From NCBI GenBank assembly GCA_028288025.1, contig JAQBOM010000037.1:112061-176060 (forward strand): a stretch of DNA of 64,000 nucleotides, in the 5' to 3' direction. The stretch is from Mucilaginibacter sp. GTDB taxonomy: Bacteria; Bacteroidota; Bacteroidia; Sphingobacteriales; Sphingobacteriaceae. The position numbers and the translations under genes were made by a program. Of this stretch, positions 1-64,000 are shown piece after piece. Numbering within the stretch: the stretch's first letter is position 1; each line of letters begins with the position of its first letter. The notes below the pieces were generated by a model, which saw only the letters and a list, made by a program, of their open reading frames with translations, was not told the DNA's origin and searched no databases.

Positions 1-359
1 AGGTGCAAAACATACCGCTGGCAGCTAATGATGTGGCTATAGGCGCCAAACTGCAGGTGGTTGCGCAAGGCAAAAGCTATGAGGCCGAGCCGGTTTACAT
101 GATAAAAAATAAAAGCGTATTCGATTTTGCCCGTAAGGTTGATGACGCCGGTTTAAAGCTGCGCCTTACAAAGATATTGCCGGATAAAAACAAGGTTGAA
201 ATAACCGTTTATCAGCAGCCCGAAAACAAAAAGCCCTGGATAGTGATGCGTGTGCTTGATTTCCCTTATATCAACTTCCTGTGGTCGGGCACCATTATTA
301 TGGTGATCGGGTTTTTATTGTCGATTTTCAGAAGGAATAAGGAACTGAAAACTGTTTAG
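1..359 (+). CDS. C-terminal end of a membrane cytochrome c biogenesis protein (CcsA/CcmF-like), truncated by window start
   Basis: ORF open at the left edge; C-terminal ...PWIVMRVLDFPYINFLWSGTIIMVIGFLLSIFRR with a TM helix resembles Bacteroidota CcmF/CcsA C-termini. Confidence 0.6.
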   Translation, partial: VQNIPLAANDVAIGAKLQVVAQGKSYEAEPVYMIKNKSVFDFARKVDDAGLKLRLTKILPDKNKVEITVYQQPENKKPWIVMRVLDFPYINFLWSGTIIMVIGFLLSIFRRNKELKTV

Positions 360-366
360 TTTATAG

Positions 367-1086
367 ATGAATGGATACAACCGAAATATTTCGGAGATAA
401 ATCTGAACGGATTTACCACAATTGAAGGAGTTTATTCACCGGATGAAATAGCGTCAATTATTTCCCTGATAAACAGTGCCGACCAATCTAATGCGACCTT
501 CCGAAAAAATAAAGAAATTTTTGCCATTAGACAATTTCTGAAAGAAGTTGTCGGGGTTCAGCAACTCATATTTACCAGTCGTTTAAAGAGGATAATCGAG
601 CGCTTGTTTGGCGGTGAATATTTTGCCGTGAAGTCAATTTATTTTGATAAGCCCGAAGAATCCAATTGGTTTGTCGCCTGGCATCAGGATATTACAATTG
701 CTGTAGATAAAAAGGTTGACATTGATGGTTATGGTCCATGGACAGTAAAATCGAACCAATTTGCGGTTCAACCGCCAGTCAATATTCTCGAAAATAATTT
801 CACCATTCGTATACATTTGGACAATACAGATGAAGGAAACGGCGCTCTTAGGGTAATACCTGGGTCTCATCTTAAAAAAATATATCGCACTGAAAATATT
901 GATTGGGAAAATGAAGAGGAAAGGGTTATCAAGGTGAAGGCTGGCGGTATAATGATTATGCGGCCGCTGTTACTGCATTCGTCAAATCGAACGACTTCAA
1001 ATGCTAAGAGAAGGGTAATACATATCGAACTTAGTAACGCTACCCTTCCGGAACCTATTAATTGGGTTGAAAAAGCCAATTATTAA
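367..1086 (+). CDS. Phytanoyl-CoA dioxygenase (PhyH) family protein
   Basis: 239 aa; WHQD...RIHLDNTDEGNGALRVIPGSH...LLHSSNRT is the typical Fe(II)/2OG PhyH pattern. Confidence 0.85.
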   Translation: MNGYNRNISEINLNGFTTIEGVYSPDEIASIISLINSADQSNATFRKNKEIFAIRQFLKEVVGVQQLIFTSRLKRIIERLFGGEYFAVKSIYFDKPEESNWFVAWHQDITIAVDKKVDIDGYGPWTVKSNQFAVQPPVNILENNFTIRIHLDNTDEGNGALRVIPGSHLKKIYRTENIDWENEEERVIKVKAGGIMIMRPLLLHSSNRTTSNAKRRVIHIELSNATLPEPINWVEKANY

Positions 1087-1110
1087 TAAAGGCACTGATA
1101 GTGGATGGCT

Positions 1111-2586
1111 TTACACTTCTCTTCGTAGTCTTGCAACAGGTATATTCATTTGCTCGCGGTATTTAGCAACAGTACGGCGGGCTATGTTATAGCCGGCATC
1201 CTTTAAAATATCTGTTAGTTTCTCGTCGGCCAGCGGATGCTGTTTATCTTCCGAGCCGATATGTTCCTCCAGTATCTTTTTAACTTCTTTATTTGATACT
1301 TCTTCGCCGCTTTCGGTTTGTATTGCCTCCGAAAAGAATGATTTCAGCAAAAACGTGCCAAACTCGGTTTGAACATACTTTGAATTGGCAACCCGCGATA
1401 CAGTTGAAATATCCATATTGATCCTGTCGGCAATATCTTTCAATATCATAGGTTTCAGATTTTTGTCGTCACCTGTTAAAAAGAAGTCGTACTGGTACTG
1501 CATAATGGCGTTCATGGTTTTTAAAAGCGTTTGCTGGCGCTGTTTAATAGCATCAATAAACCATTTTGCCGAATCGAGCTTTTGCTTCACAAATTGTACC
1601 GCCTCTTTTAATTTTTTATCCTTTTGAGCTGCCTTATCATAATGGTCAAACATTTCCATATACGAACGGCTAACACGTAGTTCAGGTGCGTTTTTCGAGT
1701 TCAGTGTCAAAATGAGTACGCCATCGTTATTGGAGATATGGAAATCGGGAATCACCTGCATTTGCTTGGTGTTTACCTCGTTTGAATCGCCGGGCTTTGG
1801 GTTAAGCTTTAAAATCTCGTTCACCACGCCACGCAGTTCAGTCGACGACATGTTGAGCGATTTTTCGAGCTTATCATAATGCTTGCGTGTAAACTCATCC
1901 AGGTAATGCTCCACAACCCTGATCGCTTTTTTTATGATTGGGTCATTCGGGTCTTTTTTGCGCAGCTGTATCAGCAGGCATTCCTGCAGGCTGCGTGCGC
2001 CCACGCCGGGAGGGTCAAATCCCTGGATAACTTTCAGCATATCCTCCACTTCTTCGTCCTCGGCCATTACGTTTTGCGAAAACGCCAAATCATCGGTAAG
2101 CGACATGATCGGCCGGCGCAAGTAACCGTCGTCATCAAGGCTGCCTATTATTTGCTGGCCTATCTTAAAATCCTTATCTGATATAGGAAGCAGGTCGAGC
2201 TGCTGTTGCAGGCTTTCAAAAAATGAGCTTTGTACAGCAATCGGTATTTCTTTTCGTTCGCTCTCATCATCGCCGTTCTGGTCATACCGCGACCCGTAAT
2301 CGTTTATATTATCTTCCTGCAGGTAATCGTCAATATTAAACTCATCAGTCTCTCCGCGCTCCTCATCTGCATTAAAATTATCATCCTCCGGGTCCCTATC
2401 CGGGTACTGCTCTTCAGGTTCGTTCAAATTGGTTAGGCTAAGGTCTTCAAGGGCGGGGTTTTCTTCCAGTTCTTCCTTAATACGCGTATCCAATGAAACA
2501 GTAGGTACCTGTAACAATTTGATAAATTGTATTTGCTGAGGTGAAAGTTTTTGTAAAAGTTTTTGTTGAAGGTTTTGCTTTAGCAT
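1111..2586 (-). CDS. rpoN: RNA polymerase sigma-54 factor
   Basis: MLKQNLQQKLLQKLSPQQIQFIKLLQVP N-terminus and C-terminal RRTVAKYREQMNIPVARLRR (RpoN box). Start trimmed to the internal Met at 2586 of the ORF at 2613. Confidence 0.95.
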   Translation of the reverse strand: MLKQNLQQKLLQKLSPQQIQFIKLLQVPTVSLDTRIKEELEENPALEDLSLTNLNEPEEQYPDRDPEDDNFNADEERGETDEFNIDDYLQEDNINDYGSRYDQNGDDESERKEIPIAVQSSFFESLQQQLDLLPISDKDFKIGQQIIGSLDDDGYLRRPIMSLTDDLAFSQNVMAEDEEVEDMLKVIQGFDPPGVGARSLQECLLIQLRKKDPNDPIIKKAIRVVEHYLDEFTRKHYDKLEKSLNMSSTELRGVVNEILKLNPKPGDSNEVNTKQMQVIPDFHISNNDGVLILTLNSKNAPELRVSRSYMEMFDHYDKAAQKDKKLKEAVQFVKQKLDSAKWFIDAIKQRQQTLLKTMNAIMQYQYDFFLTGDDKNLKPMILKDIADRINMDISTVSRVANSKYVQTEFGTFLLKSFFSEAIQTESGEEVSNKEVKKILEEHIGSEDKQHPLADEKLTDILKDAGYNIARRTVAKYREQMNIPVARLRREV

Positions 2587-2820
2587 AATCAGATAGCACC
2601 AAAAATACATCAATTACACCTAACTTAAAAATAAGATAGCGGTAATAGGGTTAAGTACATAAATGCAAAAACAAATAATATGTTTGGCAGTTTAGTATTT
2701 ATTTAAAAATTATCAGGGAGGAAGTATCGAGCAGTGAGTATCAAGTAATAGAAGAAAGAATAAATTCTGATTCTTTTTTGGTTCTTGCGTCTTGCCTCTT
2801 GATCCTAACATAAATTATAT

Positions 2821-3228
2821 ATGGGGTTTGTAAAAGAGTTTAAAGAATTTGCCATGCGGGGTAACGTAGTTGACCTTGCAGTTGGCGTTGTTATCGGAGC
2901 GGCATTTGGCAAGATAGTAACCTCGCTGGTAACCGAGGTCATTATGCCGCCGATAGGGTATATAACCGGGGGTATAGATTTCGCTGAAAAAAAAGTAGTG
3001 CTCAAACCTGCCGATCCGGCGCATAAAATAGCCGAAGTAGCTGTACACTACGGAAATTTTATAAACTCGGTCATACAGTTCTTTATTATCGCTTTTTGTA
3101 TCTTTTTGGTAGTGAAAGTGATCAATTCCTTGAAAAAGGAAGAAGCCGCCGCGCCCGATCCCGCTCCTACGAAAGAGGAACTCCTTCTTACCGAAATAAG
3201 AGACCTGCTTGCAAAAGGACAAAAGTAA
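2821..3228 (+). CDS. mscL: Large-conductance mechanosensitive channel MscL
   Basis: [37 protein letters not shown]. Confidence 0.97.
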
Positions 3229-3292
3229 TTACAGTATTAAACAGCCGTGCTCATCGTATTCCCGTTATGACCCATCATCCATCAACTACGAA

Positions 3293-4168
3293 CTAAAACG
3301 TCTTAGCCAATTTGGGGTCTGTCAAAATAATATAGTCGCCGTTTTTACTGAATTTAGTCCAGTCGGGATTATTAAAGCCTTCGTCCGAATAAGCCGCAAT
3401 ATTTAGCATCCGCACATTTGGCGCATACTTTTTCAATTGTGCGGCCGCACCCAGTTTTTCTTCGCTATGAAAACCGCCGTTGATCTGAAGGGTTTTATAT
3501 CCCTTATGCGTTTTATAAAACCGCGCGATCGACCAGCCCATAGTCGCATCCCACAGGTTTTGCGCCTGGTACATCTGCATACCTGCCATAGCGCTATGGC
3601 CGCCCATTATCTGTACAAACTTCTGGTAATAAGCTCCGGTAGCAGTATCAATAGGCAAAGGCGGGAGGTATGATTTTCCTGTTGCATTTAATTGTTCCAG
3701 GCCCGTCAATCCGAGCCGGTTAGCCATATTGGTATAACGGGCCGGGGCATTTGCCGCGATAACCGGTATGTGTTTTTCTTTTGCCAGTTCCACCATGGGC
3801 CGGTAATCTTTATAATTATGCCATGCCCGGGCATCGCCAATAAAGTTTTTTTCGCGTATCAGCCCGCCCAGGTATTCATTTAAAACATTCTGGCAATCGG
3901 TCTCAAACATTTCTATGGATAAAGCAACTTTCCCAGGATATTTATCTGCCAGCTTATTAAAAAGAGTGTATTCTAAATAATGGCCGGTTGAATCGTTATG
4001 CTCTTCACCAAAAAATAACACATCTGCTTTATTTAAATCGTTTACTATGTCATCAACACTTACCTGCTTGTGCTTAGCCGTACTATAAATTTTATAATGC
4101 CGCGATAAGGAATCCTGTGATACGGCAAAAAACGGGAGGATAATTAAAAAGGTAAGCATGATTTTCAT
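3293..4168 (-). CDS. ChaN-family (DUF399) haem-binding/uptake-like protein
   Basis: Signal peptide, VLFFGEEHNDSTGHYLEYTLF, ALSIEMFETDCQ. Confidence 0.85.
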   Translation of the reverse strand: MKIMLTFLIILPFFAVSQDSLSRHYKIYSTAKHKQVSVDDIVNDLNKADVLFFGEEHNDSTGHYLEYTLFNKLADKYPGKVALSIEMFETDCQNVLNEYLGGLIREKNFIGDARAWHNYKDYRPMVELAKEKHIPVIAANAPARYTNMANRLGLTGLEQLNATGKSYLPPLPIDTATGAYYQKFVQIMGGHSAMAGMQMYQAQNLWDATMGWSIARFYKTHKGYKTLQINGGFHSEEKLGAAAQLKKYAPNVRMLNIAAYSDEGFNNPDWTKFSKNGDYIILTDPKLAKTF

Positions 4169-4257
4169 TACTGAACGGATTATTTTGACTATAGGCGAAT
4201 ATATAAACTAAACAAACTTAATCAACTCAATCCAACTCAATCAACTTTCAACTAATA

Positions 4258-4288
4258 TTTGAAAAGAAAAAAAATAACACTACATTTG
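4258..4288 (+). promoter_or_regulatory. Bacteroidota-type promoter upstream of rpmH (-33 TTTG, 19-nt spacer, -7 TACATTTG)
   Basis: TTTG at 4258-4261, TACATTTG at 4281-4288; matches the -33 TTTG/-7 TAnnTTTG grammar. Confidence 0.6.
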
Positions 4289-4327
4289 CGCTCTTGTTTT
4301 TAAAACGACGAATAGAATAAAACAGCC

Positions 4328-4486
4328 ATGAAAAGAACGTTTCAGCCCTCACAAAGGAAAAGAAGAAATAAGCACGGTTTCCGTGAGCGCATGTCAACTG
4401 CTAATGGCAGAAGGATATTAGCGGCACGAAGAGCAAAAGGCAGAAAGAGACTGTCGGTATCTGACGAGCGCAGTCACAAAGCATAA
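4328..4486 (+). CDS. rpmH: 50S ribosomal protein L34 (absent from the supplied ORF track because it is short)
   Basis: Translation [52 protein letters not shown]; adjacent to rnpA. Confidence 0.98.
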
Positions 4487-4555
4487 TACTGGTTGCTTTC
4501 TCCGTCAGGGGCCTGGCCGTTTACATCCTAAAATTTCGGTTCAGCATTAGCAGCT

Positions 4556-4954
4556 ATGTACACTTTTAAAAAAGAAGAACGGTTATGTAATAAAAAGCTT
4601 ATCGATAAGCTTTTTCATAACGGCTCTTCTTTTTTATGTTATCCCTTTAAAGCGTCGTGGCTCCTCTCAGACGAGCCGCAGCCATTCCCGGCACAAATAT
4701 TATTTGCGGTTTCAAAAAGGCGCTTTAAACGTGCCGTAGACCGCAACCTGATCAAGCGTCGCATGCGCGAGGCCTACCGTCTGCACAAGCAGCAAAGCTT
4801 GTATGAGATTTTAAATAGCAGCGATAAAAGAATAGTTCTTTCGTTAGGCTACATCGGGAAGGAGATCGTCGCTTACGACTTTGCTGAGAAAAAAATGCTG
4901 AAGCTATTATCACAGCTTTGCGCAGAAATTGCAAAAAATGAAAGCGGCAATTGA
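4556..4954 (+). CDS. rnpA: Ribonuclease P protein component
   Basis: [17 protein letters not shown]..., [25 protein letters not shown] signature; follows rpmH. Confidence 0.95.
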
Positions 4955-5180
4955 TATATTAAAAACCATAGCCGGATATTTTTTTATTATCCTTATACTG
5001 ATATACCAATATTTTATTTCGCCGCTTACTGGCGCTTCGTGCCGCTATACGCCCACGTGCTCGCAATACGGAGTTGAAGCGATAAGGAAACATGGCGCCT
5101 TTAAAGGTGGATGGCTGACTTTAAAACGCATAGCCAGATGCAATCCGTGGGGAGGCCATGGGCACGACCCAGTACCTTGA
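4938..5180 (+). CDS. yidD: Membrane protein insertion efficiency factor YidD
   Basis: [58 protein letters not shown]. Confidence 0.95.
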
Positions 5181-5294
5181 TTTAAGTTAAAAATCAAAAT
5201 TAAAAAGTCAAAAGTAATGAGTAATAATGCATTCAGAATTCTGGACTTAGGACTTAAGACTAATGAAATATTTTAAATGATACGATAATCAAAA

Positions 5295-5987
5295 ATGAGC
5301 CTGATACTACAAATTGAAACCGCTACTGCTTCCTGTTCCGTTGCCCTGGCAAATGAGGGTAAATTATTGGCGGTTAAAGAAATAAATGCGCGTAATATAC
5401 ATGCGGAAGTTATTACTTTGTTTATTGATGAGCTAATACAACAGGCTAACATAACTTATATTGACCTGGATGCTATTGCTGTAAGCTGCGGGCCTGGTTC
5501 GTATACAGGGTTACGTATCGGCGTATCGACAGCTAAAGGACTGTGTTTTGCACTGGATAAGCCGCTTATAGCTATTGATACGCTTGAAGCAATGGCTGCA
5601 GGCGTGCTGGATAGCAAAGCATTTGAGCCCGGCGCTGAGATGCTGTTATGCCCGATGATTGACGCACGGCGCATGGAGGTTTTTACGGCTATTTTCAACC
5701 GGCACGGAGAAAAAATAAAACCCACCGCGGCAGAAATAATTGACGAAAACAGCTTTGCCGGATTATTGGAAACTAACAGGATATTGTTTTTTGGCGATGG
5801 CGCTGAAAAATGCGGTGTAGTATTGGATAAACACCCTAATGCCCTGTTTTTGGCCGGGTTTGTTAATTCAGCAGCCTACCTCACACAAAAAGCGTTTGAA
5901 AAGTTCACGGATAAAAACTTTGAGGACGTTGGCTACTTTGAACCTTATTATTTGAAAGATTTTGTTGCCGGCAAAAAAGCTGTGTGA
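5295..5987 (+). CDS. tsaB: tRNA threonylcarbamoyladenosine biosynthesis protein TsaB
   Basis: ILQIETATASCSVAL..., SCGPGSYTGLRIGVSTAKGL. Confidence 0.95.
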   Translation: MSLILQIETATASCSVALANEGKLLAVKEINARNIHAEVITLFIDELIQQANITYIDLDAIAVSCGPGSYTGLRIGVSTAKGLCFALDKPLIAIDTLEAMAAGVLDSKAFEPGAEMLLCPMIDARRMEVFTAIFNRHGEKIKPTAAEIIDENSFAGLLETNRILFFGDGAEKCGVVLDKHPNALFLAGFVNSAAYLTQKAFEKFTDKNFEDVGYFEPYYLKDFVAGKKAV

Positions 5988-6067
5988 TATTCAATATTCT
6001 GCACCCGGCACTCCGACTTCCGCAATCAAACAAATCCGAAATCGAACATCCGAAATTCGAAATAACT

Positions 6068-7501
6068 TTAATCTTTAGTCTTAAATATGCGACCTATCAG
6101 GCGGCCAAAAAATCCTTTTTCACCCAAAGGAATGGTGCTTGAATTCATAGGGTGTTCTATTACCGGCCCAAACTTTAAGGCAAAGCCTATGAAAAAGTTT
6201 GCTCCAGTAAAGGGACTATTTGTATCGACTGTTAAAGGGTTTGTGGTCCTTGCCTGGCTTGCCAGACTGCGCGTTTGAGCTATCCTGTCGCTGCCTATAT
6301 AAAACTCAACCTTTGGCGTTTTATACATAAATTGTAAACCCAGGTTAAACAGCCTTAAATCATCATAAGTGGTTGTGAGGGTAGCGGTGTAATATTTGTA
6401 CGATACAGGATTTACAAGCGCACCTGTAAACCCGGTATAGAATAATTCCTTTGAAGCTATAAGTGTTGGCGAATATTTGAATAAATGATCATTATCTATC
6501 CAATAACTTTTGTTTGCGCTTACCTCGGCCCGGCCATTAATTGGTGTAGTAAATGACTGTATAATGCCGCCGCTATGAATTACCCTGCCTAATGCGTTTG
6601 TGATACTATCTTCCCTTGCAGCGCCGGATAAAGCATAAAAGCCGGTCCTGTTGTTAAAATTATAAACCCGCGAAAGCTTGCTCCAATGAATGAAGCCCAG
6701 ATCTTTGATATTGGCTTGCAGATTAAAATTATCTTCGGTATGATAAGAGGTGCCAATAGATATTGCCGCGCCGGGGTTCCGGAACGTCGGCAAAAAGTCA
6801 CGTGCATTAAAAGATCCGGGAATATAACTGGAGGTGTATTTTCCCTGTAGTATTACGCTTGCCGTATCAGAAACTTTATTAAAAGCAATATACGAATGAT
6901 CAATAGTCATATTCTTATATTCAATACCCAGTAAGGCGCTTATTTTTATACCAAATGCAAACTGTTTATTAAATTTTTCCCGGTATGAATAGCTAATCTG
7001 GTGGTAGGTTTGATAATGATAATTATCGTTGAAAATATCACTGTAATTATCATTAACAAAGGCCGAGGTGCCGTTTAAGAGCGCGATCGACTCATCGGAG
7101 ATTACACCTCTTCCTTCGGCTCTTAATTGCCATGAAAAGCCCATTTCGGTATCGCCGTCCAAGCTTTGAAAAGCTTTAAACATCAAAAGATAAAAATTAG
7201 CGCCGCCCCCAAAGTGATTGTATTTGCCCTGGTCTATCTTTAAGGCACGGGTGTCATACAAATTAAAAAACGCCCGTGTTTTTAAAGTCGCCTGGGCATT
7301 ACCGGTCAAAAAGAAATCTACATTAAAACTGGGGACAAAAAAATTGAAGGCATACCGCTTGCTTGTATCGGTTATGAATGATTTTTGCGCAGGATTTTCA
7401 AAGGAATCATACAGTGTTCCGGTATTGTATTGTGAAAATTGCTGGGCAAAAATTTTGAGGGAAAATACTAGTAAACATGAAACAAGTAAAATCTTCTTCA
7501 T
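6068..7501 (-). CDS. Outer-membrane-type hypothetical protein (DUF5723-like)
   Basis: Signal peptide plus QFSQYNTGTLYDSFENPAQKSF; beta-rich. Confidence 0.6.
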   Translation of the reverse strand: MKKILLVSCLLVFSLKIFAQQFSQYNTGTLYDSFENPAQKSFITDTSKRYAFNFFVPSFNVDFFLTGNAQATLKTRAFFNLYDTRALKIDQGKYNHFGGGANFYLLMFKAFQSLDGDTEMGFSWQLRAEGRGVISDESIALLNGTSAFVNDNYSDIFNDNYHYQTYHQISYSYREKFNKQFAFGIKISALLGIEYKNMTIDHSYIAFNKVSDTASVILQGKYTSSYIPGSFNARDFLPTFRNPGAAISIGTSYHTEDNFNLQANIKDLGFIHWSKLSRVYNFNNRTGFYALSGAAREDSITNALGRVIHSGGIIQSFTTPINGRAEVSANKSYWIDNDHLFKYSPTLIASKELFYTGFTGALVNPVSYKYYTATLTTTYDDLRLFNLGLQFMYKTPKVEFYIGSDRIAQTRSLASQARTTNPLTVDTNSPFTGANFFIGFALKFGPVIEHPMNSSTIPLGEKGFFGRLIGRIFKTKD

Positions 7502-7614
7502 ATATCGCGCTGTGCCGGAGCCTTTTAAGTGGGTTTAAAAAATAAATTAACTAACTGATCAATATCAATTAACAGCTTAAACGGAAATGTAAAATTACTG
7601 TTGCGTAATAATGA

Positions 7615-9204
7615 TTATTTAATCTGAACAATTGTTGTGCCTGTATTTAATTTGATGCAAAAATTCGTATAAAAATTTTTATCCGCCGCTGTAAATTGCC
7701 AGCAGGCTCCATAAAAACTGCCCCAGCCGGGTGCGCTGCTTTCAAAAGTATCATAAATATCCGGATACATATCTCTTTTAAAAATTTGAAGACAGTTTTT
7801 AAAATTAAAGAAGAACGACACATTACTTCTTCCTGCCAGCAGGTTATCGAACTGGTTGTATTGCTCATTCTTACTCAAAAACTTCCTGTTAGTATAAATA
7901 TCATAATAGCTTGCTAATTCACCCGGACTATTAGCGAGTACCAGGTAATTGTCTATCACCAGGTACCAGGGATGCCTGAATACGCTAAAGGAATCGCCCA
8001 ACAAAAAAAATGGCAGCTTATCATAATTTAATAGCCCGGAATTCCCTGTAACTCTGCTGATATTAGCCATCAACGCAGCCAGTTTTGAGCCGTCTTTAGT
8101 CGAAATAATTGCAAATTTTTCGAGATACCGCGTGGTGACAATGGCAAACTCGTTCCCAAGTAAATTATTAAAATCCGTCTTTAAGTTAATACCGGTTTCC
8201 GCCCTTATCTTATTAAATAACAAATCCTTTTCATTTTGGAGCCCGGCTTTAATATGCCATTGAGATAGGTCGGCGCCAAATTTTAACGCGTTTGAAAACG
8301 CGAAATTCACGCTGTATGCTGTAGTGGCCGGAAAGATATCTTTTAAATGATTTTCACCAGGCTGCTGATAGGCGAACAAGTTTAAATAACTTGCCGGCTG
8401 ATTAGGCTGAATTGTTGTTGTGCCGTTGAACATTAAAGCATCGCTACGGTAGTTGAGGCTCAATGCCGCCAACCCGGGCAACAACTTTAAGCTTTGCAAA
8501 ATATCAGTGTTTTTGTTTTTAAACAGCTGATCCAACACAGGCGATATCTGCCCGTAATTTACATATGTATTGGCCAGTGAATTGGCGTTTTGCTGTTCGG
8601 ACAAAAGAACAAAAGCAGGTTTGTCTTTTTTGATTTTATAAAGAGCGCTCTGGTCGATCAGTTCCTTTGAAAAACTTGCCGAATAAATATTGTCCTCCTT
8701 ATTGATAACATACAACCGCCTTTTTATCGCAGCGATATAGATGTCGTAACCCTGTTTATCCCCGGATTGCAGGGGTGTGACTACGATGCCGCTGCCCGCC
8801 TGTTTGCTAAGCTGGTCGAATATGGAAGGTTCAAACCCTTTGGCCGCAGGTATGGTTAGTAACAGATCAATGTGGTTGGTTTTTGAGGGGTGTGCCGAAA
8901 CAAAAATGTTTTGCCCTGTAAAATATTTTTCGAGTAATGGATTTTGAAGCAGCTTATCGCGCAGAGCGTTTAAGTTATCCATATTTTGTTTACCGGTAAT
9001 GGAGGCGAACAGTTGGTTATCATTAAATATGTCGTAAAAGCTCCTGTCGTTATTAAATTCAAATATCAGCGCGGCGTTGTCGGGTATGGTATGCATTGCC
9101 TCGCTGGTGCGCATGCCTGGCGTATTTAAATTCTTAAAATAAACTACCGTAATAAATACGCAGGCTATTAATAGGATAATTGTGATAATGATATGTTTTT
9201 TCAT
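7615..9204 (-). CDS. Hypothetical protein with N-terminal membrane anchor
   Basis: 529-aa ORF, N-terminal TM helix; no family recognised with certainty. Confidence 0.75.
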   Translation of the reverse strand: MKKHIIITIILLIACVFITVVYFKNLNTPGMRTSEAMHTIPDNAALIFEFNNDRSFYDIFNDNQLFASITGKQNMDNLNALRDKLLQNPLLEKYFTGQNIFVSAHPSKTNHIDLLLTIPAAKGFEPSIFDQLSKQAGSGIVVTPLQSGDKQGYDIYIAAIKRRLYVINKEDNIYSASFSKELIDQSALYKIKKDKPAFVLLSEQQNANSLANTYVNYGQISPVLDQLFKNKNTDILQSLKLLPGLAALSLNYRSDALMFNGTTTIQPNQPASYLNLFAYQQPGENHLKDIFPATTAYSVNFAFSNALKFGADLSQWHIKAGLQNEKDLLFNKIRAETGINLKTDFNNLLGNEFAIVTTRYLEKFAIISTKDGSKLAALMANISRVTGNSGLLNYDKLPFFLLGDSFSVFRHPWYLVIDNYLVLANSPGELASYYDIYTNRKFLSKNEQYNQFDNLLAGRSNVSFFFNFKNCLQIFKRDMYPDIYDTFESSAPGWGSFYGACWQFTAADKNFYTNFCIKLNTGTTIVQIK

Positions 9205-9371
9205 TGTCTGCCTCGTTACAAATGTAGTTGATTAGGTTGATTAAGTGGGTAGTTGATTGGGGTTGCACCGCTTTACAATACTATTGCCCCAATTAACTTA
9301 GTCAACCCAATCCACTTAGTCAACCTAATCAACCTCACACTAAAATCCTTAACTTAGCGCTTTATAGCTTT

Positions 9372-9761
9372 ATGACTAAACAAATAATTATCACTGCTTC
9401 GGTATTTGGCATGCTGGCTGTTATTGCGGGTGCTTTTGGCGCGCATAGTTTGCAGGGAAGCCTTTCAGCGCGAAACCTCGACGTATGGCATACAGCTGTG
9501 CAATACCAGTTTTATCATGTTTTTGCTTTATTGTTCTTATCAACAGTTGAACGTGTTAAAAGCAGCAACCTGGTTGCTGCAAGTTATTGCTTGTTTACCT
9601 TTGGTATCATCCTGTTTTCCGGATCGTTATACCTGCTTGCCTGCCGCGATCTGCTGGGCTGGAGCTGGTTGCCAATGATAGGACCCGTTACGCCAATTGG
9701 CGGCTTGCTTTTTATTATTGGCTGGATATTGCTTGGACTGGCTGCCTTCAGAACTAAATAA
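9372..9761 (+). CDS. DUF423 family membrane protein (YgdD-like)
   Basis: AVIAGAFGAHSLQGSLS...WHTAVQYQFYHVFAL. Confidence 0.9.
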   Translation: MTKQIIITASVFGMLAVIAGAFGAHSLQGSLSARNLDVWHTAVQYQFYHVFALLFLSTVERVKSSNLVAASYCLFTFGIILFSGSLYLLACRDLLGWSWLPMIGPVTPIGGLLFIIGWILLGLAAFRTK

Positions 9762-9764
9762 CTC

Positions 9765-12251
9765 ATGTTAGAATTTGCCGAAGCAACACATGCCGATCGT
9801 GAGACACTTTTTGTTGAAGTGATTCTGCCTTTGGCGATCGCTAAAAATTACACCTACCGCGTGCCGTTTGAAATGAACGGCGCGGTGATGGTGGGAAAAA
9901 GGGTGGTTGTTCAATTTGGTAAAAGCAAGCTGTACACAGCCATTATTGCGGCAATTTCAAACCGGGCGCCCGAAAGATACCAGGCAAAATATGTGATAGA
10001 GCTACTGGACGATACCCCCGTTGTATCCGAATGGCAATTGCAGTTTTGGCAATGGCTGGCTGAATATTATATGTGCAATATGGGCGAGGTGATGAACGCT
10101 GCGCTGCCTTCGGCGTTAAAGCTTGCCAGTGAAACGCGTATCATGCTGAATAAAGATTTTGAGATCGATCGGGCAGCATTACACGATAAGGAGTTTTTAA
10201 TTGTCGAAGCCCTCGATATACAGCCGGAATTAACTGTAAGTGATATTGCAAAGTTGCTGGGGCAAAAAACAGTAATGCCGATCCTGAAATTGCTTTTCGA
10301 AAAAAACATCATCCATATTTCGGAAGACATCAGCGACCGCTACAAACCCCGCACCCGGACCTTTTTAACCCTTAACCCTGTTTATCACGACCAGGAAAAT
10401 TTAAAAGAACTGTTTGCCATCCTTGAAAAACGCGCGCCCAAACAGGCCGACGCCGTGCTGGCCTATATAAAATTGTCACGTCACCAAAAAACAGTTTCCA
10501 GGAATGAATTGATTGACGAAAGCGGCGCCGGCGCAGCAAGTATTAAATCGCTGGTGGAGAAGGAGGTATTTATTGCTGAAGAGAAAAATGTGAGCCGTTT
10601 GTTCTACGATGAGAATGAAACGTATAACAATTTTGAGCTGAGTGAGCAGCAACAGCAGATGCTGCTGCATATAGGGGAGGAGTTCAACCAAAAGGATGTA
10701 GTGTTATTGCATGGCGTAACCTCGTCGGGTAAAACGCAGATCTATATTCGCCTGATCGAAGAAATGATTGCCTCAGGCCGGCAGGTATTGTACCTGTTGC
10801 CCGAGATTGCGCTGACTACGCATATCATCGAGCGGTTGCGCATGTATTTTGGCGCTAACATTGGCGTCTATCATTCACGGTTTAATGACAATGAACGGGT
10901 AGAAGTGTGGCAAAAGGTACTGAATAACGAATACAAGGTGGTGTTAGGCGCCAGGTCGTCTGTCTTCTTGCCATTTCATGATCTGGGTTTGATCATTGTG
11001 GATGAGGAGCACGAAACATCCTATAAGCAGTTTGATCCCGCACCCCGTTATAATGCCCGCGATGCGGCGATATTTTTAGCCAACATGCACAAGGCAAAAG
11101 TGCTGCTGGGCTCGGCGACACCTTCGTTTGAAAGCTACTACAACGCACGTATGCAGAAGTATGGCCTCGCCGAATTGACTGAGCGTTTTGGCGGCGTAAA
11201 GCTGCCTGAAATCGAAGTGGTGAGCATCACTGAGGAAACAAAGCGCAAAACCATACAGTCGCATTTTACCAGTGTGCTGATGAATGATATAAAGCAGGCG
11301 CTATCAAACAAAGAACAGGTTATTTTATTTCAGAACCGCCGCGGCTATGCCCCGGTACTGATGTGTAAAATATGTGCTTACACACCTAAATGTATCAATT
11401 GCGACGTAAGCTTAACGTACCACAAAAGCAGCGGCAAGCTGCATTGCCATTATTGCGGTTACAAAGAGGACGCGCCCCAAATATGCCCGGCCTGCGGATC
11501 AACGCACTTGGAATATAAAGGTTTTGGTACCGAAAAGGTAGAAGATGAATTGGCTCTTTTGCTACCGGAAGCCCGGATAGCGCGCATGGACCTCGACACC
11601 ACCCGGTCGCGCAATTCATTGCAAACGATATTGAATGATTTGGAGGAGAAAAAGATCGACATCCTGGTGGGTACGCAAATGGTTGCAAAGGGGCTTGATT
11701 TTTCGGACGTAACCGTAATTGGCATCATCAATGCCGACAGCCTGCTTAAATTTCCGGATTACCGGGCCAACGAGCGCAGCTACCAGATGCTGGCGCAGGT
11801 AAGCGGCAGGGCAGGGCGGCGCGGCAAACAGGGGAAGGTGGTTATACAGACATACGACCCGGGCCACAGGGTGATTAAACAGGTTATTGAAAACAATTAC
11901 AACGATTTGTATTTCACCGAAATGGAAGAGCGCCGGAGTTTTAAATATCCGCCGTTCTATCGGATCATCAACCTCGATATTAAACACAAAGATCCCGAAA
12001 TGGTATTTAACCAGGCAGCCTACCTGGCTGCCGAATTACGCAAACATTTTGGTGAGCGCGTAATTGGCCCGGAGTTCCCACTGATTGGCCGGATTCGGAA
12101 CTATTATATCAAAAGCATTATGTTGAAGTTTGAAAAAGACAACGTTTCTATCAACAAGGCTAAAGCGATCATCCGTGAGGTGATAACGCAGTTTCAAACC
12201 ACTAAGTTAAGTAAGGGAAGTGTGGTACAGCCTGACGTGGACCCCTACTAA
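9765..12251 (+). CDS. priA: Primosomal protein N' (replication restart helicase PriA)
   Basis: LLHGVTSSGKTQIYIRLIEE, DEEHETSYKQFDPAPRYNARDAA, zinc-binding Cys pairs. Confidence 0.97.
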   Translation: MLEFAEATHADRETLFVEVILPLAIAKNYTYRVPFEMNGAVMVGKRVVVQFGKSKLYTAIIAAISNRAPERYQAKYVIELLDDTPVVSEWQLQFWQWLAEYYMCNMGEVMNAALPSALKLASETRIMLNKDFEIDRAALHDKEFLIVEALDIQPELTVSDIAKLLGQKTVMPILKLLFEKNIIHISEDISDRYKPRTRTFLTLNPVYHDQENLKELFAILEKRAPKQADAVLAYIKLSRHQKTVSRNELIDESGAGAASIKSLVEKEVFIAEEKNVSRLFYDENETYNNFELSEQQQQMLLHIGEEFNQKDVVLLHGVTSSGKTQIYIRLIEEMIASGRQVLYLLPEIALTTHIIERLRMYFGANIGVYHSRFNDNERVEVWQKVLNNEYKVVLGARSSVFLPFHDLGLIIVDEEHETSYKQFDPAPRYNARDAAIFLANMHKAKVLLGSATPSFESYYNARMQKYGLAELTERFGGVKLPEIEVVSITEETKRKTIQSHFTSVLMNDIKQALSNKEQVILFQNRRGYAPVLMCKICAYTPKCINCDVSLTYHKSSGKLHCHYCGYKEDAPQICPACGSTHLEYKGFGTEKVEDELALLLPEARIARMDLDTTRSRNSLQTILNDLEEKKIDILVGTQMVAKGLDFSDVTVIGIINADSLLKFPDYRANERSYQMLAQVSGRAGRRGKQGKVVIQTYDPGHRVIKQVIENNYNDLYFTEMEERRSFKYPPFYRIINLDIKHKDPEMVFNQAAYLAAELRKHFGERVIGPEFPLIGRIRNYYIKSIMLKFEKDNVSINKAKAIIREVITQFQTTKLSKGSVVQPDVDPY

Positions 12252-12596
12252 TTACTGCTTTGTAATGGCATCTAATTGGATTTGAGTGGGACCACTACCG
12301 GGAAGCCATCCGCATTGAAACTTTGTTGATAGCCGTTTATAAATGATGTGTACTTTTAAATTGGCTATTTGATCTAAAACAGGTAAGTTCTTCGGGCTGT
12401 AGGTGCTATCAGTTCCGCTTATTTTAATTAGCCAGCCGCATCCATCGGCAGCCGGGTCGCCGCTATTTATAACAGTGGCATCGGCGGTTAGCACTTCAGT
12501 TATGGGCACAGGATTGTGTTTTTTGCAGGATAGGATAGTTAAAATAGACGAGAGAACGAAAATGGTAACAGTAGTAAATCGTATTGCTGATTTCAT
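12252..12596 (-). CDS. Small putative lipoprotein, paralogue of 12666..13022
   Basis: Lipobox-like LTILSCKKH; AADGCGWLIKISGTDSTYSPKNLP...FQCG. Confidence 0.75.
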   Translation of the reverse strand: MKSAIRFTTVTIFVLSSILTILSCKKHNPVPITEVLTADATVINSGDPAADGCGWLIKISGTDSTYSPKNLPVLDQIANLKVHIIYKRLSTKFQCGWLPGSGPTQIQLDAITKQ

Positions 12597-12665
12597 GGTT
12601 TGTTTTATTAGTTATACGTTAACTATAATTACTGATATCGTTTATCAGTGGATTAACAGTTTGCA

Positions 12666-13022
12666 TTATTGTTTTGCTATAGCATCCAATTGAATTTGAG
12701 GAAAGCCGGAGGTTGCGGCCATGCCGCATTGAAATCGTGTAGACAGTATTTCATAACTGATATGCACTTTTAAACTCGCTGTTTTATAAATATCAGGCAA
12801 GTTTGCCGGGCTGTAGCTATTGTTGGTACCGTTTATCTCTATAAGCCAGCCGCAACCATCAGCGGCGGGGCTTCCCCAATATGTAATAGTGGCATCCCCC
12901 GTTATAACAGTCGCGCCCGGCTTGCCCAAATTTATTGGGTGTTTTTTGCAGGACAACATAGTTAAAGCAGGCAATGCAAAGATGAAAATGACAATAAAAA
13001 TAAATTGTTCTGTGGGTTTCAT
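12666..13022 (-). CDS. Small putative lipoprotein, paralogue of 12252..12596
   Basis: LTMLSCKKH; AADGCGWLIEINGTNNSYSPANLP...FQCG; tandem copy. Confidence 0.75.
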   Translation of the reverse strand: MKPTEQFIFIVIFIFALPALTMLSCKKHPINLGKPGATVITGDATITYWGSPAADGCGWLIEINGTNNSYSPANLPDIYKTASLKVHISYEILSTRFQCGMAATSGFPQIQLDAIAKQ

Positions 13023-13170
13023 GGTTGGTTTATGGGCTATACGCTACCAGGTGCTCAAATGCTACAAGAGGGCATAATCAAATTGCTATTTATCAGTTAG
13101 TAAATAATAGATGTAAATAATCAACACCATCCGGCAAATCAGTCTAATCTGTGATTAACTTTGCCCCCGA

Positions 13171-13827
13171 ATGGCTTATAAATATATCGATAATTATCGC
13201 GAACAAGGCGCCCGAAAAAAACTGGTTGAAGAGCTGCGGAAAAAAGGCATAGAAGATGAGGATGTGCTTAAAGCTATTGGAAAAGTGCCCCGTCATTTCT
13301 TTTTCGACGAAACTTTCTGGAACCAGGCTTACAGGGACATCGCTTTCCCGATAGGCGAAGGCCAAACTATTTCCCAGCCTTATACGGTAGCATATCAAAC
13401 CCAGCTTTTACATATTCATAAGGGCGATAAGGTGTTGGAGATTGGTACAGGCTCCGGCTACCAGGCCTGTGTTTTAGTAGAGCTTGGCGCTAAAGTGTAC
13501 ACTATTGAACGCCAGGAAAAGCTTTATGAGCGTACCAAGCAGGTTTTGCCGCACATGGGTTACAAACCTAAATTTTTTCTTGGCGACGGTTCAAGGGGCA
13601 TCGCAAAACATGCGCCTTATGATAAAATAATAGTAACTGCTGGTGCGCCGACCGTCCCTGAAGAGCTGTTAAAGCAATTGAATATCGGCGGGATATTGGT
13701 GATACCTGTTGGCGACCAGGACCTGCAAAAGATGATAACGGTACTTAAAACCGGCGAGAATGATTATGAAAGAATAACCCTGGATACCTTTAGGTTTGTG
13801 CCGCTTGTAGGGGATAAAGCCTGGTAA
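13171..13827 (+). CDS. pcm: Protein-L-isoaspartate O-methyltransferase
   Basis: IGEGQTISQPYTVAYQTQLL, VLEIGTGSGYQACVL. Confidence 0.95.
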   Translation: MAYKYIDNYREQGARKKLVEELRKKGIEDEDVLKAIGKVPRHFFFDETFWNQAYRDIAFPIGEGQTISQPYTVAYQTQLLHIHKGDKVLEIGTGSGYQACVLVELGAKVYTIERQEKLYERTKQVLPHMGYKPKFFLGDGSRGIAKHAPYDKIIVTAGAPTVPEELLKQLNIGGILVIPVGDQDLQKMITVLKTGENDYERITLDTFRFVPLVGDKAW

Positions 13828-13835
13828 TTAAGAGA

Positions 13836-14078
13836 TTATTTGACTTGTAAGCCAATTGACCAGCAAAAATCTTTCAATTCTAAAACGCTTTCACCGATCA
13901 AATTTTTCACATTAATGTCGGTATTGACAAGCTTTAATAATTCATGGGTTACTGATAATAATAGTTCAGAGCTTACTGATGCCGCATCTCTTAACGAGGT
14001 TATTTGCCTGGCTTGATTAAAATACCCATGTTTCTCTAATCGTATTATTACTTCTTCAATCTTTTTTAAATAATCCAT
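13836..14078 (-). CDS. Hypothetical 80-aa protein
   Basis: Intact ORF filling the gap between pcm and smpB; no recognised family. Confidence 0.5.
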   Translation of the reverse strand: MDYLKKIEEVIIRLEKHGYFNQARQITSLRDAASVSSELLLSVTHELLKLVNTDINVKNLIGESVLELKDFCWSIGLQVK

Positions 14079-14087
14079 CTCGTGAAA

Positions 14088-14537
14088 TTATCTTTTCATC
14101 GCTCTATCCATCTCGACCTTCGTATCTCTTTCTTTCAGCGATTCGCGCTTATCAAAAGTCTTCTTGCCTTGTGCCAGGCCGATCTCAAGTTTGGCGAAGC
14201 CGCGCTCGCTGATGAACAGCGCCAGCGGCACAATGGTCAATCCTTTTTCTTCGCCGCGGGTTTGCAGCTTTTTTAGCTCCTTTTTGTTGAGCAGTAAAAT
14301 GCGGTCGCGTTTGGCTTCGTGGTTGTAAAACGAGCCATAGCTATATTCGGCGATGTGCAGGTTACGCACATATAACTGGTCGCCTATAAAAGTGCAAAAG
14401 GCATCGTTGATATTGGCTTTGCCTTCGCGGATAGATTTTATTTCGGTGCCAAGCAGCTTTATTCCCGCCACGTATTTATCCAGTATATGGTATTCAAAAT
14501 AAGCTTTTTTATTCTTTATATAAATATTCTGGTCCAT
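14088..14537 (-). CDS. smpB: SsrA-binding protein SmpB
   Basis: [40 protein letters not shown]; start trimmed to internal Met (14537). Confidence 0.96.
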
Positions 14538-14565
14538 CACTGCTCGTTTGCTGCAAATATGCGAA

Positions 14566-16464
14566 TTATTGCGGTTTAACCACAAGTACCGGCACGTTTA
14601 CCTTATGGCGGACCGAATTAACCGTGGTGCCGAAAATAAGGTCCTTGATTGCTTTATGTCCGTGCGAACCCATAACAACGAATTCAATCTTTTCCTCTTT
14701 TACTATAGCGGCGATCGATGGTGCCGCCCTGCCGAAGCCGATCTTTGCCCTGGCGTGGTAACCCTGCTCCCTTAGCGCCGAAACATATATATTCAGGTTA
14801 TCGGCATCGCTTTGTGTTTCATGATCCATTACCTCTGTGCCATAATACCGTGCGCCTGCCGTTTCAACCACGTGTATCAGGATATAAGTGGCTTTTTTTC
14901 CACCCTGCATAATGGCATGGCTGATGCAATCCCGGTCGTTTTTTGAAAAGTCGATGGTGATGCCGATACGCTTATAGGAAACAGGCTCCAGGTCGCTTAT
15001 CGTAGTAGCCAATCCATGCGGAACGCGCGCCGGCCGATCCTGGTGCTTAAATAGTATAGGCCTGAAAAATATATAAACCAATAATAAGGCGATGGCAATT
15101 ATTAGCGGTATTGCCAATGCATATATCCAAATAGACGCCGATGGGTATTGCGTTAGCCAGCCGCTAACCTGGTCGACCACTAATTTGGCGTTTAATGCGA
15201 GTATTAGCGCTGCGCTGGCCCATGCCAGTACCTTAACTTTCAAACTTATGGCAAATTTCCCCATCCGCTTGCGGTTTGATGTAAAATGAATAAGCGGAAT
15301 TACCGCGAAACCCAACTGCAAGCTCAAAACCACCTGGCTTAATATTATCAGCTTGCCTAATCCATTATCACCAAAATAAATAATAGTAAATATAGCAGGA
15401 ACTATGGCTAATAACCGCGTTAATAAACGGCGCAGCCACGGCTCGATACGCAGGTTGATATGCCCCTCCATCACAATTTGCCCGGCAAGGGTGCCCGTAA
15501 TAGTTGAGCTTTGGCCCGATGCGATCAAAGCTATTGCAAAAAGGGTAGGTGCAACGGAGCCGAAAAGATGCTGGAGCAGTTTATAGGCATCCTTTATTTC
15601 AGCCACCTGGAAATAGCCGTTTTTAAAAAACGCGCCAGCAGCCAGTATCAATATAGCGGCATTCACCACGAATGCCAGGTTGAGCGCTATAACGGTATCA
15701 AAAAGATTAAACCTGATGGCCGATCTTAACCCGGTATCGGTGCGGGTAATCTGCCGGGTTTGCACCAAAGAGGAGTGGAGATACAGGTTATGTGGCATTA
15801 CCGTAGCGCCTATGATACCAATGGCTATATATAGCATATTTTGGCTTACCGGATCCTTTTGAAATAAATTATTGGGAATGAAACCCTTCGCTATTTCCAG
15901 CACATCCGGACTTACAATAAACATCTCTATCAAAAAAGATACGCCCATGATGAATATCATCGACATGATAAACACTTCCAGTTTGCGCATGCCCCTGTTC
16001 ATTAAAAACAGCATCAACACTGTATCGGTCAGCGTAAGCGATACGCCCCACATCAACGGCAGGTGGAATAGTAACTGCAAACCGATGGCCATACCGATCA
16101 CCTCGGCAAGGTCGCAGGCGATGATGGCAATTTGAGCTAATATATACAGGCAGAAGTTTACGAAACGCGGATAGGCGTTTTTTGATGCCTGTGCCAGGTC
16201 GAGGCCGCGCACAATACCCAGCCGGGCGCTTAATGATTGCAGCAGTAACGCTATCAGGTTCGAGGCGAACAATATCCATATCAACCGGTAGCCAAAAGCG
16301 CTGCCCCCGGCAATATCCGTAGCCCAGTTACCCGGATCCATATAACCCACACTTACCAGGTAAGCAGGTCCCACAAAGGCAAGAAGCCGCCGCCAGCCGA
16401 TCTTGTTCTCGGTTTTTATTGAGCTGTGGACATTGCTTAATGAGTGGCTATGTTGTTCATTCAT
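14566..16464 (-). CDS. mntH: Nramp-family divalent metal transporter (MntH) with C-terminal universal-stress-protein domain
   Basis: [43 protein letters not shown]-terminal [11 protein letters not shown]...[38 protein letters not shown] is UspA-like. Confidence 0.93.
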
Positions 16465-17111
16465 AAAACGATTAATAAATTATTTGCCACTTCGCGGCTG
16501 ATCTGTATTCTTTTTCCTTCCATCTGCAGGATCATCGAATGATCAAATTCAATGATCTCAACAACCTCGACCGTTTTGCCGATAGTAAGCGATTGCTTTT
16601 CAAGATATTGAAGGAACAGGGTCGAGTGGTCGCGTACCCCACAAATGGTTCCGCTTTGATTGGGCGTGATTGACGATACCGGTTTAAGATCGTGTGTTTT
16701 AACCAGCCCGTTGCAATCGGGTATCGGGTCGCCATGCGGATCATATTTTGGGAAACCCATAAATTTGTCCAGCCGGTTTATCAGTTCATTTGATGATATG
16801 TGTTCCATTTCTTCGGCCATATCGTGCACCTGGTCCCATTTAAAGCTTAATTTTTCAACCAAAAAATATTCCCATAACCGGTGTTTGCGAATAATGTTTA
16901 CGGCAATTTTTTCACCGGCTACCGTAAGGTTAACGCCCTGATACGGCGTATAATTAATCAGTTCCTTATCAGCAAGCTTTTTCAACATATCCGTCACCGA
17001 CGATGCTTTTGTTTTTAACAACGCCGCCAGCTGGTTAGTGCTTACGTTTTCGTTGCTTAACGCGAGGTGATAAATGGATTTTAAATAATTCTCTTCGGCT
17101 AAAGTGTTCAT
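16461..17111 (-). CDS. mntR: DtxR/MntR-family metal-dependent transcriptional regulator
   Basis: EENYLKSIYHLALSNENVSTNQLAALLKTKASSVTDMLKKLADKELINYTPYQGVNLT; overlaps mntH by 4 nt. Confidence 0.9.
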   Translation of the reverse strand: MNTLAEENYLKSIYHLALSNENVSTNQLAALLKTKASSVTDMLKKLADKELINYTPYQGVNLTVAGEKIAVNIIRKHRLWEYFLVEKLSFKWDQVHDMAEEMEHISSNELINRLDKFMGFPKYDPHGDPIPDCNGLVKTHDLKPVSSITPNQSGTICGVRDHSTLFLQYLEKQSLTIGKTVEVVEIIEFDHSMILQMEGKRIQISREVANNLLIVL

Positions 17112-17132
17112 TTCAACAAATCTAATAAAAAA

Positions 17133-17148
17133 TTTAGACTTGTCTAAA
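17133..17148. promoter_or_regulatory. Putative MntR/DtxR operator TTTAGAC-TT-GTCTAAA upstream of mntR-mntH
   Basis: 7-bp perfect inverted repeat about 22 bp upstream of the mntR start. Confidence 0.6.
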
Positions 17149-17202
17149 AAAGATGAAATGAAAAAATTTATTATTGCTAAAGCGGTTTTTTGAAAAATTA
17201 TA

Positions 17203-17232
17203 TTTGGCTGCTTGCGGAATATTCTATATTTG
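17203..17232 (+). promoter_or_regulatory. Bacteroidota-type promoter of the Lrp/AsnC gene (TTTG-N18-TATATTTG)
   Basis: TTTG 17203-17206, TATATTTG 17225-17232, ATG at 17241. Confidence 0.6.
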
Positions 17233-17240
17233 CGTGTATT

Positions 17241-17711
17241 ATGGCTGCTGACTTAGATAAAATTGACCTTCAAATATTAAAGATATTGCAAGAGAACGGC
17301 AGGATCACCAACCTGCAGTTGTCTAACGAGGTAGGGCTGTCGCCGGCGCCTACTTTGGAGCGTGTGCGCAAACTGGAAAATGCCGAATATATCAAGAGCT
17401 ACCATGCCCTTGTTGATGAGGAAAAACTGGGCTTGGGAATTAAAACTTTTATCCAGATATCGCTTGATTTTCATCAGAAAGATACCATTCAAAAATTTCT
17501 TGAGGAGATACAAAATATCAAAGAAGTTACTGAGTGCCACCATGTGACCGGGCAATGTGATTTTTTACTGAAAGTTTACGTGCGCGACATCAAATCATAC
17601 GAACAACTGATCATGGAAAAGATCAGCCGCATAACTGTGGTTAAAACCTTTCAAACCATGATGATCATGTCAACCAGTAAGAAGGAACCGATTGTTCCTT
17701 TAGAATATTGA
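17241..17711 (+). CDS. Lrp/AsnC family transcriptional regulator
   Basis: LDKIDLQILKILQENGRITNLQLSNEVGLSPAPTLERVRKLE; start trimmed to the Met behind the -7 element. Confidence 0.93.
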   Translation: MAADLDKIDLQILKILQENGRITNLQLSNEVGLSPAPTLERVRKLENAEYIKSYHALVDEEKLGLGIKTFIQISLDFHQKDTIQKFLEEIQNIKEVTECHHVTGQCDFLLKVYVRDIKSYEQLIMEKISRITVVKTFQTMMIMSTSKKEPIVPLEY

Positions 17712-17776
17712 TAACGTGGAGATTCCAAATGTGCTTACTCATCTGCACATTTTAAATCTACACATTTGCACATCTT
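17711..17776. repeat. Short-word inverted array, word CAAATGTGC / GCACATTTG
   Basis: AAATGTGC (17727-17734) against GCACATTT (17745-17752); CAAATGTG (17726-17733) against CACATTTG (17761-17768). Confidence 0.6.
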
Positions 17777-18452
17777 AATGTATCTGCCAATCTATCGGTT
17801 TTTCCCCTTGCTTCTTCAAAATCTCATTCGTCTTTGAAAAAGGCTTTGAGCCAAAGAAACCGCGGTCGGCTGAGAATGGAGACGGGTGAGGGGATTTGAT
17901 GATATGGTGTTTTGTTTTGTCGATCAACTCGGCTTTGGCCTGTGCAAAGGCACCCCATAAAATAAAAACCAGGCCCTCTTTTTTATCCGACAGGGTTTTA
18001 ATTACCATATCGGTAAACGTTTCCCAACCCTTTTTTTGATGCGAGCCGGGTATCCCGGCGCTTACCGTAAGACTGGCGTTCAATAATAACACACCTTGTT
18101 CCGCCCATTCGGTCAGATTGCCATGGTTCGGTGTGACAAAACCTGGTATGTCGGTCGTTAATTCTTTATAAATATTTCGCAACGAGGGCGGAATGGTAAT
18201 ACCTTTTTGAACCGAAAATGACAGGCCATGTGCCTGTTTTTCACCATGATAGGGATCCTGTCCTAATATTACAACTTTTACTTTGGTAAACGGCGTTTTT
18301 TGGAAAGCGTTGAAAATATCGCTTCCTTTTGGATATATTTTGTTGCCCGCGTGTTTCTCTTCTTTTAAAAATGCCCGCAGCTGTACCATGTAATCTTTGT
18401 CAAATTCGTCATTCAACACTGCAAGCCATGAGGGTTCTAAATCTATCGCCAT
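17775..18452 (-). CDS. ung: Uracil-DNA glycosylase
   Basis: VVILGQDPYHGEKQAHGLSFSV; LLLNASLTV; HPSPFSADRGFFG. Confidence 0.97.
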   Translation of the reverse strand: MAIDLEPSWLAVLNDEFDKDYMVQLRAFLKEEKHAGNKIYPKGSDIFNAFQKTPFTKVKVVILGQDPYHGEKQAHGLSFSVQKGITIPPSLRNIYKELTTDIPGFVTPNHGNLTEWAEQGVLLLNASLTVSAGIPGSHQKKGWETFTDMVIKTLSDKKEGLVFILWGAFAQAKAELIDKTKHHIIKSPHPSPFSADRGFFGSKPFSKTNEILKKQGEKPIDWQIH

Positions 18453-18524
18453 AAATCTTTATTCAAATTGTTGATTTAGCGTACAAATAAACGGATATTT
18501 GCATGCGAATTCAGATATAAAAAG

Positions 18525-19073
18525 ATGACAAATATAATAAGGTTAATTATAGCTTGTGTGGTAATGGGCGCCGCAGTGGCACTTTGCGCGTTTGGTTTTT
18601 GGGGCTGGGGAATACTGGTGTTATTTATCGGCAGTGTGTTTTTGCTTAGTTTCTTTTTTAACGAAAATATGATACTGGCCCAGTGGTTTTTACGCCGCGA
18701 AAAAACCGACAAAGCGGAAGCCTGGTTATTAAAAATAAACGATTACGAAAAGCAAATACATAAAGGGCAGCACGGTTACTATAATTTATTGATCGGCATG
18801 ATCGAATCACGTAAGCAGCCTTTGAAATCAGAAAAATATTTTAAGAAATCACTTGCCCTCGGCATGAAGATGTCGCATAATATTGCATTGGCAAAGTTAA
18901 GCCTCGCCGGCATAGCAATGGCTAAGCGGAATAAACGTGAAGCTCAAATGTACTTGCAGGAAGCGGCTAAGGATGATAAAAACAAATTACTTACTGACCA
19001 GATTAAGATGATGAAGCAACAGCTGGGGCAAATGGACAAGCAGGTAGTAAGAGGCGGGTATCGGCAGTTTTAA
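18525..19073 (+). CDS. Hypothetical membrane protein with TPR-like C-terminal region
   Basis: Two N-terminal hydrophobic segments then TPR-like helices. Confidence 0.65.
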   Translation: MTNIIRLIIACVVMGAAVALCAFGFWGWGILVLFIGSVFLLSFFFNENMILAQWFLRREKTDKAEAWLLKINDYEKQIHKGQHGYYNLLIGMIESRKQPLKSEKYFKKSLALGMKMSHNIALAKLSLAGIAMAKRNKREAQMYLQEAAKDDKNKLLTDQIKMMKQQLGQMDKQVVRGGYRQF

Positions 19074-19097
19074 TTATTCAGAGACCAAAAACACTTG

Positions 19098-19310
19098 CTA
19101 TTTCTCATCAAGCGACCCGTAATAACCGGGTTCAGCCGATTGACTTTGGCTATGTGCAACATACATGTTGTGGTTTGAATGAATTTCTTCGGTAGGATTA
19201 GCTACCTCCACCATCTTCAGCAGACTTCTGATCAGCGATAAGTTAAAGGTGTTCCTGTTTAGTTTTATCAGGTACTCGTGTTCCGTGATTTCCAGTATTG
19301 AATTAGTCAT
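19098..19310 (-). CDS. Hypothetical 70-aa protein
   Basis: Intact ORF in an otherwise empty gap; weak evidence. Confidence 0.45.
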   Translation of the reverse strand: MTNSILEITEHEYLIKLNRNTFNLSLIRSLLKMVEVANPTEEIHSNHNMYVAHSQSQSAEPGYYGSLDEK

Positions 19311-19518
19311 AACAAATGGGTTTAATTCTTGTTGTAAAAATCAACAACATAATTAATACCAAAGTTCAATCTGTTTTACCATTTCGTTAACAAATTGTTA
19401 CTAAATGGCAGATTTTCAACCGAATAATATTTTCCCCCAAATTCCGGGCATCGTTCGGACTGTATCCTAAAACTCACAAAATTTAACAATTTGTAAAAAC
19501 AGGTGTATTGAAAAGCAA

Positions 19519-21240
19519 TCACTCAAACCAGGCCATCACTATTTCTTTCACCGGCATGACGAGGTCAAGCTTCAGCTTTTTACGCATCCCGCCAAGGTCA
19601 TTAAATACCTTGTTCGGATTAGCGGATTTTAATTCTTCGACGGAATTAAACCCCATCTTATTGAGTACCGGAACCCACTCGGCTGGTACGCCGATATTGA
19701 TGAAATCGTCTGCAGTCCCAACTTTAGCCTTTTTCTCGGGCCGCATTTGCGGGAAGAATAATACCTCCTGTATGGTTACCTGGTTGGTCATCAGCATAAC
19801 CAGGCGGTCAATGCCAATACCCAGCCCCGATGTTGGCGGCATGCCGTACTCAAGCGCGCGTAAAAAGTCCTCATCCATTGCCATTGCTTCATGATCGCCG
19901 CGGCCGGCAAGTACTAACTGCTCTTCTAGCCGTTCGCGTTGATCAATCGGGTCGTTTAATTCAGAGTAGGCGTTTGCTATTTCCTTGCCGTTTATAAACA
20001 GCTCAAACCGCTCAACCAAACCGTCTTTTGTCCGGTGTTTTTTGGCAAGCGGTGTCATTTCAATCGGATAGTCCGTAATATAAGTTGGTTGGATCAGGTT
20101 AGCTTCAACCTTGGCGCTGAATATTTCGTCAATTAATTTTCCTTTGCCCATGGTGTCATCAACCTCGATACCCAGTTCGCTGCATGTGCGTCGCAAGGCG
20201 GCTTCATCCATCGTGGATACATCAACGCCTGTATATTTCTGAATGGAATCATACATTGACAATTTTTCGTAGGGCCCTGCAAAGTTGATCTCGTTTGCGC
20301 CTACCTGTACTACCGGGATGCCGTGCACCGCCCGGGCAACAATCTCCAGGCATTGTTCAACCATGGCCATCATCCATATATAGTCCTTATAGGCTATGTA
20401 GATCTCCATTGCGCTGAACTCAGGGTTATGCGTGCGGTCCATGCCTTCATTTCGGAACATTTTACCAAACTCATATACGCCGTCAAAACCCGCAACGATC
20501 AGTCGCTTTAAATACAACTCGTTGGCAATGCGCAAATACAGCGGCATATCCAGCGTATTGTGATGCGTTACAAACGGACGCGCGGCAGCACCGCCGTGCA
20601 CGGGCTGTAATATAGGCGTTTCCACCTCGAACCAGCCTTGCTTGTTAAAATAATCGCGCATGCTGCTAATCACCTTCGACCGGTTGACGAAAATTTGTTT
20701 GAATTCAGGGTTAACGGTCAGGTCAACATACCGCTGACGGTAACGCATTTCCGGGTCGGTAAAGGCATCATGAATATTGCCTTCTTCATCCCGTCTTACA
20801 ATCGGTAACGGTTTTAGCGCTTTTGAAAGCAATACCAGTTCCTGCACGTGAACAGATATCTCGCCGGTTTGGGTCAAAAAAACAAAACCCTTCACGCCAA
20901 TATAATCGCCGATGTCCATCAGCTTTTTAAAAACGGTATTATATAAAGTTTTGTCCTCGCCGGGGCAAATATCGTCCCGTTTAAGATAAATCTGTATCCG
21001 GCCGCTTGAGTCCTGCAGTTCGGCAAATGATGCATTTCCCATAATGCGCCGAATCATAATACGGCCGGCCAGGGTAACTTTTTTATAGTTGTCAGGGAAG
21101 CGCCCAAAATTATCTGCTATATCCTGGGCAAATGCGGTAACCTTATATTCATCGGCGGGATAAGGGTTTATACCCAGTTCCCGTAATTGGTTCAGCGATT
21201 CGCGGCGTAAAAGTTCCTGTTCGGATAATGCAGTGCTCAT
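19519..21240 (-). CDS. lysS: Lysyl-tRNA synthetase (class II) with C-terminal extension
   Basis: [63 protein letters not shown]; extra C-terminal domain after the catalytic core. Confidence 0.97.
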
Positions 21241-21347
21241 GGCCGCAAAAATAGTGATTAGCGGTTAGAGATTGGAGATTAGTTTGAAAAATTAGGAGAC
21301 AGCGTTGAAGGTCAGAATTGACTCTTTTGAAAAGCTATATTTGGCCG

Positions 21348-22031
21348 ATGGATTTAAAAGTGATTGCGTTTGACGCTGACGATACGCTTTGGGTGAATGA
21401 GCCTTATTTCAGGCAAACTGAGGAACAGTTTTTTGAGCTGCTTAGCGAATTTTCGCCCAGACATTCGTTGGAAACCGAACTATTGAAAACCGAGATTGAA
21501 AATCTGCCGCTGTACGGTTATGGCATAAAAGGCTTTATGCTTTCGATGATCGAAACGGCGATGAAAATCACAAATAATACGTTAAGTGCTGAAATCGTAA
21601 AAAGGATACTGGAACTGGGCAAACAAATGCTTGATCAGCCGATCGAATTGCTTGACGGGATCGAAGACGTGCTCATCAATTTAAAGGATAAATATCGCCT
21701 GGTTGTCGCTACAAAAGGCGACCTGCTCGACCAGGAACGAAAATTGAAGAAGTCGGGCATAAGCCACTATTTTCATCACATCGAGATCATGTCCGAAAAA
21801 GATACTGCCAATTATACTAAATTGATCCGTCACCTGGATATACAGCCGCATGAGTTTATGATGGTAGGCAACTCCATTAAAAGCGATGTTCTCCCGGTTT
21901 TAGATGCAGGCGGGTACGCGGTACATGTGCCTTATCATATTACGTGGGCACATGAGCACATTGAAGAAAGCGTTGAGCACGGGCAATTTAGAAGTGTTAA
22001 GTGTATTACGGATATATTGAGCTTGTTATAA
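21348..22031 (+). CDS. HAD family hydrolase
   Basis: DLKVIAFDADDTLWVNEPYFRQTE; MVGNSIKSDVLPVLDAG; start trimmed from 21318. Confidence 0.88.
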   Translation: MDLKVIAFDADDTLWVNEPYFRQTEEQFFELLSEFSPRHSLETELLKTEIENLPLYGYGIKGFMLSMIETAMKITNNTLSAEIVKRILELGKQMLDQPIELLDGIEDVLINLKDKYRLVVATKGDLLDQERKLKKSGISHYFHHIEIMSEKDTANYTKLIRHLDIQPHEFMMVGNSIKSDVLPVLDAGGYAVHVPYHITWAHEHIEESVEHGQFRSVKCITDILSLL

Positions 22032-22059
22032 AGACATCTCCCTTTCAATCCGCATCTGC

Positions 22060-23958
22060 TTACTGCATATACAATTCATCAATAGCGGTTGCATATTTCT
22101 TTTCGATCAGCTTGCGCTTGGCTTTCATGGTTGGTGTAATTTCGCCGTCGTCGATGCTGAAAGGCTTGCGCTTTACTTTAAAGTTTTTAATCCGCTCAAA
22201 TTTGGCCAGCTCGTTTGATAGCCTTTTGATATCCTGGCCTATCCAGTCAACAATTTCCTTTTCCTCAATAAACAGCTCCGGTTTTTCAAAAAACTCATTG
22301 CTTAAATTGAAAGCCTCCTGTAGGGTATCCCGCGAAGGGACGACAATAGCTGTAATGTACTCGCGTTTATCACCCACCAAAAAAACCTGCTCTATCCTCG
22401 GGCTTTTTAGATAGGTGTTTTCCACGGGGGTGGGATAGATGTTTTTGCCGTAGGCATTTACCAGCATATTTTTTAATCTGTCGGTTATTTGCAGGTTGCC
22501 CCTGTAAAACCGGCCAATATCACCCGTATGGAACCAGCCGTCGGCATCGATTACCGACGCCGTCTCTTCGGGTTTATTCCAGTAGCCCTTCATCACACAA
22601 TGGCCGCGCACGATGATTTCGCCTTCTTCAGATTGAAAATCTTCTTTAAAGGTTTCGTGTGTCTGGATGGTATAAATATGCCTGGTATCAACATTTTGTA
22701 TGGCTACGTCGATGCCGGGTATAATGCGGCCAACGGTTCCGTAAATTATACGGTGGTCTTCTGTTACCGACATTACCGGCGATGTCTCGGTTAAGCCAAA
22801 CCCTTCTAGAATCTTTATGCCCAGATCGCCAAAAAACTCACCGATATTTTTGGGTAAAGCACCTCCGCCCGACAGCATGACCTTTAAGCGGCCGCCTGTT
22901 TTTTCTTTTATTTTACTGAATACCAACTTTTCGGCCAGCTTGTGCTCATTACGCAGTAGCAGGCCCGGTTTTTTACCGGCTTCTTTCAACAAGCGCACTT
23001 CACGGCCGATTTTCAGCGCCCAGAGGAATATTTTTGACTTGATACCGCCCGCAACTGTTCCGTTTTTCATGGCCCGGTCATGGATGCGTTCCAGCAACCG
23101 GGGCACGCAATTCATTACCGTCGGCTTTACCTCAACCATGTTTTTGGCAAGCAGGTCGAGGCTTTGGGCAAATGCTATTCTGCTGCCTGCAAACAGGCAA
23201 ATATGGTAGGTCGCGGTGCGTTCAAATACGTGGGATAAGGGCAGAAACGATAAAAAGACGTCTGTGCTTTCAATAATAGGCAATTGTATAAGGCTCACCC
23301 TTGCATTTTCGGTAAGGTTAAAATGCGTGAGCATTACGCCTTTAGGCGTACCGGTAGTGCCTGAGGTATAGATAAGGCACGAAAGATCCGACGGTAAAAT
23401 GGCCTCACGGGCAATATTAATAGCCGACCGGTATTTTTCGACCAATGTGAAACCCTCGTGTATCACTTGCTTAAGACAGATAACCCCTGCATTCAGACTT
23501 TGCTTCCGGTTGATTTTTTCGGTATCGTCAAACGCCGGGATAATGCGGATCAAAGCCGGGCAGTTATTGGCAACCTTTATCACCTTTCGCAATAAAAAGG
23601 GGTTACCCACCAATATGGTTTTTGCGCCCGAATCATTTAAAATGTATTCGATCTCGGCCTCGGTAAGGGTAGGATAGATAGAAGTATTTATAGCGCCGAT
23701 CTGCTGCAGCGCCTGATCGTAATAAATATAATCGGGGCCGTTCTCAATAATTAAGGCTAAACGATCACCCTTTTTAATGCCGATTTCCAGGAACCAGGCC
23801 GATATGGCGTCGATCTTTTCCAATGCCTGCCTGTAGCTGATATCAACCCAATTATCATTCACCTTATGGCTCATAAAAGTTTGGGTGTCCGGATGAATGT
23901 GTTTTACAATATGCCGTATAAGGCTCGGGATGGTCGACCGCTCAGATGCAGTATTCAT
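22060..23958 (-). CDS. Long-chain fatty acid-CoA ligase / AMP-dependent synthetase
   Basis: LIYTSGTTGTPKGVMLTHFNL; GFGLTETSPVMSV; GWFHTGDIGRF. Confidence 0.93.
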   Translation of the reverse strand: MNTASERSTIPSLIRHIVKHIHPDTQTFMSHKVNDNWVDISYRQALEKIDAISAWFLEIGIKKGDRLALIIENGPDYIYYDQALQQIGAINTSIYPTLTEAEIEYILNDSGAKTILVGNPFLLRKVIKVANNCPALIRIIPAFDDTEKINRKQSLNAGVICLKQVIHEGFTLVEKYRSAINIAREAILPSDLSCLIYTSGTTGTPKGVMLTHFNLTENARVSLIQLPIIESTDVFLSFLPLSHVFERTATYHICLFAGSRIAFAQSLDLLAKNMVEVKPTVMNCVPRLLERIHDRAMKNGTVAGGIKSKIFLWALKIGREVRLLKEAGKKPGLLLRNEHKLAEKLVFSKIKEKTGGRLKVMLSGGGALPKNIGEFFGDLGIKILEGFGLTETSPVMSVTEDHRIIYGTVGRIIPGIDVAIQNVDTRHIYTIQTHETFKEDFQSEEGEIIVRGHCVMKGYWNKPEETASVIDADGWFHTGDIGRFYRGNLQITDRLKNMLVNAYGKNIYPTPVENTYLKSPRIEQVFLVGDKREYITAIVVPSRDTLQEAFNLSNEFFEKPELFIEEKEIVDWIGQDIKRLSNELAKFERIKNFKVKRKPFSIDDGEITPTMKAKRKLIEKKYATAIDELYMQ

Positions 23959-24069
23959 TAATTTAAATCAGGTTTATACTATCACAAATCTAATTTATTT
24001 TTTAGAAATTGATAAAACCCGCCCGATTAAAAATCAGGGAATAATTGAAAGGTAAAGGTTTTACAGTGT

Positions 24070-24819
24070 TTAAATGGAAATCAACGACTCCAGGTTCCAG
24101 CTTTTTACTTCTTCGATGGTGATATGGCCTTCGTAAATCGCCTTGCCCACTACACAGGCTTCCACCTTAATATTGCTCAGCTGCTCAATGTCATCCATTG
24201 AACTTACGCCGCCTGATGCGATAAGTTTTATGAAAGGAGAGTGGTCAAGCAGTTTTTCATAGAGGTCGATCCCTGCTCCACCGAGCTTGCCATCTTTATT
24301 AATATCAGTACACAAAAACCGAAAGAATCCTAAAGCAAGGCATTTGTCAACGTAATCCATCAGTTTGATAGGCGAGCTTTCCATCCAGCCGGAATATTTG
24401 ATCACTTCGTCCAGCACATCGATTGCTATTACCACCTGGTCCGAACATTTATCCCTACCGCAAATTTCCTTGCTCAGTTCTTCCAGGAAAGTCGGATTGG
24501 TTATGGCCTGCGTACCTACAATAACACGATGAACGCCGGCATCTATCAGTTCTTTGACCTTGTCAATGCTTCGTATACCGCCGCCATATTGTACCTGCAT
24601 GTCCGTTTTACGGATCACATTAAATAAGTATTGCTGGTTCGAGAAATCGTTTTTTGCGCCGTTTAAATCGATAATGTGGATCAGATTGGTACCGTAGGAA
24701 TGATATCTTTCTATCATTTCTTCGAGGGTAACATCGTACTCAGTAACCTGTTGATAGTCGCCCTCGCGTAAACGAACAACTTTTTTATCTAGAATATCTA
24801 TTGCCGGAATAATGTACAT
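24070..24819 (-). CDS. hisA: Phosphoribosylformimino-5-aminoimidazole carboxamide ribotide isomerase
   Basis: MYIIPAIDILDKKVVRLREGDYQQVTEYD; QYGGGIRSIDKVKELIDAGVHRVIVGTQAI. Confidence 0.96.
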   Translation of the reverse strand: MYIIPAIDILDKKVVRLREGDYQQVTEYDVTLEEMIERYHSYGTNLIHIIDLNGAKNDFSNQQYLFNVIRKTDMQVQYGGGIRSIDKVKELIDAGVHRVIVGTQAITNPTFLEELSKEICGRDKCSDQVVIAIDVLDEVIKYSGWMESSPIKLMDYVDKCLALGFFRFLCTDINKDGKLGGAGIDLYEKLLDHSPFIKLIASGGVSSMDDIEQLSNIKVEACVVGKAIYEGHITIEEVKSWNLESLISI

Positions 24820-24824
24820 GGCTT

Positions 24825-25415
24825 TCAGAGTTTTGAAAAATTTGTGAGTAGGATTTCACCATACGCGCCGGATTTTTCGGGGTGGAATTGTACCCCGTAA
24901 AAGTTATCCCGCATAATTGATGCCGAAAATTTGGTGTTATAAGTTGCTGATGATAAAGTATATGCAATATTATACTCAATAAAGTATGAATGTACAAAGT
25001 AAAAGTGTGATCCAGCGGGAATATCTTTAAAAAGTTTATTTTCTTTTTCAGGATAAACCCGGTTCCAACCGGTATGCGGCACTTTGTATTCGACGCCGTT
25101 TGCAAATCTAAGTGTATTTATCGGGAAGAGGCCTAACAATTTTGCATCACCTTCTTCTGAATGAGAAGTTAGTAATTGCATGCCTACACAAATGCCCAGT
25201 GTAGGTTTGTTAAGCGCCTTTATTTTCGGCACCAGCCCGGTTTGCTCCAGCTTATGCATGGCCGCGCCCGCATGACCGACGCCGGGTATGATATAGCGGT
25301 CAAACTTTTCAAAATCCTGCTCGTCATTGATCATGCCATAGGCAATACCCAGCCGGTTTAATGCTGCTGTCAATGAAAAAATATTCCCTGCCCCGTAGTT
25401 TATTATGCCTACCAT
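24825..25415 (-). CDS. hisH: Imidazole glycerol phosphate synthase subunit HisH
   Basis: IINYGAGNIFSL; PTLGICVGMQLLTSHSEEGD; FYGVQFHPEKSG. Confidence 0.96.
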   Translation of the reverse strand: MVGIINYGAGNIFSLTAALNRLGIAYGMINDEQDFEKFDRYIIPGVGHAGAAMHKLEQTGLVPKIKALNKPTLGICVGMQLLTSHSEEGDAKLLGLFPINTLRFANGVEYKVPHTGWNRVYPEKENKLFKDIPAGSHFYFVHSYFIEYNIAYTLSSATYNTKFSASIMRDNFYGVQFHPEKSGAYGEILLTNFSKL

Positions 25416-25433
25416 GTGTTTTTAGTTGCAATA

Positions 25434-25470
25434 GAAGCAGTAGCAGTCAATCGAAACTGCCACTGCCACT
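25434..25470. repeat. Short-word inverted array in the hisB-hisH spacer (GCAGTAGCAGT / ACTGCCACTGCCACT)
   Basis: GAAGCAGTAGCAGT (25434-25447) against ACTGCCACTGCCACT (25456-25470); right arm overlaps the hisB stop codon. Confidence 0.65.
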
Positions 25471-26620
25471 ATAAAACTCCTTTAGTTGACGGTAAAACCA
25501 TCTTATTTACATCACGTTTAACGGCCATTTTTATTGCCTTGGCAAAGGCTTTAAATATCGCCTCAATTTTGTGATGTTCATTTTCGCCTTCGGCTTTAAT
25601 ATTTAAGTTGCATTTCGCCGCATCGGAAAAGGATTTGAAGAAATGGAAAAACATTTCCGTCGGCATCTCACCTATTTTTTCACGCTTAAAATCCGCATCC
25701 CAAACTATCCAGTTTCGTCCGCCAAAGTCAAGCGCCACCTGCGCCAGGCAATCATCCATGGGCAGGCAAAAGCCATATCTTTCGATGCCTTTTTTATCAC
25801 CTAAAGCCGCGCCAAAAACCTCACCCAATGCTATACCGGTATCTTCAATGGTATGGTGCTCGTCGATGTGGAGATCGCCGTTTGCGATTATCTCCAGGTC
25901 AATATTCCCATGCCGCGCGATCTGGTCGAGCATGTGGTCGAAAAAGTGCAACCCGGTTGATACTTTGGCATCACCTTTACCATCGAGGTTTATTTTAATA
26001 TAGATATCGGTTTCTTTAGTAGCCCGGCGATGTTCGATCACCCGTTCGCCCAGTTTTAGAAACTCGTATATCTTTTCCCATTCGGAAGTTTCAAGCACTA
26101 TGGTGCTTTTTACGGCTTCTTCTTCGGCTGGTCCGCTAAATTCCTGGTTCCCTAAATTTGTGTTATTATTCAGCCAGATGGCCTTTGCACCTAAATTATG
26201 GCCAAGTAAAATATCATTTTTGCGGTCACCGATGGTGTACGAGCCTTTCAGGTCATATTTTTCGGTATCGAAATATTGCTTAAGCATGCCTGTTCCCGGC
26301 TTGCGGTTAGGCGAGTTTTCGGCCGGGAACGACCTGTCAATGCAAATATTCGAAAATTTAACCCCTTCGTTTTCAAATGTTTTGAGGATGAAATTCTGAA
26401 CCGGCCAAAAAGTGTCTTCCGGGTATGATGCTGTACCCAAGCCGTCCTGGTTGGTAACCATCACCAATTCGTAATCTAACTCCTTGGCAATTTTTGGCAG
26501 GTACTGCAATGCGCCCGGGTAAAATTCCAGTTTCGCAAACGAATCTATCTGCTCATCTACCGGCTCTGTTATCATGGTACCGTCGCGGTCAACGAAAAGT
26601 ATTTTCTGCAGCTTGCTCAT
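25469..26620 (-). CDS. hisB: Bifunctional histidinol-phosphatase / imidazoleglycerol-phosphate dehydratase
   Basis: N-terminal HAD ([12 protein letters not shown]) plus C-terminal IGPD ([32 protein letters not shown]). Confidence 0.97.
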
Positions 26621-27663
26621 TTGAAATCTTGTAAAGTTTGAATTAATTTTTTGTTTTCATCGGGTGTGCCGACAGTTATGCGCAAACAGCCGACGCATAG
26701 GTCCACCTTTGAACGGTCGCGTACAATGATACCCTTTTCAACCAGGAAATTATAGATGCCCCGCGGGTCGCTTGTTTTCACAAGTATAAAATTGGCGTCC
26801 GACGGATAGATATCCAGTACAAAGTCGAAATCTTTTAACTGTAAAACCAGGTTATCCCTTTGTATCAGCGTTTCTTTGATCCAGGCGTTTACCTGGTCGA
26901 TGTTGGCAAGCGCCTGTAAAGCCAATTGCTGCGAAGCCTCATTGATATTATAGGGCGGCTTAACCTTGTTCATTACCTCGATGATCTCTTCGCTGGCAAA
27001 GGCCATACCTATGCGCAGGCCGGCAAGTCCCCAGGCTTTTGATAAGGTTTGCAAAACCACCAGGTTGGCGTATTCAGTTAGTTCCTGGATAAAGGTTTTC
27101 TGCCTGCTGAAGTTGATATAAGCCTCGTCAACTACCACCAACCCGTCGAAATTTGCCAGCAGGGTTTCCACGTCGGCCCGGTTAATTGAATTGCCGGTTG
27201 GATTGTTAGGAGAGCAGACAAAAATGAGTTTTGTATGTTTGTCAATTGCTTCAGCAATACCTTCCAAATTAAGTTGAAAATCCTCAGTAAGCGGCACATT
27301 GCGCACCTCCACATCATTGATGTTTGCCGAAACCTTGTACATGCCATAGGTAGGGGGAACCAGTATCACATTATCGATACCCGGGTTGCAAAAGCTGCGG
27401 AACAGGATATCGATAGCTTCATCACTGCCGTTACCCAAAAATATATTGCGGGGCGGTACGCCTTTGATCTCGCTCAGGCGTTTTTTAACCTCGTATTGCA
27501 GCGGGTCGGGGTAGCGGTTAAATTGCTGTGCCAATGGCGAGCCGTAGGCGTTTTCATTCGCATCCAAAAATATGCTTGCCTCTCCCTGGTACTCATCCCG
27601 TGCGGATGAATAGGGAACAAGGTTTTTGATGTTTTCGCGTAGTATATTATTTATTGTGAACAT
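26617..27663 (-). CDS. hisC: Histidinol-phosphate aminotransferase
   Basis: [46 protein letters not shown]. Confidence 0.96.
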
Positions 27664-27682
27664 TTTCTTAATTCTTCTTTAT

Positions 27683-27777
27683 GTCATTGCGAGCGATAGC
27701 GCGGCAATCTCTTCGCTTATAAGTCAGCGCTTATTGTAGTTCTACGAGTTTGCTTCGTCGTTCCTCCTCGCAATGAC
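27683..27777. repeat. GTCATTGCGAG...CTCGCAATGAC palindromic intergenic element (95 bp) in the hisD-hisC spacer
   Basis: 11-bp perfect terminal inverted repeats; ends shared with the elements at 49280 and 51374. Confidence 0.8.
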
Positions 27778-27787
27778 AAGGTGTTTA

Positions 27788-29071
27788 TCATTTAATTCTC
27801 ACACTCACCGCATTCTTATGTGCATGCAAGCCTTCTAACTCCGCCAATATCTCTACCGAAGGCCCTATATTTTGTATGCCTTCCGGCGTTATATGCTGGA
27901 ATGTTATTTTCTTCACAAACGAATCAACCGATACGCCCGAATAGGCCCTTGAATAAGAACTTGTCGGCAAAGTATGATTGGTCCCTGATGCGTAGTCGCC
28001 TGCGCTCTCGGGGGTTAAATTTCCTAAAAATACTGAACCGGCGTTGAGGATGCTTGTAGTTATCAGTTGCCAGTTTTTAGTCGCCAATATCAAATGCTCC
28101 GGCGCATACTGATTGCTGAAAGCCATGGCTTCATCCAGCGTGTTTGTAATTATGATATAGGAGTTCTCCAATGCTTTAGTCACGATCTCAGCACGCGGCA
28201 AAACAGGAACTTGCTTTTCAACCTCGGCCAAAACTGCTTCGGCGATTATTGCTGATGTGCAAACCAAAATCGACTGGCTATCCATGCCGTGTTCAGCCTG
28301 TGCTAATAAATCAGCAGCAACGTAAACAGGGTTGGCAGTTTCATCTGCAATAACCAATACTTCTGAAGGCCCCGCCGGCATATCAATAGCTGTTGTGGTG
28401 GTGGATTGGATGATGGTTTTAGCTTTGGTAACAAACTGGTTCCCGGGGCCGAATATTTTATCCACTTTAGTTATGGTTTCGGTACCATAGGCCATGGCTG
28501 CTACAGCTTGTGCGCCGCCTGCCAAATAAATTTTTTCTATCCCAAGGAGTAATGCCACATAGGCGATAAATGCATTAACCTTCCCATTCTTTTGCGGAGG
28601 CGAGCAGACCACAATTTCGTGACAGCCTGCGATGAGCGCAGGTATACCGAGCATTAAAAACGTGCTTGGCAATACTGCGGTGCCGCCCGGTATATATAAA
28701 CCCACTTTTTCAACCGGCCTTATTTCACGCCAGCAGGTTACACCCGGCATGGTTTCTATTTTATCCTCCGGCTTTAACTGCGCGAGGTGGAATTTGTAAA
28801 TGTTATTGTAAGCTATCTGAAGCGCTTCTTTTTGAGTTGGTGAAACTGTCGAAGCAATATCTTCAAGCTCTGTTTTATCCAGGTATAACTTATCCAGCTC
28901 AACCTTGTCAAACTTCATGGCGTAGTCAAGCAAGGCGCTGTCGCCATGTTCTTTTACATTGGCTATAACATCCTCAACAATATCCCGTATCTCATTTGCC
29001 GGATCAACATTACGCTGAACCAGGGTCTGGATATCCTTTTTGGTTAGATCTGAATAATTATATTGCTTCAT
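27788..29071 (-). CDS. hisD: Histidinol dehydrogenase
   Basis: [46 protein letters not shown]; start trimmed to internal Met ([13 protein letters not shown]). Confidence 0.97.
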
Positions 29072-29074
29072 GTC

Positions 29075-29133
29075 AGTTTGCACTGGGCGATTTGCAGTTT
29101 GCAGTTGCAGAAAAATACTGCCCACTGCCAACT
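29075..29133. repeat. Short-word inverted array in the hisG-hisD spacer (TTTGCAGTTTGCAGTTGCAG / ACTGCCCACTGCCAACT)
   Basis: Arms separated by about 6 nt; right arm abuts the hisG stop. Confidence 0.7.
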
Positions 29134-29134
29134 C

Positions 29135-29986
29135 TTATAAAATTATCTTCTCAATAGGCATTACCACAATGCCCTGCGCGCCCGCCTGTTTGAGCTGGCT
29201 TATCCTATCCCAAAAATCACGCTCAGGGATCACGGTGTGAACCGCTACCCAATTCTCCTCCGCCAACGAAACCACCGAAGGGCTTTTTACCCCCGGCAGT
29301 AAAGCAATAATAGCCGGCAGGCTATCGCGGTGAACGTTGAGAACTACGTATTTGGTTTCCTTTGCACGTAAAACGGACTGCACGCGCTGGATGAGTTCCT
29401 GTACAAGGTCCGAATTTTCGGAGCCTTTGCTGCCGATCAGCACCGCTTCAGACGACATTACATCCGCGAAAGCGGTCAAACCATTGCTTTTCAACGTGCC
29501 GCCGGTTGATACCAGGTCGCATATCGCATCGCTTAAGCCCAGGCCGGGTGATATCTCGACCGAACCTGAAATGGTACGAATTTCGGCTTGAATCGCATTC
29601 TTTTTCAGGAACTTGTCTAAGATAACCGGGTACGTGGTAGCAATCGACTTGCCGTTTAACTGGCTTAACTGCTGTATCTGGTTGTTATTCGGTACTGCAA
29701 TTTTCAACGAGCATTTACCGAAACCCAGTTTTTGCAGGTAAGCCACATCCACCTCAGTTTCCTGTATTACGTTTTCGCCTACAATGCCCAGGTCGGCAAT
29801 GCCATCCTGTACATATTCGGGGATATCATCATCACGCAAAAAAAGAATTTCGAGCGGAAAGTTAGATACGGGAGAGATGAGCGAGCTTTTATAATTTTCG
29901 AAATTAAGGCCGCAATTTTTTAATAATTCAACGGATTTTTCGTTGAGGCGACCAGATTTCTGTATCGCTATTTTAAGTGTTTTCAC
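29135..29986 (-). CDS. hisG: ATP phosphoribosyltransferase (GTG start)
   Basis: LKIAIQKSGRLNEKSVELLKNCGL; DLGIVGENVIQE; ISPGLGLSDAICDLVSTGGTLKSNGL. Confidence 0.96.
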   Translation of the reverse strand: MKTLKIAIQKSGRLNEKSVELLKNCGLNFENYKSSLISPVSNFPLEILFLRDDDIPEYVQDGIADLGIVGENVIQETEVDVAYLQKLGFGKCSLKIAVPNNNQIQQLSQLNGKSIATTYPVILDKFLKKNAIQAEIRTISGSVEISPGLGLSDAICDLVSTGGTLKSNGLTAFADVMSSEAVLIGSKGSENSDLVQELIQRVQSVLRAKETKYVVLNVHRDSLPAIIALLPGVKSPSVVSLAEENWVAVHTVIPERDFWDRISQLKQAGAQGIVVMPIEKIIL

Positions 29987-30048
29987 TGATTGATTTTATG
30001 GAGCTATAATAAAAAGTATAAACGGGGTTTGTTATTTCGCGTAGAAAC

Positions 30049-30106
30049 ATACATTATCTGATCACCACATGGTGGTGATGGTGCAGATGGGGATGATATA
30101 ATGTAT
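30049..30106 (-). promoter_or_regulatory. Putative his attenuator: nested inverted repeats spanning the His codons
   Basis: ATACATTAT (30049-30057)/ATAATGTAT (30098-30106); ATCTG (30056-30060)/CAGAT (30084-30088); ATCACCAC (30061-30068)/GTGGTGAT (30072-30079). Confidence 0.6.
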
Positions 30107-30116
30107 AACCGTTCAT
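30054..30116 (-). CDS. Putative histidine-rich leader peptide of the his operon: MNGYTLYHPHLHHHHHVVIR
   Basis: Minus-strand ATG AAC GGT TAT ACA TTA TAT CAT CCC CAT CTG CAC CAT CAC CAC CAT GTG GTG ATC AGA TAA; 7 of 20 residues His; upstream of hisG and behind a canonical promoter. Confidence 0.85.
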   Translation of the reverse strand: MNGYTLYHPHLHHHHHVVIR

Positions 30117-30126
30117 TTTTTATATT

Positions 30127-30154
30127 GTAGAGACGCAATGTTTTGTGTCTCTAC
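30127..30154. repeat. Hairpin GTAGAGACgCA-ATGTTT-TGtGTCTCTAC in the his leader 5' end
   Basis: Arms match 10 of 11 bp. Confidence 0.7.
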
Positions 30155-30166
30155 TGTTGAGCAGTG

Positions 30167-30197
30167 CAAATATAGGCAGTTGTTTGTGAAATCAAAA
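30167..30197 (-). promoter_or_regulatory. Promoter of the his operon (-33 TTTTG, 18-nt spacer, -7 TATATTTG)
   Basis: Plus-strand CAAATATA (30167-30174) and CAAAA (30193-30197). Confidence 0.7.
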
Positions 30198-30249
30198 TTT
30201 ATTTGGCGAGTTGTAAATTATAAGCGCAGGCCGGCGGCCAATATAAAAC

Positions 30250-31755
30250 CTACCGTTCACCATTATATTCATAAATCGCACCGTCCGCAAATTGCTTCAG
30301 CAGGGTAAGCTTTTTAACTTTAATTATATCCTTTAAACTGATGAGCTCGGGGTTATCCATAGATGGAAACCACACCAGGTAGTAGTGTTTAATCGTATAA
30401 AATTTTTGAATATCAGCCTTAAAATAACGGTGCGGCAATAATTTGGCGTAAGTACCGGATAAAAAATAAAGCGCCTCGTTTGCATCAGAATAAATCGGGA
30501 TGCCCGGCTTGAAAACCTTTTTATTCTTTTTCAGATATGCTGCGAAAGGTGATTTATTCCATGAATCGTCCGAATATCCGGGTACACCGTAATCGTTTTC
30601 ATCATCATACCGCTGCATATCGGCTGATAGCTCCTGGTACGAGAAGCCGAGCATCAGTAAACCAAAAACGATGGTAAGTATCCATTTCCAGCGATGGCTG
30701 ACATTTCTTATAACCCCGATGGCCCAGTACGTGCAGCTTAATAATAAGGGGATAAATATGGGGGCCAGCAGACGTGTGTTAATTCTTTCGTATCGTGATA
30801 GCGTTGAAGATACAACTATAAACAAGCCGTAAATAAGCGCGAATGTAGAAACAAGGTTCTCGTAGGTGCGTATGCTCCGGTGAAAATAATTAAATACCAC
30901 CACTGCGGTAAGCCCTATAAACAGGATGATGGCAATTGCAGTAGCAAAGGGGTATAATTTTTCGGAAAAGCCTGTCCAATCACACATAACTGTACCAAAA
31001 TAGTGCAGGTTTTCCACAAAGGGCGTAACCGAAGCTTCACGTGGACCGGTGAGCTTACTGGTGGTCATAGCATTCCTTAGCAGGTTTAGTGCCAGTATCG
31101 AAGAGGCTGCCACACCATATATTAATATGTGGACTATCTTTTTTTTCAAAGGCAGGTACCTGTCCAATAACATTAAAAGGCCGCCGGTACCGATAAGTGT
31201 TATACCTGCGTAGCGGGTGATGCTGCTTAGGGCGGCTACGCCCGCAAACACAAGCAGGGTGGGCAAGGTATGCTGAACCAGGTATTGCCTGCAGGCGATA
31301 ATAAAAAACAGGAAGATGAGGATAAACAGTGTCTCGGACCACAGGTACGTATATATATTCAGCAATGCTGGACTTAATACGATCGCAGGCAGCATCAGCC
31401 ATTTATACAGCCATGGCCCCGACCTGAACCGTTGTATGATCCACCCGCTTAAAAATATAAGTGTGGCGAACATTAATCCGTTTAAAACCGGTCCCGCGGC
31501 GATAGGATCGATTCCGGTAAAAAGCAGCACGACCCACAAAAAGAACGGGTAAAAAACCGGGAAGTCGGTTATGTAGGTATTGTTAAAGGTGATAAGCGAG
31601 CCATGCGCATGTAAATTACGTGCAGCGCTGGTGTACATAATTGAATCGGGCGAAATGCCTATACCGCTGTATGTGGTGTATAGATATATCAAATAAAAAC
31701 CAACGGCCGAGGCAACGAGCGTATCATAGGTTCTTAAGAAGCGGTTTAGGGTCAT
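30250..31755 (-). CDS. Polytopic membrane protein, probable GT-C/ArnT-like glycosyltransferase
   Basis: 501 aa, many TM helices, N-terminal SPDSIMYTSAARNLHAHGSL resembles the GT39/PMT-like first loop. Confidence 0.65.
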   Translation of the reverse strand: MTLNRFLRTYDTLVASAVGFYLIYLYTTYSGIGISPDSIMYTSAARNLHAHGSLITFNNTYITDFPVFYPFFLWVVLLFTGIDPIAAGPVLNGLMFATLIFLSGWIIQRFRSGPWLYKWLMLPAIVLSPALLNIYTYLWSETLFILIFLFFIIACRQYLVQHTLPTLLVFAGVAALSSITRYAGITLIGTGGLLMLLDRYLPLKKKIVHILIYGVAASSILALNLLRNAMTTSKLTGPREASVTPFVENLHYFGTVMCDWTGFSEKLYPFATAIAIILFIGLTAVVVFNYFHRSIRTYENLVSTFALIYGLFIVVSSTLSRYERINTRLLAPIFIPLLLSCTYWAIGVIRNVSHRWKWILTIVFGLLMLGFSYQELSADMQRYDDENDYGVPGYSDDSWNKSPFAAYLKKNKKVFKPGIPIYSDANEALYFLSGTYAKLLPHRYFKADIQKFYTIKHYYLVWFPSMDNPELISLKDIIKVKKLTLLKQFADGAIYEYNGER

Positions 31756-31764
31756 GTAGATTCA

Positions 31765-31803
31765 ATTTGAAAATTTGAAGATTTCAGTCTTCAAATTTCA
31801 AAT
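31765..31803. repeat. Short-word inverted array ATTTGAAAATTTGAAGA / TCTTCAAATTTCAAAT
   Basis: Near-perfect arms with a 6-nt loop, between two minus-strand genes. Confidence 0.75.
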
Positions 31804-31807
31804 AATT

Positions 31808-32299
31808 TTACGCAATTAAATCCAATATTTCGTTTAACGGTTGATCGCTATCAATTAAAATACCTTTAACACCCGCCGCGGTTGCCGCTTCAATGTCGCG
31901 CTCACGGTCGCCGATAAAATAGGATAGGGAAGGGTCGAGGTTATATTTTTCTATCCCCTGCAGCAGTAAGCCGGGCTTTGGCTTACGGCAATTGCATTCA
32001 CCGGTAAAATCGGGGTGGTGCGGGCAATAAAAAATATCTTTTATTTCAATACCATGGCTGCGGTAAGTTTCTTTTAAATGCGCATGCATTTTGGCTAACT
32101 CATCTTCATTGTACCACCCTTTTGCCAGGCCGCCCTGGTTGGTTGCAACTAAAAGTAAATAGCCGCGATCCTGCAGTGTTTTTAGCGTTTGAAAATTATC
32201 CAGTATATGGAAATCCTCAAAACGGCACACATAATCACCCATTTCACGGTTCAATACGCCATCACGGTCTAAAAAAACAGCTTTATTTTTTGCAGGCAT
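31808..32299 (-). CDS. gmhB: D-glycero-beta-D-manno-heptose 1,7-bisphosphate 7-phosphatase (HAD-IIIA)
   Basis: KAVFLDRDGVLNREMGDYVCR; VATNQGGLAKG; CPHHPDFTGECNCRKPKPG. Confidence 0.88.
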   Translation of the reverse strand: MPAKNKAVFLDRDGVLNREMGDYVCRFEDFHILDNFQTLKTLQDRGYLLLVATNQGGLAKGWYNEDELAKMHAHLKETYRSHGIEIKDIFYCPHHPDFTGECNCRKPKPGLLLQGIEKYNLDPSLSYFIGDRERDIEAATAAGVKGILIDSDQPLNEILDLIA

Positions 32300-32330
32300 T
32301 TATTAAAATTTCGGCAAATGTAATAAAGAA

Positions 32331-32410
32331 AGTCTGGAGTCTTAAGTCCAGTCTTGAGTGAATCGGGCAAAACTTATAGTTAATCCTCAATCGACTTAAG
32401 ACTACAGACT
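32331..32410. repeat. Short-word inverted array AGTCTGGAGTCTTAAGTC / GACTTAAGACTACAGACT
   Basis: Arms at 32331-32348 and 32393-32410 match 17 of 18. Confidence 0.8.
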
Positions 32411-32420
32411 TAGGACCTAA

Positions 32421-32984
32421 TTAATTGCTCTTAAAAGTATAAGGCAAATTATTAAAGGCGCCGGCGGTAACATGGTCTAAAGTAACGGTCGCAATATTTC
32501 CCTGACTGTCATATGTATTTTTTAATGAAGTAAAAGAAAATGTCCCGGTTATCTGCCGCTTAACCGAATCGATGGCCGAGATAATGATCCCTCCTGACCC
32601 GGGCCCAACTGTGCCCTGGGGCGCCAGCACATAAGCGCCCGACGAGTTTTTTTGCATAGTATAATATGACATGAGCAAATCCGGGGTATTATCAACAATA
32701 AAAGTGGCTAGCGGGAACCCGCTGGTGTTAATGGCATTGTTTTGCGTTAAGGCAACGTTTATTTCTTTATTTGTACCGATGCCTGTACAGGTAAACACCT
32801 TTGTTTTTGTGGCTGAATTGTAGGTTATTGCAGCCCTTACAGTATCCGCTATCCATGTGGTGTCGTTGACAACAGCAAACAAGGTTGTGTTTGAGGTGGC
32901 TGTGGCCGTAACAGTGTCTTTTTTACAATTTTGCAATAATAGTACTGCAGATAATAATGCGATAATAAGTGAAAATCTCTTCAT
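32421..32984 (-). CDS. Putative lipoprotein (DUF6252-like)
   Basis: Lipobox LLQNCKKD; FAVVNDTTWIADTVRA... Confidence 0.6.
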   Translation of the reverse strand: MKRFSLIIALLSAVLLLQNCKKDTVTATATSNTTLFAVVNDTTWIADTVRAAITYNSATKTKVFTCTGIGTNKEINVALTQNNAINTSGFPLATFIVDNTPDLLMSYYTMQKNSSGAYVLAPQGTVGPGSGGIIISAIDSVKRQITGTFSFTSLKNTYDSQGNIATVTLDHVTAGAFNNLPYTFKSN

Positions 32985-33081
32985 ATATAATAATTTCCCA
33001 ACACAACGGCTTTTGGCTAAAAATCATATATGTGTATTGTTTATTTTACATAATTTAACATTCCCGGCTTACCCTCGGCGC

Positions 33082-33121
33082 GTTTTCTGTTTAAAGAAGA
33101 AGTTTTCTGTTTAAAGAAGAA
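33082..33121. repeat. Exact tandem duplication of 20 bp GTTTTCTGTTTAAAGAAGAA
   Basis: Two perfect adjacent copies, 33082-33101 and 33102-33121. Confidence 0.9.
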
Positions 33122-33136
33122 TAGGAGTTACTGCGA

Positions 33137-33334
33137 TTACTTAAAGTACGACATTGGTATGATCTTCCACATACCGTGCGACAGGTGGCCTATAAGCAGT
33201 TCGTAGATCAAATATATTGGCCAGAAAATATAAGTGATCAAAAGGATAATTAGGTTGTGATTATAATACCAGCTTATCATTAACGCGTATATTCCCAATA
33301 CGAGGTATACGATACTTGAATCTTTGTTTCTCAT
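33137..33334 (-). CDS. Small hypothetical membrane protein (65 aa)
   Basis: MRNKDSSIVYLVLGIYALMISWYYNHNLIILLITYIFWPIYLIYELLIGHLSHGMWKIIPMSYFK, two TM segments. Confidence 0.6.
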   Translation of the reverse strand: MRNKDSSIVYLVLGIYALMISWYYNHNLIILLITYIFWPIYLIYELLIGHLSHGMWKIIPMSYFK

Positions 33335-33818
33335 GACGTGATAAAATTTTAATCGTGAAAGTTTACGGGGTTAAGCTAACATTTAAACGTAAAAAATCCA
33401 AACGGAACAATCCATCTCTTTAGTTTACGCGCAACAAAATCTAAAATATAAGGACCGGCCCGCTAATAGTGTGACTTTTTTAAAGGTAAAAACTATTTTT
33501 TGAAGCGTAAATTGCGTTATAGATACTATAAATTTCGGTCTTTTAGCTGATTTATCCACAGTCCGGGTTAACACATCAAGTGATTTCTTTGAAGTATTGC
33601 CAACCTTTTTTATATTTCGATCAATGGCGGCGTTATTCAGGTTTTTAAACTACCCCGGCTTACCTATAATAAACCACTGCCTTAATCAAAAGAGAGGATT
33701 TCCCCTATGGCCCGGACCCAAGGGCGTTAACAGTTGACTTGCACTCCGGGTAACCGTGTTATAGCCAAAAAAGTGCCCACACGAGCGTAAAATGACGTTT
33801 TTATTAGCGCGCCCATAG

Positions 33819-34013
33819 CAAAACAAAACATGGACAGACCTTGCGCCAAACGAGATTATCAAGCACGCCTTTGCCTGTAAGTCGGGCCCGATTGAAGCGG
33901 TTATTTATTCCCCGCGCTTGTTTCTTAAGTAGGATGAACGGGATACATTGTTTGAAAAAATGAAGCAGTTATTGAAGAAAACAGCTATAACTATAGGTAG
34001 TTTACCTACATAG
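33819..34013 (+). pseudogene. Decayed coding fragment with an in-frame stop: WTDLAPNEIIKHAFACKSGPIEAVIYSPRLFLK*DERDTLFEKMKQLLKKTAITIGSLPT*
   Basis: One frame reads protein-like sequence across a single TAG at 33930-33932, in an ~860-bp gap without ORFs. Confidence 0.45.
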
Positions 34014-34201
34014 CCGCTTACGCATTGTTAACAACTTAATTATAATAAAACTATAGTCTTTGTTAAGTTTGTTCGCAATGCATATTTATTTATCTTGCCG
34101 GCTGTGATAGCTAGCGAAAAGCATTGAATAAATTATTGCAGGGCGACCAATTCAATAAACAATTTCCCCGAAAGGGGGTAACTTAAAAACAACAACTTAT
34201 C

Positions 34202-34408
34202 ATGGCAACATCAGGAATTACTGCGTATTCAGTAAAAACAAAAACCAAAAACGTTCCAATGCTTAACCCTGTGATCGATATCAAATCGGGCAGATACATT
34301 GCAACAGGAAACGACGCGGCAGGCAATAAAATGGCTGCAATTATGGGAAAATCAACCGCCGAAGAGCATGTCAAAAACGGCAACGCCAAAAAAGGTTCCG
34401 GCTGGTAG
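34202..34408 (+). CDS. Small conserved hypothetical protein (68 aa)
   Basis: MATSGITAYSVKTKTKNVPMLNPVIDIKSGRYIATGNDAAGNKMAAIMGKSTAEEHVKNGNAKKGSGW; followed by a terminator hairpin. Confidence 0.75.
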   Translation: MATSGITAYSVKTKTKNVPMLNPVIDIKSGRYIATGNDAAGNKMAAIMGKSTAEEHVKNGNAKKGSGW

Positions 34409-34480
34409 TCAAAAAAGGTTAAAGCTGAAAGGTTGAAGGCGAAAGGTATTGCTTTCTCCTGAAGCCCGGAGGCCCGATAA

Positions 34481-34514
34481 TAAACCCATCTAACTTACAA
34501 GTTAGATGGGTTTA
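34481..34514. terminator. Bidirectional terminator hairpin TAAACCCATCTAACTT-ACA-AGTTAGATGGGTTTA
   Basis: About 15-bp near-perfect stem, 3-nt loop, between convergent genes. Confidence 0.8.
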
Positions 34515-34532
34515 TAGTTTAATAGAAAAACG

Positions 34533-35300
34533 TTATCGGCCTGCCCTGTCCAGGAGTTGTATTTGCTGTTTATAGGCAGGCGGCAGCAATATGTTCTTAA
34601 AAAGCCCTTCAAGGTTAATCTTTCTCAGTAGCTTATATATTCTCAACAACGGGATCGCCCATGGTATCCCATTAGGCAGAAGCTGCTTTTTTACCTTTGC
34701 GGGAACTAGGCGCATTTGTACCTGCTTTAAAACCGGGTATCTTATTGGCCCCAATCGTTTTTTATATTGCTTATACAGGTCTTTTGTAAACATGCTGTAT
34801 ATTAAGTCCGCATCCAGGTGGGTTTCTCTCATGGTTTCCCATTCCTCATACCCAGTTGGTAATCCCCCCAGGTTCATTTGCAGACCGACGCGGTAAAACA
34901 CGTTAAAGACCTCTTCTTTTTCGGTTGGGGTTAGTTTTCTATCCAGTAACTCAAACGAGCGGATGGAATAATCAATGAGCATAAATAATACATCCCTGTA
35001 GGCCCAATCCGGAATATTCGCACCGCGGGCGGCTTCAACGTTGTGATGGATATCCGTAATTTTATCAATGGCCCGCATGGCATCGTCTCGTTCCGAAAAA
35101 ATGATCTGACGGGCATAAGCAACCGTTGAGAATAACCTGCCAATTGGGTCGGCAGGCAGACGTCCCGTAAAATATAACCAGTCTACCGCCCTGTTCAACG
35201 CAAACTCGGCCGCAGCCCCGGCGAATATGAATAATACAGTGTCTGCCCGGCCCCATATTTTCCTGACTATCGAATTAGCCGATACAAAATTTTCGTTCAT
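34533..35300 (-). CDS. DUF2236 / oxygenase MpaB family protein
   Basis: WGRADTVLFIFAGAAAEFALNRAVDWLYFTGRLPADPIGRLFSTVAYARQIIF. Confidence 0.75.
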   Translation of the reverse strand: MNENFVSANSIVRKIWGRADTVLFIFAGAAAEFALNRAVDWLYFTGRLPADPIGRLFSTVAYARQIIFSERDDAMRAIDKITDIHHNVEAARGANIPDWAYRDVLFMLIDYSIRSFELLDRKLTPTEKEEVFNVFYRVGLQMNLGGLPTGYEEWETMRETHLDADLIYSMFTKDLYKQYKKRLGPIRYPVLKQVQMRLVPAKVKKQLLPNGIPWAIPLLRIYKLLRKINLEGLFKNILLPPAYKQQIQLLDRAGR

Positions 35301-35686
35301 CTGGTTATTAAACTCCCCGCTGCTCTTTTTCTTATGTTCTCCGAAACAATGACCAATAAAATCCCCAATGTATATGCCAACAAATCAGTAATCGAAAAAA
35401 AGGTGCCTAAAAGTATTTTAGCCACGCTGTTATTTTGCAACCCGAGTATGTTTACCAGGTGAAAATATTGCGATATCTCAACAGCATAAGCAAAAATTAA
35501 TAGATAACAGGCCGTTTGCAGCACGGGTAAATTTAAAAAGCTTTTCACGATACAATAAATCAGGATAACGACTAAAAAATCGCCGCCGTAGGGTCGGATG
35601 ATGGCATCGTGCATATATGTACCGATTAACACTTCGGTTATAAACAAGGCTAATGCAAGAAGGAAATAAGATTTATTGAAGGCCAT
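35297..35686 (-). CDS. DUF2809 family membrane protein
   Basis: DAIIRPYGGDFLVVILIYCIVKSF...AYAVEISQYFHLVNILGL; 4-nt overlap with the downstream gene. Confidence 0.75.
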   Translation of the reverse strand: MAFNKSYFLLALALFITEVLIGTYMHDAIIRPYGGDFLVVILIYCIVKSFLNLPVLQTACYLLIFAYAVEISQYFHLVNILGLQNNSVAKILLGTFFSITDLLAYTLGILLVIVSENIRKRAAGSLITR

Positions 35687-35908
35687 AGAATTGGTATTAT
35701 TAAAAGTACTTTGCATTACAAAGTTAATAATTTTTAATAATCCTGCAAATGAATAGTTTAGTTAGCAAAGGGTAGCTTATCGGGTCGGTTTGCGTAAAAC
35801 CCGGTCTATTTTGCTATCTTTGCGTAAATAGCTTTTATTAATCATTCAATTAGCCGGCTTGAAGATCACAGCCCGGACCAGGCTATTTTTCACTAAATAA
35901 AATATATC

Positions 35909-36109
35909 ATGGCGAAATCCCAGGCAACCTTCATGAAGAAGCAACTTGAAAAGAACAGGCAGAAAAAAAAGGAAGATAAAGAGCAGCGAAAGCTCGATCG
36001 CCAGCAAAATTCAGCTGGTGGGGGTATGGATAATATGATGGCATATGTAAACGAGTTTGGCGAGATCACCTCGACCCCGCCTGAAAATAAAAACATTAAA
36101 ACAGATTAA
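35909..36109 (+). CDS. Small highly basic Bacteroidota protein (66 aa)
   Basis: MAKSQATFMKKQLEKNRQKKKEDKEQRKLDRQQNSAGGGMDNMMAYVNEFGEITSTPPEN. Confidence 0.75.
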   Translation: MAKSQATFMKKQLEKNRQKKKEDKEQRKLDRQQNSAGGGMDNMMAYVNEFGEITSTPPENKNIKTD

Positions 36110-37233
36110 GCCGATTTTAAGGTCAGTGCCGGCTCCTCGGGGGCAATAGTTTTTTGCTTTTCGGGGCGTTTGAACGTAAATAGCCACCATATATTAAAGT
36201 GCATACACAGGTTATAAAATACCACCGGTATTATCACACCAGATACCCAAACCAGTATAACAACAGCAGGCACATATGTGAGTTTTAACACGTTTACCAA
36301 TACAACCCTTGCTATGGTAACTACAATGATCTGCATGCAATAAACAAAAAGGGAGTTAAATCCGATCACCCGCAAAAACCTCAACACATTATACTTCTGC
36401 AGCAGAAATGAGAAGTTAATGGAAATGGTACAGCCCAGCAACGCTTCGAACAGGAAAAAGAAGGGCATTTTGTGTTCCACATAGTTAATGCCTTCGACCC
36501 CGCCATTCAGATTTATTTTGGCAAACTGGTATTGTACCAGTAAAAATATCACCAGCAGCGGAAAAAATATTTTAAGCGAGGAAAATCGTTTAACGTTTTC
36601 GTCGGCCAGCAGGCCGCTTGATATCAGGTCGCCAATCGAGAAAAAGAGATAAAATTCACAGATATCGGTCAAAGCGCCTGCGTGAAGATCGTTAAGATGA
36701 AGATAGGCCGAAAAGCAGTACAATATCAGGCCAAGGCCCACTTGGGCCAGGGGTTTCATTTTCAGCAGGGATTTTAACATCGCATAAATTACACCGATAA
36801 AGAAAAGCGCATTCAGGTACCAGAAGTGGCCGTCCTGCCGTGGGTCGATCAGCAGGTCGAGATAATTTACAGGCTTAATTGAATTGTTTGTGAACCGGGC
36901 TGTCAGTAGCTGCAGCGTGATTTGTATCGCACCCCAAACCAGCAGCGGATATAAGATGGTATCGGCACGGTTGCTGATGTACGTGGTTACACCTTTTCTT
37001 TTCAATCCCGAAGCGATGAATATGCCCGAAATAATAAAAAATAAAGGCATCCGGAAACCATACAGAAATGTACCGATGTAATTGAAGAAAGGATAAGAAC
37101 TTAAAGCTACGTGACCCTGGAGTATCGACAACGTATGGCCGAAGCCCACCAATATGATGCTTATGCCTTTATCATAGTCGATCCATTTCCAGCGTTTTTC
37201 CCGTAAAATGTTTTGTGTATTAAAAATATCCAT
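36106..37233 (-). CDS. Acyltransferase 3 family membrane protein
   Basis: KRWKWIDYDKGISIILVGFGHT...FRMPLFFIISGIF. Confidence 0.85.
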   Translation of the reverse strand: MDIFNTQNILREKRWKWIDYDKGISIILVGFGHTLSILQGHVALSSYPFFNYIGTFLYGFRMPLFFIISGIFIASGLKRKGVTTYISNRADTILYPLLVWGAIQITLQLLTARFTNNSIKPVNYLDLLIDPRQDGHFWYLNALFFIGVIYAMLKSLLKMKPLAQVGLGLILYCFSAYLHLNDLHAGALTDICEFYLFFSIGDLISSGLLADENVKRFSSLKIFFPLLVIFLLVQYQFAKINLNGGVEGINYVEHKMPFFFLFEALLGCTISINFSFLLQKYNVLRFLRVIGFNSLFVYCMQIIVVTIARVVLVNVLKLTYVPAVVILVWVSGVIIPVVFYNLCMHFNIWWLFTFKRPEKQKTIAPEEPALTLKSA

Positions 37234-37418
37234 CGATAATCCTAGTGTATTAATTTCTATTCAATTAAATCTTAACAATCTGCTGCTAATCTTTTTATAT
37301 TAAAGTTAAAACCGGAAGAAAATGTTTTAATTCCCCCCGTTTTTCATAACAAGCAATAAGCAGACCAATTGATTTAGACAGCCGGGAGTTTGTGGATTTT
37401 GATGAGCCGGGCAAGGGA

Positions 37419-37643
37419 TTAATCAAGGATAATATACCATTTGCTGTCATCATCTTTGGCATAGGTGAGTCCGTCGCTCATTTCGTGTACATCCCGCTTA
37501 TATTTCTGGCTGTACCAGGTTTTGGTTTCATGAACCCGCATGCCACCATTTTCCCTGCGGAGATATAACTGCAAGGCGCCTAATGAAGGTGCTACTTCAT
37601 TTAACCGCTGTTCTTCACTTTCTCTTACAAACGCTGAGCTCAT
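37419..37643 (-). CDS. Hypothetical 74-aa protein
   Basis: Isolated intact ORF. Confidence 0.55.
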   Translation of the reverse strand: MSSAFVRESEEQRLNEVAPSLGALQLYLRRENGGMRVHETKTWYSQKYKRDVHEMSDGLTYAKDDDSKWYIILD

Positions 37644-37752
37644 AATAATTCTTTTTTTATGATAACATACACAGTTTGGAAATGTTTAATAGAGCAACGG
37701 CGAATTTGACCGGCTGTTTTATGTACATTTACTATTGTTAAAAAGAATAGCC

Positions 37753-37992
37753 ATGTGGACAGAAACCGATAATAAACTTTATAAATCTTTTACGTTTAAA
37801 GATTTTTCTGAAGCCTTTTCATTTATGACGAGGGTAGCCTTTGCGGCCGAAAAAATGGATCATCACCCCACCTGGACCAACACCTGGAACAAAGTTGAGA
37901 TATGGCTTAGTACCCACGACGCTGGTGACGTAGTCACTGACAAGGATAAAGCCCTGGCTAAGGCAATTGATAAGGTTAGTCTTAAGTCGTGA
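37753..37992 (+). CDS. Pterin-4a-carbinolamine dehydratase (4a-hydroxytetrahydrobiopterin dehydratase)
   Basis: [59 protein letters not shown]. Confidence 0.92.
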
Positions 37993-38075
37993 GTCTAAAG
38001 TCCGAAGTCTTAAGCCGAAAAGGTCGCTTTAGAAAATACTTCATAATTCTTCTACTTGGGACTTTCGACTTAAAT
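37977..38075. repeat. Short-word inverted array (AGTCTTAAGTC family) overlapping the 3' end of the pterin dehydratase gene
   Basis: AGTCTTAAGTCGTGAGTCTAAAGTCCGAAGTCTTAAG and ACTTGGGACTTTCGACTTAAAT. Confidence 0.65.
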
Positions 38076-38166
38076 AGCAATCCACATCCCGTTAACTTTT
38101 CCACAATCCGGTTAAACGCCGTTCAATCCATTAACTTTACCGACCTGATAAAAAGGATTAAACCGC

Positions 38167-40776
38167 TTGGCCAAAGACACGAGTAAAGAGACGCCGTTAA
38201 TGCAGCAGTACAATGCCATAAAGGTAAAGTACCCGGGTGCTTTGCTGCTGTTTCGCGTAGGTGATTTTTACGAGACTTTTGGCGAAGACGCTATTAAGGC
38301 TGCGGGCATTTTGGGTATTGTGCTTACCCGCCGCGCAAATGGCGCGGCTACGCATATCGAGCTGGCAGGTTTTCCGCATCATTCATTAGATACTTATTTG
38401 CCCAAGCTTGTGCGGGCAGGACAGCGGGTGGCCATTTGCGATCAGCTGGAAGATCCCAAAACCACCAAAACAATTGTTAAGCGCGGCGTTACCGAGTTAG
38501 TTACGCCCGGCGTTGCCACAAATGATAGTATACTGCACCAAAAAAGTAATAACTACCTGGCCTCGCTTTATTTTGAAAAAAGCAGCATCGGCATAGCCCT
38601 GATCGATATCAGCACGGGGGAGTTTTTAACCGCGCAGGGCAGCAGCGAGTATATCGATAAACTGTTGCAGAGCTTTTCGCCCAGCGAAGTGATCTATCCC
38701 AAAAGCCGCCAGCACGATTTTAAGAACAGCTACGGCGACAGGTTTTATACTTATACCCTCGACGAATGGCCCTATAGCGGCGATTACGCCAATGAAGTTT
38801 TACTAAAGCATTTCGGTGTAAAATCGCTTAAAGGTTTCGGTATCGACAGGCTGAACCTGGGCATTGTTGCAGCTGGTGTAGCCCTGCATTACCTGAACGA
38901 GACCGAACACCGCAATCTGCAGCATATATCATCGATCAGCCGCATCGAGGAGGACCGCTACCTGTGGCTCGACCGTTACAGTGTGCGCAATCTTGAACTG
39001 GTGGGCTCGGCCAATGAAAACGCCCATACGCTGGTTGAAGTGCTTGATCATACTTGTTCGCCTATGGGTGCGCGCCTGCTGCGTCGGTGGATAGTGATGC
39101 CGTTAAAAGAAATAAAGCCCATCAACGACCGTCTTGGCGTGGTGGAGTACCTGATAGCGCAGGAAGAACTGCGCGAAACGCTCAAACAAAATATCCGCCT
39201 TATCGGCGACCTCGAACGGCTGATTTCGAAGATCGGCTTGCAAAAAGCAAACCCGCGCGAGGTATGCCAGATGAAGAAGGCTTTAATGGCCATTGATACG
39301 ATCAGGAAATTAGGGGAGAGCACCTCAAGCCCGCCTCTGCAATCTATCGCCGCCCAGCTTAATCCATGCACCATCCTCTGCGAAAAAATTGAAAAGGAGC
39401 TAAGTGCCGAGCCGCCCGTTATGGTGGTGAAAGGCGGGGTTATCAATGAGGGCATTAACGAAGAACTCGACCGCCTGCGCAAGATCGCGTTCGGCGGAAA
39501 GGGCTACCTGCTCGAAATACAGAAACGGGAAGCGGAAGTTACCGGTATACCGTCGCTAAAAGTTTCATTTAATAACGTATTTGGTTATTACCTGGAAGTT
39601 ACCCATAGTCACCGCGATAAAGTGCCAGCCGACTGGATACGCAAGCAAACCCTGGTGAACGCGGAACGATATATTACCCCGGAACTGAAGGAATATGAAG
39701 AGCAAATATTAGGCGCCGAGGAAAAGATACTCGCACTTGAAACCAGGCTTTATAACGACCTGATGTATTCCCTTTCGGAATATATCAAGCCCATTCAGTT
39801 GAACGCACAGTTAATAGCCCGGCTGGATGTACTGCTAAATTTTGCAACGATCTCAATTAAAAACTATTACGTAAAGCCGGATATCAACGAGAGCCGGGTG
39901 ATAGATATCAAAGGCGGAAGGCACCCGGTTATCGAAAAAAACCTGCCACTGGGAGAGGAGTACATTACGAACGATGTTTATCTGGATTCGGAAACGCAGC
40001 AGATCATTATTATCACAGGGCCCAACATGGCCGGTAAATCAGCGCTGCTGCGGCAAACAGGGCTAATCGTGCTGATGGCCCAGATGGGCTGTTTTGTTCC
40101 CGCTAAAGCGGCCGCAATAGGCCTGGTGGATAAAATATTCACAAGAGTGGGGGCATCGGACAATCTTTCGTCGGGCGAATCAACCTTTATGGTGGAGATG
40201 AATGAGACGGCGAGCATCCTCAATAACCTGTCAGACCGCAGCCTGATCCTGCTGGATGAGATCGGCCGCGGCACCTCAACTTATGATGGTATTTCGATCG
40301 CCTGGTCGATAGCCGAGTTTTTGCACAACCAGCCGCAGGCCCGGGCAAAAACGCTGTTTGCTACGCATTACCACGAGTTAAATGAATTGAGCAATACCTT
40401 TAACCGCATTAAAAATTACAATGTATCGGTTAAAGAGGTAGGGCAGCAGATCATCTTCCTGCGTAAGCTAGTACCCGGCGGCAGCGAGCACAGCTTCGGG
40501 ATACATGTAGCCAAGCTGGCCGGTATGCCGCAAAAGGTACTGAACCGTGCCAATGAGATATTAAAGAAACTGGAAGCCGAACGCACAGGAGGGGAGCACA
40601 TCAAGGAAAGTATCCGGAAAGTGCAAAAACAGGCCGTTCAAATGCAGATGTTCTCGATCGATGACCCCGTGCTAGTGAAAATAAGGGATACCCTGAATAA
40701 CCTCGATGTGAACACACTTACCCCCGTTGAGGCCTTGATGAAGCTGGATGAGATACAGCGGGTGATAAAAGGATAA
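38167..40776 (+). CDS. mutS: DNA mismatch repair protein MutS (TTG start)
   Basis: [60 protein letters not shown]. Confidence 0.97.
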
Positions 40777-40777
40777 C

Positions 40778-40923
40778 ACGATTTACGATTTTAGGATTAC
40801 GATTTACGATTGTTTTAATTGCGGAATGTATTTATTTTCGAATTTAAAATATCACGAAAATCTTTAAATCTTATGAATCATGATTCTGACAACTTTCGGA
40901 CTTTACTGACTTTTCGGACTTCC
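40778..40923. repeat. Compound short-word array (ACGATTTACGATT... / AAATCTTTAAATCTTATGAATCATGATT; then CGGACTTTACTGACTTTTCGGACTT)
   Basis: Two different word types in one spacer between mutS and the C40 peptidase gene. Confidence 0.55.
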
Positions 40924-40988
40924 CTCAATGTTAATATGTTAAAAATCTTTGCGTAACCATAATGCTTGTTTGCACGTACATTTACGGT

Positions 40989-41555
40989 ATGAATAAAAAA
41001 CTTTACCTGCATTGCGTTTTGTTGGGTTTGGCAATTGTTGTTTCATCGTGCCACAGCAAAAAAGCAATTTTAAGGGGTGTGCCAGGTGAGGTGGTAAAAC
41101 CTGCCGGGAGTGTCGCCGAAAAGTATTCGGCACTAATGGGGGTTGATAAGAATGATATCCATAACGGCAGGCTATATGCTTTTATAGATCAATGGTGGGG
41201 AACGCCATATAAGTATGGCGGGCAGGATAAAGCGGGGTTAGATTGCTCGGCGCTGGCGCAGCTGCTTGAGCAGGAGGTTTACGGAATAAACATACCACGC
41301 ACCACAAGCCAGCAGGTAACTGTTATTAAACGCAAATATGAAGAAGAGCTGCAGGAGGGCGACCTTGTTTTTTTTGATTACGACGGCGGTAAGTTTAATC
41401 ATGTAGGTATTTACCTTCAAAACGGCTACCTGGTGCACGCCAGTTCAACAAAGGGTGTGATGATCGTCAGGTTACACGATTCGTCCATGTATCCCCATTT
41501 TTCACGGGCCGGATCGATCATAGCAGATCCGCAGCCGGTGCCTCCAGGTAAATAA
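40989..41555 (+). CDS. NlpC/P60 family C40 peptidase (lipoprotein)
   Basis: VVSSCHSKK lipobox; WWGTPYKYGGQDKAGLDCSALAQLL; GDLVFFDYDGGKFNHVGIYL. Confidence 0.92.
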   Translation: MNKKLYLHCVLLGLAIVVSSCHSKKAILRGVPGEVVKPAGSVAEKYSALMGVDKNDIHNGRLYAFIDQWWGTPYKYGGQDKAGLDCSALAQLLEQEVYGINIPRTTSQQVTVIKRKYEEELQEGDLVFFDYDGGKFNHVGIYLQNGYLVHASSTKGVMIVRLHDSSMYPHFSRAGSIIADPQPVPPGK

Positions 41556-41560
41556 TATCG

Positions 41561-42322
41561 CTATTGATTATCGATCTCTTCTCTAACCAGTTGCGGCCTG
41601 GCAAAAATGAACTTACGTTTACGGAAAAGCCGGGAAAGAATAGGGCCACTGTTGCTTTTTTCGGGGTAATATTTTTTAATGATACGTTTCATTAAAATTC
41701 CATAAAAAACAAAGGTAAACATCACATATAGACTGTTAATAGATAAATAACCAATCCCAATCATTACTGCAACGATAAGCGGTACAAAAACGAAATTCAG
41801 CCGGAGCGCCTTATATTTTAGTATTTGGTCAAGATTGTCGGTATCGAAACACAATTTATGTCGGTTATTTACCAAATAGCGGGCTAGCAAAGTTTGGGTG
41901 AGTGTGCTTAATAATAAAATACCGATATAGAAATTAACACCCCAGGTATACTGTGCGCTTGCGGGATTAACATTAGCCGAGATAAGAGAAACACCAAAAG
42001 GGAATAAGGATACCGAAAATAAATAGATCAGGTTAAAGGTTAAAAGTTTTGCGTCATAATCCTTTAACAGGCTAAACATTTTTAAATGATTACGCCAAAA
42101 CCTGGCCACCAAAACAAAACTTATAATATAAGCTATTATTTTTGGTATCAGGTGCACGAACGCATGTTTAACATGCGCCGCATCGGCATTGCGCAGATCC
42201 TCAGGCAGCCGGATATCCAAAACCATTATGGTTATAATAATGGCGAACACGGCGTCGCTAAAAAGAATTACCCGCTCCAGCTGGAACTCTTTTTTTATTT
42301 CGGTTTCTTCATTTGCATTCAT
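41561..42322 (-). CDS. TMEM175/DUF1211 family potassium-channel-like protein
   Basis: ERVILFSDAVFAIIITIMVLDIRLPE (FSD motif). Confidence 0.9.
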   Translation of the reverse strand: MNANEETEIKKEFQLERVILFSDAVFAIIITIMVLDIRLPEDLRNADAAHVKHAFVHLIPKIIAYIISFVLVARFWRNHLKMFSLLKDYDAKLLTFNLIYLFSVSLFPFGVSLISANVNPASAQYTWGVNFYIGILLLSTLTQTLLARYLVNNRHKLCFDTDNLDQILKYKALRLNFVFVPLIVAVMIGIGYLSINSLYVMFTFVFYGILMKRIIKKYYPEKSNSGPILSRLFRKRKFIFARPQLVREEIDNQ

Positions 42323-42360
42323 AACCGGAAAACTTAATTATTCAATAACTTTGTATCCTG

Positions 42361-42483
42361 ATGGCTAAAGAAAAAGAAAGATACGGTTTCTGGACCAAAT
42401 ACAAAAGATTTGCAGGAAACGAGATATTGCTATATCTCATCATGATAATAGGGATTATACTGGGGATAATTATCTTTAGCTAG
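42361..42483 (+). CDS. Small single-TM protein, 40 aa (not in ORF track): MAKEKERYGFWTKYKRFAGNEILLYLIMIIGIILGIIIFS
   Basis: Complete ORF behind a TAnnTTTG promoter element (TAACTTTG), divergent from the TMEM175 gene; basic N-terminus plus hydrophobic helix. Confidence 0.65.
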   Translation: MAKEKERYGFWTKYKRFAGNEILLYLIMIIGIILGIIIFS

Positions 42484-44391
42484 TTATTTCATTAAGCTGA
42501 CGGTGTACTCATCGGCATCTACGACAGTTTGGTAAAAATCGACCAAATCCTGGTATACATCTTTGTTATAGGTCCCGTCGATAAGCTGGAATTTCCGCCT
42601 GTAGACCAGCTGATTACCCTTTAATTGCATGGTGGCAGTAAATTTCCCAAAAGGTTTTTCAATAGAAACATTTAACGGTTCTTTCTCCAGGCGCAGACCT
42701 TCCGGTAGTTTGTAGATTACTTCATCCTCATCGGTAAATCCGCGATTGATATAAACATCGTTCAGCCGGTTACGAATGCGCCGCAGGGGCGTTGTCTGGC
42801 GATTGACAGGATTCAGCATAAAATAGTATTTACCGTTGGCAGCAGTCGCATAATCGCGGGCATGCAGTTTAATGTTTTCTATGGTAACCGGCTCACGACC
42901 CTTATCCTGTTTTAAGTCAAGGTTGTCTATATCCAGGTTGTTTATCGGATAAATCTTTTGTAGCATTTTATATTTCTCTGCTAAAGGCTCATTTATCAGC
43001 TGATCCCGATAATCATAATCCGCGCCCCTAAATGTAGTTACCATATTGCCTTTTAGGTTGCCGTTTTCTTCAATCAAAAAATTTGCCTTTCGGCTTTTAA
43101 TATTATCGTTAACTGAATATTTTGGAGTATGCATTAATTTGCCGCCTTCGGGCGTGCAAGCCAATACCGCGCGGTCATCAGTAAAACCACCCAGATAGCC
43201 AAAAGGCATTGTTTGACTGGTGCAATCAGCCCAGGTTGTATCATTTTTAAACGGAAGACATAATATAATATGATTTCCCTGTTCCAGGCTCGCGAAATCG
43301 TGGAGTAAACTCACTTTATAGTCATCATTTGCTTCAACAACACAATAATAAGATTCGATATTCGCCGCTTTTAGCAACGCTTGGGTATAATTTACCAGTG
43401 CCTTGCAGTCCCCGTAATTTTGTTTGTCAACGTCCGAAGCTAAAAATGGCTGGTTACCGCCTATACCCACCTGCACACTGATATAATGGGTTTTAGCCTG
43501 CATGTATTCATATATCTTTTTTGCCTTTAATTTAGGATCGGTGATATCTTTGGTGATCTCTTTGACGCGTTCTATTGTTTCCGGTGAAAGTTCCTGGCGG
43601 CCCGCGATTAACTTATCATATTCCCATTTACCCAGTTCTTTCCAGTTGGTAAATGCTCCGCTGATACCATAGTAGGTGAAATTTTCGGGCGCGATTTTAA
43701 CGCAGCTTAAATACTTTTCATAATAAGGACTCAGGGGTTCATCCTTAATAGCTTTAAGGTTATTTAGCCGCCATGTGTAAGTTTTTAATCCAGCCGGATT
43801 GGTATTTATTTCTACGCTGCCCGGAATATTATTTTCATTATAGCGTATTTTAAAATCAGGTTTACAGCTAAAGGTAAACGAACTTTTTTCAACTGCAACA
43901 CCGACGCCCGGATTAGGGTACCATTCTTTAAAATTAAGTGTTTGCCTCGAGCGTGTCTCGTATTCGTAAGCAATGGTGTAAGGATACTCGGTTATTGCTG
44001 GTAAGAAATGTTTTAATCGTGTGTCTTCGAATAATGAAAAATCGTTTCCCGCGCTCACATCATCAAAATCACCCTCCGAAAATTTCTTTATTTGCTTGCC
44101 GAATTCATTGTAAGCAGCTCCCTTTATATTTCTTATTATATTGCTTTTGTCGTGTTCAATGACTATACGGGCCATGTCATCGCCATTTTTATTTAAAACA
44201 GTAATCGCTTCTTTAATATAATAGGTGGTATTATAGAGGTCTTTAACCGCAATACTTACTTCCTTGTTCCGGATAACGGCGCTTGCGTATGGCAAAAGAT
44301 CTTTTGGAATGAGGTCGGCATTGTAAATTTCCTGCGCCTTCGCTACACCGGATAGCGCCAGCAGAAGACAGCTTATTAATATTGATCTCAT
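42484..44391 (-). CDS. DUF3857 / transglutaminase-like protein
   Basis: Signal peptide; DUF3857-type N-terminus; NYGDCKALVNYTQALLKAANIESYYCVVEA. Confidence 0.85.
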   Translation of the reverse strand: MRSILISCLLLALSGVAKAQEIYNADLIPKDLLPYASAVIRNKEVSIAVKDLYNTTYYIKEAITVLNKNGDDMARIVIEHDKSNIIRNIKGAAYNEFGKQIKKFSEGDFDDVSAGNDFSLFEDTRLKHFLPAITEYPYTIAYEYETRSRQTLNFKEWYPNPGVGVAVEKSSFTFSCKPDFKIRYNENNIPGSVEINTNPAGLKTYTWRLNNLKAIKDEPLSPYYEKYLSCVKIAPENFTYYGISGAFTNWKELGKWEYDKLIAGRQELSPETIERVKEITKDITDPKLKAKKIYEYMQAKTHYISVQVGIGGNQPFLASDVDKQNYGDCKALVNYTQALLKAANIESYYCVVEANDDYKVSLLHDFASLEQGNHIILCLPFKNDTTWADCTSQTMPFGYLGGFTDDRAVLACTPEGGKLMHTPKYSVNDNIKSRKANFLIEENGNLKGNMVTTFRGADYDYRDQLINEPLAEKYKMLQKIYPINNLDIDNLDLKQDKGREPVTIENIKLHARDYATAANGKYYFMLNPVNRQTTPLRRIRNRLNDVYINRGFTDEDEVIYKLPEGLRLEKEPLNVSIEKPFGKFTATMQLKGNQLVYRRKFQLIDGTYNKDVYQDLVDFYQTVVDADEYTVSLMK

Positions 44392-46373
44392 TATTTTTTC
44401 TTAAAAACCATTTCCGCTTTTTCCGATTGGATCACCTTGTTATAAAGCTCTTTAAGGTAAGGGTATTCTTCTGAACTATAGACAGATTTATTGAACTGAA
44501 TGATATGCGAAAAAGTGAACGAGTTATTGTCGGGCTCATAACTTGTTAAATATTTACCGCCATTATTGGGAAGTGCGACCGCTATAATTTGAGGTGGAGT
44601 TTCAATTACATATTGAGACGGCAAATGCATAGTCAATATAAACCTGTCATCCGATGACATACCCCAGTCAACCGGAAAGGAGCGTTCGGATAATTTAAAT
44701 GGATTGGTAGTGATTTTGTCCAGGAAAAATGGATTAAACGTAAGCCTATTTGCGTTAAGCTTGTCATAAAGGTTGACCTCGATTTCGTATTTTTCGCTAA
44801 GCGGCTTATCCAGACTATCTAAATTGTCGATCTCCGATTTCAATATTTTTAATTTCGGCAGTTTACCGTTGAAGTCTTCTACATACTCATCTACTGTATT
44901 AAATTTCTTTATTGCTTTCCGCTTTTCATAAGCCTTGTACCCTGCAGAATATTCGAGCAGAGTGCCTTTAAGCTTACCATCTTCGCTCAAGCTTAAATCC
45001 ATAGTGTAGGTGCTTGTTTCCCGTTGCGGCAAGTTTAAATCTGTCCAGTATGAAGGTTTATCAAGGCTCATTACCCGTCCCTTATCATTCAGACAGCGTA
45101 AAGGCAGCATACCGAATGGAAGTAACGGGTCGGTCGCGTCGAGCAGATAACTTTTGTCGCCAATCTCTACCCGGGCAACCACATAATTAAAATCACCAAT
45201 AACAGGGTATAAAGAATTTATAAGGCCGTTCTCGCGGGTTGATAATAAAACTGCGCTCGCATTTAAGCCAGCTGCGTTTAAAGCGGTGACAAGCGACAGG
45301 TTTATATCGGCAACGCTTCCGCTGTGGGTTTCCAGTGCTTTGCTTATTCCGTCTACGCTATAGATGCCATAGTGCTCGTTCCACTTGAACCATTTTTGCT
45401 GATGGACGTAAATGGCTTTAGCTTTCTCGAGGTCATCGGTTTTGCCGGATATTAATGGCTCCACGTGCGCTTTTAACAATCCTTTCCGTTTCAATTGGCC
45501 GCCAAAATCACTGTAATTCTTAAGCTGGTAATCAATATCCTTCCACTCCTTCGTCATTTTATTCTTAACACCATTATAGGGACTGGTATATTCAACCAGT
45601 TCAAAATTAATAGCCGATAAAAAGTTCTTAGGCGAGGTCATATAATCCTCATTAACAAAGGCTGGTATGTCGCTCATTCCATAAACCATCTTTGAACAAT
45701 CACAACTTGCTCCATGAGTTGAAAAGCACGAACGTTCGACCTCTACCGCATTTTTGGTTAATTTAAAATTACCTTTTAACGAAGCATTGTAAACATAAAA
45801 GGCGGGGATATGTACTTCATATTCGGAATAAAGTTTGGGTATATCGTTCTGGAAATGCCAGGAATGGAAGTTTTCAAAATAAGGGGATTCTATACGGTAT
45901 TTATATTCGATCACGCAGCCGTTGCGTAAACCCGGCAGCGCAAATTTATAATTAGCCCAATGTTTATTTTCTTTTACAGGATATATCTTTCGATTTTCAA
46001 GCTCAACTTTTTGTGTTAACCCATTATCATCCTTATAAAACGTTACGCCGGCAATGTCGTCCACACTTTCATAGGAATCAGCATCGCCATTGTTATAAAC
46101 CGGGATCGCGATAGTCCCGTTATCGAAACCCTTATTATCAAATATTTTGATCTTAACATGATATTCATATATCAGTTTGATGTTATCATCGCTGGCTACA
46201 GCTATTCTCGATGTGCCAAATTCCTGTAAAACTACCGCGTGTGCCGAAGTATCTTTGGCATATTTTTTCATTTCCATCTCGCCGGGGGTAACTTGCCCGA
46301 AAGGAAAATCCTGCGCAATTGCCATTTGTGCCGCTCCGAATAAAATAAATAGGATAAGTAAGGTTTTCCTCAT
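44391..46373 (-). CDS. DUF3857 / transglutaminase-like protein (paralogue of downstream gene)
   Basis: Signal peptide; VIEYKYRIESPYFENFHSWHFQNDIP; adjacent paralogue overlapping by 1 nt. Confidence 0.85.
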   Translation of the reverse strand: MRKTLLILFILFGAAQMAIAQDFPFGQVTPGEMEMKKYAKDTSAHAVVLQEFGTSRIAVASDDNIKLIYEYHVKIKIFDNKGFDNGTIAIPVYNNGDADSYESVDDIAGVTFYKDDNGLTQKVELENRKIYPVKENKHWANYKFALPGLRNGCVIEYKYRIESPYFENFHSWHFQNDIPKLYSEYEVHIPAFYVYNASLKGNFKLTKNAVEVERSCFSTHGASCDCSKMVYGMSDIPAFVNEDYMTSPKNFLSAINFELVEYTSPYNGVKNKMTKEWKDIDYQLKNYSDFGGQLKRKGLLKAHVEPLISGKTDDLEKAKAIYVHQQKWFKWNEHYGIYSVDGISKALETHSGSVADINLSLVTALNAAGLNASAVLLSTRENGLINSLYPVIGDFNYVVARVEIGDKSYLLDATDPLLPFGMLPLRCLNDKGRVMSLDKPSYWTDLNLPQRETSTYTMDLSLSEDGKLKGTLLEYSAGYKAYEKRKAIKKFNTVDEYVEDFNGKLPKLKILKSEIDNLDSLDKPLSEKYEIEVNLYDKLNANRLTFNPFFLDKITTNPFKLSERSFPVDWGMSSDDRFILTMHLPSQYVIETPPQIIAVALPNNGGKYLTSYEPDNNSFTFSHIIQFNKSVYSSEEYPYLKELYNKVIQSEKAEMVFKKK

Positions 46374-46557
46374 GATTTTCTTTTAAGTTTAGGTGGTCAC
46401 AAGTTAATATTTTTAACCGAATATTTAAATTGATTTAAAATTTATTGTGCTGATTCTTTTTTAGACATTTGCGACCTTTACTGATATGCTTTTGTTTATT
46501 GGTAAATACAAACACCAATAAAACCTTTACAAACAAGATTTTAAGTAATATTAACAG

Positions 46558-47598
46558 ATGAAATTAAATTTAAAACGGCCGCTGGCTTTTTTTGACCTGG
46601 AAGCTACCGGAACCAATATTGGCGCCGACCGTATTGTTGAAGTATCTGTTATAAAGCTTTTCCCGGACGGCAGTGAAACTGTAAAAACCTTTCGTGTAAA
46701 CCCGGGTATGCCCATACCGCTCGAATCGTCGCTGATACATGGCATTTACGATGAGCATATAAAAGATGAGCCTGAATTTAAAGCGATAGCGCAGGCCCTG
46801 GCTGAATTTATTGATGACAGCGACCTGGCGGGCTACAACTCCAATAAATTTGATATTCCCATGTTAATGGAAGAGTTTTTGCGTGCAGGGGTTTCCTTTA
46901 GCCTGGATAACCGTCACTTTGTGGATGTACAAAATATTTTCCACCAGATGGAGCAGCGCACGCTGAAAGCAGCTTACCAGTTTTACTGTGATAAGAAAAT
47001 TATAAACGCTCATTCGGCCGAAGCTGATACCCGTGCCACTATGGAAGTATTGCTGGCGCAAATTGAGCGGTACGAGAAAATAGAATGGGAAGATAAAAGG
47101 GGAAACCGGTCGTTCCCGGTTGTAAACGATGTTGAAGGGCTGCATAAGTTCACCAATCTGAGCCGGCCGGTTGATTTTGCCGGGCGGATGGTTTTTAACG
47201 AGGAAGGCCAGGAAACGTTTAATTTTGGGAAACATAAAGGCAAATGTGTTGAGGAAGTGTTCAGGATTGAGCCCAGCTATTATTCGTGGATGATGCAGGG
47301 CGATTTCCCGTTGTATACCAAGCGCAAACTTGAAGAAATTTACGCCCGCTGGAACGCGAAGAAAATAGCCGAGCGGCAGTCAAAGCCTGTGGTTCAAAAA
47401 GAAAAGGAACCGGCACCGGCTGAGCAAAGGCCAATAGCGGAACCTGTTAAAAATGATTTTCTTAAAACCGAGGGCGCTAATAATCACCACCCAAGGCCCG
47501 ATAACAGACCTTTTAAAAAGAAAGATGACGGGCCTGCATTGCCGGTAAACGATGACATGCTAAAACAGCTGGCCGATAAGTTTAAGAAAGGTTTGTAA
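46558..47598 (+). CDS. DNA polymerase III epsilon-like 3'-5' exonuclease
   Basis: RPLAFFDLEATGTNIGADRIVEVSVIKL; AGYNSNKFDIPMLMEEF; HSAEADTRATMEVLLAQ. Confidence 0.93.
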   Translation: MKLNLKRPLAFFDLEATGTNIGADRIVEVSVIKLFPDGSETVKTFRVNPGMPIPLESSLIHGIYDEHIKDEPEFKAIAQALAEFIDDSDLAGYNSNKFDIPMLMEEFLRAGVSFSLDNRHFVDVQNIFHQMEQRTLKAAYQFYCDKKIINAHSAEADTRATMEVLLAQIERYEKIEWEDKRGNRSFPVVNDVEGLHKFTNLSRPVDFAGRMVFNEEGQETFNFGKHKGKCVEEVFRIEPSYYSWMMQGDFPLYTKRKLEEIYARWNAKKIAERQSKPVVQKEKEPAPAEQRPIAEPVKNDFLKTEGANNHHPRPDNRPFKKKDDGPALPVNDDMLKQLADKFKKGL

Positions 47599-47618
47599 AG
47601 TTAATTTGCCTTGAAGGG

Positions 47619-48557
47619 TTATTTTAAAAATTCAATATTTCGCTTCAGGCCTTTAAATTTAGTTCGTTTAACGGCTGAATTTTTAAATACTACTGTAAAA
47701 ATATCTTCTGTTATATCTTCCCAATCCCGGCTGTTTAAATTTAGCAGTTCGGGATCGGGCTCAAAGGCCGGCTCCTGGTGCAGCACTGAAAACTTATTCC
47801 ACGGACAAACATCCTGGCAAATATCGCAGCCAAACATCCAGTTATCCATTTTGCCCTTAAATTGCTGCGGTATCTCGCTTTTCAGTTCTATTGTTAGGTA
47901 AGATATACAGCGGCTGCCGTCAACGATATACGGGGCAACGATCGCCTCGGTAGGGCACGCGTCAATACAGCGGGTACACGTACCGCAATGGTCGGCGGTA
48001 GCCGGGATATCGTATTCAAGGTCAATATCAACGATCAATTCCGCCAAAAAAAAGAAAGAACCGTAGTTTTTATTGATCAGGTTGGTGTTTTTTGCTATCC
48101 AGCCCATACCCGATCTTTTTGCCCAGGCTTTATCCAGTACAGGCGCCGAGTCGACAAATGCGCGGCCGTTTATCTCGCCGATCCTTTCGTTTAATATTTC
48201 AAGTAATTTTTTTAGTTTTTCCTTTATAACCGAATGGTAATCAGCGCCGTAAGCATATTTCGATATTTTTGGGGCGGACGGGTCAGTCGGCTGTTTGTCA
48301 GGGTAGTAGTTAAGACCCAGGGATATAACCGATTTTGCCCCATCAACCAGCAAGCGCGGGTCGAGCCGTTTATCGAAATGGTTTTCCATGTACTGCATTT
48401 CGCCGTGCATGCCCTTTTTTAACCACGCCTCCAGGCGGGGGGCTTCTTCTTCCAAAAACTCCGCTTTTGAAATACCGCAAAACATAAAACCCAGTTCCTT
48501 AGCCTCCTTTTTAATTAATGAACTGTATGCCGCCCTTTGGTGTGCCATTGTACGCAA
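47619..48557 (-). CDS. queG: Epoxyqueuosine reductase
   Basis: [31 protein letters not shown]. Confidence 0.95.
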
Positions 48558-48660
48558 AGATACGATAAATCCAAAAATTGAATTTAACTTAAAATTAAAT
48601 AAATTGATTTCATAGTAAATATGGTTTGATTTTTGCTAATGATATTGTAAAAAATACAAT

Positions 48661-49029
48661 ATGCTCAAGGTCATAAACAATTTGCCGCGTCATGTTGCAG
48701 GCGTACATGCTTACGCCGATGTTGATGAAGCGGAGTACGAAAGTACACTGGAAGGATTGTTTAACAACTTTCTTGAGCAGCACAATAAGATCAATTTTTT
48801 GTTGGTGCTTGAAACCGAGATAAAAAATTTTTCGCCCGGCAAATGGTGCGGCAATATTAAGCTTGGACTGAAATATTTTTTTAGATGGAACAAGGTTGTG
48901 CTGGTAACTGATAAAAAATACCTGCGCGGTTTTAGCGATCTGTTCAAGTATATTTTACCCGGGAAATTTAGAAGCTTCCCATTGGATGAATTGGATACAG
49001 CTATCAAGTGGTTGGCTGAGACAAAATAG
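48661..49029 (+). CDS. SpoIIAA/STAS-like (DUF3478-type) protein
   Basis: INNLPRHVAGVHAYADVDEAEYESTL...KVVLVTDKKYLRGFSDLFKYILPGKFRSFPLDELDTAIKWL. Confidence 0.7.
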   Translation: MLKVINNLPRHVAGVHAYADVDEAEYESTLEGLFNNFLEQHNKINFLLVLETEIKNFSPGKWCGNIKLGLKYFFRWNKVVLVTDKKYLRGFSDLFKYILPGKFRSFPLDELDTAIKWLAETK

Positions 49030-49066
49030 ATGCTGCGGTATAATAATAATATTAAACGAGTAAGTT

Positions 49067-49258
49067 ATGCAAAGTTCAAATAAACAACAGGGTACTGGTG
49101 GCAATTTTGAAAAAGGTAGCCAGCCAATAGTTCAAAATAAACCCGACGATAAGCGGGTGCCAACGGTTGTTCCGGATAATGACAACGGTAAGCCCGGCCC
49201 TTCCAGCGAGAAAAATTCTTCTAACAAAGGCCAGGGGCCTGCCGGAGAAAATCTTTAA
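49067..49258 (+). CDS. Small disordered hypothetical protein (63 aa)
   Basis: Low-complexity Pro/Asn/Gly/Lys-rich ORF. Confidence 0.45.
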   Translation: MQSSNKQQGTGGNFEKGSQPIVQNKPDDKRVPTVVPDNDNGKPGPSSEKNSSNKGQGPAGENL

Positions 49259-49279
49259 TTTTAACGACTTTCACCTCCG

Positions 49280-49361
49280 GTCATTGCGAGGTACGAAGCA
49301 ATCGCGAACTATGCATGGTCGCTTTGTAAAGTGTAAAGATTGTTTCGTACCTCGCAATGAC
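49280..49361. repeat. GTCATTGCGAGGTACGAAGCAATC / GATTGTTTCGTACCTCGCAATGAC palindromic element (82 bp)
   Basis: 24-bp terminal inverted repeats with one mismatch. Confidence 0.88.
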
Positions 49362-49386
49362 GGATCTTTGTTAATCCGGTACCTAA

Positions 49387-50154
49387 TTAAAAGCTGTGCC
49401 TCACATTATTGCTGAATGTTTTGGTGGTCCAGTAACCGCTATCCAATATGCGCCTAACCGTCATTAACGGATCCTGCGGGTAGCGCTTATCTGCTAGTTG
49501 GAAGGCCAATTTGAACCCGCGTTTATGTAATTCAGGCAGGTTCTGCGCGTTCCAAACACCAAACGGGAAAGCAAAATATTTTACCGGTTTGCCGGTGATG
49601 TCCTCGAGCAATTTGGTAGGCTTGTCCAATTGTATCTGCCAATCTTTACCTGTTATCTTTTTAAAATTACTGTGGTTCCAGGTATGGCTGGCTATAACAT
49701 TTCCCTCGTCGGATAACTGTTTTAGCTGCGCCTTGCTCATGTAATGTTTTTTGTTTAGCGATACGGTCATGATAAAAAACACACCCTTAAAGCCATATTT
49801 TTTCATTTCGGGCCGGGCTATTTCAAACTGATCCAAATCGGTATCATCAAAAGTAAGCATGATGGGTTTGCTGGGCAAGGCTGTGCCTTTGGTCAGGTAA
49901 TCATATAACTGATCGGGCAGAATCGTATGGTAGCCGCTGTCGGCCAGCATTTTCATATGCTGTTTAAAAGAAGCAATGGGTATAATATAATCCTTTGAAG
50001 TCTTTGAATCTGTAGGCTTCCAGTCGCGTATCTGGTGATAGCAAACAATGGGTACCTGTTTGCGCGCCATTACAGCAGCGTTGTTCACAGGCTGCCCGAA
50101 AGTAATTAAACTTAAAAGGCAGAAAATTGAGAGAAAAAAAAGTTGTTTGAACAT
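49387..50154 (-). CDS. Polysaccharide deacetylase (NodB) family protein
   Basis: VPIVCYHQIRDW; PIMLTFDDTDLDQFEIARPEMKKYGFKGVFFI; IASHTWNHSNF. Confidence 0.92.
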   Translation of the reverse strand: MFKQLFFLSIFCLLSLITFGQPVNNAAVMARKQVPIVCYHQIRDWKPTDSKTSKDYIIPIASFKQHMKMLADSGYHTILPDQLYDYLTKGTALPSKPIMLTFDDTDLDQFEIARPEMKKYGFKGVFFIMTVSLNKKHYMSKAQLKQLSDEGNVIASHTWNHSNFKKITGKDWQIQLDKPTKLLEDITGKPVKYFAFPFGVWNAQNLPELHKRGFKLAFQLADKRYPQDPLMTVRRILDSGYWTTKTFSNNVRHSF

Positions 50155-50235
50155 AACGATAGATGTGTTTTAATTCCGGCTAAAATAAGATTAATTTTCT
50201 TTCGGCTAAAGATAAACCCGTCAATTTTATTGGTT

Positions 50236-51342
50236 TCAGAGCACAATCCGCTTGCTCTCTTTTATCGAACGTTTCGCCGCATCCAATATCTCCATTACGA
50301 TCATATTGTATTTTAACGAAGATCGGTCATCACCCTCGCCTGTGATGCTTTTTTGCAGCACGGCAGTAAAATACGGGATAGGATTATTGTAGGGCGGCTG
50401 TAATGGCTCAACTTTTCTTACGCTTTTAATATTCTCGCGCATACGCATCGTCAAATTGTTACCATCCAGCGCATGTAAATAGCCGGTTTCGCCAAAAACT
50501 TCCATGTCTTTAATGCTAAAAGGCCAGTTCCATGAAGCTTCAATTTGCCCCGTTGCACCGGGATATTCTATTATTACAGTCGCGTCATCCTCCACTTTTG
50601 GATAAATAGCTGGTTTATAATGCCGGGCTATGGCCGTTACGGCTATTGGCCGTTTGCCGTGCATCAGCCAGGTCATTAGATCGGCGCCGTAGCAGCCAAA
50701 ATCGTTCAGCGCGCCTGCGCCGTTTAAAACAGGGTCGGTAAGCCAGCTCAAAAACTCTTCGCTGCAACCAATTTCGACCGGGCCCTGGTGCCCGTCGTGC
50801 ACCACCATTTTGCGGATAGCGCCTATGCTGTCTTTATTAATGATATCGTACGCGGCCACTACCGACGGGTACCACGTCGTTTCATAGTTTGTTAAAAGTT
50901 TAATATGGTATTGATTGGCAAGCGCTTCCATCCGTTTTGCCTGGCTTAAGGTTGCTGCCAGCGGTTTTTCAACCATAACCGCGATGTGCAAAGGCGCGCA
51001 TACCTCAACGATATCAACATGGTAAGCAATCGCGTTATAGCCCAATACTATAGCCGGTTTCCGTTTGGCTACCATCGTTTTCAGGTCGGTAAAAAATAAA
51101 GAGTCAGGCAAATGGAACTGTTTGCGGTATTTTTCCTGCAATGCCTTGCTCGGCTCGGCTATGCCGACAATATTTACCCGGCCATGTGCATACTCGTTTA
51201 AAATACCATAGATATGGTTGTGGGTTAAGCCGGCAATGCCAACACGCGGCATACTTTGGGCATCAGCCAGGGTAGCGGAACTAGTAATTAATACTGCTAA
51301 AATGAGTGCTCTTTTGAAGTTGATAAGAATGTTGTTTTTCAT
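50236..51342 (-). CDS. Gfo/Idh/MocA family oxidoreductase with signal peptide
   Basis: RVGIAGLTHNHIYGILNEYAHGRVNIVGIAEPS; VMVEKPLAATLSQAKRM; start trimmed to exclude the repeat at 51374. Confidence 0.9.
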   Translation of the reverse strand: MKNNILINFKRALILAVLITSSATLADAQSMPRVGIAGLTHNHIYGILNEYAHGRVNIVGIAEPSKALQEKYRKQFHLPDSLFFTDLKTMVAKRKPAIVLGYNAIAYHVDIVEVCAPLHIAVMVEKPLAATLSQAKRMEALANQYHIKLLTNYETTWYPSVVAAYDIINKDSIGAIRKMVVHDGHQGPVEIGCSEEFLSWLTDPVLNGAGALNDFGCYGADLMTWLMHGKRPIAVTAIARHYKPAIYPKVEDDATVIIEYPGATGQIEASWNWPFSIKDMEVFGETGYLHALDGNNLTMRMRENIKSVRKVEPLQPPYNNPIPYFTAVLQKSITGEGDDRSSLKYNMIVMEILDAAKRSIKESKRIVL

Positions 51343-51373
51343 TTGATGAGGAATATAATGTTTCGAATTCTTT

Positions 51374-51465
51374 GTCATTCTGAGCGTAGCGAAGAATCTT
51401 CTGCGACAGATGTGTATCCGCGTGCTTTTCGCGCGAAGAAGATTCTTCGCTACGCTCAGGGTGAC
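51374..51465. repeat. GTCATTCTGAGCGTAGCGAAGAATCTTCT / AGAAGATTCTTCGCTACGCTCAGGGTGAC palindromic element (92 bp)
   Basis: About 29-bp near-perfect inverted repeats. Confidence 0.88.
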
Positions 51466-51497
51466 AAACTTTTATAGTGATGATTTTCATCTCTTCG

Positions 51498-52520
51498 TTA
51501 AAACAAGGACGGATTGCCGCCCAACTTTATTTTGCCCAGATGCTTGTAAGCGCTTTCGGTCGCTTCGCGGCCGCGCGCGGTGCGCATTAAAAAACCTTCC
51601 TGGATCAAAAAAGGCTCGTACACTTCTTCAATCGTACCTTCATCTTCACCCACCGCAGTGGCTATTGTTTTTAAGCCAACCGGGCCGCCCTTGAATTTAT
51701 CAATAATGGTGGTTAATATCTTATTATCCATTTCATCCAGGCCGTGCTCGTCCACATTTAAAGCGTTCAAAGCATATTTGGCTATTACGGTATCGATATT
51801 TCCGTCGCCCTTTATCTGGGCGAAATCACGTGTACGGCGCAGTAAAGCATTGGCTATACGGGGTGTACCACGGCTGCGGCGGGCAATTTCATAGGCGCCT
51901 TCGTCGCTTATCGGTGTTTTTAATATAGATGCCGAGCGCAACACGATAGTGGTCAATAACTTGGCATCGTAATATTCGAGCCTCGAATTGATGCCAAACC
52001 TTGCACGCAGTGGCGCCGTCAACAAGCCCGAACGGGTAGTGGCCCCAACCAATGTAAAGGGATTTAAGGATATTTGCACCGAACGCGCGTTAGGGCCGCT
52101 CTCGAGCATAATATCTATCTTAAAATCTTCCATTGCCGAGTATAAATATTCTTCAACCAGGGGGCTTAAACGGTGGATCTCGTCGATAAACAAAATATCA
52201 CCTGTTTCCAGGTTGGTCAGTAAGCCGGCAAGGTCGCCGGGTTTATCTAAAACAGGGCCGGAAGTTATTTTTATACCCACATTCATCTCGTTGGCGATGA
52301 TGTAGGAGAGGGTTGTTTTGCCCAATCCCGGCGGGCCGTGCAGCAACACATGATCGAGCGCTTCGCCACGCTGGCGGGCAGCCTGAACAAATACTTTTAA
52401 ATTGGCTAATATTTTATGCTGACCGGTAAAGTCCTCAAAGACCTGCGGACGCAAAACTTTCTCAATATCACGTTCAGCAGGGGAGAGACGTTCACCGTCG
52501 GGATCAAGGTTTTCGTTCAT
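51498..52520 (-). CDS. ruvB: Holliday junction branch migration ATPase RuvB
   Basis: [63 protein letters not shown]. Confidence 0.97.
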
Positions 52521-52531
52521 TGCCGTTATTT

Positions 52532-52664
52532 ATTTCGAATTTCGGAATTTCGATTTCGAATTTATACATATTTCATATTTGGAAATTTCGATTTCGAATT
52601 TAGCCAATTAACCATAGGTTGCATCAAAAATCCGAAATCGAAATTTCGAAATCCGAAATCAAAG
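52532..52664. repeat. Short-word inverted array, TTTCGAATTTCGGAATTTCGATTTCGAATTT / ATCCGAAATCGAAATTTCGAAATCCGAAATC
   Basis: Multiple near-tandem TTTCGATTTCGAATTT words on the left, reverse complements on the right. Confidence 0.8.
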
Positions 52665-52665
52665 A

Positions 52666-53397
52666 TCACCCCTCCGGGTACTTCCTGAATATACTGTTGA
52701 TCTTCATGTGGATAACCCCGATAAACGCTTCCCTGAATATGCTGGTCGACATTTTTGAGGTGCCGAGGGTACGGTCGGTAAAGATGATCGGGATTTCCAC
52801 TACCTTAAAACCGTGTTTTACCGCGGTATATTTCATTTCGATCTGAAAAGCATATCCCACAAATTTTATCTTATGCAAACGGACCGTTTCCAAAACCCGT
52901 CGTTTATAACACATAAAACCGGCTGTTGAGTCTTGTATTTTTAGCCCTGTTATAAAACGTACATACACCGAAGCAAAATAGCTCATCAATACCCTGCTCA
53001 TCGGCCAGTTAACTACGTTCACACCGTTTATGTACCGCGATCCAATGGCCGCGTCTGCGCCATCAATACAGGCCTGCCGTAATTTTAACAAGTCGTCGGG
53101 ATTATGCGAAAAATCGGCATCCATCTCGAAGATGTAATCATAATGCCTATAGATAGCCCAGGCAAAACCGTGGAGGTAAGCTGTGCCAAGCCCCTGCTTC
53201 CCGGCACGCTCTTCTATAAAAAGGCGCCCGGGATATTCGGGTATTAATTGCTTTACGATATTTTGCGTACCGTCAGGCGAGCCATCATCAATAATAAGCA
53301 GGTGAAAATCATGCGGCAAAGAGAATACCTTACGGATCATCCGTTCAATATTTTCCTTTTCATTATAGGTGGGTATAATAACTAAGCTATCAGGCAC
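52666..53397 (-). CDS. Polyprenol-phosphate mannosyltransferase-like GT2
   Basis: LVIIPTYNEKENIERMIRKVFSLP; IDDGSPDGTQNIVKQL; FEMDADFSHNPDDL. Confidence 0.9.
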   Translation of the reverse strand: MPDSLVIIPTYNEKENIERMIRKVFSLPHDFHLLIIDDGSPDGTQNIVKQLIPEYPGRLFIEERAGKQGLGTAYLHGFAWAIYRHYDYIFEMDADFSHNPDDLLKLRQACIDGADAAIGSRYINGVNVVNWPMSRVLMSYFASVYVRFITGLKIQDSTAGFMCYKRRVLETVRLHKIKFVGYAFQIEMKYTAVKHGFKVVEIPIIFTDRTLGTSKMSTSIFREAFIGVIHMKINSIFRKYPEG

Positions 53398-53457
53398 TAA
53401 ATAAAGTTGAAAATGAGAGGGCTAAAATAAACGATTTCGGCATCATTAAAAATAAAA

Positions 53458-53487
53458 AAAGCAGATAGTGATTGTAACTATCTGCTT
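53458..53487 (-). terminator. Rho-independent terminator downstream of the POT transporter gene
   Basis: AAGCAGATAGT-N7-ACTATCTGCTT perfect stem; minus strand continues TTTTTTTATTTTT. Confidence 0.85.
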
Positions 53488-53506
53488 ACTAAGAAAATCT
53501 GATTTA

Positions 53507-54994
53507 TTACAGATTATTTGTATCTGCAATTACCTGGTTTTCGATATACGGGTCGGTTATGTAATTGCGTTCCTTCAGTCGCGGCGAAATAAACAAGAAT
53601 GCGACTACAAACACTCCAATAAATATTACAAAGAACCACTCGTAGTTTGCACCCTTAAGGTTACGTGCCCACCACCCGCCATTTTCGATAAAGCCGTTAA
53701 CAACGGCGGTAATAAGATTGCCAAACGATACTACCAGGAACCAGATGCCGGTCATGGTGCTTTTCATTGATTTTGGCGAATGCGTGTAAGCATACTCTAA
53801 ACCAGTTATTGAAACCAGTACTTCGGCTGCTGAAAGTACCATAAATGCTAGTACCTCCCACCACATGGAGGGTGTGCCGCCATGTTCAATATTGTTGTGT
53901 GCAAGGCCGATTACCACGAATGACAAAGCCGTTAAAATTAAGCCTGCACCAAGCCTTCGCAACGGCGTAGTCTTGAGCCCTCGTTTGTCCAACCATGGAT
54001 ATATCGAATAATTAAATAGAGGGATGAAAAGCAGAAGGAACACAGTATTAATGGTTGATAATTGGCCGGGGAATACTGTAAATGAGATAAAGCCAAGGTT
54101 AATGGAACGATCCATTTTATCGGCATACAGCGTCCATTCGGATAAGCATTGATCCCAAACGGCCCAAAATGCCAGGGCAAAAAAGAATACCGCCATAACA
54201 CGGTAAACAGCCTTAACGCCTTCAACGCGCTCAGGATCATAAGGTCCTTTGGCTACATCAAGCATGGATTGTCCCGGTTGTTTTTGGCCTAAGTGAGTTA
54301 GTGCATACCAACTTATAAACACCAGGTTGTTTCTGTTAACGCCTTGCGGGGGAACTTTTACATATCTTTTACGCCCCGAAAAGAATATTATGGTAGCCAG
54401 CGCCATCAGAAATCCGGGAATACCGAAGGCCCATTTTGGGCCAAAGTGGTCGTAAGTCCACGGAATAGCGATAGTTGAAATCATAGAACCTGCATTGATA
54501 CTGAAATAGAACCAGCCATATACTTTTGAAAGAAGATCTTGATTTGTAGCATCAAATTGATCGCCAACGTTGGCTGATACGCAGGACTTGATACCACCGG
54601 CGCCTATGGCAACAACGAGCAGGCCTATTTTAAAGCCGTCGAGGCCACCGTCAAACGTCGCCAATAAAAAATGACCCAGGCAGTAAATCATGGATACGTA
54701 TAAGATAAGCTTGTATTTACCGGTAAACCAGTCGGCTATCATGCCGCCTACAAATGGTAAGGAGTATGCCACCATTACAAACAAGTGGTGTAACTTATTG
54801 GCATGCGCGTTCGCCTGTTCGGTTAAGGCAGCATTGCCGGTAGGATTAAAGAATTGGTTTACTAAAAATAACGTCAATATTGAACGCATGCCATAAAAGC
54901 TAAAGCGTTCCGCTGCTTCATTCCCAATGATATACGGGACGCTTTTAGGAAATCTTGATTTGGAAGGTTCGGATGCAGTTACAGTTTCTTGCAT
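53507..54994 (-). CDS. POT family (PTR2) peptide MFS transporter
   Basis: AAERFSFYGMRSILTLFLVNQF; FYFSINAGSMISTIAIPW. Confidence 0.93.
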   Translation of the reverse strand: MQETVTASEPSKSRFPKSVPYIIGNEAAERFSFYGMRSILTLFLVNQFFNPTGNAALTEQANAHANKLHHLFVMVAYSLPFVGGMIADWFTGKYKLILYVSMIYCLGHFLLATFDGGLDGFKIGLLVVAIGAGGIKSCVSANVGDQFDATNQDLLSKVYGWFYFSINAGSMISTIAIPWTYDHFGPKWAFGIPGFLMALATIIFFSGRKRYVKVPPQGVNRNNLVFISWYALTHLGQKQPGQSMLDVAKGPYDPERVEGVKAVYRVMAVFFFALAFWAVWDQCLSEWTLYADKMDRSINLGFISFTVFPGQLSTINTVFLLLFIPLFNYSIYPWLDKRGLKTTPLRRLGAGLILTALSFVVIGLAHNNIEHGGTPSMWWEVLAFMVLSAAEVLVSITGLEYAYTHSPKSMKSTMTGIWFLVVSFGNLITAVVNGFIENGGWWARNLKGANYEWFFVIFIGVFVVAFLFISPRLKERNYITDPYIENQVIADTNNL

Positions 54995-55138
54995 TATTTA
55001 TAGCATAAAAATTTTACTAAAGTACTATAATTCCCGTGATTCAAAATTTAATATTGATTACCTGTCGAAATGTTGCAGGATGTTGTAAAGGTTGTACAGG
55101 TTTCAAAATGTTATACCAGCAGGGAATGAATTTAACAA

Positions 55139-56059
55139 CTAATTTTGCTTCGGCGCTTTGGCTGCTGCTTTATCTATCGCTGCCTGTTTTTTAGGATCAA
55201 CCAGCTCATCGTCATGGGTGTTGGGTACGTTTCTCATGTCTAAATTCTCCACATAAGTCCATTTGCCATTTTTTAGCCGGTAACCATCGTAGCTCATATC
55301 GGGCCCGTACAGTTCGTGGCGATTTTTTAATTTGGGATCAGGAGGAGACAGGTGGTCAAATACGATTAAATTCTGATCGGGAACGTATCTCAACAGCAGC
55401 GACACCTGCCGGGCATATTCAAAAATAACGCGGTTGCGTGTTTTGCCATTACCGATGAAAACCGGCATCCCTAAAACAGGTGTGCCATTTTTAAAAGATA
55501 AGGCTTCGATTACTTTTTTGGTCGAATTTACATTGTTGCCTTTCCAGCCTAGTAAAACATAGTAAAGCTGTGGCGTATAAACAGGTATGATCTTGTAATA
55601 CTCGGCGCCTATCCATTTGCGGTTATCGGTTACTGTATCTTCCGGGTTTTTAATTAACGGGGTATAATCGTCAAGCGGGAACATTTTCAAGTCGCCCCCT
55701 GTATTCATCTGTATAGTCCCGTAAAAACGGTAACTGCCATCCTGGTTAACAACCGGCCAGCTGATGATACGGAAACGATTGTCGGGTGAATTGGTGATCC
55801 GTAAACTTTTTACTGAATCGAAGGGGTAAATAAAGGAGTTATGAATTTTTAAAGCGCTTACCAGGGTTTTGATAAACGTGTAATTGGCGTTTTTACGAAT
55901 TAGCTCTTCATCATCATTCACCATCTTTTTGCCTAATGATGCCAGGCTGTCCTCGTAAGATTTTAATTGTTTAAGACGGCCGGTTTCATCTGAATGCTGA
56001 GCGAATATAAGATGCGGCATTGCGGCCAGCAGAAAACAAGTAATTATTAACTTTTTCAT
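55139..56059 (-). CDS. Hypothetical secreted protein
   Basis: Signal peptide MKKLIITCFLLAAMPHLIFAQ; 306 aa. Confidence 0.75.
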   Translation of the reverse strand: MKKLIITCFLLAAMPHLIFAQHSDETGRLKQLKSYEDSLASLGKKMVNDDEELIRKNANYTFIKTLVSALKIHNSFIYPFDSVKSLRITNSPDNRFRIISWPVVNQDGSYRFYGTIQMNTGGDLKMFPLDDYTPLIKNPEDTVTDNRKWIGAEYYKIIPVYTPQLYYVLLGWKGNNVNSTKKVIEALSFKNGTPVLGMPVFIGNGKTRNRVIFEYARQVSLLLRYVPDQNLIVFDHLSPPDPKLKNRHELYGPDMSYDGYRLKNGKWTYVENLDMRNVPNTHDDELVDPKKQAAIDKAAAKAPKQN

Positions 56060-56067
56060 TAACCTAA

Positions 56068-57246
56068 TTAACGTAAATTTTCGATAACCATTGCGCTTGC
56101 GCCGCCGCCGCCGTTACAAATTCCGGCCGCGCCATATTTTCCCTTATTTTGCTGTAGTACATGGAGTAAGGTTACGATAATGCGCGCGCCAGACGCGCCC
56201 AGGGGATGCCCCATAGCCACCGCGCCGCCGTTTACATTTACTTTTGCCGGATCGAGCTTCAAAAGCTGGTTATTGGCAATGGCTACCACCGAAAAAGCTT
56301 CATTGATCTCAAAATAATCCATTTGTTCAGCCGATAAATTTGCGCGGTGCAAAGCTAAGGGGATAGCTTTTGACGGAGCTGTCGTAAACCATTCAGGCGC
56401 CTGCTGCGCATCGGCATAGGATATTATGCGGGCCAAAGGCTTTATTCCCAACTCAACCGCTTTGTCTTTACTCATTAAAACTACTACTGCCGCGCCATCG
56501 TTTAAGGTAGAGGCATTAGCAGCTGTTACCGTGCCTTCTTTTTTAAACACAGGTTTTAACGATGGAATTTTATCGAATTTAACCGCATTAGGTTCTTCAT
56601 CGTCGGCAAATAGGGTTATCCCGCCTTTTTTGTCTTTTAGTTCAACCGGGGTTATTTCGGCTTTAAATTTACCGTCTGTTTGGGCTGTCTGCGCTCTTTT
56701 GTACGAGTCAACGGCAAAGGCGTCCTGTTCTTCGCGGCCGATATTGCATTCAACGGCGCATAATTCAGCCGCTGAACCCATATGATAATCATTATAAACG
56801 TCCCAAAGACCGTCTTTTATCAGGCCATCGGTTATTTGGCCGTTACCTAGGCGATAGCCATTCCTGGCTTTATCAAGATAGTAAGGCACATTGCTCATGC
56901 TTTCCATTCCGCCGGCTACAACAATTTCATTTTGACCCAACGCGATGCTCTGGGCCGCCAGCATAATGGCTTTCATGCCGGATGCGCACACTTTGTTTAC
57001 GGTAGTAGCCGGTAACGAAGGCAATCCGGCAAATATCGCGGCCTGCGTTGCCGGCGCCTGGCCTAAATTTGCTGACAAAACGTTACCCATATATACCTCC
57101 TGTATCTGAGCGGGCTCTAACCCTGCTTTTTGCACAGCTGATTTAATAACGATACTTCCCAGCTCTGTTGCTGATAATCCGGCCAGGCTGCCGCCAAAAC
57201 TGCCGATAGGGGTGCGGGTGGCCGAAACAATAACTACTTCTCTCAT
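56068..57246 (-). CDS. Acetyl-CoA C-acyltransferase (thiolase)
   Basis: VIVSATRTPIGSFGGSLAGLSATELG; NKVCASGMKAIMLAAQ; NGGAVAMGHPLGASGARI; CNGGGGASAMVIE. Confidence 0.95.
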   Translation of the reverse strand: MREVVIVSATRTPIGSFGGSLAGLSATELGSIVIKSAVQKAGLEPAQIQEVYMGNVLSANLGQAPATQAAIFAGLPSLPATTVNKVCASGMKAIMLAAQSIALGQNEIVVAGGMESMSNVPYYLDKARNGYRLGNGQITDGLIKDGLWDVYNDYHMGSAAELCAVECNIGREEQDAFAVDSYKRAQTAQTDGKFKAEITPVELKDKKGGITLFADDEEPNAVKFDKIPSLKPVFKKEGTVTAANASTLNDGAAVVVLMSKDKAVELGIKPLARIISYADAQQAPEWFTTAPSKAIPLALHRANLSAEQMDYFEINEAFSVVAIANNQLLKLDPAKVNVNGGAVAMGHPLGASGARIIVTLLHVLQQNKGKYGAAGICNGGGGASAMVIENLR

Positions 57247-57312
57247 ATGTTATATAGTGGAACGGCAAATTTAGCCTTTTTATGTTATGCATGCATAGTT
57301 TTTGGGTTAAAA

Positions 57313-57405
57313 AGTCTTGAGTCCTGAGTCGAAAGTCTTGAGCGAAAATCTCAAATTATGTATCCATCTGACTCAAGACTCCAGACTCAGGACTCAGGAC
57401 TGTCC
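57313..57405. repeat. Short-word inverted array, AGTCTTGAGTCCTGAGTC / GACTCAAGACTCCAGACTCAGGACTCAGGACT
   Basis: Near-tandem AGTCyTGAGTC words, inverted right arm. Confidence 0.85.
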
Positions 57406-57472
57406 TCATAGCGTTCACGAAAAAAAGCATATAACCGAAACTTATATTAATTTTGAACCGACAAATACGTTA

Positions 57473-59539
57473 ATGGCAAAATTATCTACATCGCGCCAAA
57501 AGGCATTACTGCGCAAATACTCCCGTAATGTTAAGTTTTTAATGATGCTGATAAGCATCGGCCTGATTGTTTTTACTCTCCCAAAACAGGCAAAGTTTAG
57601 TTACGATGTTGAAAAAGGCCGCATATGGAACCAGAAGGACCTGGTATCGCCCTATAACTTTGCGATACTAAAAACTCCGCAGGAAATTGAAAGCGACCGG
57701 AGAACCGCATTGGCTACCATTAAGCCGATATACCAGGTTGACGAAGAGTTGAGCGAGCACCAATTGGACGGGTTTAAAAACGACCTGGAGATCAAATGGC
57801 ACAATGCCGGAATAAACGACCGGCAGAAAACAAAATATATAACCGAAGGCTATAATTTATTAAAGGGAATATATGATGCCGGCATTTTAAAGCTCGACCC
57901 CAAATACCAGCAAAATGCCGAAAATTACCCGGTAACGATATTAAACAAGAATGTAGCAACTGAGAAGAACACTGCCGACCTGTTTACCAAAGAAAAGGCC
58001 GTGATTTATTGCGACAAGCTTTTAAGCAGCCAGAAAGGCCTTGATAAGGCGTTTTTGCTTGACCTGGTATCCAACCGGATCCAACCCAATTTAATTTATG
58101 ATAACAAACTAACCGCACGTCTTGAAAAGGAGGTGGTAGATGGCCTGTCGACAACCCGTGGCATGGTGCAAAAAGGGGAGGTTATTATTGCAAAAGGCTC
58201 GGTGGTGAGTGATGAGGTTTACCAGAAGTTGCAGTCGTACAAAAAAGCGTTTGAAGATAATGCCCGGATAAACGGCGACCCACGGCTGGTTTTACTGGGC
58301 CAAACCTTATTGGTAAGTATAGCAATCGCTTTGCTGATGATATTTTTATATCTCTTTCGCAGGGATATTTATGAAGATAACCGCCTTGTAAGCCTGATAT
58401 TACTGGTAGTTACGGCAATGCTGTTCACCCTGTCAATGGCCATACGGTTTCAGCTACCGAATTTATATTTCATACCGTATTGTATCGTACCTATTATTAT
58501 CCGTATCCTGTTTGATACCCGCCTTGCCTTAAATATACACTTACTGGTGGTGCTGATAGCCGGCTTCTTCGTTCCGAATAGCTTTGAATTTGCCTATTTT
58601 GAACTTACGGCCGGTATGGTTTCAATTTACAGCATCAAGAATCTTATCCGGCGCGAGCAGTTTCTCATCTCTGCATTGATCATCACGTTCACTTATTTCG
58701 TTTCCTTTTTGGGGATCTCGTTCATCCGCGAAGGCAGCTTTACAAGTATCGACTGGATGGATTTCCTGCCATTTGTGGTAAGTGTTTTGTTGACCCTGCT
58801 GGCTTACCCGCTTATTTACATTTTTGAAAAAGTATTTGCCATCACTTCGGATATCACGTTAATTGAGCTTACCAATACCAATGCCCCTTTGCTGCGCGAA
58901 ATGGCCTTTACAGCGCCGGGCACTTTCCAGCATTCGCTGCAGGTAGCCAACCTTGCGGAAAACGCTATTTATTCCATTGGCGGTAACGCTTTGTTGGTTA
59001 GGGCAGGGGCGCTGTACCATGATATCGGCAAAATGGAAAACCCGTTGTTTTTTATCGAGAACCAAAGCTCGGGGTTTAACCCGCACGATAAGCTGCCTTA
59101 CCAGGAAAGCGCGCAGATCATCATCCGGCATGTGAGTAAGGGCATTGAAATGGCCCACAAGGCAAACCTTCCCGAAATTGTGATCGACTTTATCAGAACC
59201 CACCACGGCGATACCCGGGTAGATTATTTTTACCAGTCGTTCCTTAAAAACTTTCCCGAAAAGCTGGTGGACGAAAACACCTTTAGATATCCCGGTCCCA
59301 TCCCGTTTTCAAAAGAAGCCGGTGTGCTTATGCTTGCCGACTCGGTTGAGGCCGCATCGCGCTCATTAAAGGAACCTGACGAACTTTCTATCAGCAACCT
59401 GGTCGACCGTATCGTGAAATACAAACTCGATCAAAATCAGCTAAAAGACAGTAATATAACGCTGAAGGATATCGAAACGATCAAAAGCATATTCAAGCGC
59501 ATGTTGATGAGTATTTACCATGTAAGGATCGATTATTAA
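57473..59539 (+). CDS. 7TM-HD (HDIG) family phosphohydrolase, PgpH-like
   Basis: Large extracytoplasmic N-terminal region, TM bundle, HD domain (TFQHSLQVANLAENA...GALYHDIGK...RTHHGDTRVDYFYQ). Start trimmed from 57317, because the extra N-terminus is translated from the repeat. Confidence 0.92.
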   Translation: MAKLSTSRQKALLRKYSRNVKFLMMLISIGLIVFTLPKQAKFSYDVEKGRIWNQKDLVSPYNFAILKTPQEIESDRRTALATIKPIYQVDEELSEHQLDGFKNDLEIKWHNAGINDRQKTKYITEGYNLLKGIYDAGILKLDPKYQQNAENYPVTILNKNVATEKNTADLFTKEKAVIYCDKLLSSQKGLDKAFLLDLVSNRIQPNLIYDNKLTARLEKEVVDGLSTTRGMVQKGEVIIAKGSVVSDEVYQKLQSYKKAFEDNARINGDPRLVLLGQTLLVSIAIALLMIFLYLFRRDIYEDNRLVSLILLVVTAMLFTLSMAIRFQLPNLYFIPYCIVPIIIRILFDTRLALNIHLLVVLIAGFFVPNSFEFAYFELTAGMVSIYSIKNLIRREQFLISALIITFTYFVSFLGISFIREGSFTSIDWMDFLPFVVSVLLTLLAYPLIYIFEKVFAITSDITLIELTNTNAPLLREMAFTAPGTFQHSLQVANLAENAIYSIGGNALLVRAGALYHDIGKMENPLFFIENQSSGFNPHDKLPYQESAQIIIRHVSKGIEMAHKANLPEIVIDFIRTHHGDTRVDYFYQSFLKNFPEKLVDENTFRYPGPIPFSKEAGVLMLADSVEAASRSLKEPDELSISNLVDRIVKYKLDQNQLKDSNITLKDIETIKSIFKRMLMSIYHVRIDY

Positions 59540-59556
59540 CCAAACTCAAAATATTT

Positions 59557-59586
59557 TTTGACCGCTTAACTGAATTGCTATATTTG
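59557..59586 (+). promoter_or_regulatory. Bacteroidota-type promoter of tRNA-Ser (TTTG-N18-TATATTTG)
   Basis: TTTG 59557-59560; TATATTTG 59579-59586. Confidence 0.65.
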
Positions 59587-59620
59587 CAGTCCCGAAAAAA
59601 ACGGGTTTTATTTAAATACT

Positions 59621-59707
59621 GGTGAGGTGCCTGAGAGGCCGAAAGGATCAGTTTGCTAAACTGACGTACGGGAAACTGTACCGAGGGTTCGAATCCCTCC
59701 CTCACCG
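59621..59707 (+). tRNA. tRNA-Ser (anticodon GCU)
   Basis: GGTGAGG...CAGTTTGCTAAACTG anticodon arm, long variable arm, GGTTCGAATCC T-arm, CCTCACC acceptor strand. Confidence 0.95.
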
Positions 59708-59710
59708 CCG

Positions 59711-59743
59711 AATGCCCTGGCTTAACGCCGGGGCATTTTTTTT
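59711..59743 (+). terminator. Rho-independent terminator after tRNA-Ser
   Basis: AATGCCCTGGC-TTAAC-GCCGGGGCATT then T8. Confidence 0.88.
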
Positions 59744-59825
59744 AAGCGTGGACGCTAAATCCATTTGAAACGTATTACTTCCCAAATAGAAAAAAATACC
59801 TTTCTTTGAAAATCGATTTAGCAGA

Positions 59826-62093
59826 ATGAAAAAGCAAACAATTACCCTCAGTATCTTACTGCTTGCCTTAATGGGCGATGCCCAAGATTACGTAAAATAT
59901 GTGAATACCTTACAAGGGACTTATTCTACCTATAGTCTTTCCTATGGCAGTACCTATCCAACCGTAGGTCTTCCTTTCGCGGAGCATTTTTACTCGCCGC
60001 AAACCGGCAAAAATGGCGAAGGCTGGAAATATCAGTACCAGGCCGACGAGATCCGCGGGTTTGAGCAAGTACACCAGTGCAGCCCATGGATGGGTGATTA
60101 CGCTGTGCTTTCATTAATGCCGGAAGAAGGTGATTTAAAAGTAACAGACGATGTCCGCGGCGCGGCATTTAAACACGAAAATGAAATCGCCAAACCCAAT
60201 TACTATAAAGTAAAGTTTGATAATGGTATCACTACCGAAATAAGCCCTGTTGAACGCGGCGCGCATATGCGTTTTTCTTTCACCGGCAAACAAGACGCTT
60301 ATATAGTTTTTGACGGTTACACCAAATACTGCGATTTGCAGATAAACCCTGCGAAAAAGGAAATAACCGGCTATGTACACAATGGTACCTTTGTACCAGG
60401 CGGCTTTAAAGCCTATTTTGTGTTGCAATTTGATCAGCCTTTTGTGAGATACGGTACCTGGCAAAAGAAAAGCGTCGCAATAACTAAAGATCAAAAAGCT
60501 AATTCGGGCAATGCCATAGGCGCTTACCTGCAATTTAAAAAGGGAACGATTGTACAGGTTAAGATGACTACCTCGTACATCAGCCCGGAACAGGCTGCAT
60601 TAAACCTGCAAACCGAATTGGGCGGCTTCAAGAGTCTCGACCAAACCAGAGCTGCTGCCTTCAAAATATGGAATGATTTATTTAAACGTGTCGCGGTAGA
60701 AGGTGGTACCGAAGCAGATAAAGCAACTTTTTATTCATGCCTGTTCAGGGCGAATCTATTTTCGAGGAAGTTTTATGATATAAATAAGGACGGCAAGCCA
60801 TATTACTATAGCCCTTACGACGAAAAGATACATGATGGCTATATGTTTACCGATAATGGTTTTTGGGATACCTTCAGGGCGCAATTTCCATTAAGCAATA
60901 TTTTGCACCCGGAAATGGAAGGGCGGTATATGCAAAGCCTGCTGGATGCACAGCAACAATATGGCTTTTTCCCAGCCTGGTCGAACCCAGGTATGTCGGG
61001 CGTAATGCTGGGCAATCATGCCATATCATTACTTGCTGATGCGTGGGCAAAAGGTATCCACACTTTCGATCCGGATAAAGCATTGGCGGCTTACATGCAC
61101 GAGGCAACCAATAAGGGCCCTTGGGGCGGTTCGGACGGCCGCGAGGGATGGAAAGATTATTTCACCTTAGGTTTTGTGCCACCGGGCGAAGTTCATGAAT
61201 ATGGCGCTAAGACGCTCGAATATTGCTACGATGACTTTTGCGCTTACAACTTGGCGAAAATGACGGGCAATAACTTTTATGAAAAGATATTTGCCAAACA
61301 GCTATACAATTATAAAAATCTGTACGACCCGTCGGTAGGTTTCATGCGCGGCAAACTGGCTAATGGTAAATGGCTGCCGGACTTTGACCCGACTGAATGG
61401 GGCGGCCCGTTTACCGAAGGAAATTCCTGGCAATACACCTGGTCTGTTTTCCAGGATATCAATGGCCTTATTAACTTGATGAGCGGCGAAAAACCTTTTT
61501 TGGCGAAACTGGATACGCTTTTTACTACCAACAGCAAATTTAAAGTGGGTACTTACGGTACCGAAATACATGAGATGACCGAAATGGTGCTGGGACATAT
61601 GGGCCAGTACGCGCATGGCAATGAGCCGGATATGCACGTGCCCTACCTGTACAATTATGTCCGTGAACCTTGGAAAACCCAATATTGCGTTAGGCAAATC
61701 ATGAACAAATTGTACAATGCCGGGCCAAAGGGGTATCCGGGCGATGAAGACCAGGGACAAATGTCATCATGGTATGTGATCAGCGCTTTGGGCTTATACA
61801 GTGTTTGCCCTGGCACTGACCAATATGTGATTGGTAGCCCTTTGTTTAACAAGGCGACCATTACCCTGGAAAACGGCAATAAATTTACAGTTATGGCCAA
61901 CGGTAACAGCAAAACCAACGTCTACATACAATCAGCAAAATTGAATGGCAAGGTTTATACCCATAACTACATCACCTACGCGGATATCAATAGCGGTGGC
62001 ACGCTGGAGTTGCAAATGGGGCCGAAACCAAATAAAGACAGGGGCGTTGCGGATGCTGATAAGCCGTTTTCATTGTCAGGGGCGGCGAGGTAG
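59826..62093 (+). CDS. GH92 family glycoside hydrolase (alpha-mannosidase-like)
   Basis: YVNTLQGTYSTYSLSYGSTYPTVGLPFAEHFYSPQTG; GYPGDEDQGQMSSWYVISALGLYSVCPGTDQYVIGSPLF. Confidence 0.95.
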   Translation: MKKQTITLSILLLALMGDAQDYVKYVNTLQGTYSTYSLSYGSTYPTVGLPFAEHFYSPQTGKNGEGWKYQYQADEIRGFEQVHQCSPWMGDYAVLSLMPEEGDLKVTDDVRGAAFKHENEIAKPNYYKVKFDNGITTEISPVERGAHMRFSFTGKQDAYIVFDGYTKYCDLQINPAKKEITGYVHNGTFVPGGFKAYFVLQFDQPFVRYGTWQKKSVAITKDQKANSGNAIGAYLQFKKGTIVQVKMTTSYISPEQAALNLQTELGGFKSLDQTRAAAFKIWNDLFKRVAVEGGTEADKATFYSCLFRANLFSRKFYDINKDGKPYYYSPYDEKIHDGYMFTDNGFWDTFRAQFPLSNILHPEMEGRYMQSLLDAQQQYGFFPAWSNPGMSGVMLGNHAISLLADAWAKGIHTFDPDKALAAYMHEATNKGPWGGSDGREGWKDYFTLGFVPPGEVHEYGAKTLEYCYDDFCAYNLAKMTGNNFYEKIFAKQLYNYKNLYDPSVGFMRGKLANGKWLPDFDPTEWGGPFTEGNSWQYTWSVFQDINGLINLMSGEKPFLAKLDTLFTTNSKFKVGTYGTEIHEMTEMVLGHMGQYAHGNEPDMHVPYLYNYVREPWKTQYCVRQIMNKLYNAGPKGYPGDEDQGQMSSWYVISALGLYSVCPGTDQYVIGSPLFNKATITLENGNKFTVMANGNSKTNVYIQSAKLNGKVYTHNYITYADINSGGTLELQMGPKPNKDRGVADADKPFSLSGAAR

Positions 62094-62373
62094 GTTTGGT
62101 TTAGCTCAATTAGTGGGTACATTGTCTTAATACTTAAGGGAATTTTTAAGCACATTTGTCATTTATTCACTTATTAAACATGATAAATTAATTTTTCCAA
62201 CTTCCCAAAAAAATAAGACAAAACTTATTTTTCAAGCTTATCTTATTTGGTAGTCCGTGAATCCAAACACAAACAGCTTTCAAACTTCGGGAAGAAGCTG
62301 GACACGAGCTACTGTAAACGTATATAAAACGTAATGCGAATTGCTTTTATAATATTTTTTATAGTTTTACGGT

Positions 62374-64000
62374 ATGATTGCTAAAACGATTTACGAAGCC
62401 TGTGTCACCAGGATATTACTGCCCGGTTTATTTCTTTTTATTGTTAATATAACCTGTGCTCAGGTTGTACTGCCTGCCTGTTTTACCGATAACATGGTTT
62501 TACAACAGCAAACGAAAGTAAACCTTTGGGGAACTGAAACCCCGGGTATAAACTTTATCATTACCACTTCATGGAGCAACAACATCTATAAAGTAAAGAC
62601 GGATGCACAAGGTAACTGGAAAATAAAAGTAAGCACCCCAATTTATGGCGGACCTTATACCATTACCTTTAATGACGGCAAAATAACAGCGCTGAAAAAT
62701 ATTTTAATAGGGGAGGTTTGGGTATGCTCAGGGCAATCAAATATGGAGATGCAGTTAACCGGTTTTTATGGCGATGTGCTGAACGTGAACGATGAATTGG
62801 CCGACGCGGCTAATTATCCTGAAATACGGATGCTGAAAATTGACAATAAAACCAGCTTTACACCAATATCCAATGTGCAAACTAAACGCGGCTGGGCAAT
62901 ATGCGACCCCAAAACGGTACGCGATTTCTCCGCCGTCGCTTATTTTTTTGCAAAAAATTTATTTGCGGCTAAGCATATACCCGTAGGTGTCATCAATAGC
63001 ACATGGGGCGGCACCGTTGCCGAAGCCTGGACCAGCGGCGGCGCCTTAAAAACAATGCCTGTCTTTACACCATTTGTCAATGCCGCAGAAGGTGGTCTTA
63101 CGCAGCAAAAACTCGATCAGCGTTATCAAACGGAAGTAAGAGGGTGGATTGATACATTAAATACAAAAGACCCGGGTTTTCTGCAATATAAACCACTTTG
63201 GGCCGGACCTGGTTTTGACGATTCTGCATGGCAAAAAATGACGTTGCCTGTTTACTGGGAGCAGGCTGGTGTTCCGGATTATGACGGTACTATGTGGTTC
63301 AGAAAAAAGGTACTCATTCCCGCGGCATGGGCCGGCAGGGACTTAAAACTGAACATGGGCGGTATTGATGATTACGACGTTTCTTATTTCAACGGCGCGG
63401 AAATAGGGCATACGGAATCGTTTTTTTATAAACGCAGCTATACGATACCCGGCAGCCTGGTAAAAACCGGCGAAAATACCATAGCCGTACGCGTTTTTGA
63501 TAATGGCGGCCTTGGCGGTATAAATAAGGGTCCATTGCAATTGTCGTTGGCAACGGATACTACCGGTCAAATTGATCTGGCGGGAAATTGGGTTTACCAC
63601 AAGGCCAATGTGCTTCCGCAATTGCCGCAACCGCCTTCACTGTCAAACAGTCCTAACCGGCCAACGCTTATTTATAATGCTATGATAAACCCCATTTTAC
63701 CCTATACTATAAAAGGGGTAATATGGTACCAGGGTGAAAGTAACGCCGACAGGGCCCCGCAATACCGCCAGCTCTTCCCGCTGTTAATTAATGATTGGCG
63801 GCAGAAATGGGGCGAAGGCAACTTCCCGTTTTATTTTGTGCAGATAGCCAACTATAACGCCATCGGCCAGCCGCCCGCTGCCGACTGGCCAGCCCTGCGC
63901 GATGCCCAGTTAAGCACGCTTAGCCTGCCTAATACAGGCATGGCGGTAACCATTGATATTGGCGACGCCAACCGTATACACCCGCAAAACAAGCAGGAAG
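62374..64000 (+). CDS. Sialate O-acetylesterase, 3'-truncated by window end (absent from ORF track)
   Basis: Open frame from ATG 62374 to the edge: LPACFTDNMVLQQQTKVNLWG...GEVWVCSGQSNMEMQL...VGVINSTWGGTVAEAW...KGVIWYQGESNADR. Confidence 0.93.
   Translation, partial: MIAKTIYEACVTRILLPGLFLFIVNITCAQVVLPACFTDNMVLQQQTKVNLWGTETPGINFIITTSWSNNIYKVKTDAQGNWKIKVSTPIYGGPYTITFNDGKITALKNILIGEVWVCSGQSNMEMQLTGFYGDVLNVNDELADAANYPEIRMLKIDNKTSFTPISNVQTKRGWAICDPKTVRDFSAVAYFFAKNLFAAKHIPVGVINSTWGGTVAEAWTSGGALKTMPVFTPFVNAAEGGLTQQKLDQRYQTEVRGWIDTLNTKDPGFLQYKPLWAGPGFDDSAWQKMTLPVYWEQAGVPDYDGTMWFRKKVLIPAAWAGRDLKLNMGGIDDYDVSYFNGAEIGHTESFFYKRSYTIPGSLVKTGENTIAVRVFDNGGLGGINKGPLQLSLATDTTGQIDLAGNWVYHKANVLPQLPQPPSLSNSPNRPTLIYNAMINPILPYTIKGVIWYQGESNADRAPQYRQLFPLLINDWRQKWGEGNFPFYFVQIANYNAIGQPPAADWPALRDAQLSTLSLPNTGMAVTIDIGDANRIHPQNKQE

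Follow-up and report, generated by a model that had tools for sequence, protein, structure and literature searches.

Attenuation by a histidine-rich leader is a textbook mechanism of enterobacteria. In the enterobacterial hisL system (RF00514), a short His-rich peptide precedes hisG and the ribosome at its His codons selects between RNA structures. The comparative work of Vitreschak et al. (2004) on Proteobacteria is said to name Bacteroidetes/Chlorobi in its abstract as well. Leader-peptide attenuators of the ermC type need no terminator; there, ribosome stalling frees the initiation region of the gene downstream. In Firmicutes, his genes are also preceded by a His-rich leader, reported together with a terminator and an antiterminator, while in some attenuators a structure that sequesters the ribosome-binding site takes the place of the terminator, which is the kind of output that we propose below (PMC9413887). 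Within the Bacteroidota, a structured element with no Rfam hit and conserved in Flavobacteriaceae lies 5' of hisG in F. psychrophilum, where signs of leader-peptide attenuation were also seen before amino-acid operons (PMC9723704). His-leader attenuation is thus known; the terminator-free form described here for the family Sphingobacteriaceae appears to be new, in that no description of it was found in the literature searched, subscription journals being outside its coverage.

The window, that is, the whole stretch of DNA analysed, comprises 64,000 nucleotides from a Mucilaginibacter sp. genome (contig JAQBOM010000037.1) and carries an operon in the order hisGDCBHA downstream of a 20-residue leader peptide (Table 1). 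The leader contains 7 His, five of them in a row (codons CAC CAT CAC CAC CAT), its stop codon is separated from the hisG GTG (29986) by 67 nt, and AATATAAAAA lies directly 5' of its ATG. The first-pass annotation had described a 21-codon ORF with these His codons and this spacing, preceded by TTTTG-N18-TATATTTG and an A-rich stretch, and every one of these features is present in the sequence. It had also called the ORF very unlikely by chance. In a scan of ORFs of 8-45 aa on both strands of the window (n=1563), the leader had 7 His per 10 residues and no other ORF exceeded 4; in 12 simulated windows matched in dinucleotide content, a single ORF reached 6 and none reached 7, in agreement with that judgement. 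The locus therefore has what characterises a ribosome-mediated amino-acid attenuator, a short His-codon-rich ORF 5' of a his biosynthetic operon, although gene callers with a length cutoff overlook the peptide. The hisF gene is placed on another contig, apart from the his operon and behind an unrelated gene (L241, G000:C34:32246-32932). No second His leader was found before this separate locus, so part of the histidine pathway seems to be outside the control of the leader.

Table 1. Features of the his leader region and operon, in window coordinates.
Feature	Position	Strand	Evidence
hisD, hisC, hisB (bifunctional), hisH, hisA (remaining operon)	24070..29134	-	
hisG, GTG start	29135..29986	-	NCBIfam TIGR00070
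P1' 3' strand, CCGUUUAU	30018..30025	-	Pairing with AUGAACGG in the window
P3 hairpin, GUUUC-UACGC-GAAAU	30034..30048	-	Alignment, covariation
Px 3' strand, UAAUGUAU	30049..30056	-	Pairing tests
His leader peptide ORF, MNGYTLYHPHLHHHHHVVIR (ATG at 30116, stop ending at 30054)	30054..30116	-	Sequence, conservation in relatives, His-composition scan
P2 hairpin, AUCACCAC-CAU-GUGGUGAU, 5' arm formed by His codons	30061..30079	-	Alignment, covariation
Px 5' strand, AUACAUUA	30099..30106	-	Pairing tests
P1' 5' strand, AUGAACGG, spanning the leader start codon	30109..30116	-	Pairing of leader nt 1-33 with the post-P3 segment, Mucilaginibacter, p=0.0002
Palindrome in the his 5'UTR, GTAGAGAC-N12-GTCTCTAC, dispersed element	30127..30154	-	Genome copies, comparison with relatives
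Promoter, TTTTG (30197-30193), 18 nt, TATATTTG (30174-30167)	30167..30197	-	Sequence; TANNTTTG in 83/83 relatives

To compare the locus with its relatives, hisG was sought in the named genomes plus another 200 of the family and 300 of the phylum, and the upstream regions were read. Wherever the upstream sequence was long enough, the named loci of Mucilaginibacter and Sphingobacteriaceae all have a His-rich ORF before hisG, with 4-8 His in about 15-20 codons and ending 52-76 nt before the gene. The leader was found at 145 non-redundant loci of the family and was missing at 2; other genera of the family carry clear yet divergent versions (e.g. MNIVFTHHVHFHHRFAAM or MKRLLTTLHHLHHHHCGDVI), and His-rich leaders are also found in most other sampled families of Bacteroidota. 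With the leader conserved across family and phylum, comparison gives very strong support to its predicted role as a histidine sensor in attenuation. The leader sensing histidine that the first-pass annotation had proposed for the operon thus gains from the relatives, in which the His ORF is kept while its sequence drifts and a conserved promoter lies upstream. The other sign to be sought in the relatives, synonymous substitution, is not clean. Across codons 7-13 of the Mucilaginibacter leaders, pairwise differences are ~0.23-0.25 at positions 1 and 3 and 0.10 at position 2, a pattern that fits selection on His/Leu codons but falls short of a clean synonymous signal, as these bases are also paired in the RNA. 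Separately, neither hisG nor the leader motif was detected in small genomes of genera g6, g11, g23 and g24 (G005, G010, G023, G024 and others), which are probably histidine auxotrophs.

The predicted promoter upstream of the leader is, by its sequence, of the Bacteroidota type. All 83 of 83 non-redundant family members carry its TANNTTTG element 5' of the leader start codon, in most cases at a distance of 29-33 nt, and transcription would start ~5-8 nt downstream of the promoter. The 5'UTR of the window holds a palindrome at the site where relatives have the 5' strand of a long-range helix, P1 (see below). Two further exact copies of this palindrome are found elsewhere in the genome and related palindromes occupy the same 5'UTR site in two other sampled species (L002 and L009/L082); close relatives, L003 and L006 among them, lack it.

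We then looked at the hallmark of the classical transcription attenuator, a terminator between the leader and the first gene. A scan for hairpins at least as stable as -8 kcal/mol and followed by a U-tract detected an intrinsic terminator after the leader in 0/145 leader regions of the family, window included. Elsewhere in the phylum, 30 loci from nine families (Flavobacteriaceae and others) combine the leader with an antiterminator and an intrinsic terminator, and the terminator is present after almost every leader of the flavobacterial families and of several others. At these loci the last leader codons pair with the 5' arm of the terminator (own duplex -13.9 versus -9.4 kcal/mol when permuted, p=1e-4). 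The 'classical' attenuation named in the first-pass annotation therefore describes the sister families and not the family of the window, which shares with them the phylum, hisG, the His-rich leader and the promoter type but has neither the terminator nor the antiterminator made from the last leader codons. The same absence sets it apart from the Firmicutes systems and from enterobacterial hisL, from which it also differs in its helices P1, Px, P2 and P3; the Proteobacterial His_leader family RF00514 had no match at gathering score in the window, nor did any Rfam T-box riboswitch match there. Families f23 and f8 and a few single samples are mostly terminator-free as well, with other structures. 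The f8 leaders (L165, L180, L184) end in ..HHFHHSS and that of f9 (L181) in ..GHHSS. In these leaders a hairpin (e.g. ATTCCTCTTGAGAGGAAT) spans the stop codon and no terminator was detected; they may represent a third architecture of his attenuators. Another variant is seen in f23 (L192, L200, L206, L207, L213, L214), with long leaders that start with GTG, contain 8-11 His in two separate clusters and have no terminator.

The comparison that shows the leader, the promoter and the absence of a terminator also shows four predicted helices, P1, Px, P2 and P3. The leader-region RNA that they form is, as predicted, unlike the classical architecture and absent from Rfam, no family of which matches the window at this region. 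In P2, the final His codons provide the 5' arm (AUCRCC, as AUCACCAC or AUCGCC), and the 3' arm is GGYGAU or GUGGUGAU, kept as RNA while changes in loop length shift the reading frame (VVIR, PLWR, CGDR, FAAM, or a stop in the loop). P3 is GUUUC-UACGU-GAAAC in the family and GUUUUG-UACGU-CAAAAC in genus g18. In 48 sequences, 96% of the cells of P2 and P3 pair and the covariation score is 0.258 versus 0.120 for shuffled alignments, 0/500 of which reach it. P2 shows a G-C/A-U exchange in 19/48 rows and P3 shows C-G/G-C and G-C/U-A exchanges; the core alignment agrees, and the changes recur in several genera, with relatedness explaining part of them.

P1 joins the 5'UTR adjoining the leader ATG to the segment just before hisG, as in AAUCAG-GAACCAA with UUGGU-CUGAUU or AAUUAUUAAAAAAGAC with GUCUUUUAUUAAUAAUU, and in several genera its 3' strand ends 9-16 nt before the gene. 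In the full-length MAFFT alignment, RNAalifold found P2 and P3 but missed P1. Since the strands of P1 differ in sequence between genera, a cross-genus permutation test was used instead, and pairing with the own partner was stronger than with that of another genus (-10.9 versus -7.9 kcal/mol, 14 genera, p=5e-5); in addition, six pairs show two-sided changes in the alignable genera. Px, between the first 33 nt of the leader and the linker plus P3, gave p=5e-5 between genera and 0.0008 within Mucilaginibacter by permutation. A candidate pairing of leader GUUUUCAC with GUGAAAAC at the hisG start had no cross-genus support (p=0.72) and was dropped.

A covariance model of the core matches 116/151 genomes of the family, once each save for one genome with two matches on separate contigs. 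The matches lie just upstream of hisG in ~40 genomes whose coordinates were compared by eye, several genera with no match have no hisG either, and 120 genomes of the phylum outside the family gave only a few weak matches. The window contains P2, P3, Px and a closing helix of the Mucilaginibacter type, P1'. Its P1 proper reaches only -2.0 kcal/mol, because the palindrome replaces the 5' strand, so P1' may be the only closing helix on which the mechanism depends in this strain. As for exceptions, genera g3, g5 and g8 have another structure, and two Mucilaginibacter loci (L218, L222) retain the leader (MNGFNIHHLHLHHRTK) but have lost P2 and P3, a natural test of the need for RNA structure. In genus g22, the leader frame of one locus (L129) continues through P3 to 26 nt before hisG, giving 33 codons.

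In order to follow the effect of ribosome position, we imposed ribosome footprints on the folding. Outside Mucilaginibacter (30 sequences), P3 was predicted with a probability of 0.86 for a ribosome stalled at the first His, against 0.03 for ribosome-free RNA and 0.15 for a ribosome at the stop codon; the corresponding values in Mucilaginibacter were 0.81, 0.58 and 0.10, a weaker switch. When leader nt 1-33 were swapped from another genus or codon-shuffled, P3 with no ribosome rose to 0.44-0.49 outside Mucilaginibacter, so there the anti-P3 pairing is specific. Px and P3 are predicted by this folding, with the cross-genus tests in support, to be mutually exclusive structures chosen by the position of the ribosome. 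The cost of opening the hisG initiation region, on the other hand, was near constant over ribosome positions (5.4 kcal/mol free versus 5.2 at the first-His stall), and a simple accessibility switch of this region was not reproduced by equilibrium folding. A switch in output would appear only if the ribosome sterically blocked the adjacent closing helix. We favour such a block because of the short distance from the P1 3' end to hisG, the GTG or TTG start of hisG in 82/83 relatives, and the finding that Bacteroidota initiation makes no Shine-Dalgarno use and is tuned by structure at -20..+20 (PMC6847099). The stalled ribosome would thus keep the closing helix from forming and open the hisG initiation region, making translation the probable output.

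We consider it somewhat more probable than the other readings taken together that the locus is a terminator-free, ribosome-mediated histidine attenuator of hisGDCBHA, acting most likely at hisG translation initiation. With ample charged tRNA-His, the ribosome would finish the His-rich leader and depart, and the leader RNA would then close into a long rod, held by Px between the first half of the leader and the linker plus P3, capped by P2, and sealed by a closing helix, either P1 or the P1' of Mucilaginibacter, that joins the 5'UTR or the leader start to the segment before hisG. This rod would hinder initiation at the weak GTG/TTG start, the off state. With histidine scarce, the ribosome would stall at the first His codons, covering leader nt about 1-36, and so block Px and P2, permit P3 and stop the closing helix from forming, the on state. 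Against this reading stand the near-constant opening cost of the hisG initiation region, the weak P1 of the window, the P3 that already forms to a large extent in ribosome-free Mucilaginibacter RNA, and the few relatives without P2 and P3 or with another structure. The stall and the lack of a terminator recall the ermC type, a likeness of mechanism and not of sequence or structure; the ermC type senses an antibiotic, whereas our leader would sense charged tRNA-His.

The main alternative, clearly less probable but to be taken seriously, is a terminator-free transcription attenuation in which finished translation of the leader exposes the linker to Rho or causes the polymerase to pause, and a stalled ribosome and P3 prevent it. 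The leader-antiterminator-terminator switch of the sister families implies that the ancestral output was probably transcription, and the Mucilaginibacter linker is C-rich and unstructured; many other genera, however, have a linker that is not C-rich, a P1 reaching so close to hisG in several genera is unneeded by a Rho mechanism, and a terminator-like hairpin with a U-tract is absent from the 145 family members. It is improbable that the leader serves, when translated, simply to increase initiation at hisG through re-initiation, as a coupling or standby ORF whose His-richness acts only as a brake. Short upstream ORFs have been proposed to boost initiation at about 10-14 nt from the gene (PMC4833913), but the stop-to-hisG distance of 52-85 nt in the core set is beyond this peak, and the specific His enrichment before hisG would be left unexplained. 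Marginally less probable again is a classical attenuator whose terminator was missed, such as a weak AU hairpin followed by a U-run in Mucilaginibacter, whose linkers do contain U-runs (in the window TTTATACTTTTTATTATAG, about 30022-30004); against it, none of the 145 regions has a hairpin of the required strength before a U-tract, and other genera of the family have no long U-runs in the linker, or have them with no hairpin. A functionless chance ORF is all but excluded; it has nothing in its favour and is already refuted by comparison, the leader being kept across the phylum and its composition far outlying.

Returning to the attenuator acting at hisG initiation, we give an even chance to its extension to the family, namely that hisG translation in Sphingobacteriaceae is governed by an unlisted P1-Px-P2-P3 RNA family built around the His leader, and that this lineage kept the sensor peptide of a phylum-wide transcription attenuator while exchanging its output for a terminator-free, probably translational one. 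His-leader attenuation appears to extend through the phylum Bacteroidota, whose ribosomes work without Shine-Dalgarno sites, and to have at least two output architectures. An amino-acid-sensing leader of this kind would serve for studying the control of initiation without Shine-Dalgarno pairing, and the family, which keeps the sensor without the terminator, would offer a natural series for studying how a regulatory output changes while its sensor stays.
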